From an uncultured Alphaproteobacteria bacterium (GTDB lineage Bacteria; Pseudomonadota; Alphaproteobacteria; HIMB59; GCA-002718135), in NCBI GenBank assembly GCA_902602845.1, contig CACKSN010000006.1:1-56771 (forward strand): DNA of 56,771 nucleotides. Reading direction: 5' to 3'. The translations under genes were made by a program, and so were the position numbers. Each line of letters starts with the position of its first letter. Position 1 is the stretch's first letter. The notes under the pieces were generated by a model. That model had not been told where the DNA came from and ran no database searches. It saw only the letters and a list, made by a program, of their open reading frames with translations. This document shows, in pieces, positions 1 to 56,771 of the stretch.

Positions 1-476
1 TAGCGTATGAATCAATGTCATGCAGTCATTGTGCAGATTTTCATAATAACACACTGAGTGATATCAAGACGGAATATATTGATACTGGAAAGGTTAAGTT
101 TGTCTTTAGAGATTTCCCATTCAATTATCCAGCTTTAGCAGGTAGCATGATTATGCATTGTGTTCCAAATGAAGTTAGGTATGACTACATGAATGCACTT
201 TATAAACTCCAGAATAGCTGGATAAAGAGAGAGCATTCTGAAACAAGAGCTGAATTGTACAAAATAATGCAAAGTGGAGGTATGCAACAAGATGAGTTTG
301 ACTCCTGCCTAAGTGATATTAATTTAGAAAATGATATTCTTGAAGGGGTAATGAATGCTCAAAGAGAATTTAATATTCGGTCTACTCCATCATTTATTGT
401 AAATGGAGTACTCTATTCTGGTAACAAAAATATAAAAGAGTTTAGACAAATCATCGATAAAATATTATCACAATAA
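1..476 (+). CDS. DsbA-like thioredoxin-family disulfide oxidoreductase (5' truncated by window edge)
   Basis: Frame is open upstream of the listed ATG (..AYESMSCSHCADFHNN..), giving a CxxC motif (CSHC) in DsbA-like context; C-terminal 'STPSFIVNG' cis-Pro motif. Confidence 0.85.
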   Translation, partial: AYESMSCSHCADFHNNTLSDIKTEYIDTGKVKFVFRDFPFNYPALAGSMIMHCVPNEVRYDYMNALYKLQNSWIKREHSETRAELYKIMQSGGMQQDEFDSCLSDINLENDILEGVMNAQREFNIRSTPSFIVNGVLYSGNKNIKEFRQIIDKILSQ

Positions 477-479
477 TTA

Positions 480-3110
480 ATGATTAATTTTAAGACACTT
501 AAAGTTAAGGGCTTTAAGTCATTTGTTGAACCAACTGAAATACAAATTGAAAATGGGTTAACCGGGATAGTTGGTCCAAATGGGTGTGGTAAATCAAATC
601 TAGTTGAAGCATTCAGATTTGTGATGGGTGAGTTATCACCAAAACAGATGCGTGGTAGTGAATTAGATGATGTTATTTTTAATGGAACTGATGATAGGCC
701 AGCATGGGATATTGCGGAAGTCACAATAGACTTAGATAATAAAAATAGAAAAGCTCCAAGTATTTTTAATGAAACTGATTCAATTGAGGTAACTAGGAGA
801 ATATGGCGTGGAGAAGGTTCTGAATATAGAGTTAATGGAAAAGAAGTAAGGTTAAAAGATGTTCAATTACTTTTTGCTGATGCAGCAACAGGTGCTCGTT
901 CTACTTCAATGGTTAGTCAAGGAAGAGTCGGAGCAATTATTGCAGCAAAACCAGAACAAAGAAGAACGTTACTTGAGGAAGCTGCCGGTATTACTGGCTT
1001 ACACTCAAGAAGACATGAAGCCGAACTAAGACTTAATGCAACAGAGAATAATTTAGAGCGTGTTAAGGACGTATTAAAAGCACAAGATGAACAATTAACA
1101 ATTCTTAAAAAACAATCAAAACAAGCAGAGAGATACAAATACATTCAAAAAGATATTACAAAAGCAAGAGCTCGTTTATTTTACAAAAAGTGGATTGATG
1201 AAAAAGAAAAATTAAAAAATGCTGATAATAAAATTAAATTACAATCTAATGTAGTTAATGATCAAACTCAAATTGTTGCGCAATTAAATGTACAATATGA
1301 AAAAGTTCAAGAAAATTTACCAAACCTAAGACAAAAAGAAAGCACAACTGCATCTGAATTACAAAAATATACGCTTAATTTAGAAAATCAAGAAAAGGAA
1401 ATTGAACGTGCAAATATAGCTGTAGATGAAACAAAGGTAAGAATTGAACAAATTAAAAATGATATTGAGAGGGAAAAATTTTTGTATGATGATGCAAAAC
1501 AAAATTTAGAAAGAGTAAGAGAAGAAAAATCAATTTTATTAAAACAGCAAGGAGATTTATTTTTACAACCAGAAGAACAATTAAATGACGGCAAATCATT
1601 AGACAAAAAAAATAATAATCCGATAATTGATTATATTGACTTTGAAGACGGTTTAGAACAAGCTATTGCAGCTGTATTCTCTGATGAACTCATTGCTTCT
1701 ATTGATGAAAAACAAACAAGTTTTTGGAGAAAATTAGAAATAGAAAATTCTGATTTTAGTTCTGAAGTTCAAAAATTTTCATCAATAATTAAAGCACCAG
1801 ATAATTTAAAAAAAAAGCTAGAGTTTATTGGATTAATTGAAAATAAAGAAAATATTTTAGAATTACAAAAAAATTTAAAACCAGGTCAGATTCTTGTTAG
1901 TAAAATAGGGGAGATATGGAGGTGGGATGGATATGTATCAAGCAATAAACAAAATAATTCTACTCGTGCAATTTTAGAACAATTAAAAAATAGAAGGATA
2001 AAACAACTAAGTACAGAAGAGAAGCAATGGTATGATATTTCTGATAAAGCCAATCAAAGAATAGAAGAATTAAATTCAAGAGAAAAATCTTTGATTGGTG
2101 AATTATCAAATCTTGAGGCAGTTCCTAGTGATGTTTCAAATAAAAAAATACAAATCCAAACAATGATTGAGGAAAATAAGAATATTTATGAAAAAATTGC
2201 TGAAGAACTTCGTCAAACAGAACAAAATGCTAATGAGATTAATAAAAAATTAAAACTTGAAGAAGTTAAATTAAACGAACTGAGAGAAGACAGAATAAGA
2301 ACGGAAGGATTAATTAATACAATTAATGAATCAATTAAATTGTTAGCAACGCAAGTTAAAGAAAGATTGAGCATTGAGTTAGAAGAATTATTTGATCTTG
2401 GTCAAATAGATGCAAATAAAGTTTTAGCTGACATAGATGATTTAGAAAAAAAATTAGAAAGACTAATTGCAGAACAGGAAAGATTAGGTGGTGTAAATCT
2501 TCTTGCAGAGCAGGAAGCTAAAGATTTAGAAGAAAAAGTTAATACAATAAAAAAAGATCAATCAGATTTATTGAGTGCAATTACAAAATTGAGAGAAGCT
2601 ATAGACTCTTTAAATACAGAGGGCAGGCAAAGATTATTAGCTGCATATGGAATTGTAAATGAAAATTTTCAAAAGTTATTTACAAGACTTTTTGGTGGTG
2701 GAAAAGCTTACCTTAAATTTACAGATGAATCTGATCCATTGCAGGCTGGTTTAGAAATATTTGCAAGTCCTCCAGGAAAAAAATTACAAAATTTAAATTT
2801 ACTCTCAGGAGGCGAACAAGCATTAACAGCATTATCTTTATTATTTGCAGTATTTCTATCTAATCCGGCACCTATTTGTGTGCTTGATGAGGTTGATGCA
2901 CCATTGGATGATACGAATGTCGATAGGTTTTGTTCATTAGTAGAAGAAATTGCCAAAACCTCATCAACAAAATTTTTAGTTATTACGCACCACAGAATGA
3001 CAATGGCAAGAGTTAACAGATTATTTGGAGTTACAATGCCAGAAAAAGGTGTATCTCAATTAGTGTCTGTAGACTTAGAAAAAGCAATAGAAATTAAAGA
3101 AAAAGAATAG
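480..3110 (+). CDS. smc: Chromosome segregation protein SMC (short form)
   Basis: N-terminal FKSFVEPTEI..GIVGPNGCGKSNLVEAFRFVMGE Walker A, coiled coils, C-terminal LLSGGEQALTALSLLFAVFLSNPAPICVLDEVDAPLDDTNVDRF signature/Walker B. Confidence 0.95.
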   Translation: MINFKTLKVKGFKSFVEPTEIQIENGLTGIVGPNGCGKSNLVEAFRFVMGELSPKQMRGSELDDVIFNGTDDRPAWDIAEVTIDLDNKNRKAPSIFNETDSIEVTRRIWRGEGSEYRVNGKEVRLKDVQLLFADAATGARSTSMVSQGRVGAIIAAKPEQRRTLLEEAAGITGLHSRRHEAELRLNATENNLERVKDVLKAQDEQLTILKKQSKQAERYKYIQKDITKARARLFYKKWIDEKEKLKNADNKIKLQSNVVNDQTQIVAQLNVQYEKVQENLPNLRQKESTTASELQKYTLNLENQEKEIERANIAVDETKVRIEQIKNDIEREKFLYDDAKQNLERVREEKSILLKQQGDLFLQPEEQLNDGKSLDKKNNNPIIDYIDFEDGLEQAIAAVFSDELIASIDEKQTSFWRKLEIENSDFSSEVQKFSSIIKAPDNLKKKLEFIGLIENKENILELQKNLKPGQILVSKIGEIWRWDGYVSSNKQNNSTRAILEQLKNRRIKQLSTEEKQWYDISDKANQRIEELNSREKSLIGELSNLEAVPSDVSNKKIQIQTMIEENKNIYEKIAEELRQTEQNANEINKKLKLEEVKLNELREDRIRTEGLINTINESIKLLATQVKERLSIELEELFDLGQIDANKVLADIDDLEKKLERLIAEQERLGGVNLLAEQEAKDLEEKVNTIKKDQSDLLSAITKLREAIDSLNTEGRQRLLAAYGIVNENFQKLFTRLFGGGKAYLKFTDESDPLQAGLEIFASPPGKKLQNLNLLSGGEQALTALSLLFAVFLSNPAPICVLDEVDAPLDDTNVDRFCSLVEEIAKTSSTKFLVITHHRMTMARVNRLFGVTMPEKGVSQLVSVDLEKAIEIKEKE

Positions 3111-3113
3111 ATC

Positions 3114-3401
3114 GTGAATTATAAAAATAAAAAATTAGAAGAATTAAATAAAAAAATTGATAGTCTAAGTACAAAAAAAAATAACTTGAAGAATAACAGT
3201 AAGGACATGGGTGCAGGTTTTGGATTTAAAATTAGCACAGAAATAATAGCAGCCCTCATTGTAGGAGTTGGAATTGGACTTATTGTGGATAATTATTTTA
3301 ATACTAAACCCATTGGCTTAATTATTTTCTTCATATTTGGTGCATTTGCTGGATTTTTAAATGTTTATCGTGTAATGCGTCGCATTGAAAAACAACGATA
3401 A
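3114..3401 (+). CDS. atpI: ATP synthase F0 accessory subunit I (AtpI), GTG start
   Basis: Two TM helices with AtpI-like GxGFxxxTE...G.G..D....T.P pattern; immediately upstream of atpB. Confidence 0.8.
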   Translation: MNYKNKKLEELNKKIDSLSTKKNNLKNNSKDMGAGFGFKISTEIIAALIVGVGIGLIVDNYFNTKPIGLIIFFIFGAFAGFLNVYRVMRRIEKQR

Positions 3402-3425
3402 TTTAAATAACGAATATTGTAAAAC

Positions 3426-4160
3426 ATGGCAGCTAAAGATAGTCCCTTAAAACAATTCGAAATAAGTACGATTTCAAACATTGAAGTTGCAGGTTATAAT
3501 TTATCATTTACTAACTCTTCTTTTGCTATGCTTATAACAGTTTTAATAATTACGTTATTTTTAACCTTAACCGTAAATACTCGTTCAATTATCCCTTCAA
3601 GGATGCAGCTAATTTCAGAACTAATGTATAACTTTATTGCACAATTATTATCCGACACAGTAGGTGACAATGGAAAGAAATATTTCCCATTTGTTTTTTC
3701 ATTATTTATGTTTGTTCTTATTGGAAATATGATTGGTATGATACCATATCAATTTACTTTCACTAGTCATATAATTGTTACATTTGGCTTAGCTGCAGTT
3801 GTGTTTATTGGAGTAACTATTCTCGGCTTTTTAAATCATGGAATAAAGTTCTTCTCATTTTTTGTAATTCCGGGTGTACCTTTTTATATGCATCCACTTT
3901 TAATTCCAATTGAGGTCATTTCTTATTTATCTAGACCAATCAGTTTATCTGTTAGACTTTTTGCTAACATGCTTGCCGGTCATACTTTACTTAAAGTTTT
4001 TGCTGGATTTGTTGTAACTATGCCTTTTTTTACAGGTGCTTTTCCTCTCGCCTTTATCGTCGCATTAACCGGACTTGAAATTTTAATTGCTTTTTTGCAA
4101 GCTTATGTGTTTGCAATACTTACATGTTTATATATTAACGATGCTTATCATTTACATTAA
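3426..4160 (+). CDS. atpB: ATP synthase F0 subunit a
   Basis: Conserved SLSVRLFANMLAGHTLL and C-terminal QAYVFAILTCLYINDAYHLH motifs. Confidence 0.97.
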   Translation: MAAKDSPLKQFEISTISNIEVAGYNLSFTNSSFAMLITVLIITLFLTLTVNTRSIIPSRMQLISELMYNFIAQLLSDTVGDNGKKYFPFVFSLFMFVLIGNMIGMIPYQFTFTSHIIVTFGLAAVVFIGVTILGFLNHGIKFFSFFVIPGVPFYMHPLLIPIEVISYLSRPISLSVRLFANMLAGHTLLKVFAGFVVTMPFFTGAFPLAFIVALTGLEILIAFLQAYVFAILTCLYINDAYHLH

Positions 4161-4178
4161 TTTAAAATAGGAGGTATT

Positions 4179-4403
4179 ATGGAAATTGAAGCAGCAAAAG
4201 TAATCGGAGCAGGTTTAGCCGTCATAGGTGTTATCGGATCAGGAATTGGTATTGGTAATATCTTCTCATCATTTATTCAAGCAGTTGGCAGGAATCCTGC
4301 AGCAAGAGGAGAAGTATTTACAATGACAATGCTAGGATTTGCACTTGTAGAAGCAATAGCTTTGTTTGCATTAGTTATAGCCTTAGTTATTTTATTTGGT
4401 TAA
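4179..4403 (+). CDS. atpE: ATP synthase F0 subunit c
   Basis: 74 aa, GIGIGNIFSSFIQAVGRNPAA, proton-binding Glu in ALVEAIALFALV. Confidence 0.97.
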   Translation: MEIEAAKVIGAGLAVIGVIGSGIGIGNIFSSFIQAVGRNPAARGEVFTMTMLGFALVEAIALFALVIALVILFG

Positions 4404-4420
4404 TAAAAATCTTTAAGTAA

Positions 4421-4912
4421 ATGCCTCAATTAAATCCTGAGTTCTTTATTTCACAGCTCTTTTGGCTTACCATTTTTTTTACTTTTCTTTTAGTTTTTTT
4501 ATGGAAAGTTTCACTTCCTAGAATTGCAACTGTAATAGAAAAAAGACAAAATAAAATTGATGAAAATTTATCATCTGCGAAAGAGCTTCAAGAAGAGGCT
4601 CACGAAATAGAGAAAAGAATTAATGATAGATTAAATGTTGCCAAAGAGGAGACTAATGTAAAAATTAAAAATACAATGTCTTTTCTACAAGAGGATGCAT
4701 CTTCTCAATTGAATTTACTCGATAAAGAATTAGAAAAAAAAATATCTACATCTGAAAAACAAATTTTAATTAATAGAGATAATCAAATGGAAAAAATTAA
4801 TGAAGAAATAGTAAAAATTACTAAAATTACTGTCTCTAAATTAACTGATATTAATCTTTCAGACAGTGATATTGAAAAAGAAATAAATTCTCGCAAAGAG
4901 GCTTTAAATTAA
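4421..4912 (+). CDS. atpG: ATP synthase F0 subunit b'
   Basis: N-terminal TM then charged coiled coil; position after atpE as in alphaproteobacteria; MPQLNPEFFISQLFWLTIFF. Confidence 0.9.
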   Translation: MPQLNPEFFISQLFWLTIFFTFLLVFLWKVSLPRIATVIEKRQNKIDENLSSAKELQEEAHEIEKRINDRLNVAKEETNVKIKNTMSFLQEDASSQLNLLDKELEKKISTSEKQILINRDNQMEKINEEIVKITKITVSKLTDINLSDSDIEKEINSRKEALN

Positions 4913-5397
4913 TGTTTTCCGATCCACAGTTTTGGGTAGCTGTTTCCTTTTTTCTATTTATAGCAGCAATATTTAATCCAGTTAGGAAATTACTAATATC
5001 AAGTCTTGATTCACAAATAAATGAAATTAAATCTAAAATTAATGAAGCTGAAAATTTAAAAATAGAGGCTCAAAAAACACTTAACGAAATTAAAACAAGA
5101 GAAACTGAAGTTGAAAAAGAGATTCAAGCACTTCAAAAAAGTTCACAAGAAAAAATAAAAGAATTAGAAATTTTATCATCTAAAAAACTCTCAGAACAAA
5201 TTGAGAAAAGAAAGATACTTGCAGATAATAAAATTGATCAATTACTAAGAGATACAAATATTACCATCAAAAATTATATATCCAACACTGCTATTGAATC
5301 CACTATAGGCTTATTACAAAAAAATTTATCTAAAGAAATAAAATCTGATCTAATTAGTCAATCTATAGGCGAATTAAATAAAGTTATAAAAAGATAG
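4912..5397 (+). CDS. atpF: ATP synthase F0 subunit b
   Basis: N-terminal TM plus coiled coil, overlaps b' by one base; syntenic. Confidence 0.9.
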   Translation: MFSDPQFWVAVSFFLFIAAIFNPVRKLLISSLDSQINEIKSKINEAENLKIEAQKTLNEIKTRETEVEKEIQALQKSSQEKIKELEILSSKKLSEQIEKRKILADNKIDQLLRDTNITIKNYISNTAIESTIGLLQKNLSKEIKSDLISQSIGELNKVIKR

Positions 5398-5399
5398 TT

Positions 5400-5894
5400 T
5401 TAATTTGTAATCTTAATAAACCCAATTGACATTGAATTTACTTTTTTGCTCTTGTCTAATATAATTTTTAAATTTCCTACTACCTCTGTTAAATTATATT
5501 TAGAATTTGCCTCAGAATAATTAATTTGATCTTTGATTCTGAAATAGTGTCTATCAATTATGTCATCGTTACTATCATACAAAATGACAAAAATGGGCAA
5601 ATTTAAAATTTTATCTGTAGGATTTATTGGTTCAACTAAAATTAATAGATCCAAAAAATAATTATTATTATTTGAGTCTGCATAGCAATTATTTAGACCA
5701 TAATTATTTAGTATAGCTTTATAATATATTTTTTCAAAATCTAAGCTATTTAAATCTCCATGTGCATAAATGTTATTTTCAGAGGAAAAAAACACTGCTG
5801 GACAATCAATAACCGAAAATTCATTGCCTTTATTTATGGCTCCTTCGCAGCCAAACATTAAAATTAATGCAAAAAATAATAAGATTTTTTTCAC
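5400..5894 (-). CDS. Putative lipoprotein of unknown function
   Basis: Signal peptide with lipobox-like LMFGC; no recognised domain. Confidence 0.6.
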   Translation of the reverse strand: MKKILLFFALILMFGCEGAINKGNEFSVIDCPAVFFSSENNIYAHGDLNSLDFEKIYYKAILNNYGLNNCYADSNNNNYFLDLLILVEPINPTDKILNLPIFVILYDSNDDIIDRHYFRIKDQINYSEANSKYNLTEVVGNLKIILDKSKKVNSMSIGFIKITN

Positions 5895-5946
5895 AAATAT
5901 TGTATTACTATAAAAAAATCAAAGATTACAACATTGTCTTAAAAAA

Positions 5947-6888
5947 ATGAATAAAAAATTGAATGTTTATCTAGCAGGTCCAAGAGGTTTTTGTGCTGGA
6001 GTTGATAGAGCTATTGAAATGGTTAAAGGAGCATTAAAAAAATATGGTCATCCAGTTTATGTTAGGCATGAGATAGTTCATAATAAATATGTAGTAGAAA
6101 ACTTAAAATCTGAAGGTGCAATATTTGTAGAGCAACTTGATGAAATTAAAGACAGAAGTAGACCAGTAATATTTTCAGCTCATGGTGTTCCTAAATCAGT
6201 TCCTGAAGAAGCATTGAAACTGAACCTTTTATATTTTGATGCAACTTGTCCACTAGTAAGTAAAATTCATAAAGAAGTTGAGCATTTTGATAAAAAAAAA
6301 TTACCAGTTATTTTAATAGGGCATAGAAATCATCCAGAAGTTATTGGCACAATGGGACAAACAAATAATAAAATTTATCTTGTAGAAAATACTCAAGATG
6401 TAAAAAATCTACCGCTAGATTTTAATGAACAAATTGCCTACGTAACACAAACAACATTATCTGTTGATGATACAAAAGATATTATCAAAGAAATAAAAAG
6501 CAGATTTAAAAAAATAGTTGAACCAAAAAAAAATGACATCTGTTATGCAACAACAAATAGACAAGAGGCTGTAAAAAAAATTGCAAGTGACTGTGATTAT
6601 TTTTTAGTAATTGGAGCAAGTAATTCTTCAAATTCTTTACGATTAGTTGAAGTTGCAAGAAATTATGGCTCTAAAAAAGCCATACTAGTTGAGGATGTAG
6701 AATCATTGAATTTAAATATTTTTGAAAATACGAAAAACATAGGGATTACAGCAAGCGCTTCATCTCCTGAAATATTAGTAAAGAAATTATTAGACAAGTT
6801 GAAAAAAAACTTTGAAATTAAAATTAATGAAGCACATTATGAAAAAGAAGACGTATACTTTAAAGTTCCAGAAAAACTTAAACATTAA
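5947..6888 (+). CDS. ispH: 4-hydroxy-3-methylbut-2-enyl diphosphate reductase
   Basis: AGPRGFCAGVDRAIEMV..RHEIVHNKYVV, DATCPLVSKIH, CYATTNRQ. Confidence 0.97.
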   Translation: MNKKLNVYLAGPRGFCAGVDRAIEMVKGALKKYGHPVYVRHEIVHNKYVVENLKSEGAIFVEQLDEIKDRSRPVIFSAHGVPKSVPEEALKLNLLYFDATCPLVSKIHKEVEHFDKKKLPVILIGHRNHPEVIGTMGQTNNKIYLVENTQDVKNLPLDFNEQIAYVTQTTLSVDDTKDIIKEIKSRFKKIVEPKKNDICYATTNRQEAVKKIASDCDYFLVIGASNSSNSLRLVEVARNYGSKKAILVEDVESLNLNIFENTKNIGITASASSPEILVKKLLDKLKKNFEIKINEAHYEKEDVYFKVPEKLKH

Positions 6889-6890
6889 TT

Positions 6891-7841
6891 ATGGCAGTAT
6901 TTACAAAACTAGATAAAAAAGAAATAGAATATTTTGTTGATTTATATAATATCGGTGCATTAGAGGATTATTCTGAAATAATTGATGGCATCGAAAACAC
7001 AAATTACAAATTAATTTGCAATAAAATTCCATACATACTTACCATATTTGAAAAAAGAGTTAAGGAAAATGATCTCCCTTTTTTTATGGACTTAAAAGTT
7101 TATCTAAATAAAAATAATTTTAAATGTCCAAAGCCTGTCAAAAATAAAAATAATGAAATCATCAACTCTTTGAAAAATAAAAAGGCTGTAATTGTATCTT
7201 TTATTGAAGGTAAAAAAATTGATACACCTAATAAAGCTATCTGTTTTGAAGTAGGTAAGATGATTGGTAATTTACATAATATCTCTAAAAATTTTCATAA
7301 AAAAAGAGAGAATTCACTTAGTATATCTATATTAAAGAATATATTTTACAAATGTCAGGAAAAAAGAAATGAAAAATTTGAGATAATTTTTAATACATTA
7401 GAGAATGAAATTTTATTCATAGAAAACTTTTGGCCAAACAACCTTCCTTATGGAGTTATTCATGCTGACTTATTTAAAGATAATATTTTTTTTAATGAAG
7501 AAAAAATTACTGGTGTAATCGATTTTTATTTCTCATGTAATCATTTTTTTCTATATGATATTTGTATTGTAATAAATGATTGGTGTTTTGAAAATAATGG
7601 AAAAGATTTTAATATGGAATCTTTTAGATCAATAATTGAAGGTTACAGTTTATCAAGAAAATTAGAAACCGCAGAACTAAATGCATTTAATTTTTTATTG
7701 AGATTAGCTGCAGTAAGAATTCTAATAACAAGATTACATGATTTTTTATTTCACCCCAATGATGCTCTTGTAATTAAAAAAGATCCTGTAGAATATTTTA
7801 ATATTTTAGAATGGCATCAACAACATAGGAACATCTCTTGA
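6891..7841 (+). CDS. thrB: Homoserine kinase (APH-fold ThrB)
   Basis: MAVFTKLDKKEIEYFVDLYNIG.. start, VIHADLFKDNIFF and GVIDFYFSC motifs; next to ispH and rnhA. Confidence 0.9.
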   Translation: MAVFTKLDKKEIEYFVDLYNIGALEDYSEIIDGIENTNYKLICNKIPYILTIFEKRVKENDLPFFMDLKVYLNKNNFKCPKPVKNKNNEIINSLKNKKAVIVSFIEGKKIDTPNKAICFEVGKMIGNLHNISKNFHKKRENSLSISILKNIFYKCQEKRNEKFEIIFNTLENEILFIENFWPNNLPYGVIHADLFKDNIFFNEEKITGVIDFYFSCNHFFLYDICIVINDWCFENNGKDFNMESFRSIIEGYSLSRKLETAELNAFNFLLRLAAVRILITRLHDFLFHPNDALVIKKDPVEYFNILEWHQQHRNIS

Positions 7842-8273
7842 ATGATTAGAATATATACAGATGGAGCATGCTCAGGAAATCCAGGAATTGGAGGATGGGG
7901 AGCAGTTATACTTAATGTTTCAGATAAACCTATATTACTAAACGGGGGGGAACTAAATACAACAAATAATCGTATGGAATTAACTGCTGCAATAGAATCC
8001 ATATTATTTTTTAATAAAAAAGAATACTTAGAAATATACACTGACAGCAAATATTTAAAAGATGGTATCGAAAGATGGATTGTAAAATGGAAAAAAAATG
8101 GTTGGAAAACTGCAAATAAGAAAGCTGTTAAAAATAAAGATTTATGGACTGAATTAGATACAGAAATAAGTAAACATATTATTAAATGGAATTGGGTAAA
8201 AGGACACACTAACAATGAATTTAATGAAAAAGCTGATTCTCTTGCAAGGAAATTTATTGAAGAAAATAGTTAA
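7842..8273 (+). CDS. rnhA: Ribonuclease HI
   Basis: IYTDGACSGNPGIGGWG, NRMELTAAIE, TDSKYLKDGIERWI, VKGHTNNEFNEKADSLAR. Confidence 0.97.
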   Translation: MIRIYTDGACSGNPGIGGWGAVILNVSDKPILLNGGELNTTNNRMELTAAIESILFFNKKEYLEIYTDSKYLKDGIERWIVKWKKNGWKTANKKAVKNKDLWTELDTEISKHIIKWNWVKGHTNNEFNEKADSLARKFIEENS

Positions 8274-8832
8274 GAATTTTTGTTTAATAGCTATTTTATT
8301 AATATTACCTTACTCTAATATTATTGCTAAAGAAAGATGGATAATTGAAAAAAATTTATCAAGTATTTCTTTTGAAGTTCCCATTCTTTTTGCAAAAAAT
8401 GTATCGGGTGAGTTTAAAAAATTTGATGGTTTTGTAGAAATAGATCTTAAAAATAAAACAAATAATAAAGCTTTATTGTCAGTTGATATTAGCAGTATTG
8501 AAATAAACTATAAAAAATATAAAAATTTAATTTTAGGTCCGATATTTTTTGATGCGTTAAACTATCCAATAGGAGTTCTTGACACAAGAAAATTTTCTTA
8601 TTCGAATGAAACAGATATAAAATTAAATGTAGAGCTTACAATTAAAGGAGTGAATAAATTATTATTTACAGATCTTAAAGTTATAAAATTAACAAATAAT
8701 CTTGTACAAATAAAATCAAATTTAGAATTTAATAGAAATGATTTTAATATTGGTACTGGAAATTGGAGTAATACAACAATATTAAAAAATAAAATTAGAG
8801 TTATCTCAAATATTTTTTTGATCAAAGAATAA
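8215..8832 (+). CDS. YceI-like secreted/periplasmic lipid-binding family protein
   Basis: RWIIEKNLSSISFEVP...GEFKKFDGFVEID..; signal peptide; true start may be TTG near 8257 rather than the ATG overlapping rnhA. Confidence 0.7.
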   Translation: MNLMKKLILLQGNLLKKIVKNFCLIAILLILPYSNIIAKERWIIEKNLSSISFEVPILFAKNVSGEFKKFDGFVEIDLKNKTNNKALLSVDISSIEINYKKYKNLILGPIFFDALNYPIGVLDTRKFSYSNETDIKLNVELTIKGVNKLLFTDLKVIKLTNNLVQIKSNLEFNRNDFNIGTGNWSNTTILKNKIRVISNIFLIKE

Positions 8833-8833
8833 A

Positions 8834-10450
8834 TTAATTTAAATTTAAAAAATCACCACATCTTAAACCAAGCATCATCGCAGGAGCTGATGTGTTGCCA
8901 GAATTAATATTTGGCATAGCAGAAAGATCACATACTCTCAGATTATCAATACCTCTGACTCTTAATTTAGAATCTAAAACTGACATTTTATCATTATCAG
9001 CACCCATTTTTGCAGTACCAGATGGATGGTAATTTGTTCTAACAAATCTCCTACAATGCTTCTCTAAATTGTCATCTGATAAATTTTCTGTATCAGGTAT
9101 GATTATTTTTTCTACTTTTTTTGATAAAGGACCTCTTTGTAAGGCCTGTAAAAAAAACCTTTGACCTGCCATCATCATTTTAAGATCATCTTCATGTTTT
9201 AATAAATTTAATTCAATCTCAGGTTGATCTCTAAAATTAGATGATTTTAATTTTACATAACCTCTAGATTTTGGTTTTGTCATTACAGTTGTTATAGACA
9301 TTCCATAATCATCTTTAATAGTGCCAATTGTATCTGAGTTCATGTATATACTGGGTACAAAAAACGCTTGTATATAAGATAAATCTTCACTATTAATTGG
9401 ATTAACAAAAGCCCCTGCTTCGACACCAGTTGAATTTACCCTACCTGTACCAAATAGAAGAAACTCAAGTCCATTTCTCAACATTCTCCAACCTTCACCC
9501 TGTTTATAATATCCAAATTTACCATTTGCTTTTGCAATTAGTGGGCATTCAGGATGATCCATTAAATTTTTACCTACACCAGGTAAATTATTTTTGCATT
9601 TTATTGAAAATTTTTCGAGTTCTTCTTCACTACCGATACCTGAAAGCATTAATATTTTTGGTGTAATAAATGATCCTGCAGCTAATATTATTTCCTTTTC
9701 TGCAAAAATTTTTTCTTCTTCGCCTGAAAGATTTTCAATAGTAACTCCAATAGCCTTATCATTTTCAATAATTATTTCTTTAACGGTCGTTCTTAGTAAA
9801 AGATTAAGTTTTTGATTATTTGTGTGAGGTTCAATAAAAGCTGATGCAGATGATGATCGCTTTCCTTTCTTGTTCATAAATTGGTAAAGACCAACACCTC
9901 TTTGTTTTTCACCATTAAAATCATCAGTTTTATCTACACCTAGAATTGCTACTGACTCTATAAAATCATAAGTTAGTTGATCAATATGTGTAGAATCAGA
10001 AACATTAAGTTGTCCTTTTTTGCTATGATATTTATTTTCTAATCTTGAATTATTTTCCATTTCTTTAAAGTATGGAAGAATTGTGTTCCAATCCCATTTA
10101 ACATTATCATTGTTTACTCTTAAAATTTCATCCCATTCATTATAATCCTCTGCTCTACCTCTCATATATACCTGAGCGTTAATTGATGTTCCTCCCCCTA
10201 ATACATTGCCCTGTGGAATAATATTCTGTCTATTGCCTAAATGTTTTTGTGGATTTGATTTATGATATGTTGCATATTTAGAATTATTTATTAATTTAAA
10301 AAAACCAGCTGGAGAATTTAACAAAAAATTGTTATGTGAGAAACCTGCTTCAATTAATGTTACAGACTTATTTGCAGTTAATAATTTATGAGTAACAGCA
10401 CATCCAGATGCACCTCCGCCAATAACAATATAGTCAGGGATTTCAGTCAC
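8834..10450 (-). CDS. GMC-family FAD-dependent oxidoreductase (choline/alcohol dehydrogenase-like)
   Basis: DYIVIGGGASGCAVTHKL, GNVLGGGTSINAQVYMRGRAEDYNEW, HPSGTAKMG. Confidence 0.93.
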   Translation of the reverse strand: MTEIPDYIVIGGGASGCAVTHKLLTANKSVTLIEAGFSHNNFLLNSPAGFFKLINNSKYATYHKSNPQKHLGNRQNIIPQGNVLGGGTSINAQVYMRGRAEDYNEWDEILRVNNDNVKWDWNTILPYFKEMENNSRLENKYHSKKGQLNVSDSTHIDQLTYDFIESVAILGVDKTDDFNGEKQRGVGLYQFMNKKGKRSSSASAFIEPHTNNQKLNLLLRTTVKEIIIENDKAIGVTIENLSGEEEKIFAEKEIILAAGSFITPKILMLSGIGSEEELEKFSIKCKNNLPGVGKNLMDHPECPLIAKANGKFGYYKQGEGWRMLRNGLEFLLFGTGRVNSTGVEAGAFVNPINSEDLSYIQAFFVPSIYMNSDTIGTIKDDYGMSITTVMTKPKSRGYVKLKSSNFRDQPEIELNLLKHEDDLKMMMAGQRFFLQALQRGPLSKKVEKIIIPDTENLSDDNLEKHCRRFVRTNYHPSGTAKMGADNDKMSVLDSKLRVRGIDNLRVCDLSAMPNINSGNTSAPAMMLGLRCGDFLNLN

Positions 10451-10456
10451 AAAAAA

Positions 10457-11218
10457 CTATCTTGAAGTATATCCACCATCAACAACTAAAACTTCCCCAC
10501 TAACATAACTAGATGCAGGTGAGCATAAAAATAGTGCAGCCGCCGCTACTTCTTCTGGATTGCCCATTCTGCCCATTGGAGTCATTTGATTCCATACTTC
10601 ATACCAGTACTTATTTTCTTCAGGTAAGTCACACATGTCTGTTTTTATATAACCAGGAGCTATAGCATTCACTCTGATATTATGTTCAGCATAGTCACTA
10701 GCTAAACTTTTTGTCAGCATATGAACTGCAGCTTTAGAAGCATTATAGGCTACTTGTGGTTGTGGGATATTAGATACTAAACCAGAAATCGATCCTATAT
10801 TTAAAATGACACCATCATTTTGTTTTTTCATAGGTGTAATTGCAGATCTACACATTCGAAAAACAGCATCAACATTTGTATTCATTATTTTATTCAATAA
10901 ATTATCATTATATGTTTCAATATCACCATGTTGAGCAACTCCAGCATTATTTACTAGAATATCTAAGCGACTTTTTTCTTTAATTGCATAATCAATTATT
11001 TTTTGAGGTACAGATGGGTCAGTTATATCGGATTCATAAAAAGTTACATCAAAACCAGATTTTTTTAAACTTTCAAAGCCATTGTATTTATCAGTTCTGC
11101 TAGTAACAATTAGTTCAGCACCAGCCTCACCTAATGCCCTAGCAATTGCTAAACCAATTCCACGAGTTCCACCGGTAACAATTGCTACTTTATTATCTAA
11201 TTTAAATTTATCAAACAT
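10457..11218 (-). CDS. Short-chain dehydrogenase/reductase
   Basis: TGGTRGIGLAIA, NNAG, YNASKAAVHMLTKSLA; 3' end near-identical to the SDR at 16429. Confidence 0.93.
   Translation of the reverse strand: MFDKFKLDNKVAIVTGGTRGIGLAIARALGEAGAELIVTSRTDKYNGFESLKKSGFDVTFYESDITDPSVPQKIIDYAIKEKSRLDILVNNAGVAQHGDIETYNDNLLNKIMNTNVDAVFRMCRSAITPMKKQNDGVILNIGSISGLVSNIPQPQVAYNASKAAVHMLTKSLASDYAEHNIRVNAIAPGYIKTDMCDLPEENKYWYEVWNQMTPMGRMGNPEEVAAAALFLCSPASSYVSGEVLVVDGGYTSR
10467..10765 (-). repeat. Inverted-repeat copy 1 (299 bp, ~297/299 identical to 16885..17183)
   Basis: Read by eye: only ATT/ATA and ACT/ACA synonymous differences noticed; sharp divergence at both ends. Confidence 0.9.
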
Positions 11219-11269
11219 GTTTCTCTAAATAATAATATCTAAATTAAAAAATTAATAAACATATATAAT

Positions 11270-12118
11270 TCACATATTTGATTTAATATATTTAAGTGCT
11301 TCAGTTGCAAGATCTTCAGAATTACTCCATAAATTCCTCCAAACTGCTAGTGTATTAGAAAGAACTGGGTCAACAACTTCAGAAGAAAAAGATTCAAAAG
11401 TAATTATTCCTGTATAATTAATTTCTTTTAGACTTTTGAAAGTTTCATCAAAATTAATATGACCACTACCAAGATATCCTCTATGATTTTCACCAAAATG
11501 AAACATACCTAGTTTATCATTACCAATTAATTTAATTGGCTCTGAATAGTTATTTTCCTCGATGTTCATATGATAAGTATCAAGATGTACTTTAACATTC
11601 GGCACTCCTAAATCATTTATATAATTTAGAGCATCTTGTGCTGTATTCATGATATTTGTTTCATACCTATTTACAACTTCAAGACTTAATGTAACATTAT
11701 TTTTATTAGCTTCCTCTGCAAGATCTCTAATTACAGATAAAGAATTTTCATAGCCTTGTTTAGTTTTTGGAGCATCGTTTTTTTGAAGTGCAGAATGAAT
11801 TACCCCACATAAATTTGATGATCCTACATCTATTGTTTTTTGAAGTGCTTTAAATAAAAGTTCACGTCCAGCATTTACCCTATCTTCATCTTCAGATGCA
11901 ATATCAGTTTTAAAACTTAAACCAAGAGATACGGTTGGTTCAATATTAAATTTTTCATATGTCTTTGATACAAAATCGGTATCCAAGGCATCAGGATTTA
12001 GCAAAGGCAACTCCATGACGTCGTAACCAATTTTAGCAACTTGTGAAAGGCATTTTTCAATACTGTGATTTTTAATGTCTCCAATAAATGTTAAAGCATG
12101 TACGCCAATTTTATTCAT
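11270..12118 (-). CDS. Sugar epimerase/isomerase, D-tagatose/D-psicose 3-epimerase-like TIM barrel
   Basis: SLEVVNRYETNIMNTA, VKVHLDTYHMNIEE, MFHFGENHRGYLGSGHINF. Confidence 0.85.
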   Translation of the reverse strand: MNKIGVHALTFIGDIKNHSIEKCLSQVAKIGYDVMELPLLNPDALDTDFVSKTYEKFNIEPTVSLGLSFKTDIASEDEDRVNAGRELLFKALQKTIDVGSSNLCGVIHSALQKNDAPKTKQGYENSLSVIRDLAEEANKNNVTLSLEVVNRYETNIMNTAQDALNYINDLGVPNVKVHLDTYHMNIEENNYSEPIKLIGNDKLGMFHFGENHRGYLGSGHINFDETFKSLKEINYTGIITFESFSSEVVDPVLSNTLAVWRNLWSNSEDLATEALKYIKSNM

Positions 12119-13146
12119 AGTTGAATTTGAATTTTTACATCTTCTGGTAGGTTTTTAGCAGCTCTCTCAAAAGCTTTAATACTATCATCAAAAGCTACTG
12201 TGTCTGTGATCATAGGTTTGACATCTATTTTATTACTCGATAACAAATTAATTGCTCTATCGTACTGGTGTGCGTATCTAAAAACTGTTTTAATTTCAAT
12301 TTCTTTTGTAAGCAAAGTAGCAAAATCCATTGGGATTGCATTCATAGGGTTTCCCACAATAACTACTCTACCTGCAGGACAAATAGAGTCAAATATAACA
12401 TCATATGCTTTAGTAGCACCTGATGCTTCAAAAATAATATTAGCGCCCCAATCATCAGTGTGTTTTTTTATTATTTCTATTGGGTTTTCATTTACTAAAT
12501 CAATTGGAATTAAATTTTCATAATTTTCACACATTCTTAATTTTTCTTTGACAATATCAGCAATAAAAACTTTTGAACATCCTCCAGCTAATGCTGTTAA
12601 AGCTATAACCAATCCAATAGGACCACAACCCATTACTAATGCAGTTTCTCCAGGAATAATTTTAGCTTTTTCTGCAGCTTGAAGTCCAACTGCAAGTGGT
12701 TCAATCATTGCTCCTTCTGCGTATGAAACATTATCTGGTAACTTGAAAACAAAGTTTGAGGGAAAAACTACTTCTGGCGTCAAACAACCATGATCAGGAG
12801 GAGTTGCCCAAAAAGTAAGTTTGGGATCAAGATTATATATACCTTTCATATATTCTTTTGAATTAACGTCTGGAACACCAGGCTCAATACATACCCTATC
12901 TCCAACTTTTAGATTAGAAACATTGCTACCAACCTCTATTATCGTTCCAGATCCCTCGTGTCCTAGAACCATTGGTTCTTTAACCACAAAAGGTCCAATT
13001 TTTCCATGAGTATAATAATGGACATCACTTCCACAAATACCCACTGTATGCATTTTAATTTTTACACTATTTGAGTTTACCTTTGTTGGTAAATCAATAT
13101 TTCTTATTGATAAATCAAGTTTTTTTTCTAAAACCAATGCTTTCAT
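12115..13146 (-). CDS. Zinc-dependent polyol (xylitol/sorbitol-type) dehydrogenase, MDR family
   Basis: VGICGSDVHYYTHGKIGPFVVKEPMVLGHEGSGTIIEVG..KVGDRVCIEPG. Confidence 0.9.
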   Translation of the reverse strand: MKALVLEKKLDLSIRNIDLPTKVNSNSVKIKMHTVGICGSDVHYYTHGKIGPFVVKEPMVLGHEGSGTIIEVGSNVSNLKVGDRVCIEPGVPDVNSKEYMKGIYNLDPKLTFWATPPDHGCLTPEVVFPSNFVFKLPDNVSYAEGAMIEPLAVGLQAAEKAKIIPGETALVMGCGPIGLVIALTALAGGCSKVFIADIVKEKLRMCENYENLIPIDLVNENPIEIIKKHTDDWGANIIFEASGATKAYDVIFDSICPAGRVVIVGNPMNAIPMDFATLLTKEIEIKTVFRYAHQYDRAINLLSSNKIDVKPMITDTVAFDDSIKAFERAAKNLPEDVKIQIQL

Positions 13147-13267
13147 TCAGTATCGATCCTACTAGTTTTTGTTAACGTATTTTATTGTTTTAAATTACAT
13201 TCTATGTAAGTATTTTCAAGTAATTTATTAATTGTTAAATATATATATTTAATAATGGGAGGAAATT

Positions 13268-14602
13268 ATGAAAAAAATAATATTATTTTTGAGTATCTTT
13301 ATACTACCATTTAGTTCTGCTTCTGCAGTTAATTGGAGTGAAGAACTTGGAGATCATAGTGGTGTTGATTTGAAGGTTCAGTCTATCATGGATCCTTATA
13401 TTGATGCTGTTAAAGAAATCTCTCCTACCTTTACTTCTGTTACTGGTGCTTCAGTTACAGTTGAAGGTTTTGGATATGATGGTTTGCATGAAAAACAAAT
13501 TGTAGCATGTTCACAAGGAGACAGTTCATACGATGTACTTTTTGTTGACGGAATATGGATTGGAGAATTTGTTGAAGGTGATTGTATCGCTCCAGTTGAA
13601 GATTTATGGACTGAAGAAGGTACAGACATGTCAGTTATAGCATGGGATGACTATATTAGCTCATTTGCTGGTCAAGCAATCTGGGATGGTAAAAAACAAT
13701 GTTTACCTTTTGGTGGATATTGGCACATGCTTCACTACAGAACTGATCTATTTGAAGCTGAAGGTTTAGAACCACCAAAAACATTTGATGATGTTTTAGC
13801 TGCAGCTAAACTATTTAAAGACAATCCAAAGTATCCTGAACTTGAAGGTGGATATGCAATGAATATGGCTCGTGGAAGTGCTGCCGGTCAGCAATTTTAT
13901 GAGTGGATTTATTCTGCAGGTGGTAAACCATGGGAAAGTAACTACCCTGGTTCTCCTGATGCATATGCTGATCAAAGAGGATTATATAATTCTGCAGAAT
14001 CTGTTGCATTTATAGAATGGATGCAAGAAATGATTAATTATATGCCTCCAGGTGTTGAGCAATATGCTTGGGATGAAAGAGCTAAAGCATTTACACAAGG
14101 TAAAGTTGCTATGATTAATAACTGGTCAGTTAGAACACCTCTATTTAATGATCCAGAAATTAGTAAAGTAATTGGCAAATTTGATGTTGCATTATTCCCA
14201 CATGCAGAAGGTGCTTCTTCAGTACCTCCAGTAGGTGGTTGGATTGCTTGTGTTAACAAACACAGTAAAAACATCGATGCTGCTTGGGATTACCTAAAAT
14301 GGTTTGCAAGTCCTGAAGTTCACAGAGAATGGGTGTTAACAGGAGCTCCTCCTAGCAGACATTCAGCTATGAATGATCCTCAGATTAATGCTGAGCAACC
14401 ATGGACACCAGTTCTTTATGAGTCAAGCTTAAGAGCATGGCAAGAACTAAGACCAAGACACGCATTAACTTTTGAAGTAATAGAAACACTTGGAATTGAA
14501 GTTAATAAAGCATTAACAGGTGAAGCATCTGCTCAAGAAGCTATGGATGCTGCAAACAAAAAAATTGATAGACTCCTAAAATCTGAAGGATATATTGATT
14601 AA
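13268..14602 (+). CDS. Extracellular solute-binding protein, CUT1 sugar ABC transporter
   Basis: Signal peptide; SBP_bac_1 features (GKVAMINNWSVRTPLF, PVGGWIACVNKHSKN); strong SD gggagg. Confidence 0.92.
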   Translation: MKKIILFLSIFILPFSSASAVNWSEELGDHSGVDLKVQSIMDPYIDAVKEISPTFTSVTGASVTVEGFGYDGLHEKQIVACSQGDSSYDVLFVDGIWIGEFVEGDCIAPVEDLWTEEGTDMSVIAWDDYISSFAGQAIWDGKKQCLPFGGYWHMLHYRTDLFEAEGLEPPKTFDDVLAAAKLFKDNPKYPELEGGYAMNMARGSAAGQQFYEWIYSAGGKPWESNYPGSPDAYADQRGLYNSAESVAFIEWMQEMINYMPPGVEQYAWDERAKAFTQGKVAMINNWSVRTPLFNDPEISKVIGKFDVALFPHAEGASSVPPVGGWIACVNKHSKNIDAAWDYLKWFASPEVHREWVLTGAPPSRHSAMNDPQINAEQPWTPVLYESSLRAWQELRPRHALTFEVIETLGIEVNKALTGEASAQEAMDAANKKIDRLLKSEGYID

Positions 14603-14613
14603 TTATATTTGAT

Positions 14614-14640
14614 ACTTGGGCATTTATATAATGCCCAAGT
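14614..14640 (+). terminator. Hairpin between SBP and permease genes (10-bp stem ACTTGGGCAT/ATGCCCAAGT, 7-nt loop, followed by AATTTTT)
   Basis: Perfect inverted repeat plus T-run read directly. Confidence 0.75.
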
Positions 14641-14659
14641 AATTTTTAGAGGATCTTAA

Positions 14660-15553
14660 ATGAACAGAGAAAAAATCGAAAAGACTCTTTTTATTTTACC
14701 AACTTGTTTATTCCTCTTAGCAATATCCATATTTCCCTTTATATATTCTGTTTATCTTAGTGCATTCCAAGCTAAGCTTACCAAAATGCACCGTAAATTT
14801 TTTATTGGATGGGAAAATTATCAAATATTATTATTTGAAGATGATGTATTTTTAACTGCAATTCAAAACACCTTTACCATTGCTTTTAGCTCAATAACTA
14901 TTGAAATAATTCTTGGATTCATAATGGCTAAAATATTTTTTGAAATAAGACATCTTAAAATTTCTAATGCCATTAGAACAATTTCAATTTTACCAATTAT
15001 GTTAACTCCTCTTTGTGTTGGTTTGGTTTTTTTATATATTTTAAACCCAACACTTGGTATTTTTAGTTATATTGTTGAAACGTTTTTTGGATTAGAACCA
15101 ATTGCTTACTTAGGGCAGCCGATACCAGCAAAAATTTCAATTATTTGTATCAATTCATGGCAATGGACACCTTTTATGATGATTCTTTTACTTGCGGGCT
15201 TAATGACTGTTCCAAATGAACAATATGAAGCTGCCAAAATAGATGGTGCAAACTGGTATCATGTTATGACAAAAATTGAAATACCTTCTATTTTAGGTTT
15301 TATGCTCTTAGGAATAGTTTTAAGGCTAATTGAATGTATTCGTTTATTTGATATAATTTATGTTACAACTAGAGGTGGTCCTGGAATTGCAACTGAAGTT
15401 ATGGCTTACTTTACGTACAGAACAGAGTTTAGAAGTTTTCAAATTGGCACAGGTTCTGCATCAGCTGTTATTATTCTAATTATAAGTATTATAGTTACAA
15501 CTATTGCGGTTACACTTTTAAGAAGAGTGGAGAGAGATGCGGACTTCAGTTAG
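14660..15553 (+). CDS. CUT1 sugar ABC transporter permease (MalF type)
   Basis: EAAKIDGANWYHVMTKIEIPSI EAA motif; multiple TMs. Confidence 0.93.
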   Translation: MNREKIEKTLFILPTCLFLLAISIFPFIYSVYLSAFQAKLTKMHRKFFIGWENYQILLFEDDVFLTAIQNTFTIAFSSITIEIILGFIMAKIFFEIRHLKISNAIRTISILPIMLTPLCVGLVFLYILNPTLGIFSYIVETFFGLEPIAYLGQPIPAKISIICINSWQWTPFMMILLLAGLMTVPNEQYEAAKIDGANWYHVMTKIEIPSILGFMLLGIVLRLIECIRLFDIIYVTTRGGPGIATEVMAYFTYRTEFRSFQIGTGSASAVIILIISIIVTTIAVTLLRRVERDADFS

Positions 15554-16358
15554 AAAAAATATAATTTTATTAGCATTTGCTATTTTCTTTATGCTAATTT
15601 TCATACTACCGAATTTATGGATGTTATTTGGATCATTTAAAGATCAAAATGCGATGTTTTCCTTACCACCGGTTTGGATACCAGATTTTACTTATATTAA
15701 GAATTTTACTATTATGCTTTCGCAGAGCTATATGTATTTATTAAACTCTTTAATAGTTACTATTGGCTCAACAATCGTTACATTAATATTTTCTCTACCT
15801 ACGGCATTTGGTTTGACTTTTTTTATATTCAGAGGGCAGAATTTTTTAGCTGACTGGATATTAAGTACTCGTATGTTACCTCCTGTTGCTGCAGCCGTTC
15901 CTTTGTTTATACTATTTAAGTACTTAAACTTATTAGACTCGTTATTTGCTTTAATTATAGTCTATACAGCTTTTAATATTCCTTTTGCAGTATGGGTATC
16001 TGCTTCTTTTTTTAGAAGAATCCCAAAAGACTTAATAGAAGCATCGAGAATAGAAGGAGCGTCGTGGTTTGATATATTTCTGAAAATAGCTGTTCCTTTA
16101 TCTAAAGGTGGTATTGCTACTGTTGCAATATTTGTATTTATTTTTAGCTGGAATGAATTATTAATAGCATTATTTTTTACAGTATCTGAGGCAAGAACTT
16201 TTCCAATATTTATTTCGGCACAAGTAAGCCAGGCACAAATTATTTGGGGTAATGTCGCTGCTGCTACTGTTATTCAAAGTATTCCTCCTATATTATTAAC
16301 AATATTCTTGCAAAAAAATATAGTTTCAGGATTAACTCTAGGGGCTGTAAAAAACTAA
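15537..16358 (+). CDS. CUT1 sugar ABC transporter permease (MalG type)
   Basis: EASRIEGASWFDIFLKIAVPLSKGG EAA motif; overlaps upstream permease. Confidence 0.93.
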   Translation: MRTSVRKNIILLAFAIFFMLIFILPNLWMLFGSFKDQNAMFSLPPVWIPDFTYIKNFTIMLSQSYMYLLNSLIVTIGSTIVTLIFSLPTAFGLTFFIFRGQNFLADWILSTRMLPPVAAAVPLFILFKYLNLLDSLFALIIVYTAFNIPFAVWVSASFFRRIPKDLIEASRIEGASWFDIFLKIAVPLSKGGIATVAIFVFIFSWNELLIALFFTVSEARTFPIFISAQVSQAQIIWGNVAAATVIQSIPPILLTIFLQKNIVSGLTLGAVKN

Positions 16359-16428
16359 ATGTACTGCATAAATCAATTTATCAGCTAATTCCAGATGATA
16401 AAAATGTTAAAATTATTTTAAGAATTAA

Positions 16429-17193
16429 ATGATCATAGATAAATTTAAAATTTCTAAAAAGACTGCAATTGTAACTGGCGCTATGGGTGGAAATGGATTT
16501 GCAATTGCTAATGCCTTAGCGGAAGCTGGCGCACAACTAATCCTCACGGATATTAAAGAAAATAAAAGCATGTTTGATGAGTTAAAATCAAAAAATTATA
16601 GTTTTTCATTTATTGAGGGAGATATAAGTAAATCTGATTTTCCAAAAGAATTGATTAATTTTACTTTAGAAAAACACAATTCTATAGACATACTTGTTAA
16701 CTGTGCAGGAATTGCTGAAAACTTAACTATGGAAGATTATGATGATCAATCGTTAAAAAAAATGATGGATATAAATTTCACCTCTGTTTTTCGTATATGT
16801 CGTCAAAGTATTGGACAAATGAAAAAACAAGGCGATGGTGTAATATTAAATATTGGCTCTATGTCAGGTATTGTATCAAATTTTCCACAACCACAAGTAG
16901 CCTATAATGCTTCTAAAGCTGCAGTTCATATGCTGACAAAAAGTTTAGCTAGTGACTATGCTGAACATAATATCAGAGTGAATGCTATAGCTCCTGGTTA
17001 TATTAAAACTGACATGTGTGACTTACCTGAAGAAAATAAGTACTGGTATGAAGTATGGAATCAAATGACTCCAATGGGCAGAATGGGCAATCCAGAAGAA
17101 GTAGCGGCGGCTGCACTATTTTTATGCTCACCTGCATCTAGTTATGTTAGTGGGGAAGTTTTAGTTGTTGATGGTGGATATACAACTAGGTGA
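16429..17193 (+). CDS. Short-chain dehydrogenase/reductase (paralog of 10457..11218)
   Basis: SDR motifs; C-terminal ~100 aa practically identical to the minus-strand SDR. Confidence 0.93.
   Translation: MIIDKFKISKKTAIVTGAMGGNGFAIANALAEAGAQLILTDIKENKSMFDELKSKNYSFSFIEGDISKSDFPKELINFTLEKHNSIDILVNCAGIAENLTMEDYDDQSLKKMMDINFTSVFRICRQSIGQMKKQGDGVILNIGSMSGIVSNFPQPQVAYNASKAAVHMLTKSLASDYAEHNIRVNAIAPGYIKTDMCDLPEENKYWYEVWNQMTPMGRMGNPEEVAAAALFLCSPASSYVSGEVLVVDGGYTTR
16885..17183 (+). repeat. Inverted-repeat copy 2 (299 bp)
   Basis: See copy 1; begins CCACAACCACAAGTAGCC and ends GATGGTGGATATAC. Confidence 0.9.
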
Positions 17194-18788
17194 AGACTTT
17201 TGATTTTATAATTGTTGGTGGAGGAACATCCGGTACTGTCACAGCAGAGAAATTAATTAAAAAAGGTCATACAGTTTTAATTATTGAAGAAGGAAAAAAA
17301 AATAATAATCCTTTCTTGTCAATGCCAGCTGGTTGGATACCTATGTTGGATGGTAGTCCTTATTTAAAATTTTATAAATCAATACCACAACCCCAGCTAG
17401 GCAATAGACAACATGATATTGCACAAGCAAAAGTTTTTGGCGGAGGATCAAGTGTAAACGGGATGGTTTATATGCGAGGTAAACCATCAGACTATGAAAA
17501 ATGGGTTCAAGAAACAGGTGACGAAAGATGGTGCTGGGACTCAATTATAAAAAATTATATTAAATTAGAAAATAATCAAAGATTAGGTAATCCATCTCAC
17601 GGTACAAATGGGGCTATAAAAGTTTCAGATCCTGGTTATGTTGCAAAGGGATCAGACTTATATATTAAATCAATGCAAGCTTTAGGATTGCCGTACAATC
17701 GTGACTTTAATGATGGTGATCAATATGGTGTTGGTCTAATGCAATACACAATAGGTGATGGTAAAAGATGTGATACTATTTCTGCGTTAATTAATCCAAT
17801 TCTTAATAATAAAAATCTTAAAATAAAGCTTAATACTCTTGTTTCTAAAGTAATTATTGAAAATCAAAAAGCAATTGGTGTAGAAACTATATCTAAGGGT
17901 AAAAGTGAAAATTTTTTTGGGAAAGAAATTATTTTGACTGCAGGGGCTCTTATAACACCAAAGATATTAATGCACTCAGGTATTGGTGATGAAGTTCAAT
18001 TAAAAAAATTTGATATAAAAGTGAATGAAAATCTTCCAGGTGTAGGAAAAAATCTTCAAGATCATCATGAAGTACCATTTATTGCACGAGCTAAACCAGG
18101 TTATGGATATTTTAAACAAAACAAAGGTTTAAGAATGATAAGAAATGGTCTTCAATATTTGATTTTCAGATCAGGTCCAGTTACATCTAATGGTGTAGAT
18201 TGTTGTTCATTTCTCAATCCAGAAAATTTACATGACAATAAAAATCCAAAAATTAAACTATATTGTGTACAAATTATGTATACCGATAGAGATACTAGAG
18301 ACATAAAGCCTGATCACGGAGTCACACTAACCTCTTGTATAATGAATCCTAAGTCTAGAGGAGAAGTTACAATTAATTCATCTAATCCAGTTGATCTGCC
18401 AAATATTAATCCAAACTTTCTCAGCCATAAAGATGATATTAATAGTTTACTAGATAGTGTTAAATTATCTAGAAAAGTAATAAACACGAAACCACTTTCA
18501 GATATTGTTATTGAAGAAGTTCTTCCAGGAAAGAATATTACAGATGATAATTCACTAATTGAATATTGTAAAAAAATGATAAAAACAAATTGGCATCCAG
18601 TTGGAACATGCAAAATGGGAAGGGAAAGTGATAGAATGTCAGTTCTAAATTCAAACTTACAAGTAATAGGTATAGATAATTTAAGAGTTTTTGATGTTTC
18701 TATGATGCCTAACATAGTTGCAGCGAATACAAATGCACCAGCTATGGCTATAGCAGATAAAGCTACAGATATTATGTTAGAAGACTAG
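17190..18788 (+). CDS. GMC-family FAD-dependent oxidoreductase (paralog of 8834..10450)
   Basis: FDFIIVGGGTSGTVTAEKL, GGGSSVNGMVYMRGKPSDYEKW, HPVGTCKMG. Confidence 0.93.
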   Translation: MKTFDFIIVGGGTSGTVTAEKLIKKGHTVLIIEEGKKNNNPFLSMPAGWIPMLDGSPYLKFYKSIPQPQLGNRQHDIAQAKVFGGGSSVNGMVYMRGKPSDYEKWVQETGDERWCWDSIIKNYIKLENNQRLGNPSHGTNGAIKVSDPGYVAKGSDLYIKSMQALGLPYNRDFNDGDQYGVGLMQYTIGDGKRCDTISALINPILNNKNLKIKLNTLVSKVIIENQKAIGVETISKGKSENFFGKEIILTAGALITPKILMHSGIGDEVQLKKFDIKVNENLPGVGKNLQDHHEVPFIARAKPGYGYFKQNKGLRMIRNGLQYLIFRSGPVTSNGVDCCSFLNPENLHDNKNPKIKLYCVQIMYTDRDTRDIKPDHGVTLTSCIMNPKSRGEVTINSSNPVDLPNINPNFLSHKDDINSLLDSVKLSRKVINTKPLSDIVIEEVLPGKNITDDNSLIEYCKKMIKTNWHPVGTCKMGRESDRMSVLNSNLQVIGIDNLRVFDVSMMPNIVAANTNAPAMAIADKATDIMLED

Positions 18789-20253
18789 AGGCTATTTTCT
18801 TATTTGAAGAATATAACTCTTTCCAGATCTTATATCTTCTTAATAGAATATTTATTTTGTCGATATTTGGATCAAAATCTTTGCTTATCTCAATTTCCTT
18901 GATGATTAAGTTTTTATCAATATTTTTATCTACATACATAGCTAATCTTGCTACACCAAGAGCTGCACCAAATTCACTTTGATTGCATACACTGAGCTTT
19001 TTCTTTAACAAAGATGATAATAATTTAATCCAAAATTCACTCTTAGAACCTCCTCCCACCATAAATATCTTTTCAAAATTATTATTAACTTTAGAAATAG
19101 AATTTATACCATCAAGAATACCAAAACTTATACCTTCAATAACAGCATACTGCATATTTGTTGCATCCGTTGTCGTTTTTAAAGAGTGAAAAGATCCTCT
19201 TATATGCGGATCATTATGTGGAGTTCTTTCACCAGATAGATAAGGTAAAAAAAATGATGAATTTTCTAATAGATTATTATCTAAAAAAAAATTTTCAACA
19301 TTTTGTAGTGTATCTTTAATTGAAGAATTAGTTATTGAACAGATCCAATCTAAACAATTACTAGCACTTAACATTACAGACATCAAATGCCACTTATTTG
19401 GCAAACAATGACAAAATGAATGAACAGCATCACCAGTATTACTTAAAAAATTTTGTGTTGGAGTAAAAAATACACCAGAGGTTCCTAATGAAATAAAAGA
19501 TTGATTCTGTTCTATTATTCCCATTCCTGCAGCAGCAGCTGCATTATCACCTGCTCCACCAACAACTATAACATTATTATTAAATTGAAATTTATCTTTT
19601 AATTCTTTTTTTAAAGTACCTGCTTCTTGATTACCTTCAACAAGTTGTGGCATATTTTTTTCTTCCAAAGATGAACAGGATAGTAATTCACTAGACCATT
19701 TTCTATTTTTTATATCTAACCATAAAGTTCCTGAAGCATCTGACATTTCTGAAAAATATTCACCTGTAAGATAGAAGCGTAAATAATCTTTTGGAAGAAG
19801 AACTTTAGAAATTTTATTAAAATTTTCTAATTCATTATTTTTGATCCAATTAACTTTTGGAGCTGTAAACCCTGGCATAGTTATATTGCCAGAAATTGAT
19901 CGAACATCAATTTTTTGATTTTCAAACTCATAGCATTCTTTATGTGATCGAGTATCATTCCACAAAATACAAGGTCTAATAACATTACCATTACTATCAA
20001 TTAATGTTGATCCATGCATGTGACCTGAAATACCCATCGAAATTGTTTCAGAAAATTCTTTTGGTTTTTTTGCTTTGATTGCTTCTAAACATTCTATAGT
20101 AGCATCAATCCACTCTTGAGGATTTTGTTCGTTATATCCATCTTTTGGACTTTGAACAGTTAAGCTAGAATTGGATGTGGCTAATATATTTTGTTTATGA
20201 TCAATTAAAATCATTTTGACAGAAGAAGTTCCTAAATCGATTCCAATAAACAT
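18772..20253 (-). CDS. xylB: Xylulokinase (FGGY family)
   Basis: MFIGIDLGTSSVKMILID, GISGHMHGSTLID, CILWNDTRS, SLGTSGVFF; overlaps GMC gene convergently by 17 nt. Confidence 0.9.
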   Translation of the reverse strand: MFIGIDLGTSSVKMILIDHKQNILATSNSSLTVQSPKDGYNEQNPQEWIDATIECLEAIKAKKPKEFSETISMGISGHMHGSTLIDSNGNVIRPCILWNDTRSHKECYEFENQKIDVRSISGNITMPGFTAPKVNWIKNNELENFNKISKVLLPKDYLRFYLTGEYFSEMSDASGTLWLDIKNRKWSSELLSCSSLEEKNMPQLVEGNQEAGTLKKELKDKFQFNNNVIVVGGAGDNAAAAAGMGIIEQNQSFISLGTSGVFFTPTQNFLSNTGDAVHSFCHCLPNKWHLMSVMLSASNCLDWICSITNSSIKDTLQNVENFFLDNNLLENSSFFLPYLSGERTPHNDPHIRGSFHSLKTTTDATNMQYAVIEGISFGILDGINSISKVNNNFEKIFMVGGGSKSEFWIKLLSSLLKKKLSVCNQSEFGAALGVARLAMYVDKNIDKNLIIKEIEISKDFDPNIDKINILLRRYKIWKELYSSNKKIASSLLT

Positions 20254-20297
20254 TTGATTATTTTATTAAAAAAAAATTTTTATTACAATTAATTTCT

Positions 20298-21158
20298 TTA
20301 AGCTGATTTTGATCGTATGTTTAGAACATAAATTCCTGATAGAGTTATTATAATTGCTCCAATAACAGTTGGGAGATCTGGTAAATCATTATAAAAAATA
20401 TATCCTAAAATAATAGCCCACAAAATAAGACTATAATGAAATGGCTGAACAACACTTGCTTTGGCAAAACTAAGAGCAATAATTTGGAAATAAATACCTA
20501 AAGAGAAAAAAATACCTACACCTAAAAATAATAAATATGAAAAAGATTGCATAGGTTGCCAATAAAATGGAACCAGAAATGACATTAATATTATTCCAAC
20601 AACAGATGTATAAAAAAGTGATGTTTCAGAAGAATCATACTCTGATACTTTACGTGTAACAATTTGATACAAGCTTAAAAAAAATGCAGCTGCCAATGGG
20701 ATCATTGATTTTGGATCAAAAATGGACAGCCCTGGCCTCATTATTATTAGCACTCCTATAAAACCTATAAAAATTGCAATCCATGTTTTTAAGTTTACCT
20801 TTTCTCTTAGTATTATTGCAGATAAGGCTACAACTATTACAGGTGTTAGTGAAGCAATACTGTGTGCATCAGCTAATGACAAATATCTAAATGATAAAAC
20901 AAAACAACCTGATTCAATAATTGATAAAATACTCCTGGTAATTTGAAGTCTTAGATTATTGGTTTTGTAAAAGTTTAGATTATTTTTTCTATATGACTCA
21001 GTAATTGATAAAAAAAGTGTAAAAAAATATTTTAAAAATAATATTTGAAAAATAGAATGATAAATAACAACAGTTTTTTGTATTGTATCTAATAAACTAA
21101 AAGAAAAATATGCAAGAATTGCAAAAATTATACCTGTTGCTGTTAATGAGAGTTTCAA
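20298..21158 (-). CDS. EamA/DMT-superfamily transporter
   Basis: ~10 TMs, two internal EamA-like repeats. Confidence 0.85.
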   Translation of the reverse strand: MKLSLTATGIIFAILAYFSFSLLDTIQKTVVIYHSIFQILFLKYFFTLFLSITESYRKNNLNFYKTNNLRLQITRSILSIIESGCFVLSFRYLSLADAHSIASLTPVIVVALSAIILREKVNLKTWIAIFIGFIGVLIIMRPGLSIFDPKSMIPLAAAFFLSLYQIVTRKVSEYDSSETSLFYTSVVGIILMSFLVPFYWQPMQSFSYLLFLGVGIFFSLGIYFQIIALSFAKASVVQPFHYSLILWAIILGYIFYNDLPDLPTVIGAIIITLSGIYVLNIRSKSA

Positions 21159-22354
21159 GTTTCTTTTAATTTTTTGAATATATTATTGTAAAAGTCTTGT
21201 TTTAAAATTCTTTCACCATCTATAATTTGCATCATTAAGACTGCAGATATTCTGTTTACAGGATCTACCATAAAGTAAGTTGAGGCATAACCCGACCATC
21301 CAAACTCACCTATTACACCATATGGATTGTATTTTGTTTTGTTCATTAAAACTCTAAATCCTAATCCCCAACCATATCCCTCAAGATCATTAATATATTT
21401 TTTGTCTTTGATAGTGTTTATTGAAGTTATTTCTAAAGGCAATAAACTGGAATTTAAGCTATTAAATCTCATTTGATCTAATGTTTCACTCTTTATCAAT
21501 TCTTTACCATTCATATTTTTTCCATCAAATAACATATTTGAAAATTGTAGATAATCTTCAGCAGTAGAAAATAAACCATGACCACCTCTGACGTAAGTTT
21601 TATTGTTGGCTGGATACCAATAATTAATCAATTTTCTTGCTTCTGGATTTAAATTCTTAAGAGATTGGGTATCTTTAGAAAACTCAAATGTATTTGCTAA
21701 ATTTATATTGTCTTCTTTATTAATGTAAAAATTTGTATCTTTCATTTTAAGTAAGGAAAAGATATTTTCACTTAAAGTATTTATAAGACTCTCTTTTGTT
21801 ATTATTTCTATAATTCTAGCTAAAATATCAATCGAGACAGAATAGTGCCATTCAGTACCAGGTTCAAATAATAAAGGTAATTGTAAAATATTATCAACTT
21901 CTTCTTCTAGGGAAGTTTCACCTGAATGAAATATTTTTCTTCTTTCATACTCTTCTGCAATAATATTGTTGCTTATATTATATGTAAAGCCTGCAGTGTG
22001 AAGTAGAAGATGTCTTATTGTTGGAATATTATTTGATAAGTATGTATCATTTAGATTTTTTGAATTTTTATTTAAAATTTTTATTTTTTTTATTCCAGGT
22101 AAGTACTTATCTATTGGATCATCAAGAGATAAAAATTTCTTTTCAACAAGCTGCATAGCTGCAAGCGAAATAATAGGTTTTGTCATTGACCATATACGGT
22201 AATATAAATTTTTTGGGAGTTTTATTTTTTTTTCTAAATCCTTAAAACCAATAGCTTCATGATATATTTTGCCATTAAAATTAATTATATATTCAGCACC
22301 ATTACAAATTCCATTCTCAATGTGCTTATTAAAACTTTCTTTAATTTCATTCAT
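21155..22354 (-). CDS. Serine beta-lactamase-like hydrolase (class C/esterase family)
   Basis: SMTK (SxxK) and HYSVSID (YxN-like) motifs; HTAGFTY. Confidence 0.87.
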   Translation of the reverse strand: MNEIKESFNKHIENGICNGAEYIINFNGKIYHEAIGFKDLEKKIKLPKNLYYRIWSMTKPIISLAAMQLVEKKFLSLDDPIDKYLPGIKKIKILNKNSKNLNDTYLSNNIPTIRHLLLHTAGFTYNISNNIIAEEYERRKIFHSGETSLEEEVDNILQLPLLFEPGTEWHYSVSIDILARIIEIITKESLINTLSENIFSLLKMKDTNFYINKEDNINLANTFEFSKDTQSLKNLNPEARKLINYWYPANNKTYVRGGHGLFSTAEDYLQFSNMLFDGKNMNGKELIKSETLDQMRFNSLNSSLLPLEITSINTIKDKKYINDLEGYGWGLGFRVLMNKTKYNPYGVIGEFGWSGYASTYFMVDPVNRISAVLMMQIIDGERILKQDFYNNIFKKLKET

Positions 22355-22366
22355 TGTATCAAAGAA

Positions 22367-23365
22367 TTAGATTAAACTTTTTATTTTTTCAACTAAAGTA
22401 GAGTTAATGTCTCTTGGATCTTTATTATTTCTATTATTATGTCTTCTTTGTCCAGGTAAACGCACACCTTCTAGAGATGTCATTTGTTCAAAAAATTTTT
22501 CTGCATGTTCATTCCAGTTCTTTCCTGCTATTAATTCAGGAGATAATGCCATTATAAATTCACCACCTCTTGCTGGTCCACCGTCGTTATTATCTTCTTC
22601 TTTTGCTTCAAAACTAAATAAATCGCCAACAAGACCTGCGGCTAGTAGTTCTATCATCATTGCTATTGCTGATCCCTTATAATCTCCAAATGTTAAAAGA
22701 ACTCCACCGTTCGCTATTTGCCCAGGATCATCTGTTTTTTCTCCATCTTTATTTAAACCTGTACCATATGGCACCTTATGACCATCACGTGCAGCAACTT
22801 GAACTTCTCCCATTGCCATTGTTGAAGTAGCCATATCATATACAACTGGGGTGTTATTTTTTCTAGGCCATGCAAATGAAATTGGATTTGTTCCAAATAA
22901 TGGTTTTTTTGCACCAGCTGGTGCAACACTTGGTTTATAAGCTGTACATGCGATACCTATTAAATTATTTTCTGCTAATGCTTCCGTCTCATGCCATAAT
23001 GCTGCAAAATGATGAGTGTTAGTGATTGTTAAAACACCAACTCCATGTTTATTTGTGGTTTTAATCAAATCAGGTAAACCAACTTTTATTGCTACAGGAG
23101 CAAAACCATAATCGCCCTCAACCCGTATTGCATTTTGTGTAAGAAACGTATTTGATGGTCTTGAAACTCCATTTACTTTTTTACTTTGAAGAGAAGCTAT
23201 ATATCCAGGTATCCTGAACAAACCATGAGATACACTTCCATCTCTTTCAGCATGAGTCACAGTATTAGCAACAGACTCAGCATTAAAATCATCACATCCA
23301 TGTTTTTTAAGTGCATTAAAGGCTAATTCATATATTTTATTTAATTCTAAAGATGTGGTATTCAT
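22367..23365 (-). CDS. Ldh-family (malate/L-lactate dehydrogenase-like) NAD(P) oxidoreductase
   Basis: HAERDGSVSHGLFRIPGY, NTHHFAALWHETE, FGTNPISFAWP, PGQRRH. Confidence 0.9.
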   Translation of the reverse strand: MNTTSLELNKIYELAFNALKKHGCDDFNAESVANTVTHAERDGSVSHGLFRIPGYIASLQSKKVNGVSRPSNTFLTQNAIRVEGDYGFAPVAIKVGLPDLIKTTNKHGVGVLTITNTHHFAALWHETEALAENNLIGIACTAYKPSVAPAGAKKPLFGTNPISFAWPRKNNTPVVYDMATSTMAMGEVQVAARDGHKVPYGTGLNKDGEKTDDPGQIANGGVLLTFGDYKGSAIAMMIELLAAGLVGDLFSFEAKEEDNNDGGPARGGEFIMALSPELIAGKNWNEHAEKFFEQMTSLEGVRLPGQRRHNNRNNKDPRDINSTLVEKIKSLI

Positions 23366-23399
23366 TTACTTTTTATAATTTATAATTAATATTTAATAT

Positions 23400-24770
23400 A
23401 TGGATAGAGGATTATTAGATAATTTGAAAGATGTTTTACAGGATAGAATATCTTTTTCAGAGAGTGTTAGAAATAATTATGCGAAAGGTGAAGATGCCTA
23501 TGATCCTATTTTACCTAAAGCAGTTTTATTTCCTAAAAATAATGATGAACTTTCAAGAATATTAAAAATTTGTAACGAATTTAAAGTACCTGTAACTGCT
23601 TATGGTACTGGCACATCTTTGGAAGGACATGTTGTTGGTAATGATGAGGGTTTTACAATATCCTTAGAAAATTTTAATAAAATTATATCTATCAATGAGC
23701 AAGATTTTGATTGTCGCGTTCAAGCAAATGTATCACGTGAGCAATTAAATGAAACACTAAAAGATAAAGGTGTTTTTTTTCCAATTGATCCAGGGGCTAA
23801 TGCTGCTTTGGGAGGTATGGCAGCTTGTTCAGCCTCAGGAACAATGGCTGTTAGATATGGCACAATGAAAACAGCTGTTCTTGGTCTTACTGTCGTTTTA
23901 GCAAATGGAGATATAATTAAAACAGGAACCAGAGCTAAAAAAACTTCCGCAGGCTATAATTTAACAAATTTATTTGTAGGTTCAGAAGGAACGCTTGGAA
24001 TAATTACAGAAGTACATTTAAGATTATCTCCTATTCCAGAAAGTATTATGAGTGCAGTATGTCAATTTCCTGATCTTGACTCAGCTGTAATAACAGCACA
24101 AGAGATTATTCAGTATGGTATACCAATAGCAAGAGTTGAATTATTAAATCAAGATCAAATGGATATTAGTATAAAGTATTCAAATCTTGAAAATCTAGAA
24201 ATTTTACCAACTCTATTTTATGAATTCCATGGAAGTGAAAATTCTAATAATGAATCAATAGAAATTGTTAAAGAAATATCAAAAAATAATAATGGTAGTG
24301 AATTTAAATGGGCAGCGAATACTGAAGAAAGAAATAAAATATGGAAAGCAAGACACAATGTTTATTATTCAGTTAAGGCACAAGGTGATAATGTTAGAGT
24401 ATACGCTACGGATGTGTGTGTGCCGATTTCTAATATTGTTGAATGTATTAAATTTGCAGAAAGTGAGCTTCAAGGCACTGGGCTTAAAGCACCAATGGTT
24501 GGACATGTTGGAGATGGTAATTTTCATGTTACTATTGTTTATGATCCAAATAAAGAAAACGAATACAATTATATAAGAGATTTTAGTAACAGGTTAATAG
24601 ATAAAGCCCTAGAGCTCGAAGGTACGATTACTGGAGAACATGGAATTGGTCTTCAAAAAAAAGAGTATTTACTTAAAGAACACTCTGATAATATACCTCT
24701 TATGAAATTAATTAAAAAAAGTTTTGATCCAAATAATATTTTAAATCCAGGTAAAATTTTTGATATTTAA
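23400..24770 (+). CDS. FAD-linked oxidase, glycolate oxidase GlcD/D-lactate dehydrogenase-like
   Basis: PVTAYGTGTSLEGHVVG, PGANAALGGMAACSASGTMAVRYG, GEHGIGLQKKEY. Confidence 0.9.
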   Translation: MDRGLLDNLKDVLQDRISFSESVRNNYAKGEDAYDPILPKAVLFPKNNDELSRILKICNEFKVPVTAYGTGTSLEGHVVGNDEGFTISLENFNKIISINEQDFDCRVQANVSREQLNETLKDKGVFFPIDPGANAALGGMAACSASGTMAVRYGTMKTAVLGLTVVLANGDIIKTGTRAKKTSAGYNLTNLFVGSEGTLGIITEVHLRLSPIPESIMSAVCQFPDLDSAVITAQEIIQYGIPIARVELLNQDQMDISIKYSNLENLEILPTLFYEFHGSENSNNESIEIVKEISKNNNGSEFKWAANTEERNKIWKARHNVYYSVKAQGDNVRVYATDVCVPISNIVECIKFAESELQGTGLKAPMVGHVGDGNFHVTIVYDPNKENEYNYIRDFSNRLIDKALELEGTITGEHGIGLQKKEYLLKEHSDNIPLMKLIKKSFDPNNILNPGKIFDI

Positions 24771-24771
24771 A

Positions 24772-25947
24772 TTATTCAAATAATACTAGTAGATCTTTAT
24801 CTATTATAGTCATTCCAAAACCAGGTTCATCACTTGGTTTTATTCTACCATTTTCAGGTAATTGTTCTCCATCAAAATAAGGAAACATCTTCACAACACT
24901 TTTACCATCAGGGCTACCAGCTACGTATTCACAAAAAGGAGAATGAGGTTGAGAAAAAATAAAATGTGAAGAATATGGTCCACTTCCATGAGGAACTACA
25001 GGTAAATCATAAGCTGAAGCCATAGCTGAAATTTTTAATAATTCTGTCATACCCCCTACCCACATTACATCTGGCTGCAATATATCAATTGATTTACTTT
25101 CAATTAATTGTCTAAAACCGTAACGCGTATATTCATGCTCTCCAGTTGTCCATTTTTTATCAGGGTGAGCTAGTTTTATTGTTTTATATCCATCAATATC
25201 ATCAGGATGAAGAACCTCTTCCCACCAATTTATATTTAAATTTTCACATTTTTTTGCAAGTTGAATTGCATATTGTACTGTTAAAGACATGTAACAATCT
25301 ACCATTAGAGGAAATTCATTTGGTACAGAGTCTCTATGTTTTTTTAAGAATTCATAGTTTTTTTCTAATCCCTCATGACCATCTGAAGGTCCAAATGGAA
25401 GAGGTACTTTAGCACCCCAGAAACCCATTTCTCTTACAGACGTTGGTTCTGGTCCAGTACAGTAAAAGTGAATTTCATCTCTCACTTTACCGCCAATCAT
25501 TTCCCAAATTGGTTCATCTCTTAAAATGCCTAATGAGTCCCACAATGCAAGATCTACAACACTGATCGCACAGATGGTGATACCTTTTCTGCCATAAAAC
25601 ATACTAGCCTTAAACATTTGATCCCATATCAAGTTTAAATTTTTTGGACTTTGTCCAATTAAGAAGCGTTTAAAATGATTTTGTATTAACCAACAAGCTG
25701 GTTCACCACCTAATCCAGTTGCAACACCAATTACACCATTCGATAGCTCAATTTCAACAACAACCGATCCTAAAACTCCAATTCCCCAACTAGTTCTTGA
25801 TTTTTTGTATTCTGGATACATGGACATGGGATTTGAAATATATGTATCTGTAATCCAATGTCCCTTTTCTTGAAGATGATAATCACCACCACCTTTTTTT
25901 GACGTAGAATAAGTTCTTACCTCTTTAATAGTAACTTTTTCAGACAT
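24772..25947 (-). CDS. L-rhamnonate dehydratase-like enolase-superfamily enzyme
   Basis: Colinear by eye with remembered RhmD sequences (RTSWGIGVLGSVVVEIELSNG, VDLALWDSLG, GEHEYTRYGFRQLIESKSIDILQPDVMWVGG, VVPHGSGPYSSH). Confidence 0.85.
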   Translation of the reverse strand: MSEKVTIKEVRTYSTSKKGGGDYHLQEKGHWITDTYISNPMSMYPEYKKSRTSWGIGVLGSVVVEIELSNGVIGVATGLGGEPACWLIQNHFKRFLIGQSPKNLNLIWDQMFKASMFYGRKGITICAISVVDLALWDSLGILRDEPIWEMIGGKVRDEIHFYCTGPEPTSVREMGFWGAKVPLPFGPSDGHEGLEKNYEFLKKHRDSVPNEFPLMVDCYMSLTVQYAIQLAKKCENLNINWWEEVLHPDDIDGYKTIKLAHPDKKWTTGEHEYTRYGFRQLIESKSIDILQPDVMWVGGMTELLKISAMASAYDLPVVPHGSGPYSSHFIFSQPHSPFCEYVAGSPDGKSVVKMFPYFDGEQLPENGRIKPSDEPGFGMTIIDKDLLVLFE

Positions 25948-25950
25948 TAA

Positions 25951-27006
25951 TTATGCATCTTCAAGTTTGAGACTCTTCATTGATCTGTAGGCAGCATCAA
26001 GGGTTCTTACCATTTTCAAGTTAATAGTGATATCACCATGATTTTTGTATTCTTTACCTAAACAAATATCTACTAATGTATTGATTGGATATTGAGTTGT
26101 ATATGAGTGAGTACCAGATCCAGGTTTAGCTTCTTCGTTAATTTCTTTACCATCGTTGGTTCTAACTAATAAGCGTTCTCTATTTATTTCAAAGTCTAGA
26201 AATAAAGCTCCTTTATCACCGTGGACTCTTATATTATAACCTCCTCCATAGCCTTTTGGAACATAAGCACATCCTGAAAATGCACCAGTTGCACCTTCTT
26301 CAAATTGAATAGAAATGGCATCTGTATAATCAACACCAGTTGGAGAAGGGACAGAAAGACAAAATACTTTTTGAGGATTTAACTTCGTAACTTTGTAAAC
26401 TCCAGCAAACATATGAGATAATTGGCCCCAACCATAACCACCTGCTTTTGATGGATCAGACCACGTTGAAGCTTTAGGTTGAAAAGTGTGTTCGTCAGAC
26501 TCACTAAGTGGAATACCTTGAAACAAATCTACTAGTGAAGAAGAAAAGGAGGTATCTACATGCATTATATTTCCAATTATACCACTTGCGATATGATCCT
26601 CTGCTTTGGACATAAGTGGATTCCAATTAAATCCATAAGGAGTAAATAATTCTACTTTTTTTTCTTTTAATATTGCTTCAACTTCAAGGGCATCTTTCGT
26701 ATTAGTCGTCATAGGCTTTTCGACCAAAACATGACATCCTTTTGCAAGTGCAGCTTTAATATTTTCAAAATGTGCAAAATGTGGGCTTGCTATAACTACT
26801 CCATCCAATTGCTCCATATCTAACATTTCTTTATAATCTGTTGAAGCATGCTTAAATCCAAATTTTTCTTTAACAAAGTTTAGTTCATCTTCTTCCAACT
26901 TACATACACTTGTTAGTTCTACATCATCTCTTTCTTTGAGATGTGGAATATGAAATTCAGTTGCCCACCAACCAGCACCTATTACACCAATTTTTGCTTT
27001 TTTCAT
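25951..27006 (-). CDS. Gfo/Idh/MocA-family sugar oxidoreductase
   Basis: KIGVIGAGWWATEFHIPHL, DGVVIASPHFAHFENIKAALAKGCHVLVEKPMTTN. Confidence 0.93.
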   Translation of the reverse strand: MKKAKIGVIGAGWWATEFHIPHLKERDDVELTSVCKLEEDELNFVKEKFGFKHASTDYKEMLDMEQLDGVVIASPHFAHFENIKAALAKGCHVLVEKPMTTNTKDALEVEAILKEKKVELFTPYGFNWNPLMSKAEDHIASGIIGNIMHVDTSFSSSLVDLFQGIPLSESDEHTFQPKASTWSDPSKAGGYGWGQLSHMFAGVYKVTKLNPQKVFCLSVPSPTGVDYTDAISIQFEEGATGAFSGCAYVPKGYGGGYNIRVHGDKGALFLDFEINRERLLVRTNDGKEINEEAKPGSGTHSYTTQYPINTLVDICLGKEYKNHGDITINLKMVRTLDAAYRSMKSLKLEDA

Positions 27007-27026
27007 TTTATCTCCTTCTCAAAAAA

Positions 27027-27341
27027 TTAATCTAAATGCATCATTAATGGTAAAAGAAATGGGAAACCAATGTTTTCATCAACATCAATCTTCATTATTG
27101 GAGCCATGTATTCTCCCCATTTTGTATTAATTTCACTTTCAGTAATATGTTTAATTGATTTTTGTAAATCATCAGTTTCAAAATATCCAAACAAAGTCAG
27201 ACCATGTCTAAATATATTATAGTTGCGAATGCCTGCATCACTTAACATATCTTTCATTTCTGGCCATAATTCATCATGACGCTTTTTGTATTCTTCTTCG
27301 TATCCTGGTCTTACTTCTAGTACCCATGCATAATTAGACAT
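27027..27341 (-). CDS. rhaM: L-rhamnose mutarotase-like protein
   Basis: 104 aa; VRPGYEEEYKKRHDELWPEMKDML..AGIRNYNIF...TLFGYFE. Confidence 0.85.
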   Translation of the reverse strand: MSNYAWVLEVRPGYEEEYKKRHDELWPEMKDMLSDAGIRNYNIFRHGLTLFGYFETDDLQKSIKHITESEINTKWGEYMAPIMKIDVDENIGFPFLLPLMMHLD

Positions 27342-27342
27342 A

Positions 27343-28158
27343 TTATTCTCCTTTCCATTGATTAAATAAGTCTCTCATTTTAATTGTTTCTGATAAAACA
27401 TCATCATAAACCGTCATCATGTAATTTTGATGCACATATTCAATAGATAAATATTTATCATAGCCAACCTCTTTTAATTTTCCAAACATTGCTGGAAAAT
27501 TTAATGTTCCTTCTTCTAGTTTTGTCTGCAAATAGCCACTTTTTGCTTGTCTTAAGTGAACATGACCGGCGTGTTCAGCTAATACATCAACTGCGTCCTG
27601 AGTATAACCTAGGCAAGCAAAATGGGCATAATCCAATGCAAGCTTTATTCCTGGAACTTTTGATAAAAGCTCTAGTACTATATCAGGACTTTCCAGATAT
27701 GAATGAACATGAGGTTCAATCAATAATTGGATATTTTTTTTAGAAGTAATTTCATTTAAGGCATTTAAAGAATTAATTGAATTCTTAAAAGCATCTTTTC
27801 TAGATTGACCAGAATTAGTGACACCAGGTAATACAAAAATGCTTGGTATATTAGCCTCAACACAAAAATTAGTTACAACAGATAAATCTCTTTTGTTATC
27901 TTCCAAATTATTAATATCAGCTAAATTTCTATCTTCTAATGAATTACCAAATAGATGATATAAATTAGCATATTCAATATTATATTTATTTATTTCAGTT
28001 ATAATTTTTCTATAATCTTCCAGAAGAGTGTTTTTATCTAAGGCGGAACGATAAAAATAACCGACATCGATTGCATTTATATTTAATAAATTAGATAAAC
28101 CAGTCGACTCACTTAAATTACACTGAGGAAAAGACCATGATGTTACAGATAATTTCAT
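27343..28158 (-). CDS. Sugar phosphate isomerase/epimerase family TIM barrel
   Basis: LLIEPHVHSYLESPDIVLELL, LALDYAHFACLG, GHVHLRQAKSGYLQ, YLSIEYVHQNY. Confidence 0.85.
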   Translation of the reverse strand: MKLSVTSWSFPQCNLSESTGLSNLLNINAIDVGYFYRSALDKNTLLEDYRKIITEINKYNIEYANLYHLFGNSLEDRNLADINNLEDNKRDLSVVTNFCVEANIPSIFVLPGVTNSGQSRKDAFKNSINSLNALNEITSKKNIQLLIEPHVHSYLESPDIVLELLSKVPGIKLALDYAHFACLGYTQDAVDVLAEHAGHVHLRQAKSGYLQTKLEEGTLNFPAMFGKLKEVGYDKYLSIEYVHQNYMMTVYDDVLSETIKMRDLFNQWKGE

Positions 28159-28159
28159 T

Positions 28160-29116
28160 TTATGCTCTCATTCTCCATTGGTCTAAGCCAACAGCTAAAA
28201 TTAATACAGTTCCTTTTGCAACCTCTTGCCACGAAGAAGAAACATTCATTAAAGTTAATCCATTATTAATAGTACCAAGTATTAAGACAGCAAATAATGT
28301 TCCCCATACACTTCCAATTCCTCCATATAAACTTGTACCACCTAAAATAATTGCAGCTATTATTGTTAAAAGATGCGAGCCTGCTGCATTAGGTGCTGCA
28401 GCTCCCAACATTGCAGTTAATAAGACACCGGCTATTGCTCCACTTAAACCTGATAGAACATATAAATAGAATTGAACTTTAACTACTGGCACACCTAAAA
28501 GTAAACTGGCATCAGGATTATTACCAGAAGCATAAAGAAAACGTCCGAACTTAGTTTTTGACATTAATAACCATAATAAAAACATTACTACAATCATTAT
28601 GATTAGTGGTATTGGCACATTAAATATTCTCCCTACGCCAATATAATTAAATTCTGGAAGCATCATCGATTTTGTCAATCCACCGGTTAAAACTAGAGAA
28701 AAACCTGTAATAATCGACATAGTTCCTAGTGTTGCAATTAATGGATTAAATTTTAATACCGTTGCTAAGAAACCATTAAAGGCACCAATAAAAGCTCCTA
28801 CAAATAATGATAAAGCAACTGCTAACCAAATATTATCTATCCATCCGAAAAATATTGTTATCAATACACCAGTTAATCCAGCAACTGCAGCCACTGATAA
28901 ATCTAGACCACCAGCGATGATTAATGGAGTGCCTGCTGCAGCCATTAATCCTATATAAGACATATTTATCCCAATATTCATTGCATTGTTAAAAGAAAAA
29001 AACCAAGGTGACATTAATGATAATGCAATAACGATAACGATATAAAAAACAGATAGAACAGCAACACCTGACCATGACTGCTTCATTAATGAATTAAAAT
29101 TTGATAAATTACTCAT
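28160..29116 (-). CDS. CUT2 sugar ABC transporter permease (RbsC-like)
   Basis: GGLDLSVAAVAGLTGVL, NNPDASLLLGVPVVKVQFYLYVLSGLSGAIAGVLL, ILGGTSLYGGIGSVWGT. Confidence 0.93.
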   Translation of the reverse strand: MSNLSNFNSLMKQSWSGVAVLSVFYIVIVIALSLMSPWFFSFNNAMNIGINMSYIGLMAAAGTPLIIAGGLDLSVAAVAGLTGVLITIFFGWIDNIWLAVALSLFVGAFIGAFNGFLATVLKFNPLIATLGTMSIITGFSLVLTGGLTKSMMLPEFNYIGVGRIFNVPIPLIIMIVVMFLLWLLMSKTKFGRFLYASGNNPDASLLLGVPVVKVQFYLYVLSGLSGAIAGVLLTAMLGAAAPNAAGSHLLTIIAAIILGGTSLYGGIGSVWGTLFAVLILGTINNGLTLMNVSSSWQEVAKGTVLILAVGLDQWRMRA

Positions 29117-29125
29117 ATTTTTCCT

Positions 29126-30643
29126 TTAGTTTAAATTAGTATTTATATTTTCTCCAGCTGCTGCCATCAATTGTTCAACTTGAACTGATTGATCATATAT
29201 TGATTTTACAGTTCCCCTATTAAGAACCATAAATCTATCTGCTAAACCATGAATTTCTTCAACATCTGAAGAAAAAATAATTATTGTTAATCCTTGATCG
29301 CATAAATATCTTAGTTTTTGGTAGATTTCTTTTCTCGCACCTAGATCTACACCTCTTGTTGGTTCCTCAATTATTAAAACTGAAACCTCATCAACTAACC
29401 ATCTAGCTATACATGCTTTTTGTTGATTACCACCAGACAAAAAACGAAACAATTGTTCACTACTTAAACATTTGATATCAAAGTCAGCAATCCATTTGTT
29501 GGTAAATTCTTTTTCTTTCTTTGTATCAATAAAGGTTCTTGGAATAAAATTATTTAAAAATGGTATAGTCATATTATTTCTAAGACTTAATTCTGATAAA
29601 ATACCTTCTGTTTTTCTTTCTGCTGGAATGAAACCAATACCATTTTTCTTTGCATCTTGAGGAGAAACAGGGGTGTAATCTTTACCAAAAAGAGAAATTT
29701 TTCCCTTTTCTGTTTTTCCAGAAATACCATATATTTTTCTTCCTAAATCTTCTAAACCTGATCCAAGTAGACCAAATACCCCTAGGATCTCACCTTTATA
29801 AACCTCAAAATTCAGATCATATAAATTTTTTGAAAATGTAACATTATCAAATTTAAGTGCTAAATCTGAATTTTCTTTTTTACTTTTATGTGGATATAAA
29901 TTTTCAACTGCGTTTCCCAGCATTGCTGATAGAACTTCGTCATGGTTTGAAGAGGTCGTTTTAAATTCACCTGCATTTTTTCCATCTCTCAATACAACAA
30001 TTCTCTGACAAACATCAAAAACTTCATCGAGATAATGTGATATATAAATTATACCTACTCCAGCTTTTCTTGTTTTCTCTAGAGCTTCAAATAATGTTTT
30101 TGATTCTTTACTGGTTAAAGCTGCTGTTGGTTCGTCCATTATAAGTATCTTAGCTTTACCAACCATAGCTCTTGCAATTTCTACAATTCTTTGTTCTGGT
30201 AATGTTAATTCTTTAATTTGTTTTTGTACGTTTATATCTAGACCTAAATCCAATAATTTTTCACGTGCTATTTCATTCATTAATTTTTGATCCGTAAATT
30301 CTATTCCAGCTATTTTTTTTGTTGGTAAGTTACCTAGCATTAAATTTTCTGCTACTGTCATTTCAGAATGAATTGATAGTTCTTGAGGCAACAAACCTAC
30401 ACCTGATTTAATTGAGTCTGATGAATTTTTAATAAAAACTTCATTATTTGAAATGAAAATATTACCTTTATCTTTTGAATATATTCCTGATAAAATCTTA
30501 ATTAAAGTTGATTTGCCAGCACCATTTGAACCTAATAAACCAAGACATTCACCTTCGTTTAAATCAATTTCTACTTCATCAAGTACAGCAACTCCGGAGA
30601 ATGTTTTTCTAATCCCCTTCATCGATAAAAGCGCTTTATTCAT
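29126..30643 (-). CDS. CUT2 sugar ABC transporter ATP-binding protein (RbsA-like, two ABC domains)
   Basis: GSNGAGKSTLIKILSG, ILIMDEPTAALTSKE, FLSGGNQQKACIARWL, EEPTRGVDLGARKEIY. Confidence 0.95.
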   Translation of the reverse strand: MNKALLSMKGIRKTFSGVAVLDEVEIDLNEGECLGLLGSNGAGKSTLIKILSGIYSKDKGNIFISNNEVFIKNSSDSIKSGVGLLPQELSIHSEMTVAENLMLGNLPTKKIAGIEFTDQKLMNEIAREKLLDLGLDINVQKQIKELTLPEQRIVEIARAMVGKAKILIMDEPTAALTSKESKTLFEALEKTRKAGVGIIYISHYLDEVFDVCQRIVVLRDGKNAGEFKTTSSNHDEVLSAMLGNAVENLYPHKSKKENSDLALKFDNVTFSKNLYDLNFEVYKGEILGVFGLLGSGLEDLGRKIYGISGKTEKGKISLFGKDYTPVSPQDAKKNGIGFIPAERKTEGILSELSLRNNMTIPFLNNFIPRTFIDTKKEKEFTNKWIADFDIKCLSSEQLFRFLSGGNQQKACIARWLVDEVSVLIIEEPTRGVDLGARKEIYQKLRYLCDQGLTIIIFSSDVEEIHGLADRFMVLNRGTVKSIYDQSVQVEQLMAAAGENINTNLN

Positions 30644-30654
30644 ATATATATTTA

Positions 30655-30684
30655 TGAGGCCTCATATTTTAATACAAGGCCTCA
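30655..30684 (-). terminator. Hairpin between SBP (30697..31881) and downstream ATPase gene; TGAGGCCT/AGGCCTCA stem extended by wobble/AT pairs
   Basis: Inverted repeat read directly. Confidence 0.65.
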
Positions 30685-30696
30685 ATAATAATAATT

Positions 30697-31881
30697 TTAA
30701 TCAGATGGTATTAGATTAAGAACATCTGCCATTGCTGGATCTGCTCTAACCTCAGCTAAGTGAGCTGAAAAAGCTTCTTGAGGAAAAGTCCACGAAGCAG
30801 CTACATCATCATCTCTACAAGTTCTATCAGGATAGTATTCACAAATATTAGATGGTGAAACCATTACGTGATTCATTAGGACAACATCATCAACAGGCTT
30901 GTTAGCAAGGTTTGATAGTGCCATTGGAATTAAATAGTTTCCATATCTTTCTGGAAAATATCCAACAGACGCAATGAACTCAGGTTCATTCATCATTGTA
31001 TCCAATTCATCTGCACCCATTCCAACAACTATTGCATCATCACTTCTGTTAGCACCTTGCACAGCACGTAGTGCACCAGTAGATGTTTGATCATTGATAG
31101 CAGTAATTAAAATTGGTGCTCCTTCAGGAATTCTTCCAATTACGTTGTTCATTTCTTGGAAACTTAATTCTAAAGTTTGTTTAGCATCATATACAATTAC
31201 TCTATCATCAGTAATATCAGGCAAGACTGCTCTAGCACCTGCTTCTTGACCACCGGATCTCATTGCAACTACTGCGCCAGATTGTGGAAGAGCTCCTATT
31301 ACTAAGTAAGCATCTTTTCCTACATCAGGACCCCACTTTGTAATGGCAGCTGTAGCTAAGTGAACACCACCTATGTAACCAGATTTTGGATTATTTGCTC
31401 CAAAAAAACCAGCACCTGGCATTGGAATATCAATTGCTGTTACGCCAATTCCATTCATGTTCATTTTGTTCATTATCATTTCACCAAATGCAGCATCTGT
31501 TTGAAACTCAATTACGTAATCAACATTTCTTGTAATATAACTCTCTGCATTTGCCATTGCGGTTGCCCCGTCTAATAAGTTATCAGTAACAAGAATTTCA
31601 ATACCCGCAGCTTCGGCGTTTGCTAATATACCCTCTTCAACAAGCGCACAAAAAGCAATATCTCTTTGAAGATTTGCGAAACCAAAAACATAGTTTTTAC
31701 CATTTTTTGGTGGATTTACTTTCATAGCTTCTTCCACCATTGCTTTTAATTCAGCTTCACTTAACATACTTGCATCATGATTGTTTGCATCAAAATGACC
31801 ACCAGCTGAAGCAAATGTTGCTGTTAAAGTGAAAACTACAGCAATAATTATACTTTTTAAAAATTTAATTAAATTCATCAA
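30697..31881 (-). CDS. CUT2 sugar solute-binding protein
   Basis: Signal peptide; periplasmic sugar-binding fold motifs (ADYVIEFQTDAAFGE..TAIDIPMPGAGFFGANN); strong SD (ggggggt on coding strand). Confidence 0.9.
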   Translation of the reverse strand: MMNLIKFLKSIIIAVVFTLTATFASAGGHFDANNHDASMLSEAELKAMVEEAMKVNPPKNGKNYVFGFANLQRDIAFCALVEEGILANAEAAGIEILVTDNLLDGATAMANAESYITRNVDYVIEFQTDAAFGEMIMNKMNMNGIGVTAIDIPMPGAGFFGANNPKSGYIGGVHLATAAITKWGPDVGKDAYLVIGALPQSGAVVAMRSGGQEAGARAVLPDITDDRVIVYDAKQTLELSFQEMNNVIGRIPEGAPILITAINDQTSTGALRAVQGANRSDDAIVVGMGADELDTMMNEPEFIASVGYFPERYGNYLIPMALSNLANKPVDDVVLMNHVMVSPSNICEYYPDRTCRDDDVAASWTFPQEAFSAHLAEVRADPAMADVLNLIPSD

Positions 31882-31979
31882 ATACCCCCCATAGTTGATA
31901 AAATTGGTTTATGTTATTATTAACATGAAAATATTACAAGGAAATATAAGAAAAAAATTTTATGTAAGTATATGAATAA

Positions 31980-32828
31980 TTATTGGTGTGTTGGCTTCCA
32001 TTTATCTAGAGCTTCAAGAAACTTGTCTTTTTCCTCCTTACCCATAGATATATTTGTTTTAGAATAGGGGAAATTTCCAGCTACAACCTCATTCTTAAAC
32101 TGACTAAGGGCATCAATTCTTTCTTTATTTATCTGTTTTCTGAGTCTCTTAATATCACCAAATGCATGTGCATGCTTGGGTGGTTTGTCTTCTTCACTTA
32201 AATCTCCACATACATCAGCAACAAATGACATTATTACATCTCCTGCCATTCCGGCTCCTAAGGAAAAGGTAACAACTGATGTTTTATAATTAATTGCTTC
32301 TAAAACTTCCTCTGCTATACATTCAGCCTCTACGGCAAATACACCTACATCTTCCATTCTTTTTAAAGTGTTAAATATTTGTATTGCTTCATCAGCACTT
32401 CTTCCCCAACCTCTTAAACCTCCACAGTAATGACTGAATGTTGGGATAAGTCCGATGTGACTATGAACAGGTATACCTTCTTTAGCCATTTTCTCCATTA
32501 CATCAAATGAACGTAAAGTATAGTACATATCAGCACCTTTCATCATAGAATTAAATGCATCTGCTATTATTTCATCATTAGATCCAAACTGTGCCCATTT
32601 TGATCCAACTCCAGTGAAATGTGATGGGGTAATAGATCTAACCATCTCAATATCACGTGGACCAATAACGAACAGATCGATCCCAGCTTCAACACAAGCT
32701 TTGATTTCCTCTTCATTAGCAGGATTAGACATTGTTAATTTTTTTGGGGATGTTTTTAATTCTTTAAGATCAGAAACTGTATAATTTCTTTTAGCGGGAT
32801 TACGACTGAAATCATATATACGTTTCAT
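31980..32828 (-). CDS. PanB/ketopantoate hydroxymethyltransferase-superfamily protein, divergent (not expected to be PanB)
   Basis: AGIDLFVIGPRD, KGADMYYTLRS, IPVHSHIGLIP, VFAVEAECIAEEV align with PanB core. Confidence 0.7.
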   Translation of the reverse strand: MKRIYDFSRNPAKRNYTVSDLKELKTSPKKLTMSNPANEEEIKACVEAGIDLFVIGPRDIEMVRSITPSHFTGVGSKWAQFGSNDEIIADAFNSMMKGADMYYTLRSFDVMEKMAKEGIPVHSHIGLIPTFSHYCGGLRGWGRSADEAIQIFNTLKRMEDVGVFAVEAECIAEEVLEAINYKTSVVTFSLGAGMAGDVIMSFVADVCGDLSEEDKPPKHAHAFGDIKRLRKQINKERIDALSQFKNEVVAGNFPYSKTNISMGKEEKDKFLEALDKWKPTHQ

Positions 32829-32914
32829 AGTTATTTTCTATTTTTTATTTTATTTATCTTATCTGCATCAAAAATAATAACAAGTGATTTTTTTTTGAAT
32901 TATTAATATTTTAT

Positions 32915-33655
32915 TTAGTATGTAGCTCTACCACCACTTAGATCAAAAACAGCAGATGTAGTATAAGAATTTTCTTCTGAAACCAACCAAGCAACCATAG
33001 ATGCTAACTCCTCTACTTTAAGAAATCTATTTCTAGGAATTTTAGATAACATATAATCAATGTGCTCTTGACTAATTTGGTCAAAGATTCTAGTTTTTGC
33101 TGCAGCTGGAGTTATACAATTTACTGCTATATTTTTATCAGCTAATTCTTTACCTAAAGATTTTGTTATAGCAATTACACCAGCTTTAGCTGCACTATAT
33201 GGCATTGCATTTGGATTGCCTTCTTTCCCTGCAATTGATGCAACATTTACTATTCTGCCATAATTGTTTTTTATCATTTGAGGCACAACATATTTACAAC
33301 AGTAAAAAACTCCCGTTAAATCAATATCAATAACTTTTTGCCAATCATCATTTGGATATTCCCAAGTTTTATGATTGGGTCCAGCTATTCCAGCATTGTT
33401 AACTAAGATATCAATTCTGTCACATTTTTTTGTTGTTTCATTTACAGCGGCCTCAACACTTTCTGCATTACTAACGTCAGTTTGAATTTTATGAACATTA
33501 CTTATAGTTTGAAATTCATCTAATAACTTTTTATCATTCTCCCATATAACAACATTTGCACCAGAATTCAGAAATCTTTCAACTACCGCTAATCCAAAAC
33601 CTTGAACTCCTCCTGTAACAATTGCAACTTTGTCTTTTAAGTCTATTTGATTCAT
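32915..33655 (-). CDS. Short-chain dehydrogenase/reductase
   Basis: TGGVQGFGLAV, NNAGIAG, YSAAKAGVIAITKSLG. Confidence 0.93.
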   Translation of the reverse strand: MNQIDLKDKVAIVTGGVQGFGLAVVERFLNSGANVVIWENDKKLLDEFQTISNVHKIQTDVSNAESVEAAVNETTKKCDRIDILVNNAGIAGPNHKTWEYPNDDWQKVIDIDLTGVFYCCKYVVPQMIKNNYGRIVNVASIAGKEGNPNAMPYSAAKAGVIAITKSLGKELADKNIAVNCITPAAAKTRIFDQISQEHIDYMLSKIPRNRFLKVEELASMVAWLVSEENSYTTSAVFDLSGGRATY

Positions 33656-33707
33656 AAATTATGATTATTAATACTTTTTAGAATTAATTTAAATAAATTA
33701 ATCTAAT

Positions 33708-34616
33708 TTATTCTCCAAACGATCTGCCCCTAACCTCTTTTTGATTTTCATAAATGGATCCTACTGAATGGGGTGGAGGGTATGGCATCTTGATCGGATT
33801 GTTTTCTACTCTAGCTTGCAAGCATGGTTCACCTCTTACTATATTGTTTGTGTATACTTGATAAATATTTTTCACAAAATCACCCTCTGAAGTAGTTGGT
33901 TTCAAACCTAAATCTAAAATACCTTTTAATGGCCATGAGTCTGCTGCTGTATAACCAACAAATAATACCCTTCTTGATTTATTTGAATTATTTTTTCTTG
34001 AACCATGCAAACTTCTAACATGATGCAAACTTATAGACCCAGCTTTAGCAAGAAATGGTTCAGCAGTTTCTAATTTATAATTTGATTTGGCAGGATCAAC
34101 AGCTCCTATAAATACACCATCATGGTGATGATCATCTAAGGGGCCTTTATGTGAACCAGGAACTGCCATTAAAGGTCCATTTTCTTCTCCACAGTCATCT
34201 AGGAATATTCCAACTTCTACAATATCATCATTTGTATGTGGGTAAAATGCCCAGTCTTGATGCCATTCAATTGCTTCACCACCCTTTGCACTTTTAAAAT
34301 TAAGTTTTGTGTGATCTCTTCTGATATTTTTTCCTACTAATTTTTCTACAATATCTAAAATGCATGAATCTGTAGTTATGTTTTCATATGTTTTATGAAT
34401 TAAATGCGGATTTTTTAATCTTCTTAAATTTGGATTATCCGGCGAATGATCTGGAGATAAGTCATAAATTTCATCATTTTCTTTTACATCTCTTGAATTA
34501 CTTACAAAATCATCAGTTACTTGTTGAAGCTCTTTTAGTTTATCTGCAGGAATAGCACCGTCTACTACTAAGTATCCTTTTTCATTATATGAATTTATTT
34601 GATCCTCTGAAAGCAT
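33708..34616 (-). CDS. Phytanoyl-CoA dioxygenase (PhyH) family Fe(II)/2OG oxygenase
   Basis: EWHQDWAFYPHTNDD (HxD), SISLHHVRSLHGSRKNNSNKSRRVLF (distal H/R). Confidence 0.9.
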   Translation of the reverse strand: MLSEDQINSYNEKGYLVVDGAIPADKLKELQQVTDDFVSNSRDVKENDEIYDLSPDHSPDNPNLRRLKNPHLIHKTYENITTDSCILDIVEKLVGKNIRRDHTKLNFKSAKGGEAIEWHQDWAFYPHTNDDIVEVGIFLDDCGEENGPLMAVPGSHKGPLDDHHHDGVFIGAVDPAKSNYKLETAEPFLAKAGSISLHHVRSLHGSRKNNSNKSRRVLFVGYTAADSWPLKGILDLGLKPTTSEGDFVKNIYQVYTNNIVRGEPCLQARVENNPIKMPYPPPHSVGSIYENQKEVRGRSFGE

Positions 34617-34661
34617 GTAATAATTTTGTCATATTAATTACTTTTTGCAATAAAAAAGTTA

Positions 34662-35654
34662 TTATTTTTGAGATTTAGAATAAATATAATTAGTTAGTAT
34701 TATAGCTATAATTAACATAGCACCTAGAATTGTTAACTGTGACTCAATTTTTATTCTAGCAACATTTAGTCCTGCTCTTAAAATAACTACTATCCAAAAT
34801 GCTACAAAAGTTCCAAAAATATTTCCTCTTCCGCCAAAGATATATGTACCACCTAACATAACCATTAATACTATTTCTAATTCTGCTCCTGTTGCCATAT
34901 TAAATCTAGCAACTGCTAGTCTTGAAGTTGTTAAAACACCTGCAATACCACAAACCAATCCTGATAAAGTGAATAATAAAAGTTTTATACGATCAACTTT
35001 AATTCCAGAATATTTAGCAGTTTGAGGATTTGTACCAATTAAATAAAGTTGTTTACCATAGATTGTAGAGCTGAGAAAAAATCCTACTACAATTGCAAAA
35101 ACTGTAAATATAATTACTGGTATCGGTACTATACCTACATAACGATAATCAATGCCAATAAACCAAGATGGATAACCTCCTAAAGAAAAATCGCTAGCTA
35201 ATGATTGTGCAATACCTCTATAAAGAGTTAATGTTCCTATTGTTAAGATTATTGATGGTATTCTTAACTGAGTTACGAGAATACCATTAAATAAACCACA
35301 CAGAGTTCCAGATAAAAGAGCTATTAATATGGACAATGGCATACCAATTCCTGCATTATATGCAGTGCCAAATATTACGGCTGTTAAAGCTATCATTGAG
35401 GCAATAGATAAATCTATTTCTCCAGAAATGATTATTAAAGTTAGTATTATTGCAATCAAACCATATTCAACATAAGGCGTAGCTGAGTCCATAATAAAAG
35501 CTAGATCAGCAAAAAAAGGTGATAACTGAATTGATGAAATAACTGAAATTATTAGTAAAATTACAGCAACCCACTCAGGTCTGACTATCCAATATCTTAA
35601 TGTTGGATTTTCACTTAAATAAATAGAAAATCTTTTAAGCATTAATTCCACCAC
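34662..35654 (-). CDS. CUT2 sugar ABC transporter permease
   Basis: IIISGEIDLSIASMIALTAVI, MLGGTYIFGGRGNIFGT. Confidence 0.93.
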   Translation of the reverse strand: MVELMLKRFSIYLSENPTLRYWIVRPEWVAVILLIISVISSIQLSPFFADLAFIMDSATPYVEYGLIAIILTLIIISGEIDLSIASMIALTAVIFGTAYNAGIGMPLSILIALLSGTLCGLFNGILVTQLRIPSIILTIGTLTLYRGIAQSLASDFSLGGYPSWFIGIDYRYVGIVPIPVIIFTVFAIVVGFFLSSTIYGKQLYLIGTNPQTAKYSGIKVDRIKLLLFTLSGLVCGIAGVLTTSRLAVARFNMATGAELEIVLMVMLGGTYIFGGRGNIFGTFVAFWIVVILRAGLNVARIKIESQLTILGAMLIIAIILTNYIYSKSQK

Positions 35655-36621
35655 TCAGTTTTTTCATTCTATAAATTATCAATTGGTCAAGAGATAAAGC
35701 TACAACAATAATTAAACCATAAATTGCTTTTTGAAACTCTCCAGGGATATTCAATACAGGTAATGCTACGTTGATAATTCCTAGTAGAAGTATTCCTAAA
35801 AATGTTCCTAAAACACTGCCAGAGCCTCCAGTGATACTTGTGCCTCCAATAATTACACCTGCAATTACTATAAATTCAATTCCTACACCTGTAACACCTG
35901 GATTTACATATCCAAATCTTGAAGCATAAAATAAACCTGCAACACCTGCTAGCATTCCACAGACACCAAAACAAAATAATGTAACTTTAGTGACATTAAT
36001 TCCTTTAAGGTGTGCTGCTACCGGATTACTACCTGTTGCATAAATTTCACGACCTATAACTGAATGACGCATTACTAGATGCGTAATAATTACAATTATT
36101 GCACTAAATATTAGAATTGCTGGTATTGAGAAAAAAAATGAAGTTTGAGAAAATGAAACCACATGTTCTGGAATATCGTTTCTGTCAATTTGCCTTCCAC
36201 CACTAACAATAAAAACTAGACCTCTATACAAACTTAATGTTCCTAGAGTGACTATAATTGAATGAACGTTAAATCTGGTAACTATAAAACCATTTATTAA
36301 TCCCATAATTAAACCAACAAAGGCTGTAATAATTATTGATAACCAAAGTGATAACCCAGGAAATTGAATATATAACAACCCAATAACAATTGCTGAGAAT
36401 GCTAATATTGAGCCAATAGATATATCAACATGTCTACAAATAATTACCATCATTTGACCCATAGCCATAACTAAAATTAATGGGATAGCGAGAAACACAG
36501 CACGCCAACTATCAAATGTCATAAATCGTGGATCTATTATTGCTGCAACAATAACAAAAACAACAATTATAGAAAAGATTCCTAATTCTCTAATTCTTAA
36601 AAATTTATCAAATAATGTCAT
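35635..36621 (-). CDS. CUT2 sugar ABC transporter permease
   Basis: IICRHVDISIGSILAFSAIV, IIGGTSITGGSGSVLGTFLG; overlaps next permease. Confidence 0.93.
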   Translation of the reverse strand: MTLFDKFLRIRELGIFSIIVVFVIVAAIIDPRFMTFDSWRAVFLAIPLILVMAMGQMMVIICRHVDISIGSILAFSAIVIGLLYIQFPGLSLWLSIIITAFVGLIMGLINGFIVTRFNVHSIIVTLGTLSLYRGLVFIVSGGRQIDRNDIPEHVVSFSQTSFFFSIPAILIFSAIIVIITHLVMRHSVIGREIYATGSNPVAAHLKGINVTKVTLFCFGVCGMLAGVAGLFYASRFGYVNPGVTGVGIEFIVIAGVIIGGTSITGGSGSVLGTFLGILLLGIINVALPVLNIPGEFQKAIYGLIIVVALSLDQLIIYRMKKLSGGINA

Positions 36622-36622
36622 C

Positions 36623-38119
36623 TTAATTTATTGCAAAGCTCATGATCTTTTCTTGTGTAGCTTCTTTGTTGTTTAGTATTTTTGTAATCTTACCTTCTCG
36701 CATTACAATTATGCGATGTGACAAAGAGAGTATTTCAGGTAATTCTGATGATATTAAGATAATTGCCGTACCTTCTTCAGCCAATTGATTTATAATTTCA
36801 TACATTTCTGATTTAACTCCTACATCTACCCCTCTGGTTGGTTCATCTAAGATTAATACTTTAGGCTTTGAAAGTAACCACTTTGAAATAATACATTTTT
36901 GTTGATTACCTCCAGACAACTCTTCAATTAATTGCCTTCCAGAAGTAAGAATTATATTGAACTTTTTTATATATTCATTAGTTTTTGATGTAACAGATTT
37001 TGAATTAATAAGTCCAAAATTATTCGAAATTTCTTTCGGCACTGCAGAAGTAATATTATCTTCTACAGCAACAGGTCCAAAAATACCCATTTGCTTTCTG
37101 TCTTCAGGTACGTAAGCAAAACCTTTGTCAATAGCTTCATTTGGTGAATTATTTATAATACTTTTTCCATTATAAAATATCTCACCATTATCAAATTTTT
37201 CTGCTCCGAAGATACTTTTTGCTACTTCAGTTCTCCCTGCTCCAACTAAACCTGCAAAACCTAGTATTTCCCCTTTTTTTAAATTAAATGAAATATCACT
37301 AAATTTTTTTGATAAAGATAAGTTTTTTACACTTAATATATAATCATCTTTTTTAAGAAAAACATTTTCCTTAACTTCAGTCTCTTCAATGTTTCTTCCA
37401 ATCATAAAATTTATAATTTCTTCATTTGAAACATCATTTATATTTTTTGTTGTAATTAAATCTCCATCTCTGAATATTGTTACTCTATCAGATATTTGTC
37501 TAATTTCTTCTAAGCGATGACTTATGAATATAATTGCCATACCATTTGATTTAAGTTTATTAACTATTTCAAATAATTTACCAACTTCATTTGGTGTCAA
37601 AGGTGATGTAGGTTCATCCATAATTAATACTTTGGAATTTTTAGAAAGTGCTCCTGCTATTTCTATCATTTGTTGGTCGGCAATAGATAAACCTTCCATT
37701 ATTATTTTTGGATCAATTTTTAAACCAATAGAGTTTAAAATTTCGTTTGATTTACTATTTATATCTTGCCACTTAACTCTTGAAAAATTGTTTCCATCCA
37801 TATGTCCCATAAAAATATTTTCAGCTACTGAGAGGTGAGAGAAAGATTGTGGTTCTTGATGAATTAATGCAACTCCATTTTTCTGAGCTACAATTGGAGA
37901 TGTAATTTCAACATTTTTTTCATCTAAAAAAATATTACCTTCAGTTGGAGTGTAAACACCACTTAATATTTTTACAAATGTAGATTTGCCTGCTCCATTT
38001 TCTCCAACTAATGCATGGACCTCGCCTGGTTTCAGATCAAAATCTACATTTCGCAAAACATTTACTCCACTGAATGTTTTACCAATATTATTAGTTTTTA
38101 ATTGCATATTTAGTATCAA
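36623..38119 (-). CDS. CUT2 sugar ABC transporter ATP-binding protein (two ABC domains)
   Basis: GENGAGKSTFVKILSG, VLIMDEPTSPLT, ELSGGNQQKCIISKWL, LDEPTRGVDVGVKSEMY. Confidence 0.95.
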   Translation of the reverse strand: MILNMQLKTNNIGKTFSGVNVLRNVDFDLKPGEVHALVGENGAGKSTFVKILSGVYTPTEGNIFLDEKNVEITSPIVAQKNGVALIHQEPQSFSHLSVAENIFMGHMDGNNFSRVKWQDINSKSNEILNSIGLKIDPKIIMEGLSIADQQMIEIAGALSKNSKVLIMDEPTSPLTPNEVGKLFEIVNKLKSNGMAIIFISHRLEEIRQISDRVTIFRDGDLITTKNINDVSNEEIINFMIGRNIEETEVKENVFLKKDDYILSVKNLSLSKKFSDISFNLKKGEILGFAGLVGAGRTEVAKSIFGAEKFDNGEIFYNGKSIINNSPNEAIDKGFAYVPEDRKQMGIFGPVAVEDNITSAVPKEISNNFGLINSKSVTSKTNEYIKKFNIILTSGRQLIEELSGGNQQKCIISKWLLSKPKVLILDEPTRGVDVGVKSEMYEIINQLAEEGTAIILISSELPEILSLSHRIIVMREGKITKILNNKEATQEKIMSFAIN

Positions 38120-38228
38120 TATATCTTCTAAGTTAGTTTTTTATAAATAATAAGTAAAAATATCAATTTATTCTTGATAAAAGTTTAATTTTATTGAAAG
38201 TGATATTTATAATTCAATAGGAGGAATA

Positions 38229-39221
38229 ATGAATAAAATATTCAAACTTATTTCTGCTAGTATTCTTGGTTTGCTACTTACAACTGGAGTTTTTGCAAAA
38301 ACTGAAGTTGTATATATACCAAAAAATACTGGTAACCCATATTTCGATTCAATTATCAAAGGTTTCGAAGTTGGGGCAGAAAAATATGGTTACAATTTTT
38401 CAACAGTAGCTCCTGCTACTGCTGATGCTACTTCACAGTTACCTTTTATTAAGGCTGAAATTCAAAGAGGTGTTGACGTTATTGCGATTTCACCAAACTC
38501 AAATGACGCTCTTAATACTGTTTTTGATCAAGCAAGAAAAAAAGGTATTATTATAATGGTAGTTAATGGAGATATTCCTGGTAGTGAGGCTCATAGAGAC
38601 TTAGCGATTATGCCAGTTGATTTCTCTACAGTTGGAACTGCACAAATGACTCTGATGGGTCAATTGATTGATCATAAAGGTCAGTTTGCAATTTTAAGTG
38701 CAACTACTGATGCGCCAGATCAAAATACTTGGATTAAAGATATGGAAGAAAACATTATTGGTAAAGGTATGTTCTCTGATATGGAGTATCTTGGTGTAGT
38801 ATACGGAGATGACGATCCACAAAAAAGTACTACTGAAGCTGAAGCTTTACTTGCTAAGTATCCTGATCTAAGAGGAATAATTTCTCCAACAACTGTTGGT
38901 GTAGCAGCAGCTGCACAAGTTGTAGAGTCTGCTGGTAAATGTGATCAAGTACAAGTAACAGGTCTTGGAACACCTAACCAAATGAGACCATTCCTAAAAA
39001 GCGGATGTGTAAAAGCATTCCAATTATGGGATCCATCAGTAGAAGGTGAAATTGCTGGTTACTTATCAGTTCAAATGGTTGAAAACGGAATGAAGCTATC
39101 AGAAGGTATGACTATCAGTGTTCCAGATCAAGGTGATGTTGTAATAAATGCTAATAATTTAATTTATGCAGCACCAATGCTTGATTTTGTTCCTGACAAT
39201 ATCGATAACTTCAACTTCTAA
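38229..39221 (+). CDS. CUT2 sugar solute-binding protein (RhaS/LsrB-like)
   Basis: Signal peptide; VVYIPKNTGNPYFDSIIKGFEVGAEKYG, GVDVIAISPNSNDAL; SD aggagg. Confidence 0.92.
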   Translation: MNKIFKLISASILGLLLTTGVFAKTEVVYIPKNTGNPYFDSIIKGFEVGAEKYGYNFSTVAPATADATSQLPFIKAEIQRGVDVIAISPNSNDALNTVFDQARKKGIIIMVVNGDIPGSEAHRDLAIMPVDFSTVGTAQMTLMGQLIDHKGQFAILSATTDAPDQNTWIKDMEENIIGKGMFSDMEYLGVVYGDDDPQKSTTEAEALLAKYPDLRGIISPTTVGVAAAAQVVESAGKCDQVQVTGLGTPNQMRPFLKSGCVKAFQLWDPSVEGEIAGYLSVQMVENGMKLSEGMTISVPDQGDVVINANNLIYAAPMLDFVPDNIDNFNF

Positions 39222-39230
39222 TTTATTAAT

Positions 39231-39258
39231 TGAAGAGCAATAGCAATATTGCTCTTCA
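39231..39258 (+). terminator. 12-bp perfect hairpin with GCAA (GNRA) tetraloop downstream of SBP
   Basis: TGAAGAGCAATA-GCAA-TATTGCTCTTCA read directly. Confidence 0.75.
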
Positions 39259-39270
39259 TAAATTTATAAA

Positions 39271-40179
39271 ATGAATGATATACCTATAGTAGATGCTCAT
39301 CACCATTTATGGGATTTAGAAAATGAAAAAACTAAATATTCATGGTTAATGGTTCAGGAGGGAGAAGCTTTTTTTGGTGATTATGGAGCTATTAGAAAAA
39401 GTTATAAATTAGAAGATTATCTTAATGATGCAAAAAATCAAAACTTGATAAAATCAGTTCATGTGCAAGCAGAACATGATGATGATAGCCCTGTTAGTGA
39501 AACCGAATGGCTTCAAACAATAGCCGATAATCATAATTCCAAAATGCCAAATGCAATTATTGCATTTGCAGATTTTTCAAAAGACAACGTAGTAGAGATA
39601 CTTGATAGACATCAAGAATATAAAAATACTAGAGGAATTAGACAAATTTTATCTTTCAATGCTGATGAACCAAAATATTCCCATGCTTCAGAAGATTTTA
39701 TGAAAAATACAAAATGGCTGAATAACTTTAAAAATTTAAAAAATAGAAATTTATCTTTTGATATTCAAATTTATCCTCATCAAATGGATGATGCGGTTAA
39801 TTTAGCTAAAGATAATCATAATACAATGTTTATTTTAAATCACACTGGTGAACCTTGTTATCAATCTGAAGAGTACATCTTACATTGGGAAAATAATATG
39901 AAAAAAATTGCAGATTGTGAAAATATTGTAGCAAAGATTTCTGGTCTTGGAATGTTTAATCCAAATTGGACAATAGATAGCACAAAAATATTTGTTGAAA
40001 AAACTATTGAGATATTTGGTATTGAAAGATGTATGTTTGCTTCTAACTTTCCAGTTGATAAAATTTTCAATACTTTTGATAATTATTGGAACTCTTTTAA
40101 GACTATTACAAAAAACTACTCGAATGAAGAAAAAACAAAGTTGTTCTCTTCTAATGCAGAAAAATATTATAGAATTTAA
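39271..40179 (+). CDS. Amidohydrolase-family sugar lactonase-like protein (COG3618-type)
   Basis: IVDAHHHLWDLENEKTKYSWL, GIRQIL, LNHTGEPC, RCMFASNFPVDK. Confidence 0.85.
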   Translation: MNDIPIVDAHHHLWDLENEKTKYSWLMVQEGEAFFGDYGAIRKSYKLEDYLNDAKNQNLIKSVHVQAEHDDDSPVSETEWLQTIADNHNSKMPNAIIAFADFSKDNVVEILDRHQEYKNTRGIRQILSFNADEPKYSHASEDFMKNTKWLNNFKNLKNRNLSFDIQIYPHQMDDAVNLAKDNHNTMFILNHTGEPCYQSEEYILHWENNMKKIADCENIVAKISGLGMFNPNWTIDSTKIFVEKTIEIFGIERCMFASNFPVDKIFNTFDNYWNSFKTITKNYSNEEKTKLFSSNAEKYYRI

Positions 40180-40181
40180 TA

Positions 40182-41369
40182 ATGTCCTCAAAAATTAAAG
40201 ACGTAAGAGCAAAATTATATACCTGGAAGGGTCCAATTCAAAAAATACATGATAATTTTTGCACTAGTGCAGCTGACTTGTTAAATAAAGAAAATATTAG
40301 TGCCGATGGTATGTCAACTTTTAAATTTTTAAGTTGGTTAGTTGTTGAAGTTGAAACTGAAGATGGACATATTGGTCTTGGTAACGCTGCACTGTCTCCA
40401 AAACCATGTAAGTCTGTTGTAGATAATTATTTAAAACCAGCAATAATTGGAGAAAGTATCTGGGATTATGAACACATTTGGCAAAAAATGTATCGACAAA
40501 CTTTAGCTTGGGGAAGAAAAGGTGTGGGTATGACAGCGATTAGTGCTGTTGATATAGCAATATGGGATGCACTTGGTAAAACAGCAAAACAACCCGTGTA
40601 CAGTCTTTTGGGTGGTAAAACGAAAGCAAAGTTACCTTGCTATGCAAGTAAATTATATAGTCAACCTCTTGATACATTAGCAAAAGAAGCAAAAGAATAT
40701 TTAGATCAAGGTTTTAAAGCAATGAAACTACGTTTTGGTTGGGGCCCTAAAGATGGTGCTGAAGGAATGAATAAAAATATAGAATTAATCAAAACAGTAA
40801 GATCTGTTGTTGGTGATAATGTTGATTTGATGGCTGATGTTTATATGGGATGGACATTTGAATATGCCAAAAGAATGATGCGATTAATAGATAAGGAAAA
40901 TTTGAGATGGTTAGAAGAACCAGTAATAGCTGATGATATAGATGGATATGCAGATTTAAAAGCATCATGTAGAACACCTATTTCTGGAGGAGAACATGAA
41001 TATACCCTTTATGGCTTTAGACAACTTTTAGAAAAAAAAGCAGTAGATGTAGTTCAGTTTGATACAAATAGAGTTGGAGGTATTACACAGGCACACAAAA
41101 TTTGCGCTTTAGCAGAAGCATTTCAGATACCCGTTATTCCTCATGCAGGACAAGTACATAATTTTCACATTTCAATGAGTAGTATAAATGCCCCTATTGT
41201 TGAATACTTTCCATTTTGGCCAGTAGAAATTGGGAATGAATTATTCTGGTATATTTTTGATGGGGAACCTCAAGCTAAAAATGGTTTTATAGAATTAGAT
41301 GAAAATAAATCAGGATTGGGTATTGAGTTATCAAATAAATATTTAGATAGCTTTGAAATTATAGACTAG
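40182..41369 (+). CDS. Mandelate racemase/enolase-superfamily sugar-acid dehydratase (rhamnonate dehydratase-like subgroup)
   Basis: GMTAISAVDIAIWDALGK, MADVYMGW, WLEEPV, GGEHEYTLYGFRQLL, VIPHAGQVHN. Confidence 0.9.
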   Translation: MSSKIKDVRAKLYTWKGPIQKIHDNFCTSAADLLNKENISADGMSTFKFLSWLVVEVETEDGHIGLGNAALSPKPCKSVVDNYLKPAIIGESIWDYEHIWQKMYRQTLAWGRKGVGMTAISAVDIAIWDALGKTAKQPVYSLLGGKTKAKLPCYASKLYSQPLDTLAKEAKEYLDQGFKAMKLRFGWGPKDGAEGMNKNIELIKTVRSVVGDNVDLMADVYMGWTFEYAKRMMRLIDKENLRWLEEPVIADDIDGYADLKASCRTPISGGEHEYTLYGFRQLLEKKAVDVVQFDTNRVGGITQAHKICALAEAFQIPVIPHAGQVHNFHISMSSINAPIVEYFPFWPVEIGNELFWYIFDGEPQAKNGFIELDENKSGLGIELSNKYLDSFEIID

Positions 41370-42408
41370 GATTATTTGTTATCTCTTCGTTATATGCAAA
41401 AACTGCTGGACTACCACCTGTAAACATAAAAATTACCTTTTCACCTTTTTTAATTATACCTTTTTCAATATAATTAATAAGAGCGGCAAAACCTTTTGAT
41501 GTATAAACTGGATCTAAAATTATTCCTTCTTTATTAGCAAGTAGTCTCATTGCTTTAATTCCATCTTCTGTAGCAGCACCATATTTTTTTCCAACATAAT
41601 TGTTGTCATGATTAATCATATCGTCTGTAAACGTTAGATTTATGTCAAGCATTTTTGCACCTTCATTACATATTCTTGCTATATCTTTTTTGATATCCAT
41701 TTCCCAGTATACAGGAGATACACCTTGGATGCGAGTTGGCCAACCTAAAATTTTTGCTCCTAATTCACAACCAGCTTGTGTCATATTTGCAGCAGTTACA
41801 AACAAATGATCGGCCAAAAAATTTTGCTCTTTCATTTGCAAATCAATTTCAACCATTGCATTTGCATAACTAATTCCAGCAAGAGTGGTGTCCTCTTTTC
41901 CAAAACCACCATATATCAAAAGAGGCTTTTTTCCATTTTCAATTAATTGGTTATATTTTTTATCTAAGTGTTTTGGTATTTGTTCCAAGTCTTCTCCTTC
42001 AACTACATCAACATTTGCTCCTAAAATATTATAAAGTAAAAAATTACCCTGCATTAATTTACCTTTAACACCATGCATTAATACCAGGTAACTCTCTAGG
42101 TTTAATTTGTTTGCAGCTGCAACAGCTTGACGACAAAAATTGGATTGAGAAGAGGCACCGGTTAAAATGCAGTCATAGTTATCTGATAATGTTTTTGCCA
42201 TTATAAATTCTAAATGTCTTGTTTTGTTCCCACCAAATGCGAGACCTGTACAATCGTCTCTTTTAACATAAAGATTGATATTCAACTCTTTTGATATATT
42301 TGGGGCAAATTCTAAAGGTGTTGGAAGCTGTGCTAAATCTACCTTAGGAATTTTACTTATTTTTTCAACTAATTCACTAGCTGATAATGGAGTAAAATTA
42401 CTATTCAT
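41359..42408 (-). CDS. PLP-dependent D-cysteine desulfhydrase/ACC deaminase-family protein
   Basis: LPTPLEFAPNISKELNINLYVKRDDCTGLAFGGNKTRHLEFIM, TGASSQSNFCRQAVAAA, FMFTGGSPAVFAY. Confidence 0.88.
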   Translation of the reverse strand: MNSNFTPLSASELVEKISKIPKVDLAQLPTPLEFAPNISKELNINLYVKRDDCTGLAFGGNKTRHLEFIMAKTLSDNYDCILTGASSQSNFCRQAVAAANKLNLESYLVLMHGVKGKLMQGNFLLYNILGANVDVVEGEDLEQIPKHLDKKYNQLIENGKKPLLIYGGFGKEDTTLAGISYANAMVEIDLQMKEQNFLADHLFVTAANMTQAGCELGAKILGWPTRIQGVSPVYWEMDIKKDIARICNEGAKMLDINLTFTDDMINHDNNYVGKKYGAATEDGIKAMRLLANKEGIILDPVYTSKGFAALINYIEKGIIKKGEKVIFMFTGGSPAVFAYNEEITNNPSL

Positions 42409-42433
42409 TTATTAAATTATTTTTAACTCTATT

Positions 42434-44167
42434 TTAATGACTATGTCTTTTAACTTCTGAGCCGCGTTTTCCAACTAAAAAATCTAAATCAGCACCAGTA
42501 TCTGCTTGAGTTACATGATCAATATACATTTTTTGATAACCACTTTTTATTTCTGGTAGAATAGGCTCATAATTTTCAAGTCTACTTTTAATTATAGAAT
42601 CATCAAGAAGCACATTCATTGTTCCTTTTTCAACATCAATTTCAATCATATCATTATTTTGAACTGCAGCCAAAGGTCCTTTAATAGCTGCTTCAGGTGC
42701 AGTATGTAGTATTACAGTCCCATAAGCTGTACCACTCATTCTAGCATCAGAAATTCTAATCATATCTTTAATTCCTTTTTTAAGTAATTTTTGAGGCAAT
42801 CTCATATTTCCTACTTCTGCCATACCGGGATATCCTTTTGGACCACAATTTTTCAAAACCAATATTGAATTTTGATCTACATCTAAATTTGGATCATCAA
42901 TTTTTTCATGAAACTCTTCTACACTTTCAAACACTACAGCTTTTCCTTTATGTTTCATTAATTCAGGCGTAGCTGCAGATGGTTTGATAATTGCACCATC
43001 AGGCGCAATATTGCCTCTTAAGATTTTGATACCGCCATCATTTACCAATGGTTTATCAAAGTTTTTAATTACATCATCGTTCCAACATTTAGCATTTTTA
43101 TTATTTTCAAATATAGTTTTTCCATTTGCAGTCATTGAATCATTATTAAGTAAATTTTTTTCTATTAATCTTTTAACCACAACGGGAACACCACCTGCGT
43201 AATAAAAATCTTCCATTAAATATTTTCCTGAAGGTTGTAAATTTACAAGAGTTGGAATATCCTTACCACATCTTTCCCAATCACTTAATTTTAAATCAAT
43301 TTCTAATCTTCCTGCAATTGCTGCTAGATGTATTACAGCATTTGTAGATCCGCCTATTGCACCGTTTACTTTGATTGCATTTTCAAATGATTTCTTATTA
43401 ACAATTTTGGACATTATTAAGTTTTCTTTTACCATATCAACAATTCTTTTACCTGACATGTACGCAAGTGAGTATCTTCTTGCATCAACTGCTGGTATTG
43501 CAGCATTATGAGGTAATGACATACCGAGTGCTTCTACCATACTTCCCATTGTGGAAGCGGTGCCCATAGTCATACAATTTCCTTTAGATCTACTCATAGC
43601 AATCTCTGCTTCAATGAAGTCATCTTCTGTAATTTTTCCTGCACTTAAATCTGCATCCAGACGCCAAACACCTGTTCCAGAACCAATTGTTTCTCCTCTG
43701 TGGTGCCCATTAAGCATTGGACCACCTGATACACCTATTGTAGGCAAATCAACACTTGCAGCACCCATGAGAAGTGACGGTGTAGTTTTATCACAACCCA
43801 TAAGTAAGACTACCCCATCTATAGGATTTCCTCTTATTGCTTCTTCTACATCCATGCTAGCAAGATTTCTAAACAACATTGCTGTTGGTCTTAAATTTGA
43901 CTCACTTGCTGAAAAAACAGGAAACTCTAATGGAAAACCGCCAGCTTCATAAACTCCCTTTTTAACTGACTCAGCTATTTCTCGAAAGTGTCCATTACAA
44001 GGGGTTAACTCAGACCAAGTATTACATATACCTATGACTGGTCTACCATCGAACAAATGATTTGGATGTCCTTGATTTCTCATCCATCCTCTATGCACAA
44101 AAGTATCCCTTTTATGATCTTTAGAGTTATACCAATCTGTGGATCTAAATTTATTTTTTTTTGCCAT
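42434..44167 (-). CDS. IlvD/Edd-family sugar-acid dehydratase (arabonate/xylonate-type)
   Basis: RPVIGICNTWSELTPCNGHFREIA, LLMGCDKTTPSLLMGA, GNCMTMGTASTMGSM, DARMSGTAYGTVILH. Confidence 0.92.
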   Translation of the reverse strand: MAKKNKFRSTDWYNSKDHKRDTFVHRGWMRNQGHPNHLFDGRPVIGICNTWSELTPCNGHFREIAESVKKGVYEAGGFPLEFPVFSASESNLRPTAMLFRNLASMDVEEAIRGNPIDGVVLLMGCDKTTPSLLMGAASVDLPTIGVSGGPMLNGHHRGETIGSGTGVWRLDADLSAGKITEDDFIEAEIAMSRSKGNCMTMGTASTMGSMVEALGMSLPHNAAIPAVDARRYSLAYMSGKRIVDMVKENLIMSKIVNKKSFENAIKVNGAIGGSTNAVIHLAAIAGRLEIDLKLSDWERCGKDIPTLVNLQPSGKYLMEDFYYAGGVPVVVKRLIEKNLLNNDSMTANGKTIFENNKNAKCWNDDVIKNFDKPLVNDGGIKILRGNIAPDGAIIKPSAATPELMKHKGKAVVFESVEEFHEKIDDPNLDVDQNSILVLKNCGPKGYPGMAEVGNMRLPQKLLKKGIKDMIRISDARMSGTAYGTVILHTAPEAAIKGPLAAVQNNDMIEIDVEKGTMNVLLDDSIIKSRLENYEPILPEIKSGYQKMYIDHVTQADTGADLDFLVGKRGSEVKRHSH

Positions 44168-45069
44168 TAGAAATATCCTAAAGATTTTGCAATATTTTTT
44201 GATTTCTTAATTCCAAAATCAGTTGGTTTAAGAAAAGGTTTACGATCATAAACATTTTTTACTCCCATCCTAAATGCACATACTCTCTTACCGTAACATA
44301 CTAAAGAGTCAATTGATTGCATAATGAAAACTATGTTTGGAAGCATATTCCTATATTCATTTTTAGCATTAATTAATTTTTTTTGCTTAAAAAGTTGAAA
44401 TATTTTTACAAACTTATCAGCTCCGTCTAAACAAGGAACAATGCCCTTACAACCAATTATTAAATTATCAACAATCTCTTGCCCTCCTCGACCATTAAAC
44501 ACCGTAAGGTCTTTTGGAAGTTCCATTAATTCCTTTTGCATTAAATAAGATGAAGCTTCACCTTTTATTGCTCTAAAATTCTTAAAAAGTTTGTATAATT
44601 TATTTATTTGATTTGTTGTTAATCCTACACCTATATATTCCTTAGCATTTTGTATACCTGTCAAAGTTCCTGCAGTTGTTGGAATTATTTTTTTAAAAAA
44701 ATTATAACAATCTTTGTCTGTAGTATTTTTTTTTATCATTGGTTGGAGTATTAACCAGTCTATATTATTTGATTTTGAAATTTCAATTAATTTTATATAT
44801 TCATTATAATTTTTAGATTGTATTGTTATTGCTTTTGGTTTCTTTGCTGGAGTATGATCTGATAATAATTCTATAATTTTTATTTTTTCCTTAAATGATA
44901 ATTTATTAACTTCAGTAGCCAAACCAAGAGCAGCTATTCCATGACAGCGTTGTTCAAAAATTAATTTAATTTGATCTTCCATTAATTTAAAGTCAATGGA
45001 ATTATTTTTATTAAAAAAAGTGTAAAGGATTGGAAAGATTCCTTCTATTTTTTTTATATTGATCACCAA
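44167..45069 (-). CDS. DapA/NAL-superfamily aldolase/dehydratase
   Basis: HGIAALGLATEVNKLSFKEK, RAIKGEASS Schiff-base Lys context. Confidence 0.8.
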   Translation of the reverse strand: MVINIKKIEGIFPILYTFFNKNNSIDFKLMEDQIKLIFEQRCHGIAALGLATEVNKLSFKEKIKIIELLSDHTPAKKPKAITIQSKNYNEYIKLIEISKSNNIDWLILQPMIKKNTTDKDCYNFFKKIIPTTAGTLTGIQNAKEYIGVGLTTNQINKLYKLFKNFRAIKGEASSYLMQKELMELPKDLTVFNGRGGQEIVDNLIIGCKGIVPCLDGADKFVKIFQLFKQKKLINAKNEYRNMLPNIVFIMQSIDSLVCYGKRVCAFRMGVKNVYDRKPFLKPTDFGIKKSKNIAKSLGYF

Positions 45070-46238
45070 TCAACTACTGTTCCATCTTCTAGATATGCAT
45101 CAGTTGTAGGAATTATTTCTTGTTTAAATGGATATTTTTCTGCTTCTTTTTCATTCACTTCAATACCTAGACCAGGAGTTATTGGAACTTTCCAATGATC
45201 TTTTACTCTTTCAACTGGCGTTGATGAAATTACATCATCATACCAAGGAACAGATTTATCCATAACTTCTTGGATTATATGATTTGTGGTTGAGCAAGCA
45301 AAATGTAGGGCAGCAGCACCTGCTATTGGTCCATTTGGATTATGAGGAGCCACTCCTATATTTGCAACTGATGCAGCAGCAGCAATATTTTTCGCTTCCA
45401 ACAAACCGCCGCAGTGGTTTAAATCTGGCTGAATTATGTCGACAACGCGATTTGAAATGATTTCTTCAAATTCCTGATGTCCAATTAATCTTTCTCCTGT
45501 AGCAAGAGGGCAATTGATTGAATTTTTAATTTGTAACAAAGTTTTATTATCTCCAGGCAAAATTGGTTCTTCAATAAAATAAGGATTATAAGGCTGTAAC
45601 TCTTTAACATATTGAATAGCAGATTTACCTGATGCACATCTACCATGAAAATCAACCATAATATCAATTTCATCACCGACTACTTCACGCAATGATGACA
45701 TTAATTGATTTACCTTATTTAGATTTTTTAGAGAATTTGTATGGTGTGTAAAAGGAATAAACACAACCTTAAATGCTTTATAACCTTTTTCTAAAAGTGC
45801 AGAAGCATGTTCATTTAATTTATTTTTTTCCATTGTATCTTTATAAACTGCATTCATATCACCCATTCCTAAATGAGTATAAATTTTGATTTTATTTCGA
45901 ACTTTACCACCAAGTAATTGCCAAACAGGTGTACTTAAACTTTTACCAAGAATATCCCAAAGTGCATGTTCTATACCACTTACAGCAGACATTCCAATAA
46001 CACCTAGTTTCCAAAATCCATGCTTCGTCATAATTTGAAAGTTTTGTTTTATATCTCTTGGATCCTTACCTACTAATAAAGGCTTTATATCTTCAATTGC
46101 ACCAACTACTGCTCTTGTTTTCCATTCTACTGTAGCCTCTCCCCAACCATATAAATCTTTATCTGTAATAACTTTTACAAATACCCAATTACGCATCTCA
46201 GCATTTACAATAGTGGTTTTAATATCAATAATTTTCAT
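45063..46238 (-). CDS. Mandelate racemase/enolase-superfamily, galactonate dehydratase-like
   Basis: NWVFVKVITDKDLYGWGEATVEWKTRAV, SGIEHALWDILGK, IMVDFHGR, FIEEPILPGDN, APHNPNGPI. Confidence 0.88.
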   Translation of the reverse strand: MKIIDIKTTIVNAEMRNWVFVKVITDKDLYGWGEATVEWKTRAVVGAIEDIKPLLVGKDPRDIKQNFQIMTKHGFWKLGVIGMSAVSGIEHALWDILGKSLSTPVWQLLGGKVRNKIKIYTHLGMGDMNAVYKDTMEKNKLNEHASALLEKGYKAFKVVFIPFTHHTNSLKNLNKVNQLMSSLREVVGDEIDIMVDFHGRCASGKSAIQYVKELQPYNPYFIEEPILPGDNKTLLQIKNSINCPLATGERLIGHQEFEEIISNRVVDIIQPDLNHCGGLLEAKNIAAAASVANIGVAPHNPNGPIAGAAALHFACSTTNHIIQEVMDKSVPWYDDVISSTPVERVKDHWKVPITPGLGIEVNEKEAEKYPFKQEIIPTTDAYLEDGTVVDW

Positions 46239-46240
46239 AA

Positions 46241-47395
46241 TTAAAAAATTTTTTCTTTATTTACGAATATTTCTACATCAACATTATATTGATCTAAAGC
46301 ACTTTGATTAATTTTCATTCCATGACCAACTTCTTCAGGGATGCTTATATAACCATTTTGATCCATAGAAATATGATTTTCAGTTAAATCCCACGCTAAT
46401 GATTTAAGCTGCTGAGGAAACTCAGAAAATTTACTTTTGTTTGAGCTTGCATATGGTTGTAATGAAGAAGATAGTTGTAGATGTGAAGTAAATGTATGGT
46501 TGACATATTGAACATCATGACTTTCCGCAAAGTCACAGATTTCTTTTCCAGCGAGAATACCACCAGCTATTCCTGCATCAATTTGAATAAATTTAACTTT
46601 ACCAAATCTAATCATATTTTTAGCAGATTCAATTGAGTGGCACGACTCTCCTCCAGCAAGAGGTAGGTTAGTTTTTTTATAAAGTTCACTGTATTCGTAA
46701 AAAGCATCTGAAAAAAAAGGCTCCTCTAACCAAGTTATTTTAGCATTTTGAAAAATGTCTAATCTTTTTTCAGCATCTTCTATATTCGTCCCCCAAATCG
46801 CACCAACATCAATCATCAATTCTAATTCATTACCAATTGCATCTCGTGCTGCCACAAGATGTTCTTGATCATTTTTTAAATCTAAACCAAAATTTTCCCA
46901 ACCAAGCTTAATGGCCTGAAAATTATTCTTTTTTAAATTTTTTGTTACTTCAAAAGTATCTTGAGGTGTCTTTCCAAATAATACTGAAGCATAAGCAATT
47001 TTTGGATTATTTTTTTTCATTCCCAGTAAAGAATAGATTGGACAATTTTCTTTTTTTGCTAACAAATCCAAAAGGGCAACCTCTATACCTGAAAAAGTAT
47101 GTGGTGTTTGAGCAATCATTAAAGATCTATGCTTTACTGTATGAATTATTTTTTTAATATCATCCAGATTGTTTAAATTCTTACCTAAAATTGAATCACG
47201 GATTGGATTTGCAGCTGAATGTGATTTAGGACATATAAAATTTGCTATTGAAGTTAATGGTGAGGCTTCACATTCACCCCAGCCTTCTAATCCTCCACCT
47301 TCAACTTTAACAATTAACGCATCTTGACTTCCATCTGCTTCATCCAATATCTGAGGCATTGATAAATAAAAAAGTTGAATATTTTCAATTTTCAT
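46241..47395 (-). CDS. Mandelate racemase/muconate lactonizing enzyme-family protein
   Basis: LMIDVGAIWG, WLEEPFFSD, LAGGESCHSIE, FIQIDAGIAGG. Confidence 0.88.
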   Translation of the reverse strand: MKIENIQLFYLSMPQILDEADGSQDALIVKVEGGGLEGWGECEASPLTSIANFICPKSHSAANPIRDSILGKNLNNLDDIKKIIHTVKHRSLMIAQTPHTFSGIEVALLDLLAKKENCPIYSLLGMKKNNPKIAYASVLFGKTPQDTFEVTKNLKKNNFQAIKLGWENFGLDLKNDQEHLVAARDAIGNELELMIDVGAIWGTNIEDAEKRLDIFQNAKITWLEEPFFSDAFYEYSELYKKTNLPLAGGESCHSIESAKNMIRFGKVKFIQIDAGIAGGILAGKEICDFAESHDVQYVNHTFTSHLQLSSSLQPYASSNKSKFSEFPQQLKSLAWDLTENHISMDQNGYISIPEEVGHGMKINQSALDQYNVDVEIFVNKEKIF

Positions 47396-47397
47396 AA

Positions 47398-48189
47398 TTA
47401 TCCAGCACCTGTATCATCATTTTCATGCATTCTTAATGTAATGCCTCCATCAACAACAATATTAGCACCAATCATGTAGTTGCATTCATCAGACGACATA
47501 AACATAATGACATTGGCAATTTCATCTGTGGTTCCCATTCTCTTGATAGGTTGATGATTTTCAGCTTCTTTTCTTGCTTCTTGTGGATTAGGTTTAGTTT
47601 GAAAAAATCTTTCTACTATTGGTGTATCTATATACCCAGGTGAAATAGAATTAATTTTAATACCTTTTGAAGCATAATCTACTGCCAATGCTTTTGTTAA
47701 TCCTATTACTCCGTGTTTAGCAACTGGGTATGGAAAACAATTAGGAATTATTTGGATGCCGTGAACTGAAGCTACATTTACAATGCAACCCTTGTTTTTT
47801 TTTAACATATGTGGAAGTACTGCCTTACATCCAAACCAAACTCCATCAAGATCAACAGAAAAAGCTCTTTTCCATTCACTGTCTGGCATATTTAATGGTT
47901 CTCCAAATACATTTATTCCTGCATTGTTTATAAGAATATCAGGAGATCCAAATTCGATTGAAGTCTTATCAACCATTTGATTAACAGTTTCAAAACTAGC
48001 AACATTTGTTTCAACAAATAGAGCAGAACCATTTGACTTGCTTATTATATCTGAGACTCGCTTCCCATTTTTTGGATCAATATCTGCAATAACTACTTTT
48101 GCTCCTTCTTTAGCAAATTTAATTGCTGTTGTTTCCCCAATGCCTGATCCAGCACCAGTAACTATAACAACTTTATTTTTGAATCTCAT
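47398..48189 (-). CDS. Short-chain dehydrogenase/reductase (sugar 1-dehydrogenase-like)
   Basis: TGAGSGIGETTAIKFAKEG, NNAGINV, YPVAKHGVIGLTKALA. Confidence 0.92.
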   Translation of the reverse strand: MRFKNKVVIVTGAGSGIGETTAIKFAKEGAKVVIADIDPKNGKRVSDIISKSNGSALFVETNVASFETVNQMVDKTSIEFGSPDILINNAGINVFGEPLNMPDSEWKRAFSVDLDGVWFGCKAVLPHMLKKNKGCIVNVASVHGIQIIPNCFPYPVAKHGVIGLTKALAVDYASKGIKINSISPGYIDTPIVERFFQTKPNPQEARKEAENHQPIKRMGTTDEIANVIMFMSSDECNYMIGANIVVDGGITLRMHENDDTGAG

Positions 48190-48213
48190 ATTATTATTTA
48201 TTTACTTTACTAA

Positions 48214-49110
48214 TTAATTAGCAAATTTGAAGTCAGGTTTTCCTTGAACATCAGTTTGTATTGCAAAAAGATTACCTGAGTGTGGAGCTTTTCCTAATTC
48301 TTCATTACTCATACCAATTCTGGCTGTTGTAATAAATAAAGTTTTAAGATCTTTTCCTCCAAAAGTGCAACTAGTTACGTTTGGAACGGGTAATTCAATA
48401 ACTCTATCAACATTTCCATCAGGATCAAAACGAACTACACATGATCCACCCCATCTACAATTCCATAAATAACCCTCTGAATCCACAGTCGATCCATCTG
48501 GGTAACCTCTATCAAACTTAGCAAATTCCTGTTTATTTAAAATTTTATTATTTTTAAAATCATAATCATAAGAATTGATTATACCTGTCAATGTATCACA
48601 AAAATAAAATTTATCATTTTCAGGACTCCATGCAAAAGTATTAGATACGCCTATGTTATTTTCATGATTTTGAATTTTAAATTCTTTATCAATGCAATAA
48701 AGTGAACCAGAGTTTTTTTTAATATCAATATTACTTCCATCAGGAGCAATATTATTTTGCATTGTTCCAACCCAAAAGTTGCCAAGAAAATCTGCTGCAC
48801 CATCATTACATCTATTTTCTGGTTTACCTGGCTCTATTTTTATGATTGGTTCAAATTTCTTTTCAGCTAAATTATAGTTATTTAATCCATAATGTGATGC
48901 TATTAGAAGATTACTTTCTGATCTCTCTGCCATAGCAGTTATCATTTCAGGCATTGCATAAGTGTTATATTCCCTAGTATCGAATGAGTAACTGTGTAGT
49001 TTTGATGGCATTGGAATATCTAACCAAAATAAAGTATTTGTTGAATTAGACCAAAGAGCTCCTTCTCCCAAGATGTTATGACACTCTTGAAAGATTTCTA
49101 CTTTATTCAC
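48214..49110 (-). CDS. SMP-30/gluconolactonase-family sugar lactonase
   Basis: LGEGALWSNSTNTLFWLDI, NRCNDGAADFLGNFWVGTM, YPDGSTVDSEGYLWNCRWGGSCVVRFDPDG. Confidence 0.92.
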   Translation of the reverse strand: MNKVEIFQECHNILGEGALWSNSTNTLFWLDIPMPSKLHSYSFDTREYNTYAMPEMITAMAERSESNLLIASHYGLNNYNLAEKKFEPIIKIEPGKPENRCNDGAADFLGNFWVGTMQNNIAPDGSNIDIKKNSGSLYCIDKEFKIQNHENNIGVSNTFAWSPENDKFYFCDTLTGIINSYDYDFKNNKILNKQEFAKFDRGYPDGSTVDSEGYLWNCRWGGSCVVRFDPDGNVDRVIELPVPNVTSCTFGGKDLKTLFITTARIGMSNEELGKAPHSGNLFAIQTDVQGKPDFKFAN

Positions 49111-50087
49111 GCAGGAACTGATAATGGAATTTGATAATTTGGATTTTTAGCTTGTTTAAATAGTGCAGGTAAAATTTCTTTGTAAGCTCCCCATAAACCT
49201 TTTCTTATTGGAGGCATTTGATCTTTAATCATTTCATGAAGTTTTGGTAAGTTATAGGATGGCACTTGAGGAAACATATGATGTTCAATGTGATACTCCA
49301 TTTGCCAATATAAAAAACTAAAAATAGGATTTAATTTTACTGTTCGCGTAGTATATCTATGATCCTTAACATTTTCTTGCAAACCAGCATGTTGTGTTAA
49401 TCCGAATAGTGATATTAATGTTTTTCCATAAAAATTTGGAAGAACAATAAATAATAAAGGCAGCCAGGATTGAAAATAAATTGAAGCAACAATTGTTGCT
49501 ACCCAAATAACAACATGACTTCTAGCTGACCATCTGCATTTGGAACGTTCACTTTCTGGAATACATACACGCATAACTTCAGTTGTTACGCCAAAAGCGT
49601 GCTTTAATGTTTCCCAATGAAGAGATTTTGTAAAAAAAATAAATCCAGAAAAAGGTAAGTACCATGAGAAGAACATAATTAAATCAGTTGGTTTTTGAAC
49701 ATGAATTTCAAAATCAAGTGGATCAGTGAAGATTGTATGTGAATGGTGGTGATGGTGTGAATATCGCCATCTAATTGGTTCAAAATTATCCATAAAGCTT
49801 GCTATGAAGTAGAAAAAATCATTCCAAAATCTGCTTTTAAAAGCTGTCCTATGACCTGTCTCATGCCATAGAGCATCGGCGCAACCCCAAATATTTCCAT
49901 ATATTATAAAGAAAAGAATGCACCACCATGTACCCCAGGTAGCATAAGCTAAATAACCAAAAAAGAATAAGGCTGAAAAATAAATAATCATGTGTTTGAA
50001 ACCTTGCCAGTCTGACTTCTTGCAAAGCTTTTTAAACTCTTTCTTATCTATTTGACAACGATACCAATTGTTTAAGTCTATATCCAT
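49107..50087 (-). CDS. Membrane fatty-acid desaturase/hydroxylase superfamily (diiron His-box) protein
   Basis: HETGH, HHHHHSH, QMEYHIEHHMFPQVPSYNLPKLH histidine boxes; several TMs. Confidence 0.9.
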   Translation of the reverse strand: MDIDLNNWYRCQIDKKEFKKLCKKSDWQGFKHMIIYFSALFFFGYLAYATWGTWWCILFFIIYGNIWGCADALWHETGHRTAFKSRFWNDFFYFIASFMDNFEPIRWRYSHHHHHSHTIFTDPLDFEIHVQKPTDLIMFFSWYLPFSGFIFFTKSLHWETLKHAFGVTTEVMRVCIPESERSKCRWSARSHVVIWVATIVASIYFQSWLPLLFIVLPNFYGKTLISLFGLTQHAGLQENVKDHRYTTRTVKLNPIFSFLYWQMEYHIEHHMFPQVPSYNLPKLHEMIKDQMPPIRKGLWGAYKEILPALFKQAKNPNYQIPLSVPA

Positions 50088-50154
50088 CTTGTATTAATAT
50101 AGTGGATAATAAAAAAATATCCTCAAAAATCAACTTATTTATCTGTGACCTTTT

Positions 50155-50982
50155 TTAATATTTATCAGCTAATTTTAAAAATTCTTCGTATTCTCTATCT
50201 TCTATCCCAACAGTAATTTTTGGATCATTAAATGTTTGATTGACAGTATCAGAATGAAATTCTTTAAAGGCTGAAAGTCTCTCGTTTTGGAGTTTATCAA
50301 ATTCAGCTTTAAAATTTCTATATATTCTAGCATGTCTAGGGACATGACCCTGCGTATATCCCAATACATCATTTGCAAACAAATATTGTCCATCACAATC
50401 AGAACCACTGCCCATTGAAAGAGTAATAATGTCGACTTTTTGAGTTATTATTGCTGCGACTTTTGGAGGCACAACCTCTAGCTCAACCCCAATTGCTCCT
50501 GCCTCTTGTAATTCAATTGTATGTTTTAAAACCCCCTCAGCTTCATCAGCTGTTTTCCCTATTGCTCTAAAACCTCCAATCCAAGTAGCCTTTCCTGGAA
50601 CCAATCCTACATGACTATTAATTGGAATATTTTCATCTCTTAAAGCTCTAATTATTTTATAACTCCAATTGCCTCCATAAATTACATCAGCTCCAATTTC
50701 CAAATATTTATGCGATACCTTCATTGCATCATATTCTGAAGCTATGTTATTTGCTGTACCTGATTGCATGAAACATGATGGAGCTGCTTCTCTAATTCTT
50801 TTAAGTTCATCAAAACTGTTATAAATTCCATATTGAGGAGCATCATGTGAAGTGCAGATCATATCTATACCTGCTTCCTCCGCAGCTCTTGCTTCTTCGA
50901 CATTATGAACAAAAAGAACACTGAGTTGTCTTTTACCCTTACATTTTAAATAGTCATAAACTGTTAGTTTTTTTCTAGACAT
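50155..50982 (-). CDS. PanB/ketopantoate hydroxymethyltransferase-superfamily protein, divergent
   Basis: AGIDMICTSHDAPQYG, GADVIYGGNWS, IPINSHVGLVP, GVELEVVP, DCDGQYLFANDVLGYTQGHVPRHARIY. Confidence 0.82.
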   Translation of the reverse strand: MSRKKLTVYDYLKCKGKRQLSVLFVHNVEEARAAEEAGIDMICTSHDAPQYGIYNSFDELKRIREAAPSCFMQSGTANNIASEYDAMKVSHKYLEIGADVIYGGNWSYKIIRALRDENIPINSHVGLVPGKATWIGGFRAIGKTADEAEGVLKHTIELQEAGAIGVELEVVPPKVAAIITQKVDIITLSMGSGSDCDGQYLFANDVLGYTQGHVPRHARIYRNFKAEFDKLQNERLSAFKEFHSDTVNQTFNDPKITVGIEDREYEEFLKLADKY

Positions 50983-51128
50983 AGCTCTAATATTTTTACC
51001 AAATTATATTAATTCTAAATTGATTAATATTCAAGTTACCAATTATATTAAAGTTATTATAATTTACGTTTGTAATATTTAATTTTTTACATATAAATTG
51101 TACCTATTAATAAATTATTGGGGGAATA

Positions 51129-52109
51129 ATGAAAAAATTATTAGCTTTTATTGCTGTTTGCTTTGCATTTACTGCTGGCTCAGCAATTGCAAAAAATGAT
51201 TACTCTTGTGACAAAAAGTTTATATTCTTTCCAGGTGGACCAGAAGGTGGACCCTTTGGAACTATTGTTTACAATGGTGCTGTTGCTGCTGCAGAGCACA
51301 CTGGTTGTGATGTTGATTATTATTGGTCACAATGGAATTCTGAAATTATGATTAAACAATTTAAAGAAGCTGTTGCTTTAGAACCAGATGGAATTGCAAT
51401 TTATGGATTTCCTGGTGACGAAGCTATGAGACCTATAATTAAAGAAGCTAGAGAAAAAGGAATTGTTATTACAACAATGAATACTCCGCTTCCTGATCTT
51501 GAAGCTGAATACAAAACCGCTGGTTTTGGATATGCTGGTGCAGATCTTTTTACTGCAGGATATAATTTAGGTAAGAAAGCAGTGGAAGTTTGTGGTTTAC
51601 AAGCTGGTGATAAAGCATTTATTTGGGGTCTCGCTAGTATGCCTAACAGAGGTGAAAGAACTAAAGGCGCAATAGCTGGTGTCGAAGACATGGGTGTTGA
51701 AGTTGTTTATCAAGAAATTCCAGATAACGTAAACTCAGATGCATCGCAAGGTACGCCAATGTACGTATCAACTTACAGTGCTAATCCTGATATTAAAATG
51801 GCTATAACTGATCACGGTGGATTAACAGCAAGTTTACCTACCTACATGAAAGCAGCTGGCCATGGTACTGAAGAAGTTTGTGGTGCCGGATTTGATTTAT
51901 CTGCTCCAATCGTTGACGGAATTAATTCTGGATATATTGATGTTGTAATTGATCAACAGCCTTTTATTCAAGGATATATTCCAATTGTTCAACTATTCTT
52001 AAGTACAAAATATGGAATGGCTGGACTTGCAATGGATACTGGTGCAGCATTTGTGACTGCAGATAATGTAGAAGCAATTGCTCCATTAGCAGCAGTTCAA
52101 ATTAGATAA
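51129..52109 (+). CDS. CUT2 sugar solute-binding protein (FrcB-like position)
   Basis: Signal peptide; KFIFFPGGPEGGPFGTIVYNGAVAAAEHTGCDVDYYWSQWN; SD gggggaa. Confidence 0.9.
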   Translation: MKKLLAFIAVCFAFTAGSAIAKNDYSCDKKFIFFPGGPEGGPFGTIVYNGAVAAAEHTGCDVDYYWSQWNSEIMIKQFKEAVALEPDGIAIYGFPGDEAMRPIIKEAREKGIVITTMNTPLPDLEAEYKTAGFGYAGADLFTAGYNLGKKAVEVCGLQAGDKAFIWGLASMPNRGERTKGAIAGVEDMGVEVVYQEIPDNVNSDASQGTPMYVSTYSANPDIKMAITDHGGLTASLPTYMKAAGHGTEEVCGAGFDLSAPIVDGINSGYIDVVIDQQPFIQGYIPIVQLFLSTKYGMAGLAMDTGAAFVTADNVEAIAPLAAVQIR

Positions 52110-52121
52110 TTTGATAAAATT

Positions 52122-52145
52122 AAGCCTGCCCAAAGTGGCAGGCTT
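52122..52145 (+). terminator. Hairpin downstream of SBP (AAGCCTGCC/GGCAGGCTT, 6-nt loop)
   Basis: 9-bp perfect inverted repeat in SBP-ATPase intergenic gap. Confidence 0.75.
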
Positions 52146-52159
52146 TAAAAATATAAAAT

Positions 52160-52927
52160 ATGCCTGAACAACTTTTAAAACTTGAAAATATTTATAAAAA
52201 TTTTGGAAATGTAAAAGTTCTTAAAGATGTAAATATTACAATTAATAAAGGTGAAGTTGTTGCATTAATAGGTGATAATGGAGCTGGCAAATCTACATTA
52301 ATTAAAGTAATTACAGGTGTACATACTCCAAACTCAGGTAAAATTTTTTTTAAAGAAAAAGAAGTTCAAATAAAATCTGTGTCTCAATCTAGAAAAATGG
52401 GAATTGAAGCTGTCTATCAAGAAAGAGCTTTGTGTGATCAGCAAGAACTCTATAGAAATATTTTTGCTGGAAGAGAAGTTACAAATTCATTTGGTTTTTT
52501 AAAAATTAAAGAACAAAGAAAAGAAGCAGAGAGAATATTAAGAGATTATATTGGGTTTACATCAAAAGCTATAACTGTTGACTCTCAAGTTATGGGTCTA
52601 TCAGGTGGAGAAAAACAAGGTGTTGCATTTGGACGTTCATTATATTTTAACTCAGATTTAATCGTTTTAGATGAGCCAACAATGGGTTTATCAATACAAG
52701 AAACAGAAAAAGTTTTAAATTTTGTTAAAGGTTTAAAAAATGAAAATAAATCAGCAATTTTTATAGATCATAATATAATTCATGTTTATGGAGCTGCAGA
52801 TAGATTTATTATTTTAGATAGAGGAGAAGTCGTTGGAGAATTTTTAAAAGATCAAATTTCAAGAGAAGAGTTAGTTCAAAAAATGATTCAATTACACGAA
52901 TCAGGCAAAATAAAAGTAGAGGCATAG
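52160..52927 (+). CDS. Sugar ABC transporter ATP-binding protein, single ABC domain (FrcA-like)
   Basis: GDNGAGKSTLIKVITG, LSGGEKQGVAFGRSL, LIVLDEPTMGLS. Confidence 0.93.
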   Translation: MPEQLLKLENIYKNFGNVKVLKDVNITINKGEVVALIGDNGAGKSTLIKVITGVHTPNSGKIFFKEKEVQIKSVSQSRKMGIEAVYQERALCDQQELYRNIFAGREVTNSFGFLKIKEQRKEAERILRDYIGFTSKAITVDSQVMGLSGGEKQGVAFGRSLYFNSDLIVLDEPTMGLSIQETEKVLNFVKGLKNENKSAIFIDHNIIHVYGAADRFIILDRGEVVGEFLKDQISREELVQKMIQLHESGKIKVEA

Positions 52928-53908
52928 ATGTTAAGCAGTATACTGAATAGCTATTTTGTAAAAACACATCGTTTAGAGATTAGCATAACAATTATTGCTA
53001 TAGTTTTATTTTTAATTTATTTTTTTGGTGCTACTCATGTATTCACTAGATTCCCAATATACAGAGCTTTTATGCAATCAATGCCCTTTTTTGGCATAAT
53101 TGCAATATCAGCTACATTCGTGGTAACACTTGGTGAAATTGATTTATCATTTCCATCAATAGTTGGAATAACGTCTTTAACATTTGGAATGCTATTAACT
53201 GGTACAGATGGAAACTTTTTTATTTCATTTGCTCTTGCAACTGCATTAGGTATGTTTGCAGGTTTAGTAAATGGACTTTTGGTAACAAAAATAGGTATAC
53301 CATCTATTGTTGCTACAATAGGGACATTATTTTTTTGGAGAGGTTTGGTAAATGTAATCTCCCAGGGGAGTGGTATTGCGATAGTTGACGAAGCCGATGG
53401 AACTTGGCATCATACTATATTTGTTGATAAATTGTTCGATACAATACCAGCCCAGTTTATTTGGTTTGTTGCTCTAACAGGTTTAATGCAATGGGTATAT
53501 CGCTATCATAAATTCGGTAATCATATCCATTTTGTTGGAGATAATAAAGCAAGTGCTCAAATGATGGGTATTAATGTTGATAGAGTTAAAATAATTGCAT
53601 TTGTTCAACTAGGATTTTTCTCTGCTCTTGCAGGAATATTTACGATGTATGAAATGCTCTATTTTTGGCCAACTCAAGGTTCAGGATTAATGTTAACAAC
53701 TCTTGCCGCAGTTTTTGTGGGAGGTACTTCTGTTTTTGGAGGCAAAGGCACAGTTTATGGAACTTTTATTGGAGTTCTCATAATTGGATCACTTGAATCA
53801 GGTATTGTAGCACTTGGTCTCTCAGGTTTTTATGTACAATTTATCAATGGCTTAATGATAACAATTGCTGTAACAATTTACGCTCTCATTCAAAAAAGAA
53901 AAGCATAA
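52928..53908 (+). CDS. CUT2 sugar ABC transporter permease (FrcC-like)
   Basis: VTLGEIDLSFPSIVGITSLTFGM, AVFVGGTSVFGGKGTVYGTFIG. Confidence 0.93.
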   Translation: MLSSILNSYFVKTHRLEISITIIAIVLFLIYFFGATHVFTRFPIYRAFMQSMPFFGIIAISATFVVTLGEIDLSFPSIVGITSLTFGMLLTGTDGNFFISFALATALGMFAGLVNGLLVTKIGIPSIVATIGTLFFWRGLVNVISQGSGIAIVDEADGTWHHTIFVDKLFDTIPAQFIWFVALTGLMQWVYRYHKFGNHIHFVGDNKASAQMMGINVDRVKIIAFVQLGFFSALAGIFTMYEMLYFWPTQGSGLMLTTLAAVFVGGTSVFGGKGTVYGTFIGVLIIGSLESGIVALGLSGFYVQFINGLMITIAVTIYALIQKRKA

Positions 53909-53909
53909 G

Positions 53910-54881
53910 ATGAAACAAGCCCTTTGGCTAGATTCAATTAGTAATAATAAAATTTTAAAATATAGTAGATTAAAAGGCGGAGTTTCATCAGAAGTTTACA
54001 AAGTCGTTACTAAAAAAAATATATATTGTATTAAAAGATCGCTTAAAAAATTATTAGTTCAAAAGGAATGGATAGTTGATCAAAATCGGATTTATTATGA
54101 ATATTTATGGCTTGTACATTGTAAAAAATTTTTAAAACAAAATGTACCTGTTATTTATGATTTTAACAAAGAAGAAAAATATATTATTATGGAATACTTA
54201 GATAATACTAAATATAAAACATTAAAAGAATTGTATTTTGAAAAAAAGATAAATTTCAGTACAATCAAATCAATAAGTAAGCATTTGTATAAAATTCACT
54301 CTTTAAGCAATGATGTTAAAACTAGGAAAATATTTAGGCGTAATAATCAAAATTTTTTTGATTTAAGATTAGATCCATATTTTAATGAGGTAGCAAGAGT
54401 ATTTCCTGAATTAAATGATAAAGTTAAACAAATAAACAAATCATATAGAGAAAATTCATCGACATTAGTTCACGGTGATTTTAGTCCTAAAAATATTTTA
54501 ATTGGCAAAAATAGAATATTATATTTAGATGCAGAATGTTGTAATTATGGTGATCCTGTTTTTGATCTAGTTTTTTTTTCTAATCATTTACTAATTAAAA
54601 GCATGTATTTTGAATCAAAAAAGAAAGAATTTTTAAAAGCGTTTAAAATATTTTACAATCATTACTTAAAAAATTTTAATAAAAAAAATAAAATAAATTA
54701 TTTAAAAAGAATAATTGATATGATACCAATAATGTTATTAGCAAGAGTTGATGGTAAATCTCCAGTAGAGTATATTAAGTCAAAAAAATTGAAGAATAAT
54801 ATAAGAGAAAAATCATTTAAAATGATTAAAAATAAATTACTAGATTTAGATGATATTATTAAAATAATTTATGAAAAATAA
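53910..54881 (+). CDS. APH/choline-kinase-fold small-molecule kinase
   Basis: TLVHGDFSPKNILIG (catalytic loop), LYLDAECCNYGDPVFDLVFF (DxE-type metal site). Confidence 0.85.
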   Translation: MKQALWLDSISNNKILKYSRLKGGVSSEVYKVVTKKNIYCIKRSLKKLLVQKEWIVDQNRIYYEYLWLVHCKKFLKQNVPVIYDFNKEEKYIIMEYLDNTKYKTLKELYFEKKINFSTIKSISKHLYKIHSLSNDVKTRKIFRRNNQNFFDLRLDPYFNEVARVFPELNDKVKQINKSYRENSSTLVHGDFSPKNILIGKNRILYLDAECCNYGDPVFDLVFFSNHLLIKSMYFESKKKEFLKAFKIFYNHYLKNFNKKNKINYLKRIIDMIPIMLLARVDGKSPVEYIKSKKLKNNIREKSFKMIKNKLLDLDDIIKIIYEK

Positions 54882-56115
54882 ATCCCATATAAAGAAAGTA
54901 AATTGTAGGAGAGTATTTGATTCTAGAGGAAATCCTACAATCGAAGTTGAAATAATAACTGAAAATGACTCTTTTGGAAAAGCAATTAGTCCATCAGGTG
55001 CTTCAACTGGAACTAATGAAGTAATAGAAGTTAGAGATAACGATAATATGTTTGGTGGAAAAGATGTTAAAAAAGCATTGGAAATAATTAATAAAAAAAT
55101 TGCACCAAATTTAATTGGGTTATCTTGTGAAGATCAAAATGGTTTTGATAATACTTTAATTAGCTTAGATAAATCAGTACTCAAAGAAAATATTGGTGGC
55201 AATGTTACAACAGCACTTTCCATTGCAAATTATCTTTGTGCAAGTAACTTTAATGCTGAACATACTTTCATTTATCATTCCGAGTCAAATAAATTTTTTA
55301 TTCCTAAGCCAGAAATACAGATATTTGGAGGAGGTGCACATGCAAACAAAAATAATACTTTTCAGGATTTTTTAATTTATCCTATTGTTGATCTATCTTG
55401 TGAAGATTATTTTGATTCTGTTTACAATATTACTAACACTATAAAAAAAAAATTAGTAAATAACCAAAACTTTTTTGGGTATTGTGATGAAGGTGGATTA
55501 TATCCAAATAATCTGGATCAATTTCAAATTTGCGATATTATAAATGAATCAATTATAGAAAACAAAATTATACCAGGCAAAGAAATTGGGATTTCAATTG
55601 ATGTCGCAGCATCTAATTTTCATTCAAATGGTATTTATACACTTTATGATAAAGAGTTAGACTCAAAAGAATTAACAAATATATTTGATATTCTAATTAA
55701 TAAATTTAATGTTAGTCTTATTGAAGACCCATATGATGAAAATGATATTTCCTCATTTATAGCTTTAAAGAATCAATATGGATTATTAACATCAATTATT
55801 GGAGATGATTTAATTTGTACAAATTACAGTCTTTTAGAAAATGCAATTCAAAAAAAAGCAATAGATGGTTTAATAGTAAAAATTAATCAATGTGGCACTA
55901 TTTCAGAAACTTTGAAAACGATAAAGTTAGCTAAAGAAAATAATATTAAAACAATTTTGTCGGCTAGATCGGGAGATACAGAGGAAAATTTTCTAAGTCA
56001 TTTAGCTGTAGCATGGGAAACTGATATGATTAAAGTTGGATCATTTGCAAGAAGTGAAAGAACGTCCAAATGGAACGAACTTGTAAGAATAGAAGAAAAG
56101 ATTAATAAAATTTAA
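54871..56115 (+). CDS. Enolase-family paralog with altered active site
   Basis: FDSRGNPTIEVE, SPSGASTGTNE, CDEGGLYPN, IGDDLICTN, VKINQCGTISE, SARSGDTEE, IKVGSFARSER. Confidence 0.9.
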   Translation: MKNKSHIKKVNCRRVFDSRGNPTIEVEIITENDSFGKAISPSGASTGTNEVIEVRDNDNMFGGKDVKKALEIINKKIAPNLIGLSCEDQNGFDNTLISLDKSVLKENIGGNVTTALSIANYLCASNFNAEHTFIYHSESNKFFIPKPEIQIFGGGAHANKNNTFQDFLIYPIVDLSCEDYFDSVYNITNTIKKKLVNNQNFFGYCDEGGLYPNNLDQFQICDIINESIIENKIIPGKEIGISIDVAASNFHSNGIYTLYDKELDSKELTNIFDILINKFNVSLIEDPYDENDISSFIALKNQYGLLTSIIGDDLICTNYSLLENAIQKKAIDGLIVKINQCGTISETLKTIKLAKENNIKTILSARSGDTEENFLSHLAVAWETDMIKVGSFARSERTSKWNELVRIEEKINKI

Positions 56116-56121
56116 ACTTGT

Positions 56122-56595
56122 TTATAAAATTTGTAATATGTATTCAGCACTACTAACTTTCAACTCTGCTGGATTTTCGACTTTTATTTTCTGTACTTGA
56201 TTATTTCCGATGATCATTGCGAACCGAGAGCTCCTATAACCCATATGATTTTTTGTTTTATCTGAAAGTAGATTAAAATAGTTAGTTATTTCAGCATTAC
56301 CGTCCGCAACACCATGTATTTTGTGTTCTTCCGAATAACTAATTAGCCAGGATTTCATTACATATTTGTCATTTACAGATAAACAATAAATGCCATCTAC
56401 ACCTTTTTTTTTAATTTGGTCATATAGTTTTATATATCCAGGAAAGTGTTCTTCAGAACAAGTAGGGGTAAAAGCTCCAGGAATTCCAAATAAAATAATT
56501 TTCTTATTTAAAAATTCATCAGCTATTGAGATTAAATGAGTGTTACCGTTTTTAATAATTGGTACTTTTATATCAGGAATAACTTTATTTATCAT
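56122..56595 (-). CDS. Peroxiredoxin (Prx5/AhpC-TSA family)
   Basis: KKIILFGIPGAFTPTCSEEHFPGYI, LSVNDKYVMKSW, SSRFAMII. Confidence 0.93.
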   Translation of the reverse strand: MINKVIPDIKVPIIKNGNTHLISIADEFLNKKIILFGIPGAFTPTCSEEHFPGYIKLYDQIKKKGVDGIYCLSVNDKYVMKSWLISYSEEHKIHGVADGNAEITNYFNLLSDKTKNHMGYRSSRFAMIIGNNQVQKIKVENPAELKVSSAEYILQIL

Positions 56596-56771
56596 AATTT
56601 ACCAATCGATTGTTTGATTGCTTTTTCAGTTAATATTTCAGGCATTATTATACCCTCTGGATATTTTGGTGAGTAAAAAATATTAAATGGAATTCCAAAT
56701 TTATTATATTTTTTTAAAAAGATGTCTATGCTCTTGTCAGGTTTAGTCCAATCAGCCCTTATCAATTTAAT
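56592..56771 (-). CDS. C-terminus of DsbD-like thiol:disulfide interchange/thioredoxin-domain protein (truncated by window edge)
   Basis: Manual translation IKLIRADWTKPDKSIDIFLKKYNKFGIPFNIFYSPKYPEGIIMPEILTEKAIKQSIGKL*; stop overlaps peroxiredoxin ATG (ATGA). Confidence 0.75.
   Translation of the reverse strand: MKLIRADWTKPDKSIDIFLKKYNKFGIPFNIFYSPKYPEGIIMPEILTEKAIKQSIGKL

Follow-up and report, generated by a model that had tools for sequence, protein, structure and literature searches.

A conserved kinase-enolase gene pair that probably represents an undescribed route of hydroxy-acid breakdown

Gene content of the locus

The window analyzed here, a stretch of 56,771 nucleotides from an uncultured alphaproteobacterium, carries near its end a run of plus-strand genes for a solute-binding protein (SBP), an ABC ATPase, a permease, a kinase and an enolase-like protein, with a PanB-like gene in divergent orientation. 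This layout, as given in the original prediction, matches the coordinates exactly, and the families were confirmed by Pfam (Table 1). Among the minus-strand genes, the mandelate-racemase-type dehydratase has an ortholog in 7 of 61 genomes of the genus, including all five that bear the kinase-enolase pair; a close ortholog of the DHDPS-family gene was found only in these five.

Table 1. Features of the locus, in order of position in the window
Feature	Position	Strand	Basis and remarks
IlvD/Edd-family sugar-acid dehydratase	42434..44167	-	
DHDPS-family aldolase/dehydratase	44167..45069	-	Pfam
Galactonate dehydratase homolog	45063..46238	-	NCBIfam cut-off passed
Sugar-acid dehydratase homolog, mandelate-racemase-type	46241..47395	-	Profile
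SDR dehydrogenase	47398..48189	-	
Lactonase, SMP-30/gluconolactonase-type; candidate aldonate-producing step	48214..49110	-	Pfam
PanB-like protein, Pantoate_transf	50155..50982	-	Pfam; 146 bp from SBP; tied to importer, not to pair
SBP, Peripla_BP_4 (PF13407), CUT2 sugar type	51129..52109	+	Pfam; 45% identity to protein preceding kinase-enolase in L211
ABC ATPase, single domain (one PF00005)	52160..52927	+	Pfam; identity 50% in L211, 58% in L268
Permease, CUT2-type, BPD_transp_2 (PF02653)	52928..53908	+	Pfam; start abuts ATPase stop
Module kinase, APH fold (APH/EcKL, PF01636/PF02958)	53910..54881	+	Pfam; starts 1 nt after permease
Module enolase (paralog), Enolase_N+C	54871..56115	+	Pfam; 11-nt overlap with kinase
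Asp166 codon of module enolase (E. coli enolase Glu168 position)	55366..55368	+	Alignment
Ala365 codon of module enolase (His370 position; yeast His373)	55963..55965	+	Alignment

The importer had been called Frc-like. It has the same SBP-ATPase-permease set of three genes as the FrcBCA/CUT2 sugar importers but falls under every curated CUT2 equivalog cut-off; the label is thus only loosely right. Many more genus members have the importer than have the pair, which is absent from 33 of the 38 importer-positive genomes, and in most of these 33 the PanB-like gene lies near the importer. The SBP is 93-98% identical between members with and without the pair, and the importer ligand therefore need not be the kinase substrate.

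These observations bear on the route envisaged in the original prediction, in which ABC import would be followed by phosphorylation, enolase-type dehydration and a final step in which the PanB-like protein alters a C-C bond. The PanB-like gene and the importer are indeed divergent and adjacent in the window and close in most genus members. However, most of the genus keeps both without the pair, and a search by homology to the window PanB recognized no such gene beside the pair in the loci sampled elsewhere; on these grounds we rejected PanB as a pathway partner. The protein itself scored 106.8 bits against the TIGR00222 equivalog cut-off of 207.55. We consider the full route very improbable; what stands of it is an enolase paralog within a conserved pair that looks catabolic.

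The kinase-enolase pair is a recurrent unit

The ABC-kinase-enolase order and the overlap between kinase and enolase are kept in four other genomes of the genus; in G043, the importer and the pair meet at contig ends. The kinase was present in 39 of 385 alphaproteobacterial genomes that were sampled evenly. Outside the window, the enolase was the immediate same-strand neighbor at 31 of 38 kinase loci in this sample, with the kinase first in 30 of the 31 and overlaps of mostly 4 nt. Adjacent pairs were seen also in Betaproteobacteria, Actinomycetota, Bacteroidota and Halobacteria. The correlation between kinase and enolase distances has an r of 0.84, a value inflated by shared ancestry. The adjacency, on which the original prediction had staked itself, is thus conserved both in genus relatives and in unrelated genomes, and the pair is a real, recurrent and conserved unit. 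Our search of the open-access literature found no published kinase-enolase catabolic pair.

The module kinase possesses the APH fold together with the catalytic HxD...N and DxE/D motifs of that family. Its conserved catalytic residues comprise HGDxSPKN, D207-x-E209 and K42; HGDxSPKN and RVDGKSPVEY serve as its signatures. An AF2 model, built from an alignment of the window and genome-derived rows only, reached a pLDDT of 92.8. Among MtnK and other APH-fold small-molecule kinases, the closest structural match is 5-methylthioribose kinase (TM 0.82-0.86 to 2pyw). The module kinase nevertheless differs from MtnK, with 16% identity and signatures of its own, and identity with MtnK was rejected at 55 bits versus the TIGR01767 cut-off of 275. 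It matches APH, EcKL and fructosamine-kinase Pfam profiles only, and neither MOFRL (PF05161) nor Gly_kinase (PF02595).

The window enolase comprises both the N- and C-terminal domains and passes the NCBIfam cut-off for phosphopyruvate hydratase (TIGR01060, EC 4.2.1.11; 369.7 versus 300). It is not the sole enolase: a canonical copy with 37% identity to it lies elsewhere in the same genome, and a canonical copy besides the module copy was likewise found in 22 of 25 genomes tested. In E. coli numbering, every module enolase carries E168D and H370A, whereas Glu and His occupy these positions in all canonical enolases tested. Retained in all module enolases across phyla are the metal ligands D246, E290 and D317, the base Lys342, Lys393, Glu209, Arg371 and Ser372. 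The module enolase thus agrees with glycolytic enolase in fold, profile, metal ligands, catalytic Lys and Glu209 but departs from it at two substrate-site positions, Glu168 and His370, in its kinase coupling and in its clade, a single branch with support of 100/98 separating module from canonical enolases in the tree. On the strength of the signature residues and the tree we rejected an ordinary eno duplication; the module enolase is distinct from the housekeeping enzyme, its catalytic core being intact apart from the two substitutions that are diagnostic of it. A related-locus search with the window enolase gave only canonical Lactobacillus-type enolases, which were used as controls only. An Enterobacter plasmid homolog (L072) with E209K and H370G, a long branch and a biosynthesis-like cluster was set apart.

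Two readings of the altered site had to be weighed. The paralog could be catalytically dead, with a regulatory or structural role, as loss of His370 might suggest; mutation of the equivalent yeast residue, His373, has been studied, according to a title cited in PMC548675. Conservation across phyla of the metal ligands, both lysines, Glu209, Arg371 and Ser372 makes this hardly credible. Alternatively, the variant, with its base and metals kept, might expel another C3 substituent from a 2-phospho acid or epimerize its C2. Both changes lie within an otherwise kept site, and in canonical enolase the C3 water is handled by Glu168 together with Glu209 (PMC10619443). Glu209, however, which is credited with hydroxide removal, is retained in all module enolases, and the gene context resembles sugar-acid dehydration, so we regard such a reaction as improbable.

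Neighborhoods of the pair and the proposed route

Outside the genus, two homologs of the importer were found, in two other alphaproteobacterial families, and only one has the pair beside it. In L211 (genome G433) the same importer type is followed by kinase, enolase and SDR; in L268 (G139) it is followed by an SDR and an IlvD/Edd-type dehydratase. Both the window and L083 have dehydratases as well as the pair, so that replacement of a dehydratase is not exclusive. Several modules adjoin genes resembling 2,4-diketo-3-deoxy-aldonate hydrolase, lactonase and 2-hydroxyacid dehydrogenase. The neighboring FAH matches L-2,4-diketo-3-deoxyrhamnonate hydrolase best (8gsr, 277 bits; next 184), its score against NCBIfam NF053535 being 352 bits, under the cut-off of 500. 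The non-phosphorylative L-rhamnose/L-fucose pathway consists of sugar dehydrogenase, lactonase, dehydratase, SDR and 2,4-diketo-3-deoxy-aldonate hydrolase; lactonase, SDR and FAH homologs likewise surround several modules, which differ in having kinase and enolase beside or instead of the dehydratase.

The commonest neighbor class is that of 2-hydroxyacid dehydrogenases (15 of 136 flanking genes), and PEP-carboxylase homologs lie within the pair cluster in Rhizobium, Pararhizobium and Sphingobium. Hydroxypyruvate reductase, glycerate 2-kinase, enolase and PEP carboxylase form the lower branch of the serine cycle, and the enzyme classes in the rhizobial and Sphingobium clusters are identical to these. 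The pair might accordingly be a portable glycerate-to-PEP cassette, with an unrecognized D-glycerate 2-kinase and a locally coupled 2-phosphoglycerate enolase. The dehydrogenases, some resembling hydroxypyruvate/glyoxylate reductase, and PEP carboxylase would fit, as would the failure to find a glycerate kinase of the MOFRL or Gly_kinase family in the five pair-bearing genomes of the genus, all of them incomplete. The module differs, however, in its unrelated kinase family, its altered enolase and its ABC, cupin, VOC and ADH neighbors. Furthermore, His370 is lost and Glu168 shortened in every module enolase, a canonical enolase is also present, and FAH, SDR and lactonase neighbors are hard to explain with a C3 acid as substrate. 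A MOFRL glycerate kinase is already present in 20 of the 21 kinase-bearing genomes outside the genus, and D-glycerate use alone would therefore not need the pair. Such a cassette thus appears unlikely, though by no means negligible.

We favor the reading that the pair carries out two consecutive catabolic steps on a 2-hydroxy or 2,3-dihydroxy acid, most likely an aldonate of at least four carbons, and give this candidate route a probability of about 0.5. The APH-fold kinase would phosphorylate the substrate 2-hydroxyl at the expense of ATP; in the altered enolase, the conserved lysine would take the C2 proton and the 3-hydroxyl would depart as water, yielding a phosphoenolpyruvate analogue substituted at C3. 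Loss of the phosphate, for which pyruvate kinase, a PEP-carboxylase-like enzyme or a phosphatase are candidates, would give a 2-keto-3-deoxy acid, which either a DHDPS-type aldolase or an SDR together with an FAH-type hydrolase would cut into pyruvate-level products. What we infer here is the class of substrate, the position that is phosphorylated and the removal of the phosphate; no gene for phosphate removal recurs near the pair among the neighborhoods examined. These neighborhoods vary, and the substrate may therefore differ among loci or be a shared small acid. The net effect of the pair would be an ATP-driven substitute for a sugar-acid dehydratase. More specifically, and tentatively, it may be a cross-domain module of aldonate 2-kinase and 2-phosphoaldonate enolase for ATP-dependent two-step aldonate dehydration. 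Such a module would do the work of IlvD/Edd dehydratases without iron-sulfur chemistry, and its members would currently carry the annotation of glycolytic eno.

Enolase is usually regarded as a glycolytic enzyme with a single function. Taken together, the data suggest that the kinase-enolase pair is probably an undescribed hydroxy-acid breakdown route, mislabeled in databases as ordinary glycolytic enolase. If so, a clade of enolases, marked by a distinct active-site signature and coupled to a kinase in both bacteria and archaea, would have left glycolysis for the catabolism of other acids. This would also expose a systematic misannotation, since the module genes pass the eno cut-off, and would provide a two-residue test usable by any genome annotator.

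Layout and spread of the kinase-enolase pair

The gene layout of the original prediction, five plus-strand genes and a divergent PanB-like gene, was recovered with the same coordinates and spacing, including the 11-nt overlap of kinase and enolase, and profile matches upheld the family assignments. The genome (57 contigs, 1.02 Mb, 68% complete) encodes a second enolase, 37% identical to the window copy. The neighbours of this second enolase look like pyrG, kdsA, pdhA and a gene for a short ftsB-like protein, a setting of the housekeeping type. The window copy is thus a paralog and not the only enolase of its genome.

Positions of the pair, its neighbours and related cassettes
Feature	Sequence	Position	Strand
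PanB-like gene	window	50155-50982	-
Importer SBP	window	51129-52109	+
Importer ATPase	window	52160-52927	+
Importer permease	window	52928-53908	+
APH-fold kinase	window	53910-54881	+
Enolase-like gene	window	54871-56115	+
Importer/oxygenase/PanB cassette	window	49107-50982	
Importer/oxygenase/PanB cassette	window	31980-33655	
Importer/oxygenase/PanB cassette	L151	10949-16253	
Importer/oxygenase/PanB cassette	L155	5678-17981	
Importer/oxygenase/PanB cassette	L270		
Divergent PEP carboxylase homolog	L079	12626-15370	
Enterobacter operon	L072	7196-18861	

A tblastn search of plasmids found kinase relatives adjoining eno-annotated genes in Methylobacterium, Paracoccus, Roseibium, Rhodococcus, Sphingobium and haloarchaea, and inside one cluster with such a gene in Rhizobium; Persicobacter, Caballeronia, Sinorhizobium and Azospirillum also carry the pair. 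Among 385 evenly drawn Alphaproteobacteria genomes searched with the kinase profile, the family was clean (39 genomes, single copy each, 290-441 bits). The enolase was the next same-strand gene in 31 of the 38 kinase loci outside the window; the kinase came first in 30 of these, mostly with 4-nt overlaps. The remaining loci comprised one with an intervening gene, one at a contig edge, two from genomes encoding the module enolase elsewhere, and three from genomes (G438, G104, G418) whose enolases, when checked, were canonical only. Kinases without an adjoining enolase, these three included, are seen at L214, L216, L219, L225 and L226. The central proposal of a kinase-enolase catabolic step separate from glycolysis is supported, and the pair is far commoner than the window suggests.

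Active site of the enolase and fold of the kinase

In an alignment of all enolases collected (E. coli numbering), positions 168 and 370 are Asp and Ala in every module enolase, and Glu and His in each canonical sequence. Module enolases keep H159, Q167, E209, D246, E290, D317, K342, R371, S372 and K393; S42 is replaced by Ala in most proteobacterial modules, not in the window enolase. In a tree of 78 unique sequences, one branch (100/98) parts 56 module from 21 canonical enolases. Mutants of His373 in yeast enolase are reportedly impaired. The Glu168 equivalent of M. tuberculosis enolase touches the substrate carboxylate and is credited, together with that of Glu209, with the water chemistry at C3; replacing it by Ala gave a non-functional enzyme (PMC10619443). 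The most economical reading of the residue pattern is that the enolisation chemistry would be intact and the pocket around the substrate changed. Since the window protein exceeds the NCBIfam cut-off for eno (369.7 against 300 bits), automatic annotation will mislabel the module enolase.

The window kinase reached no curated equivalog cut-off among the NCBIfam profiles. Invariant columns in 30 aligned members include K42, H188-G-D190-x-S-P-K-N195 and D207-A-E209. A confident AlphaFold2 model (pLDDT 92.8) has as its closest solved folds 5-methylthioribose kinases (TM 0.82-0.86, 16% identity), followed by PsiK, LxmK and aminoglycoside kinases.

Neighbouring genes and the glycerate alternative

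A Pfam tally over 136 genes flanking the modules is headed by D-2-hydroxyacid dehydrogenases (15); FAH hydrolases and DctP transporters come next with 4 apiece. PEP carboxylases with all tested motifs occur in the Rhizobium and Pararhizobium clusters, and a divergent homolog lacking the GRGG motifs in that of Sphingobium; these fit a PEP-like product. The hydroxyacid dehydrogenases and PEP carboxylases would be accounted for if the pair were a glycerate-to-PEP cassette. Against this stand the two substrate-site residues lost in all module enolases and the canonical enolase already present, which would make the cassette enolase redundant; outside the genus the kinase would be redundant too, a MOFRL glycerate kinase being encoded in 20 of 21 kinase-bearing genomes. 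Within the genus, MOFRL was absent from the five pair-bearing genomes searched, and a Gly_kinase gene from 14 genomes searched. Because glycerate kinase redundancy is not seen there, the pair may still be a glycerate cassette in the window itself.

L-2,4-diketo-3-deoxyrhamnonate hydrolase is the best match of the FAH protein adjoining the Paracoccus pair, and the Sinorhizobium chiapasense order is ABC importer, SDR, UxuA-like dehydratase, SMP-30 lactonase, kinase, enolase, FAH and SDR. On the Sphingobium sp. TomTYG74 plasmid (L079), the PEP carboxylase homolog (PF00311, 4e-18), annotated "hypothetical", lies two genes 3' of the module enolase. A conserved rhizobial/burkholderial set surrounds the module at L069, L080, L085, L231, L074 and L084: 2-hydroxyacid dehydrogenase, ADH, FMN reductase, a VOC protein, a cupin, acyl-CoA and 3-hydroxyacyl-CoA dehydrogenases and, in rhizobia, PEP carboxylase. 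On plasmids of Haladaptatus (L076) and Halomarina (L078), the module sits amid several mandelate-racemase-family genes, cupins, SDRs and an IlvC-like reductoisomerase. On an Enterobacter chuandaensis plasmid (L072), a kinase homolog is divergent from the gene of an enolase-like protein that bears E209K and H370G. The accompanying aminotransferase, oxidoreductase, M14 peptidase, MFS and nucleotidyltransferase genes give this operon a biosynthetic look.

The importer and its downstream slot

The importer is almost unchanged in 38 genus genomes (permease identity 89-100%; SBP 93-98% among aligned genus members), most of which have a PanB-like gene on the same contig. The pair is present in 5 of 61 genus genomes: in G024, G040 and G004 it lies directly 3' of the same importer as in the window, and in G043 contig ends fall between the two. 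Where it is absent, an SDR gene comes after the permease, or the redoxin gene does so immediately. The pair is a cassette sitting behind a conserved importer. As importer and PanB persist without it, pair and PanB vary independently, and the carbon-carbon bond step once proposed for the PanB-like protein is not borne out.

A cassette of ABC importer, FA_desaturase-family membrane oxygenase and PanB-like protein is repeated in the genus; some genomes place a Rieske ferredoxin and a ferredoxin reductase between its parts. PanB-like genes number up to 8 per genome. This cassette has the look of an oxidative route of its own, in which hydroxylation may be followed by one-carbon transfer.

A close DHDPS ortholog (at least 76%) occurs in exactly the five pair-bearing genus genomes, and an MR-type dehydratase ortholog (at least 71%) in these and two more. 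The pair co-occurs with this sugar-acid block (44-48 kb), an association rather than proof, given the physical linkage of the block and the relatedness of the genomes.

The genomes, streamlined and AT-rich, are reminiscent of marine AEGEAN-169/HIMB59 bacteria, for which broad sugar uptake is reported (PMC10308909). The import step proposed for the window importer is plausible. The most telling functional context comes from the two non-genus genomes of the class sample that hold its SBP. G433 has SBP (45% identity to the window protein), ATPase (50%), permease (42%), kinase, enolase and SDR; G139 has SBP (52%), ATPase (58%), permease (55%), SDR and an IlvD/Edd dehydratase, and the kinase profile search found no pair there. 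The slot behind one importer therefore holds either kinase and enolase or a sugar-acid dehydratase. These two cases, few as they are, point to the pair performing a dehydratase's work.
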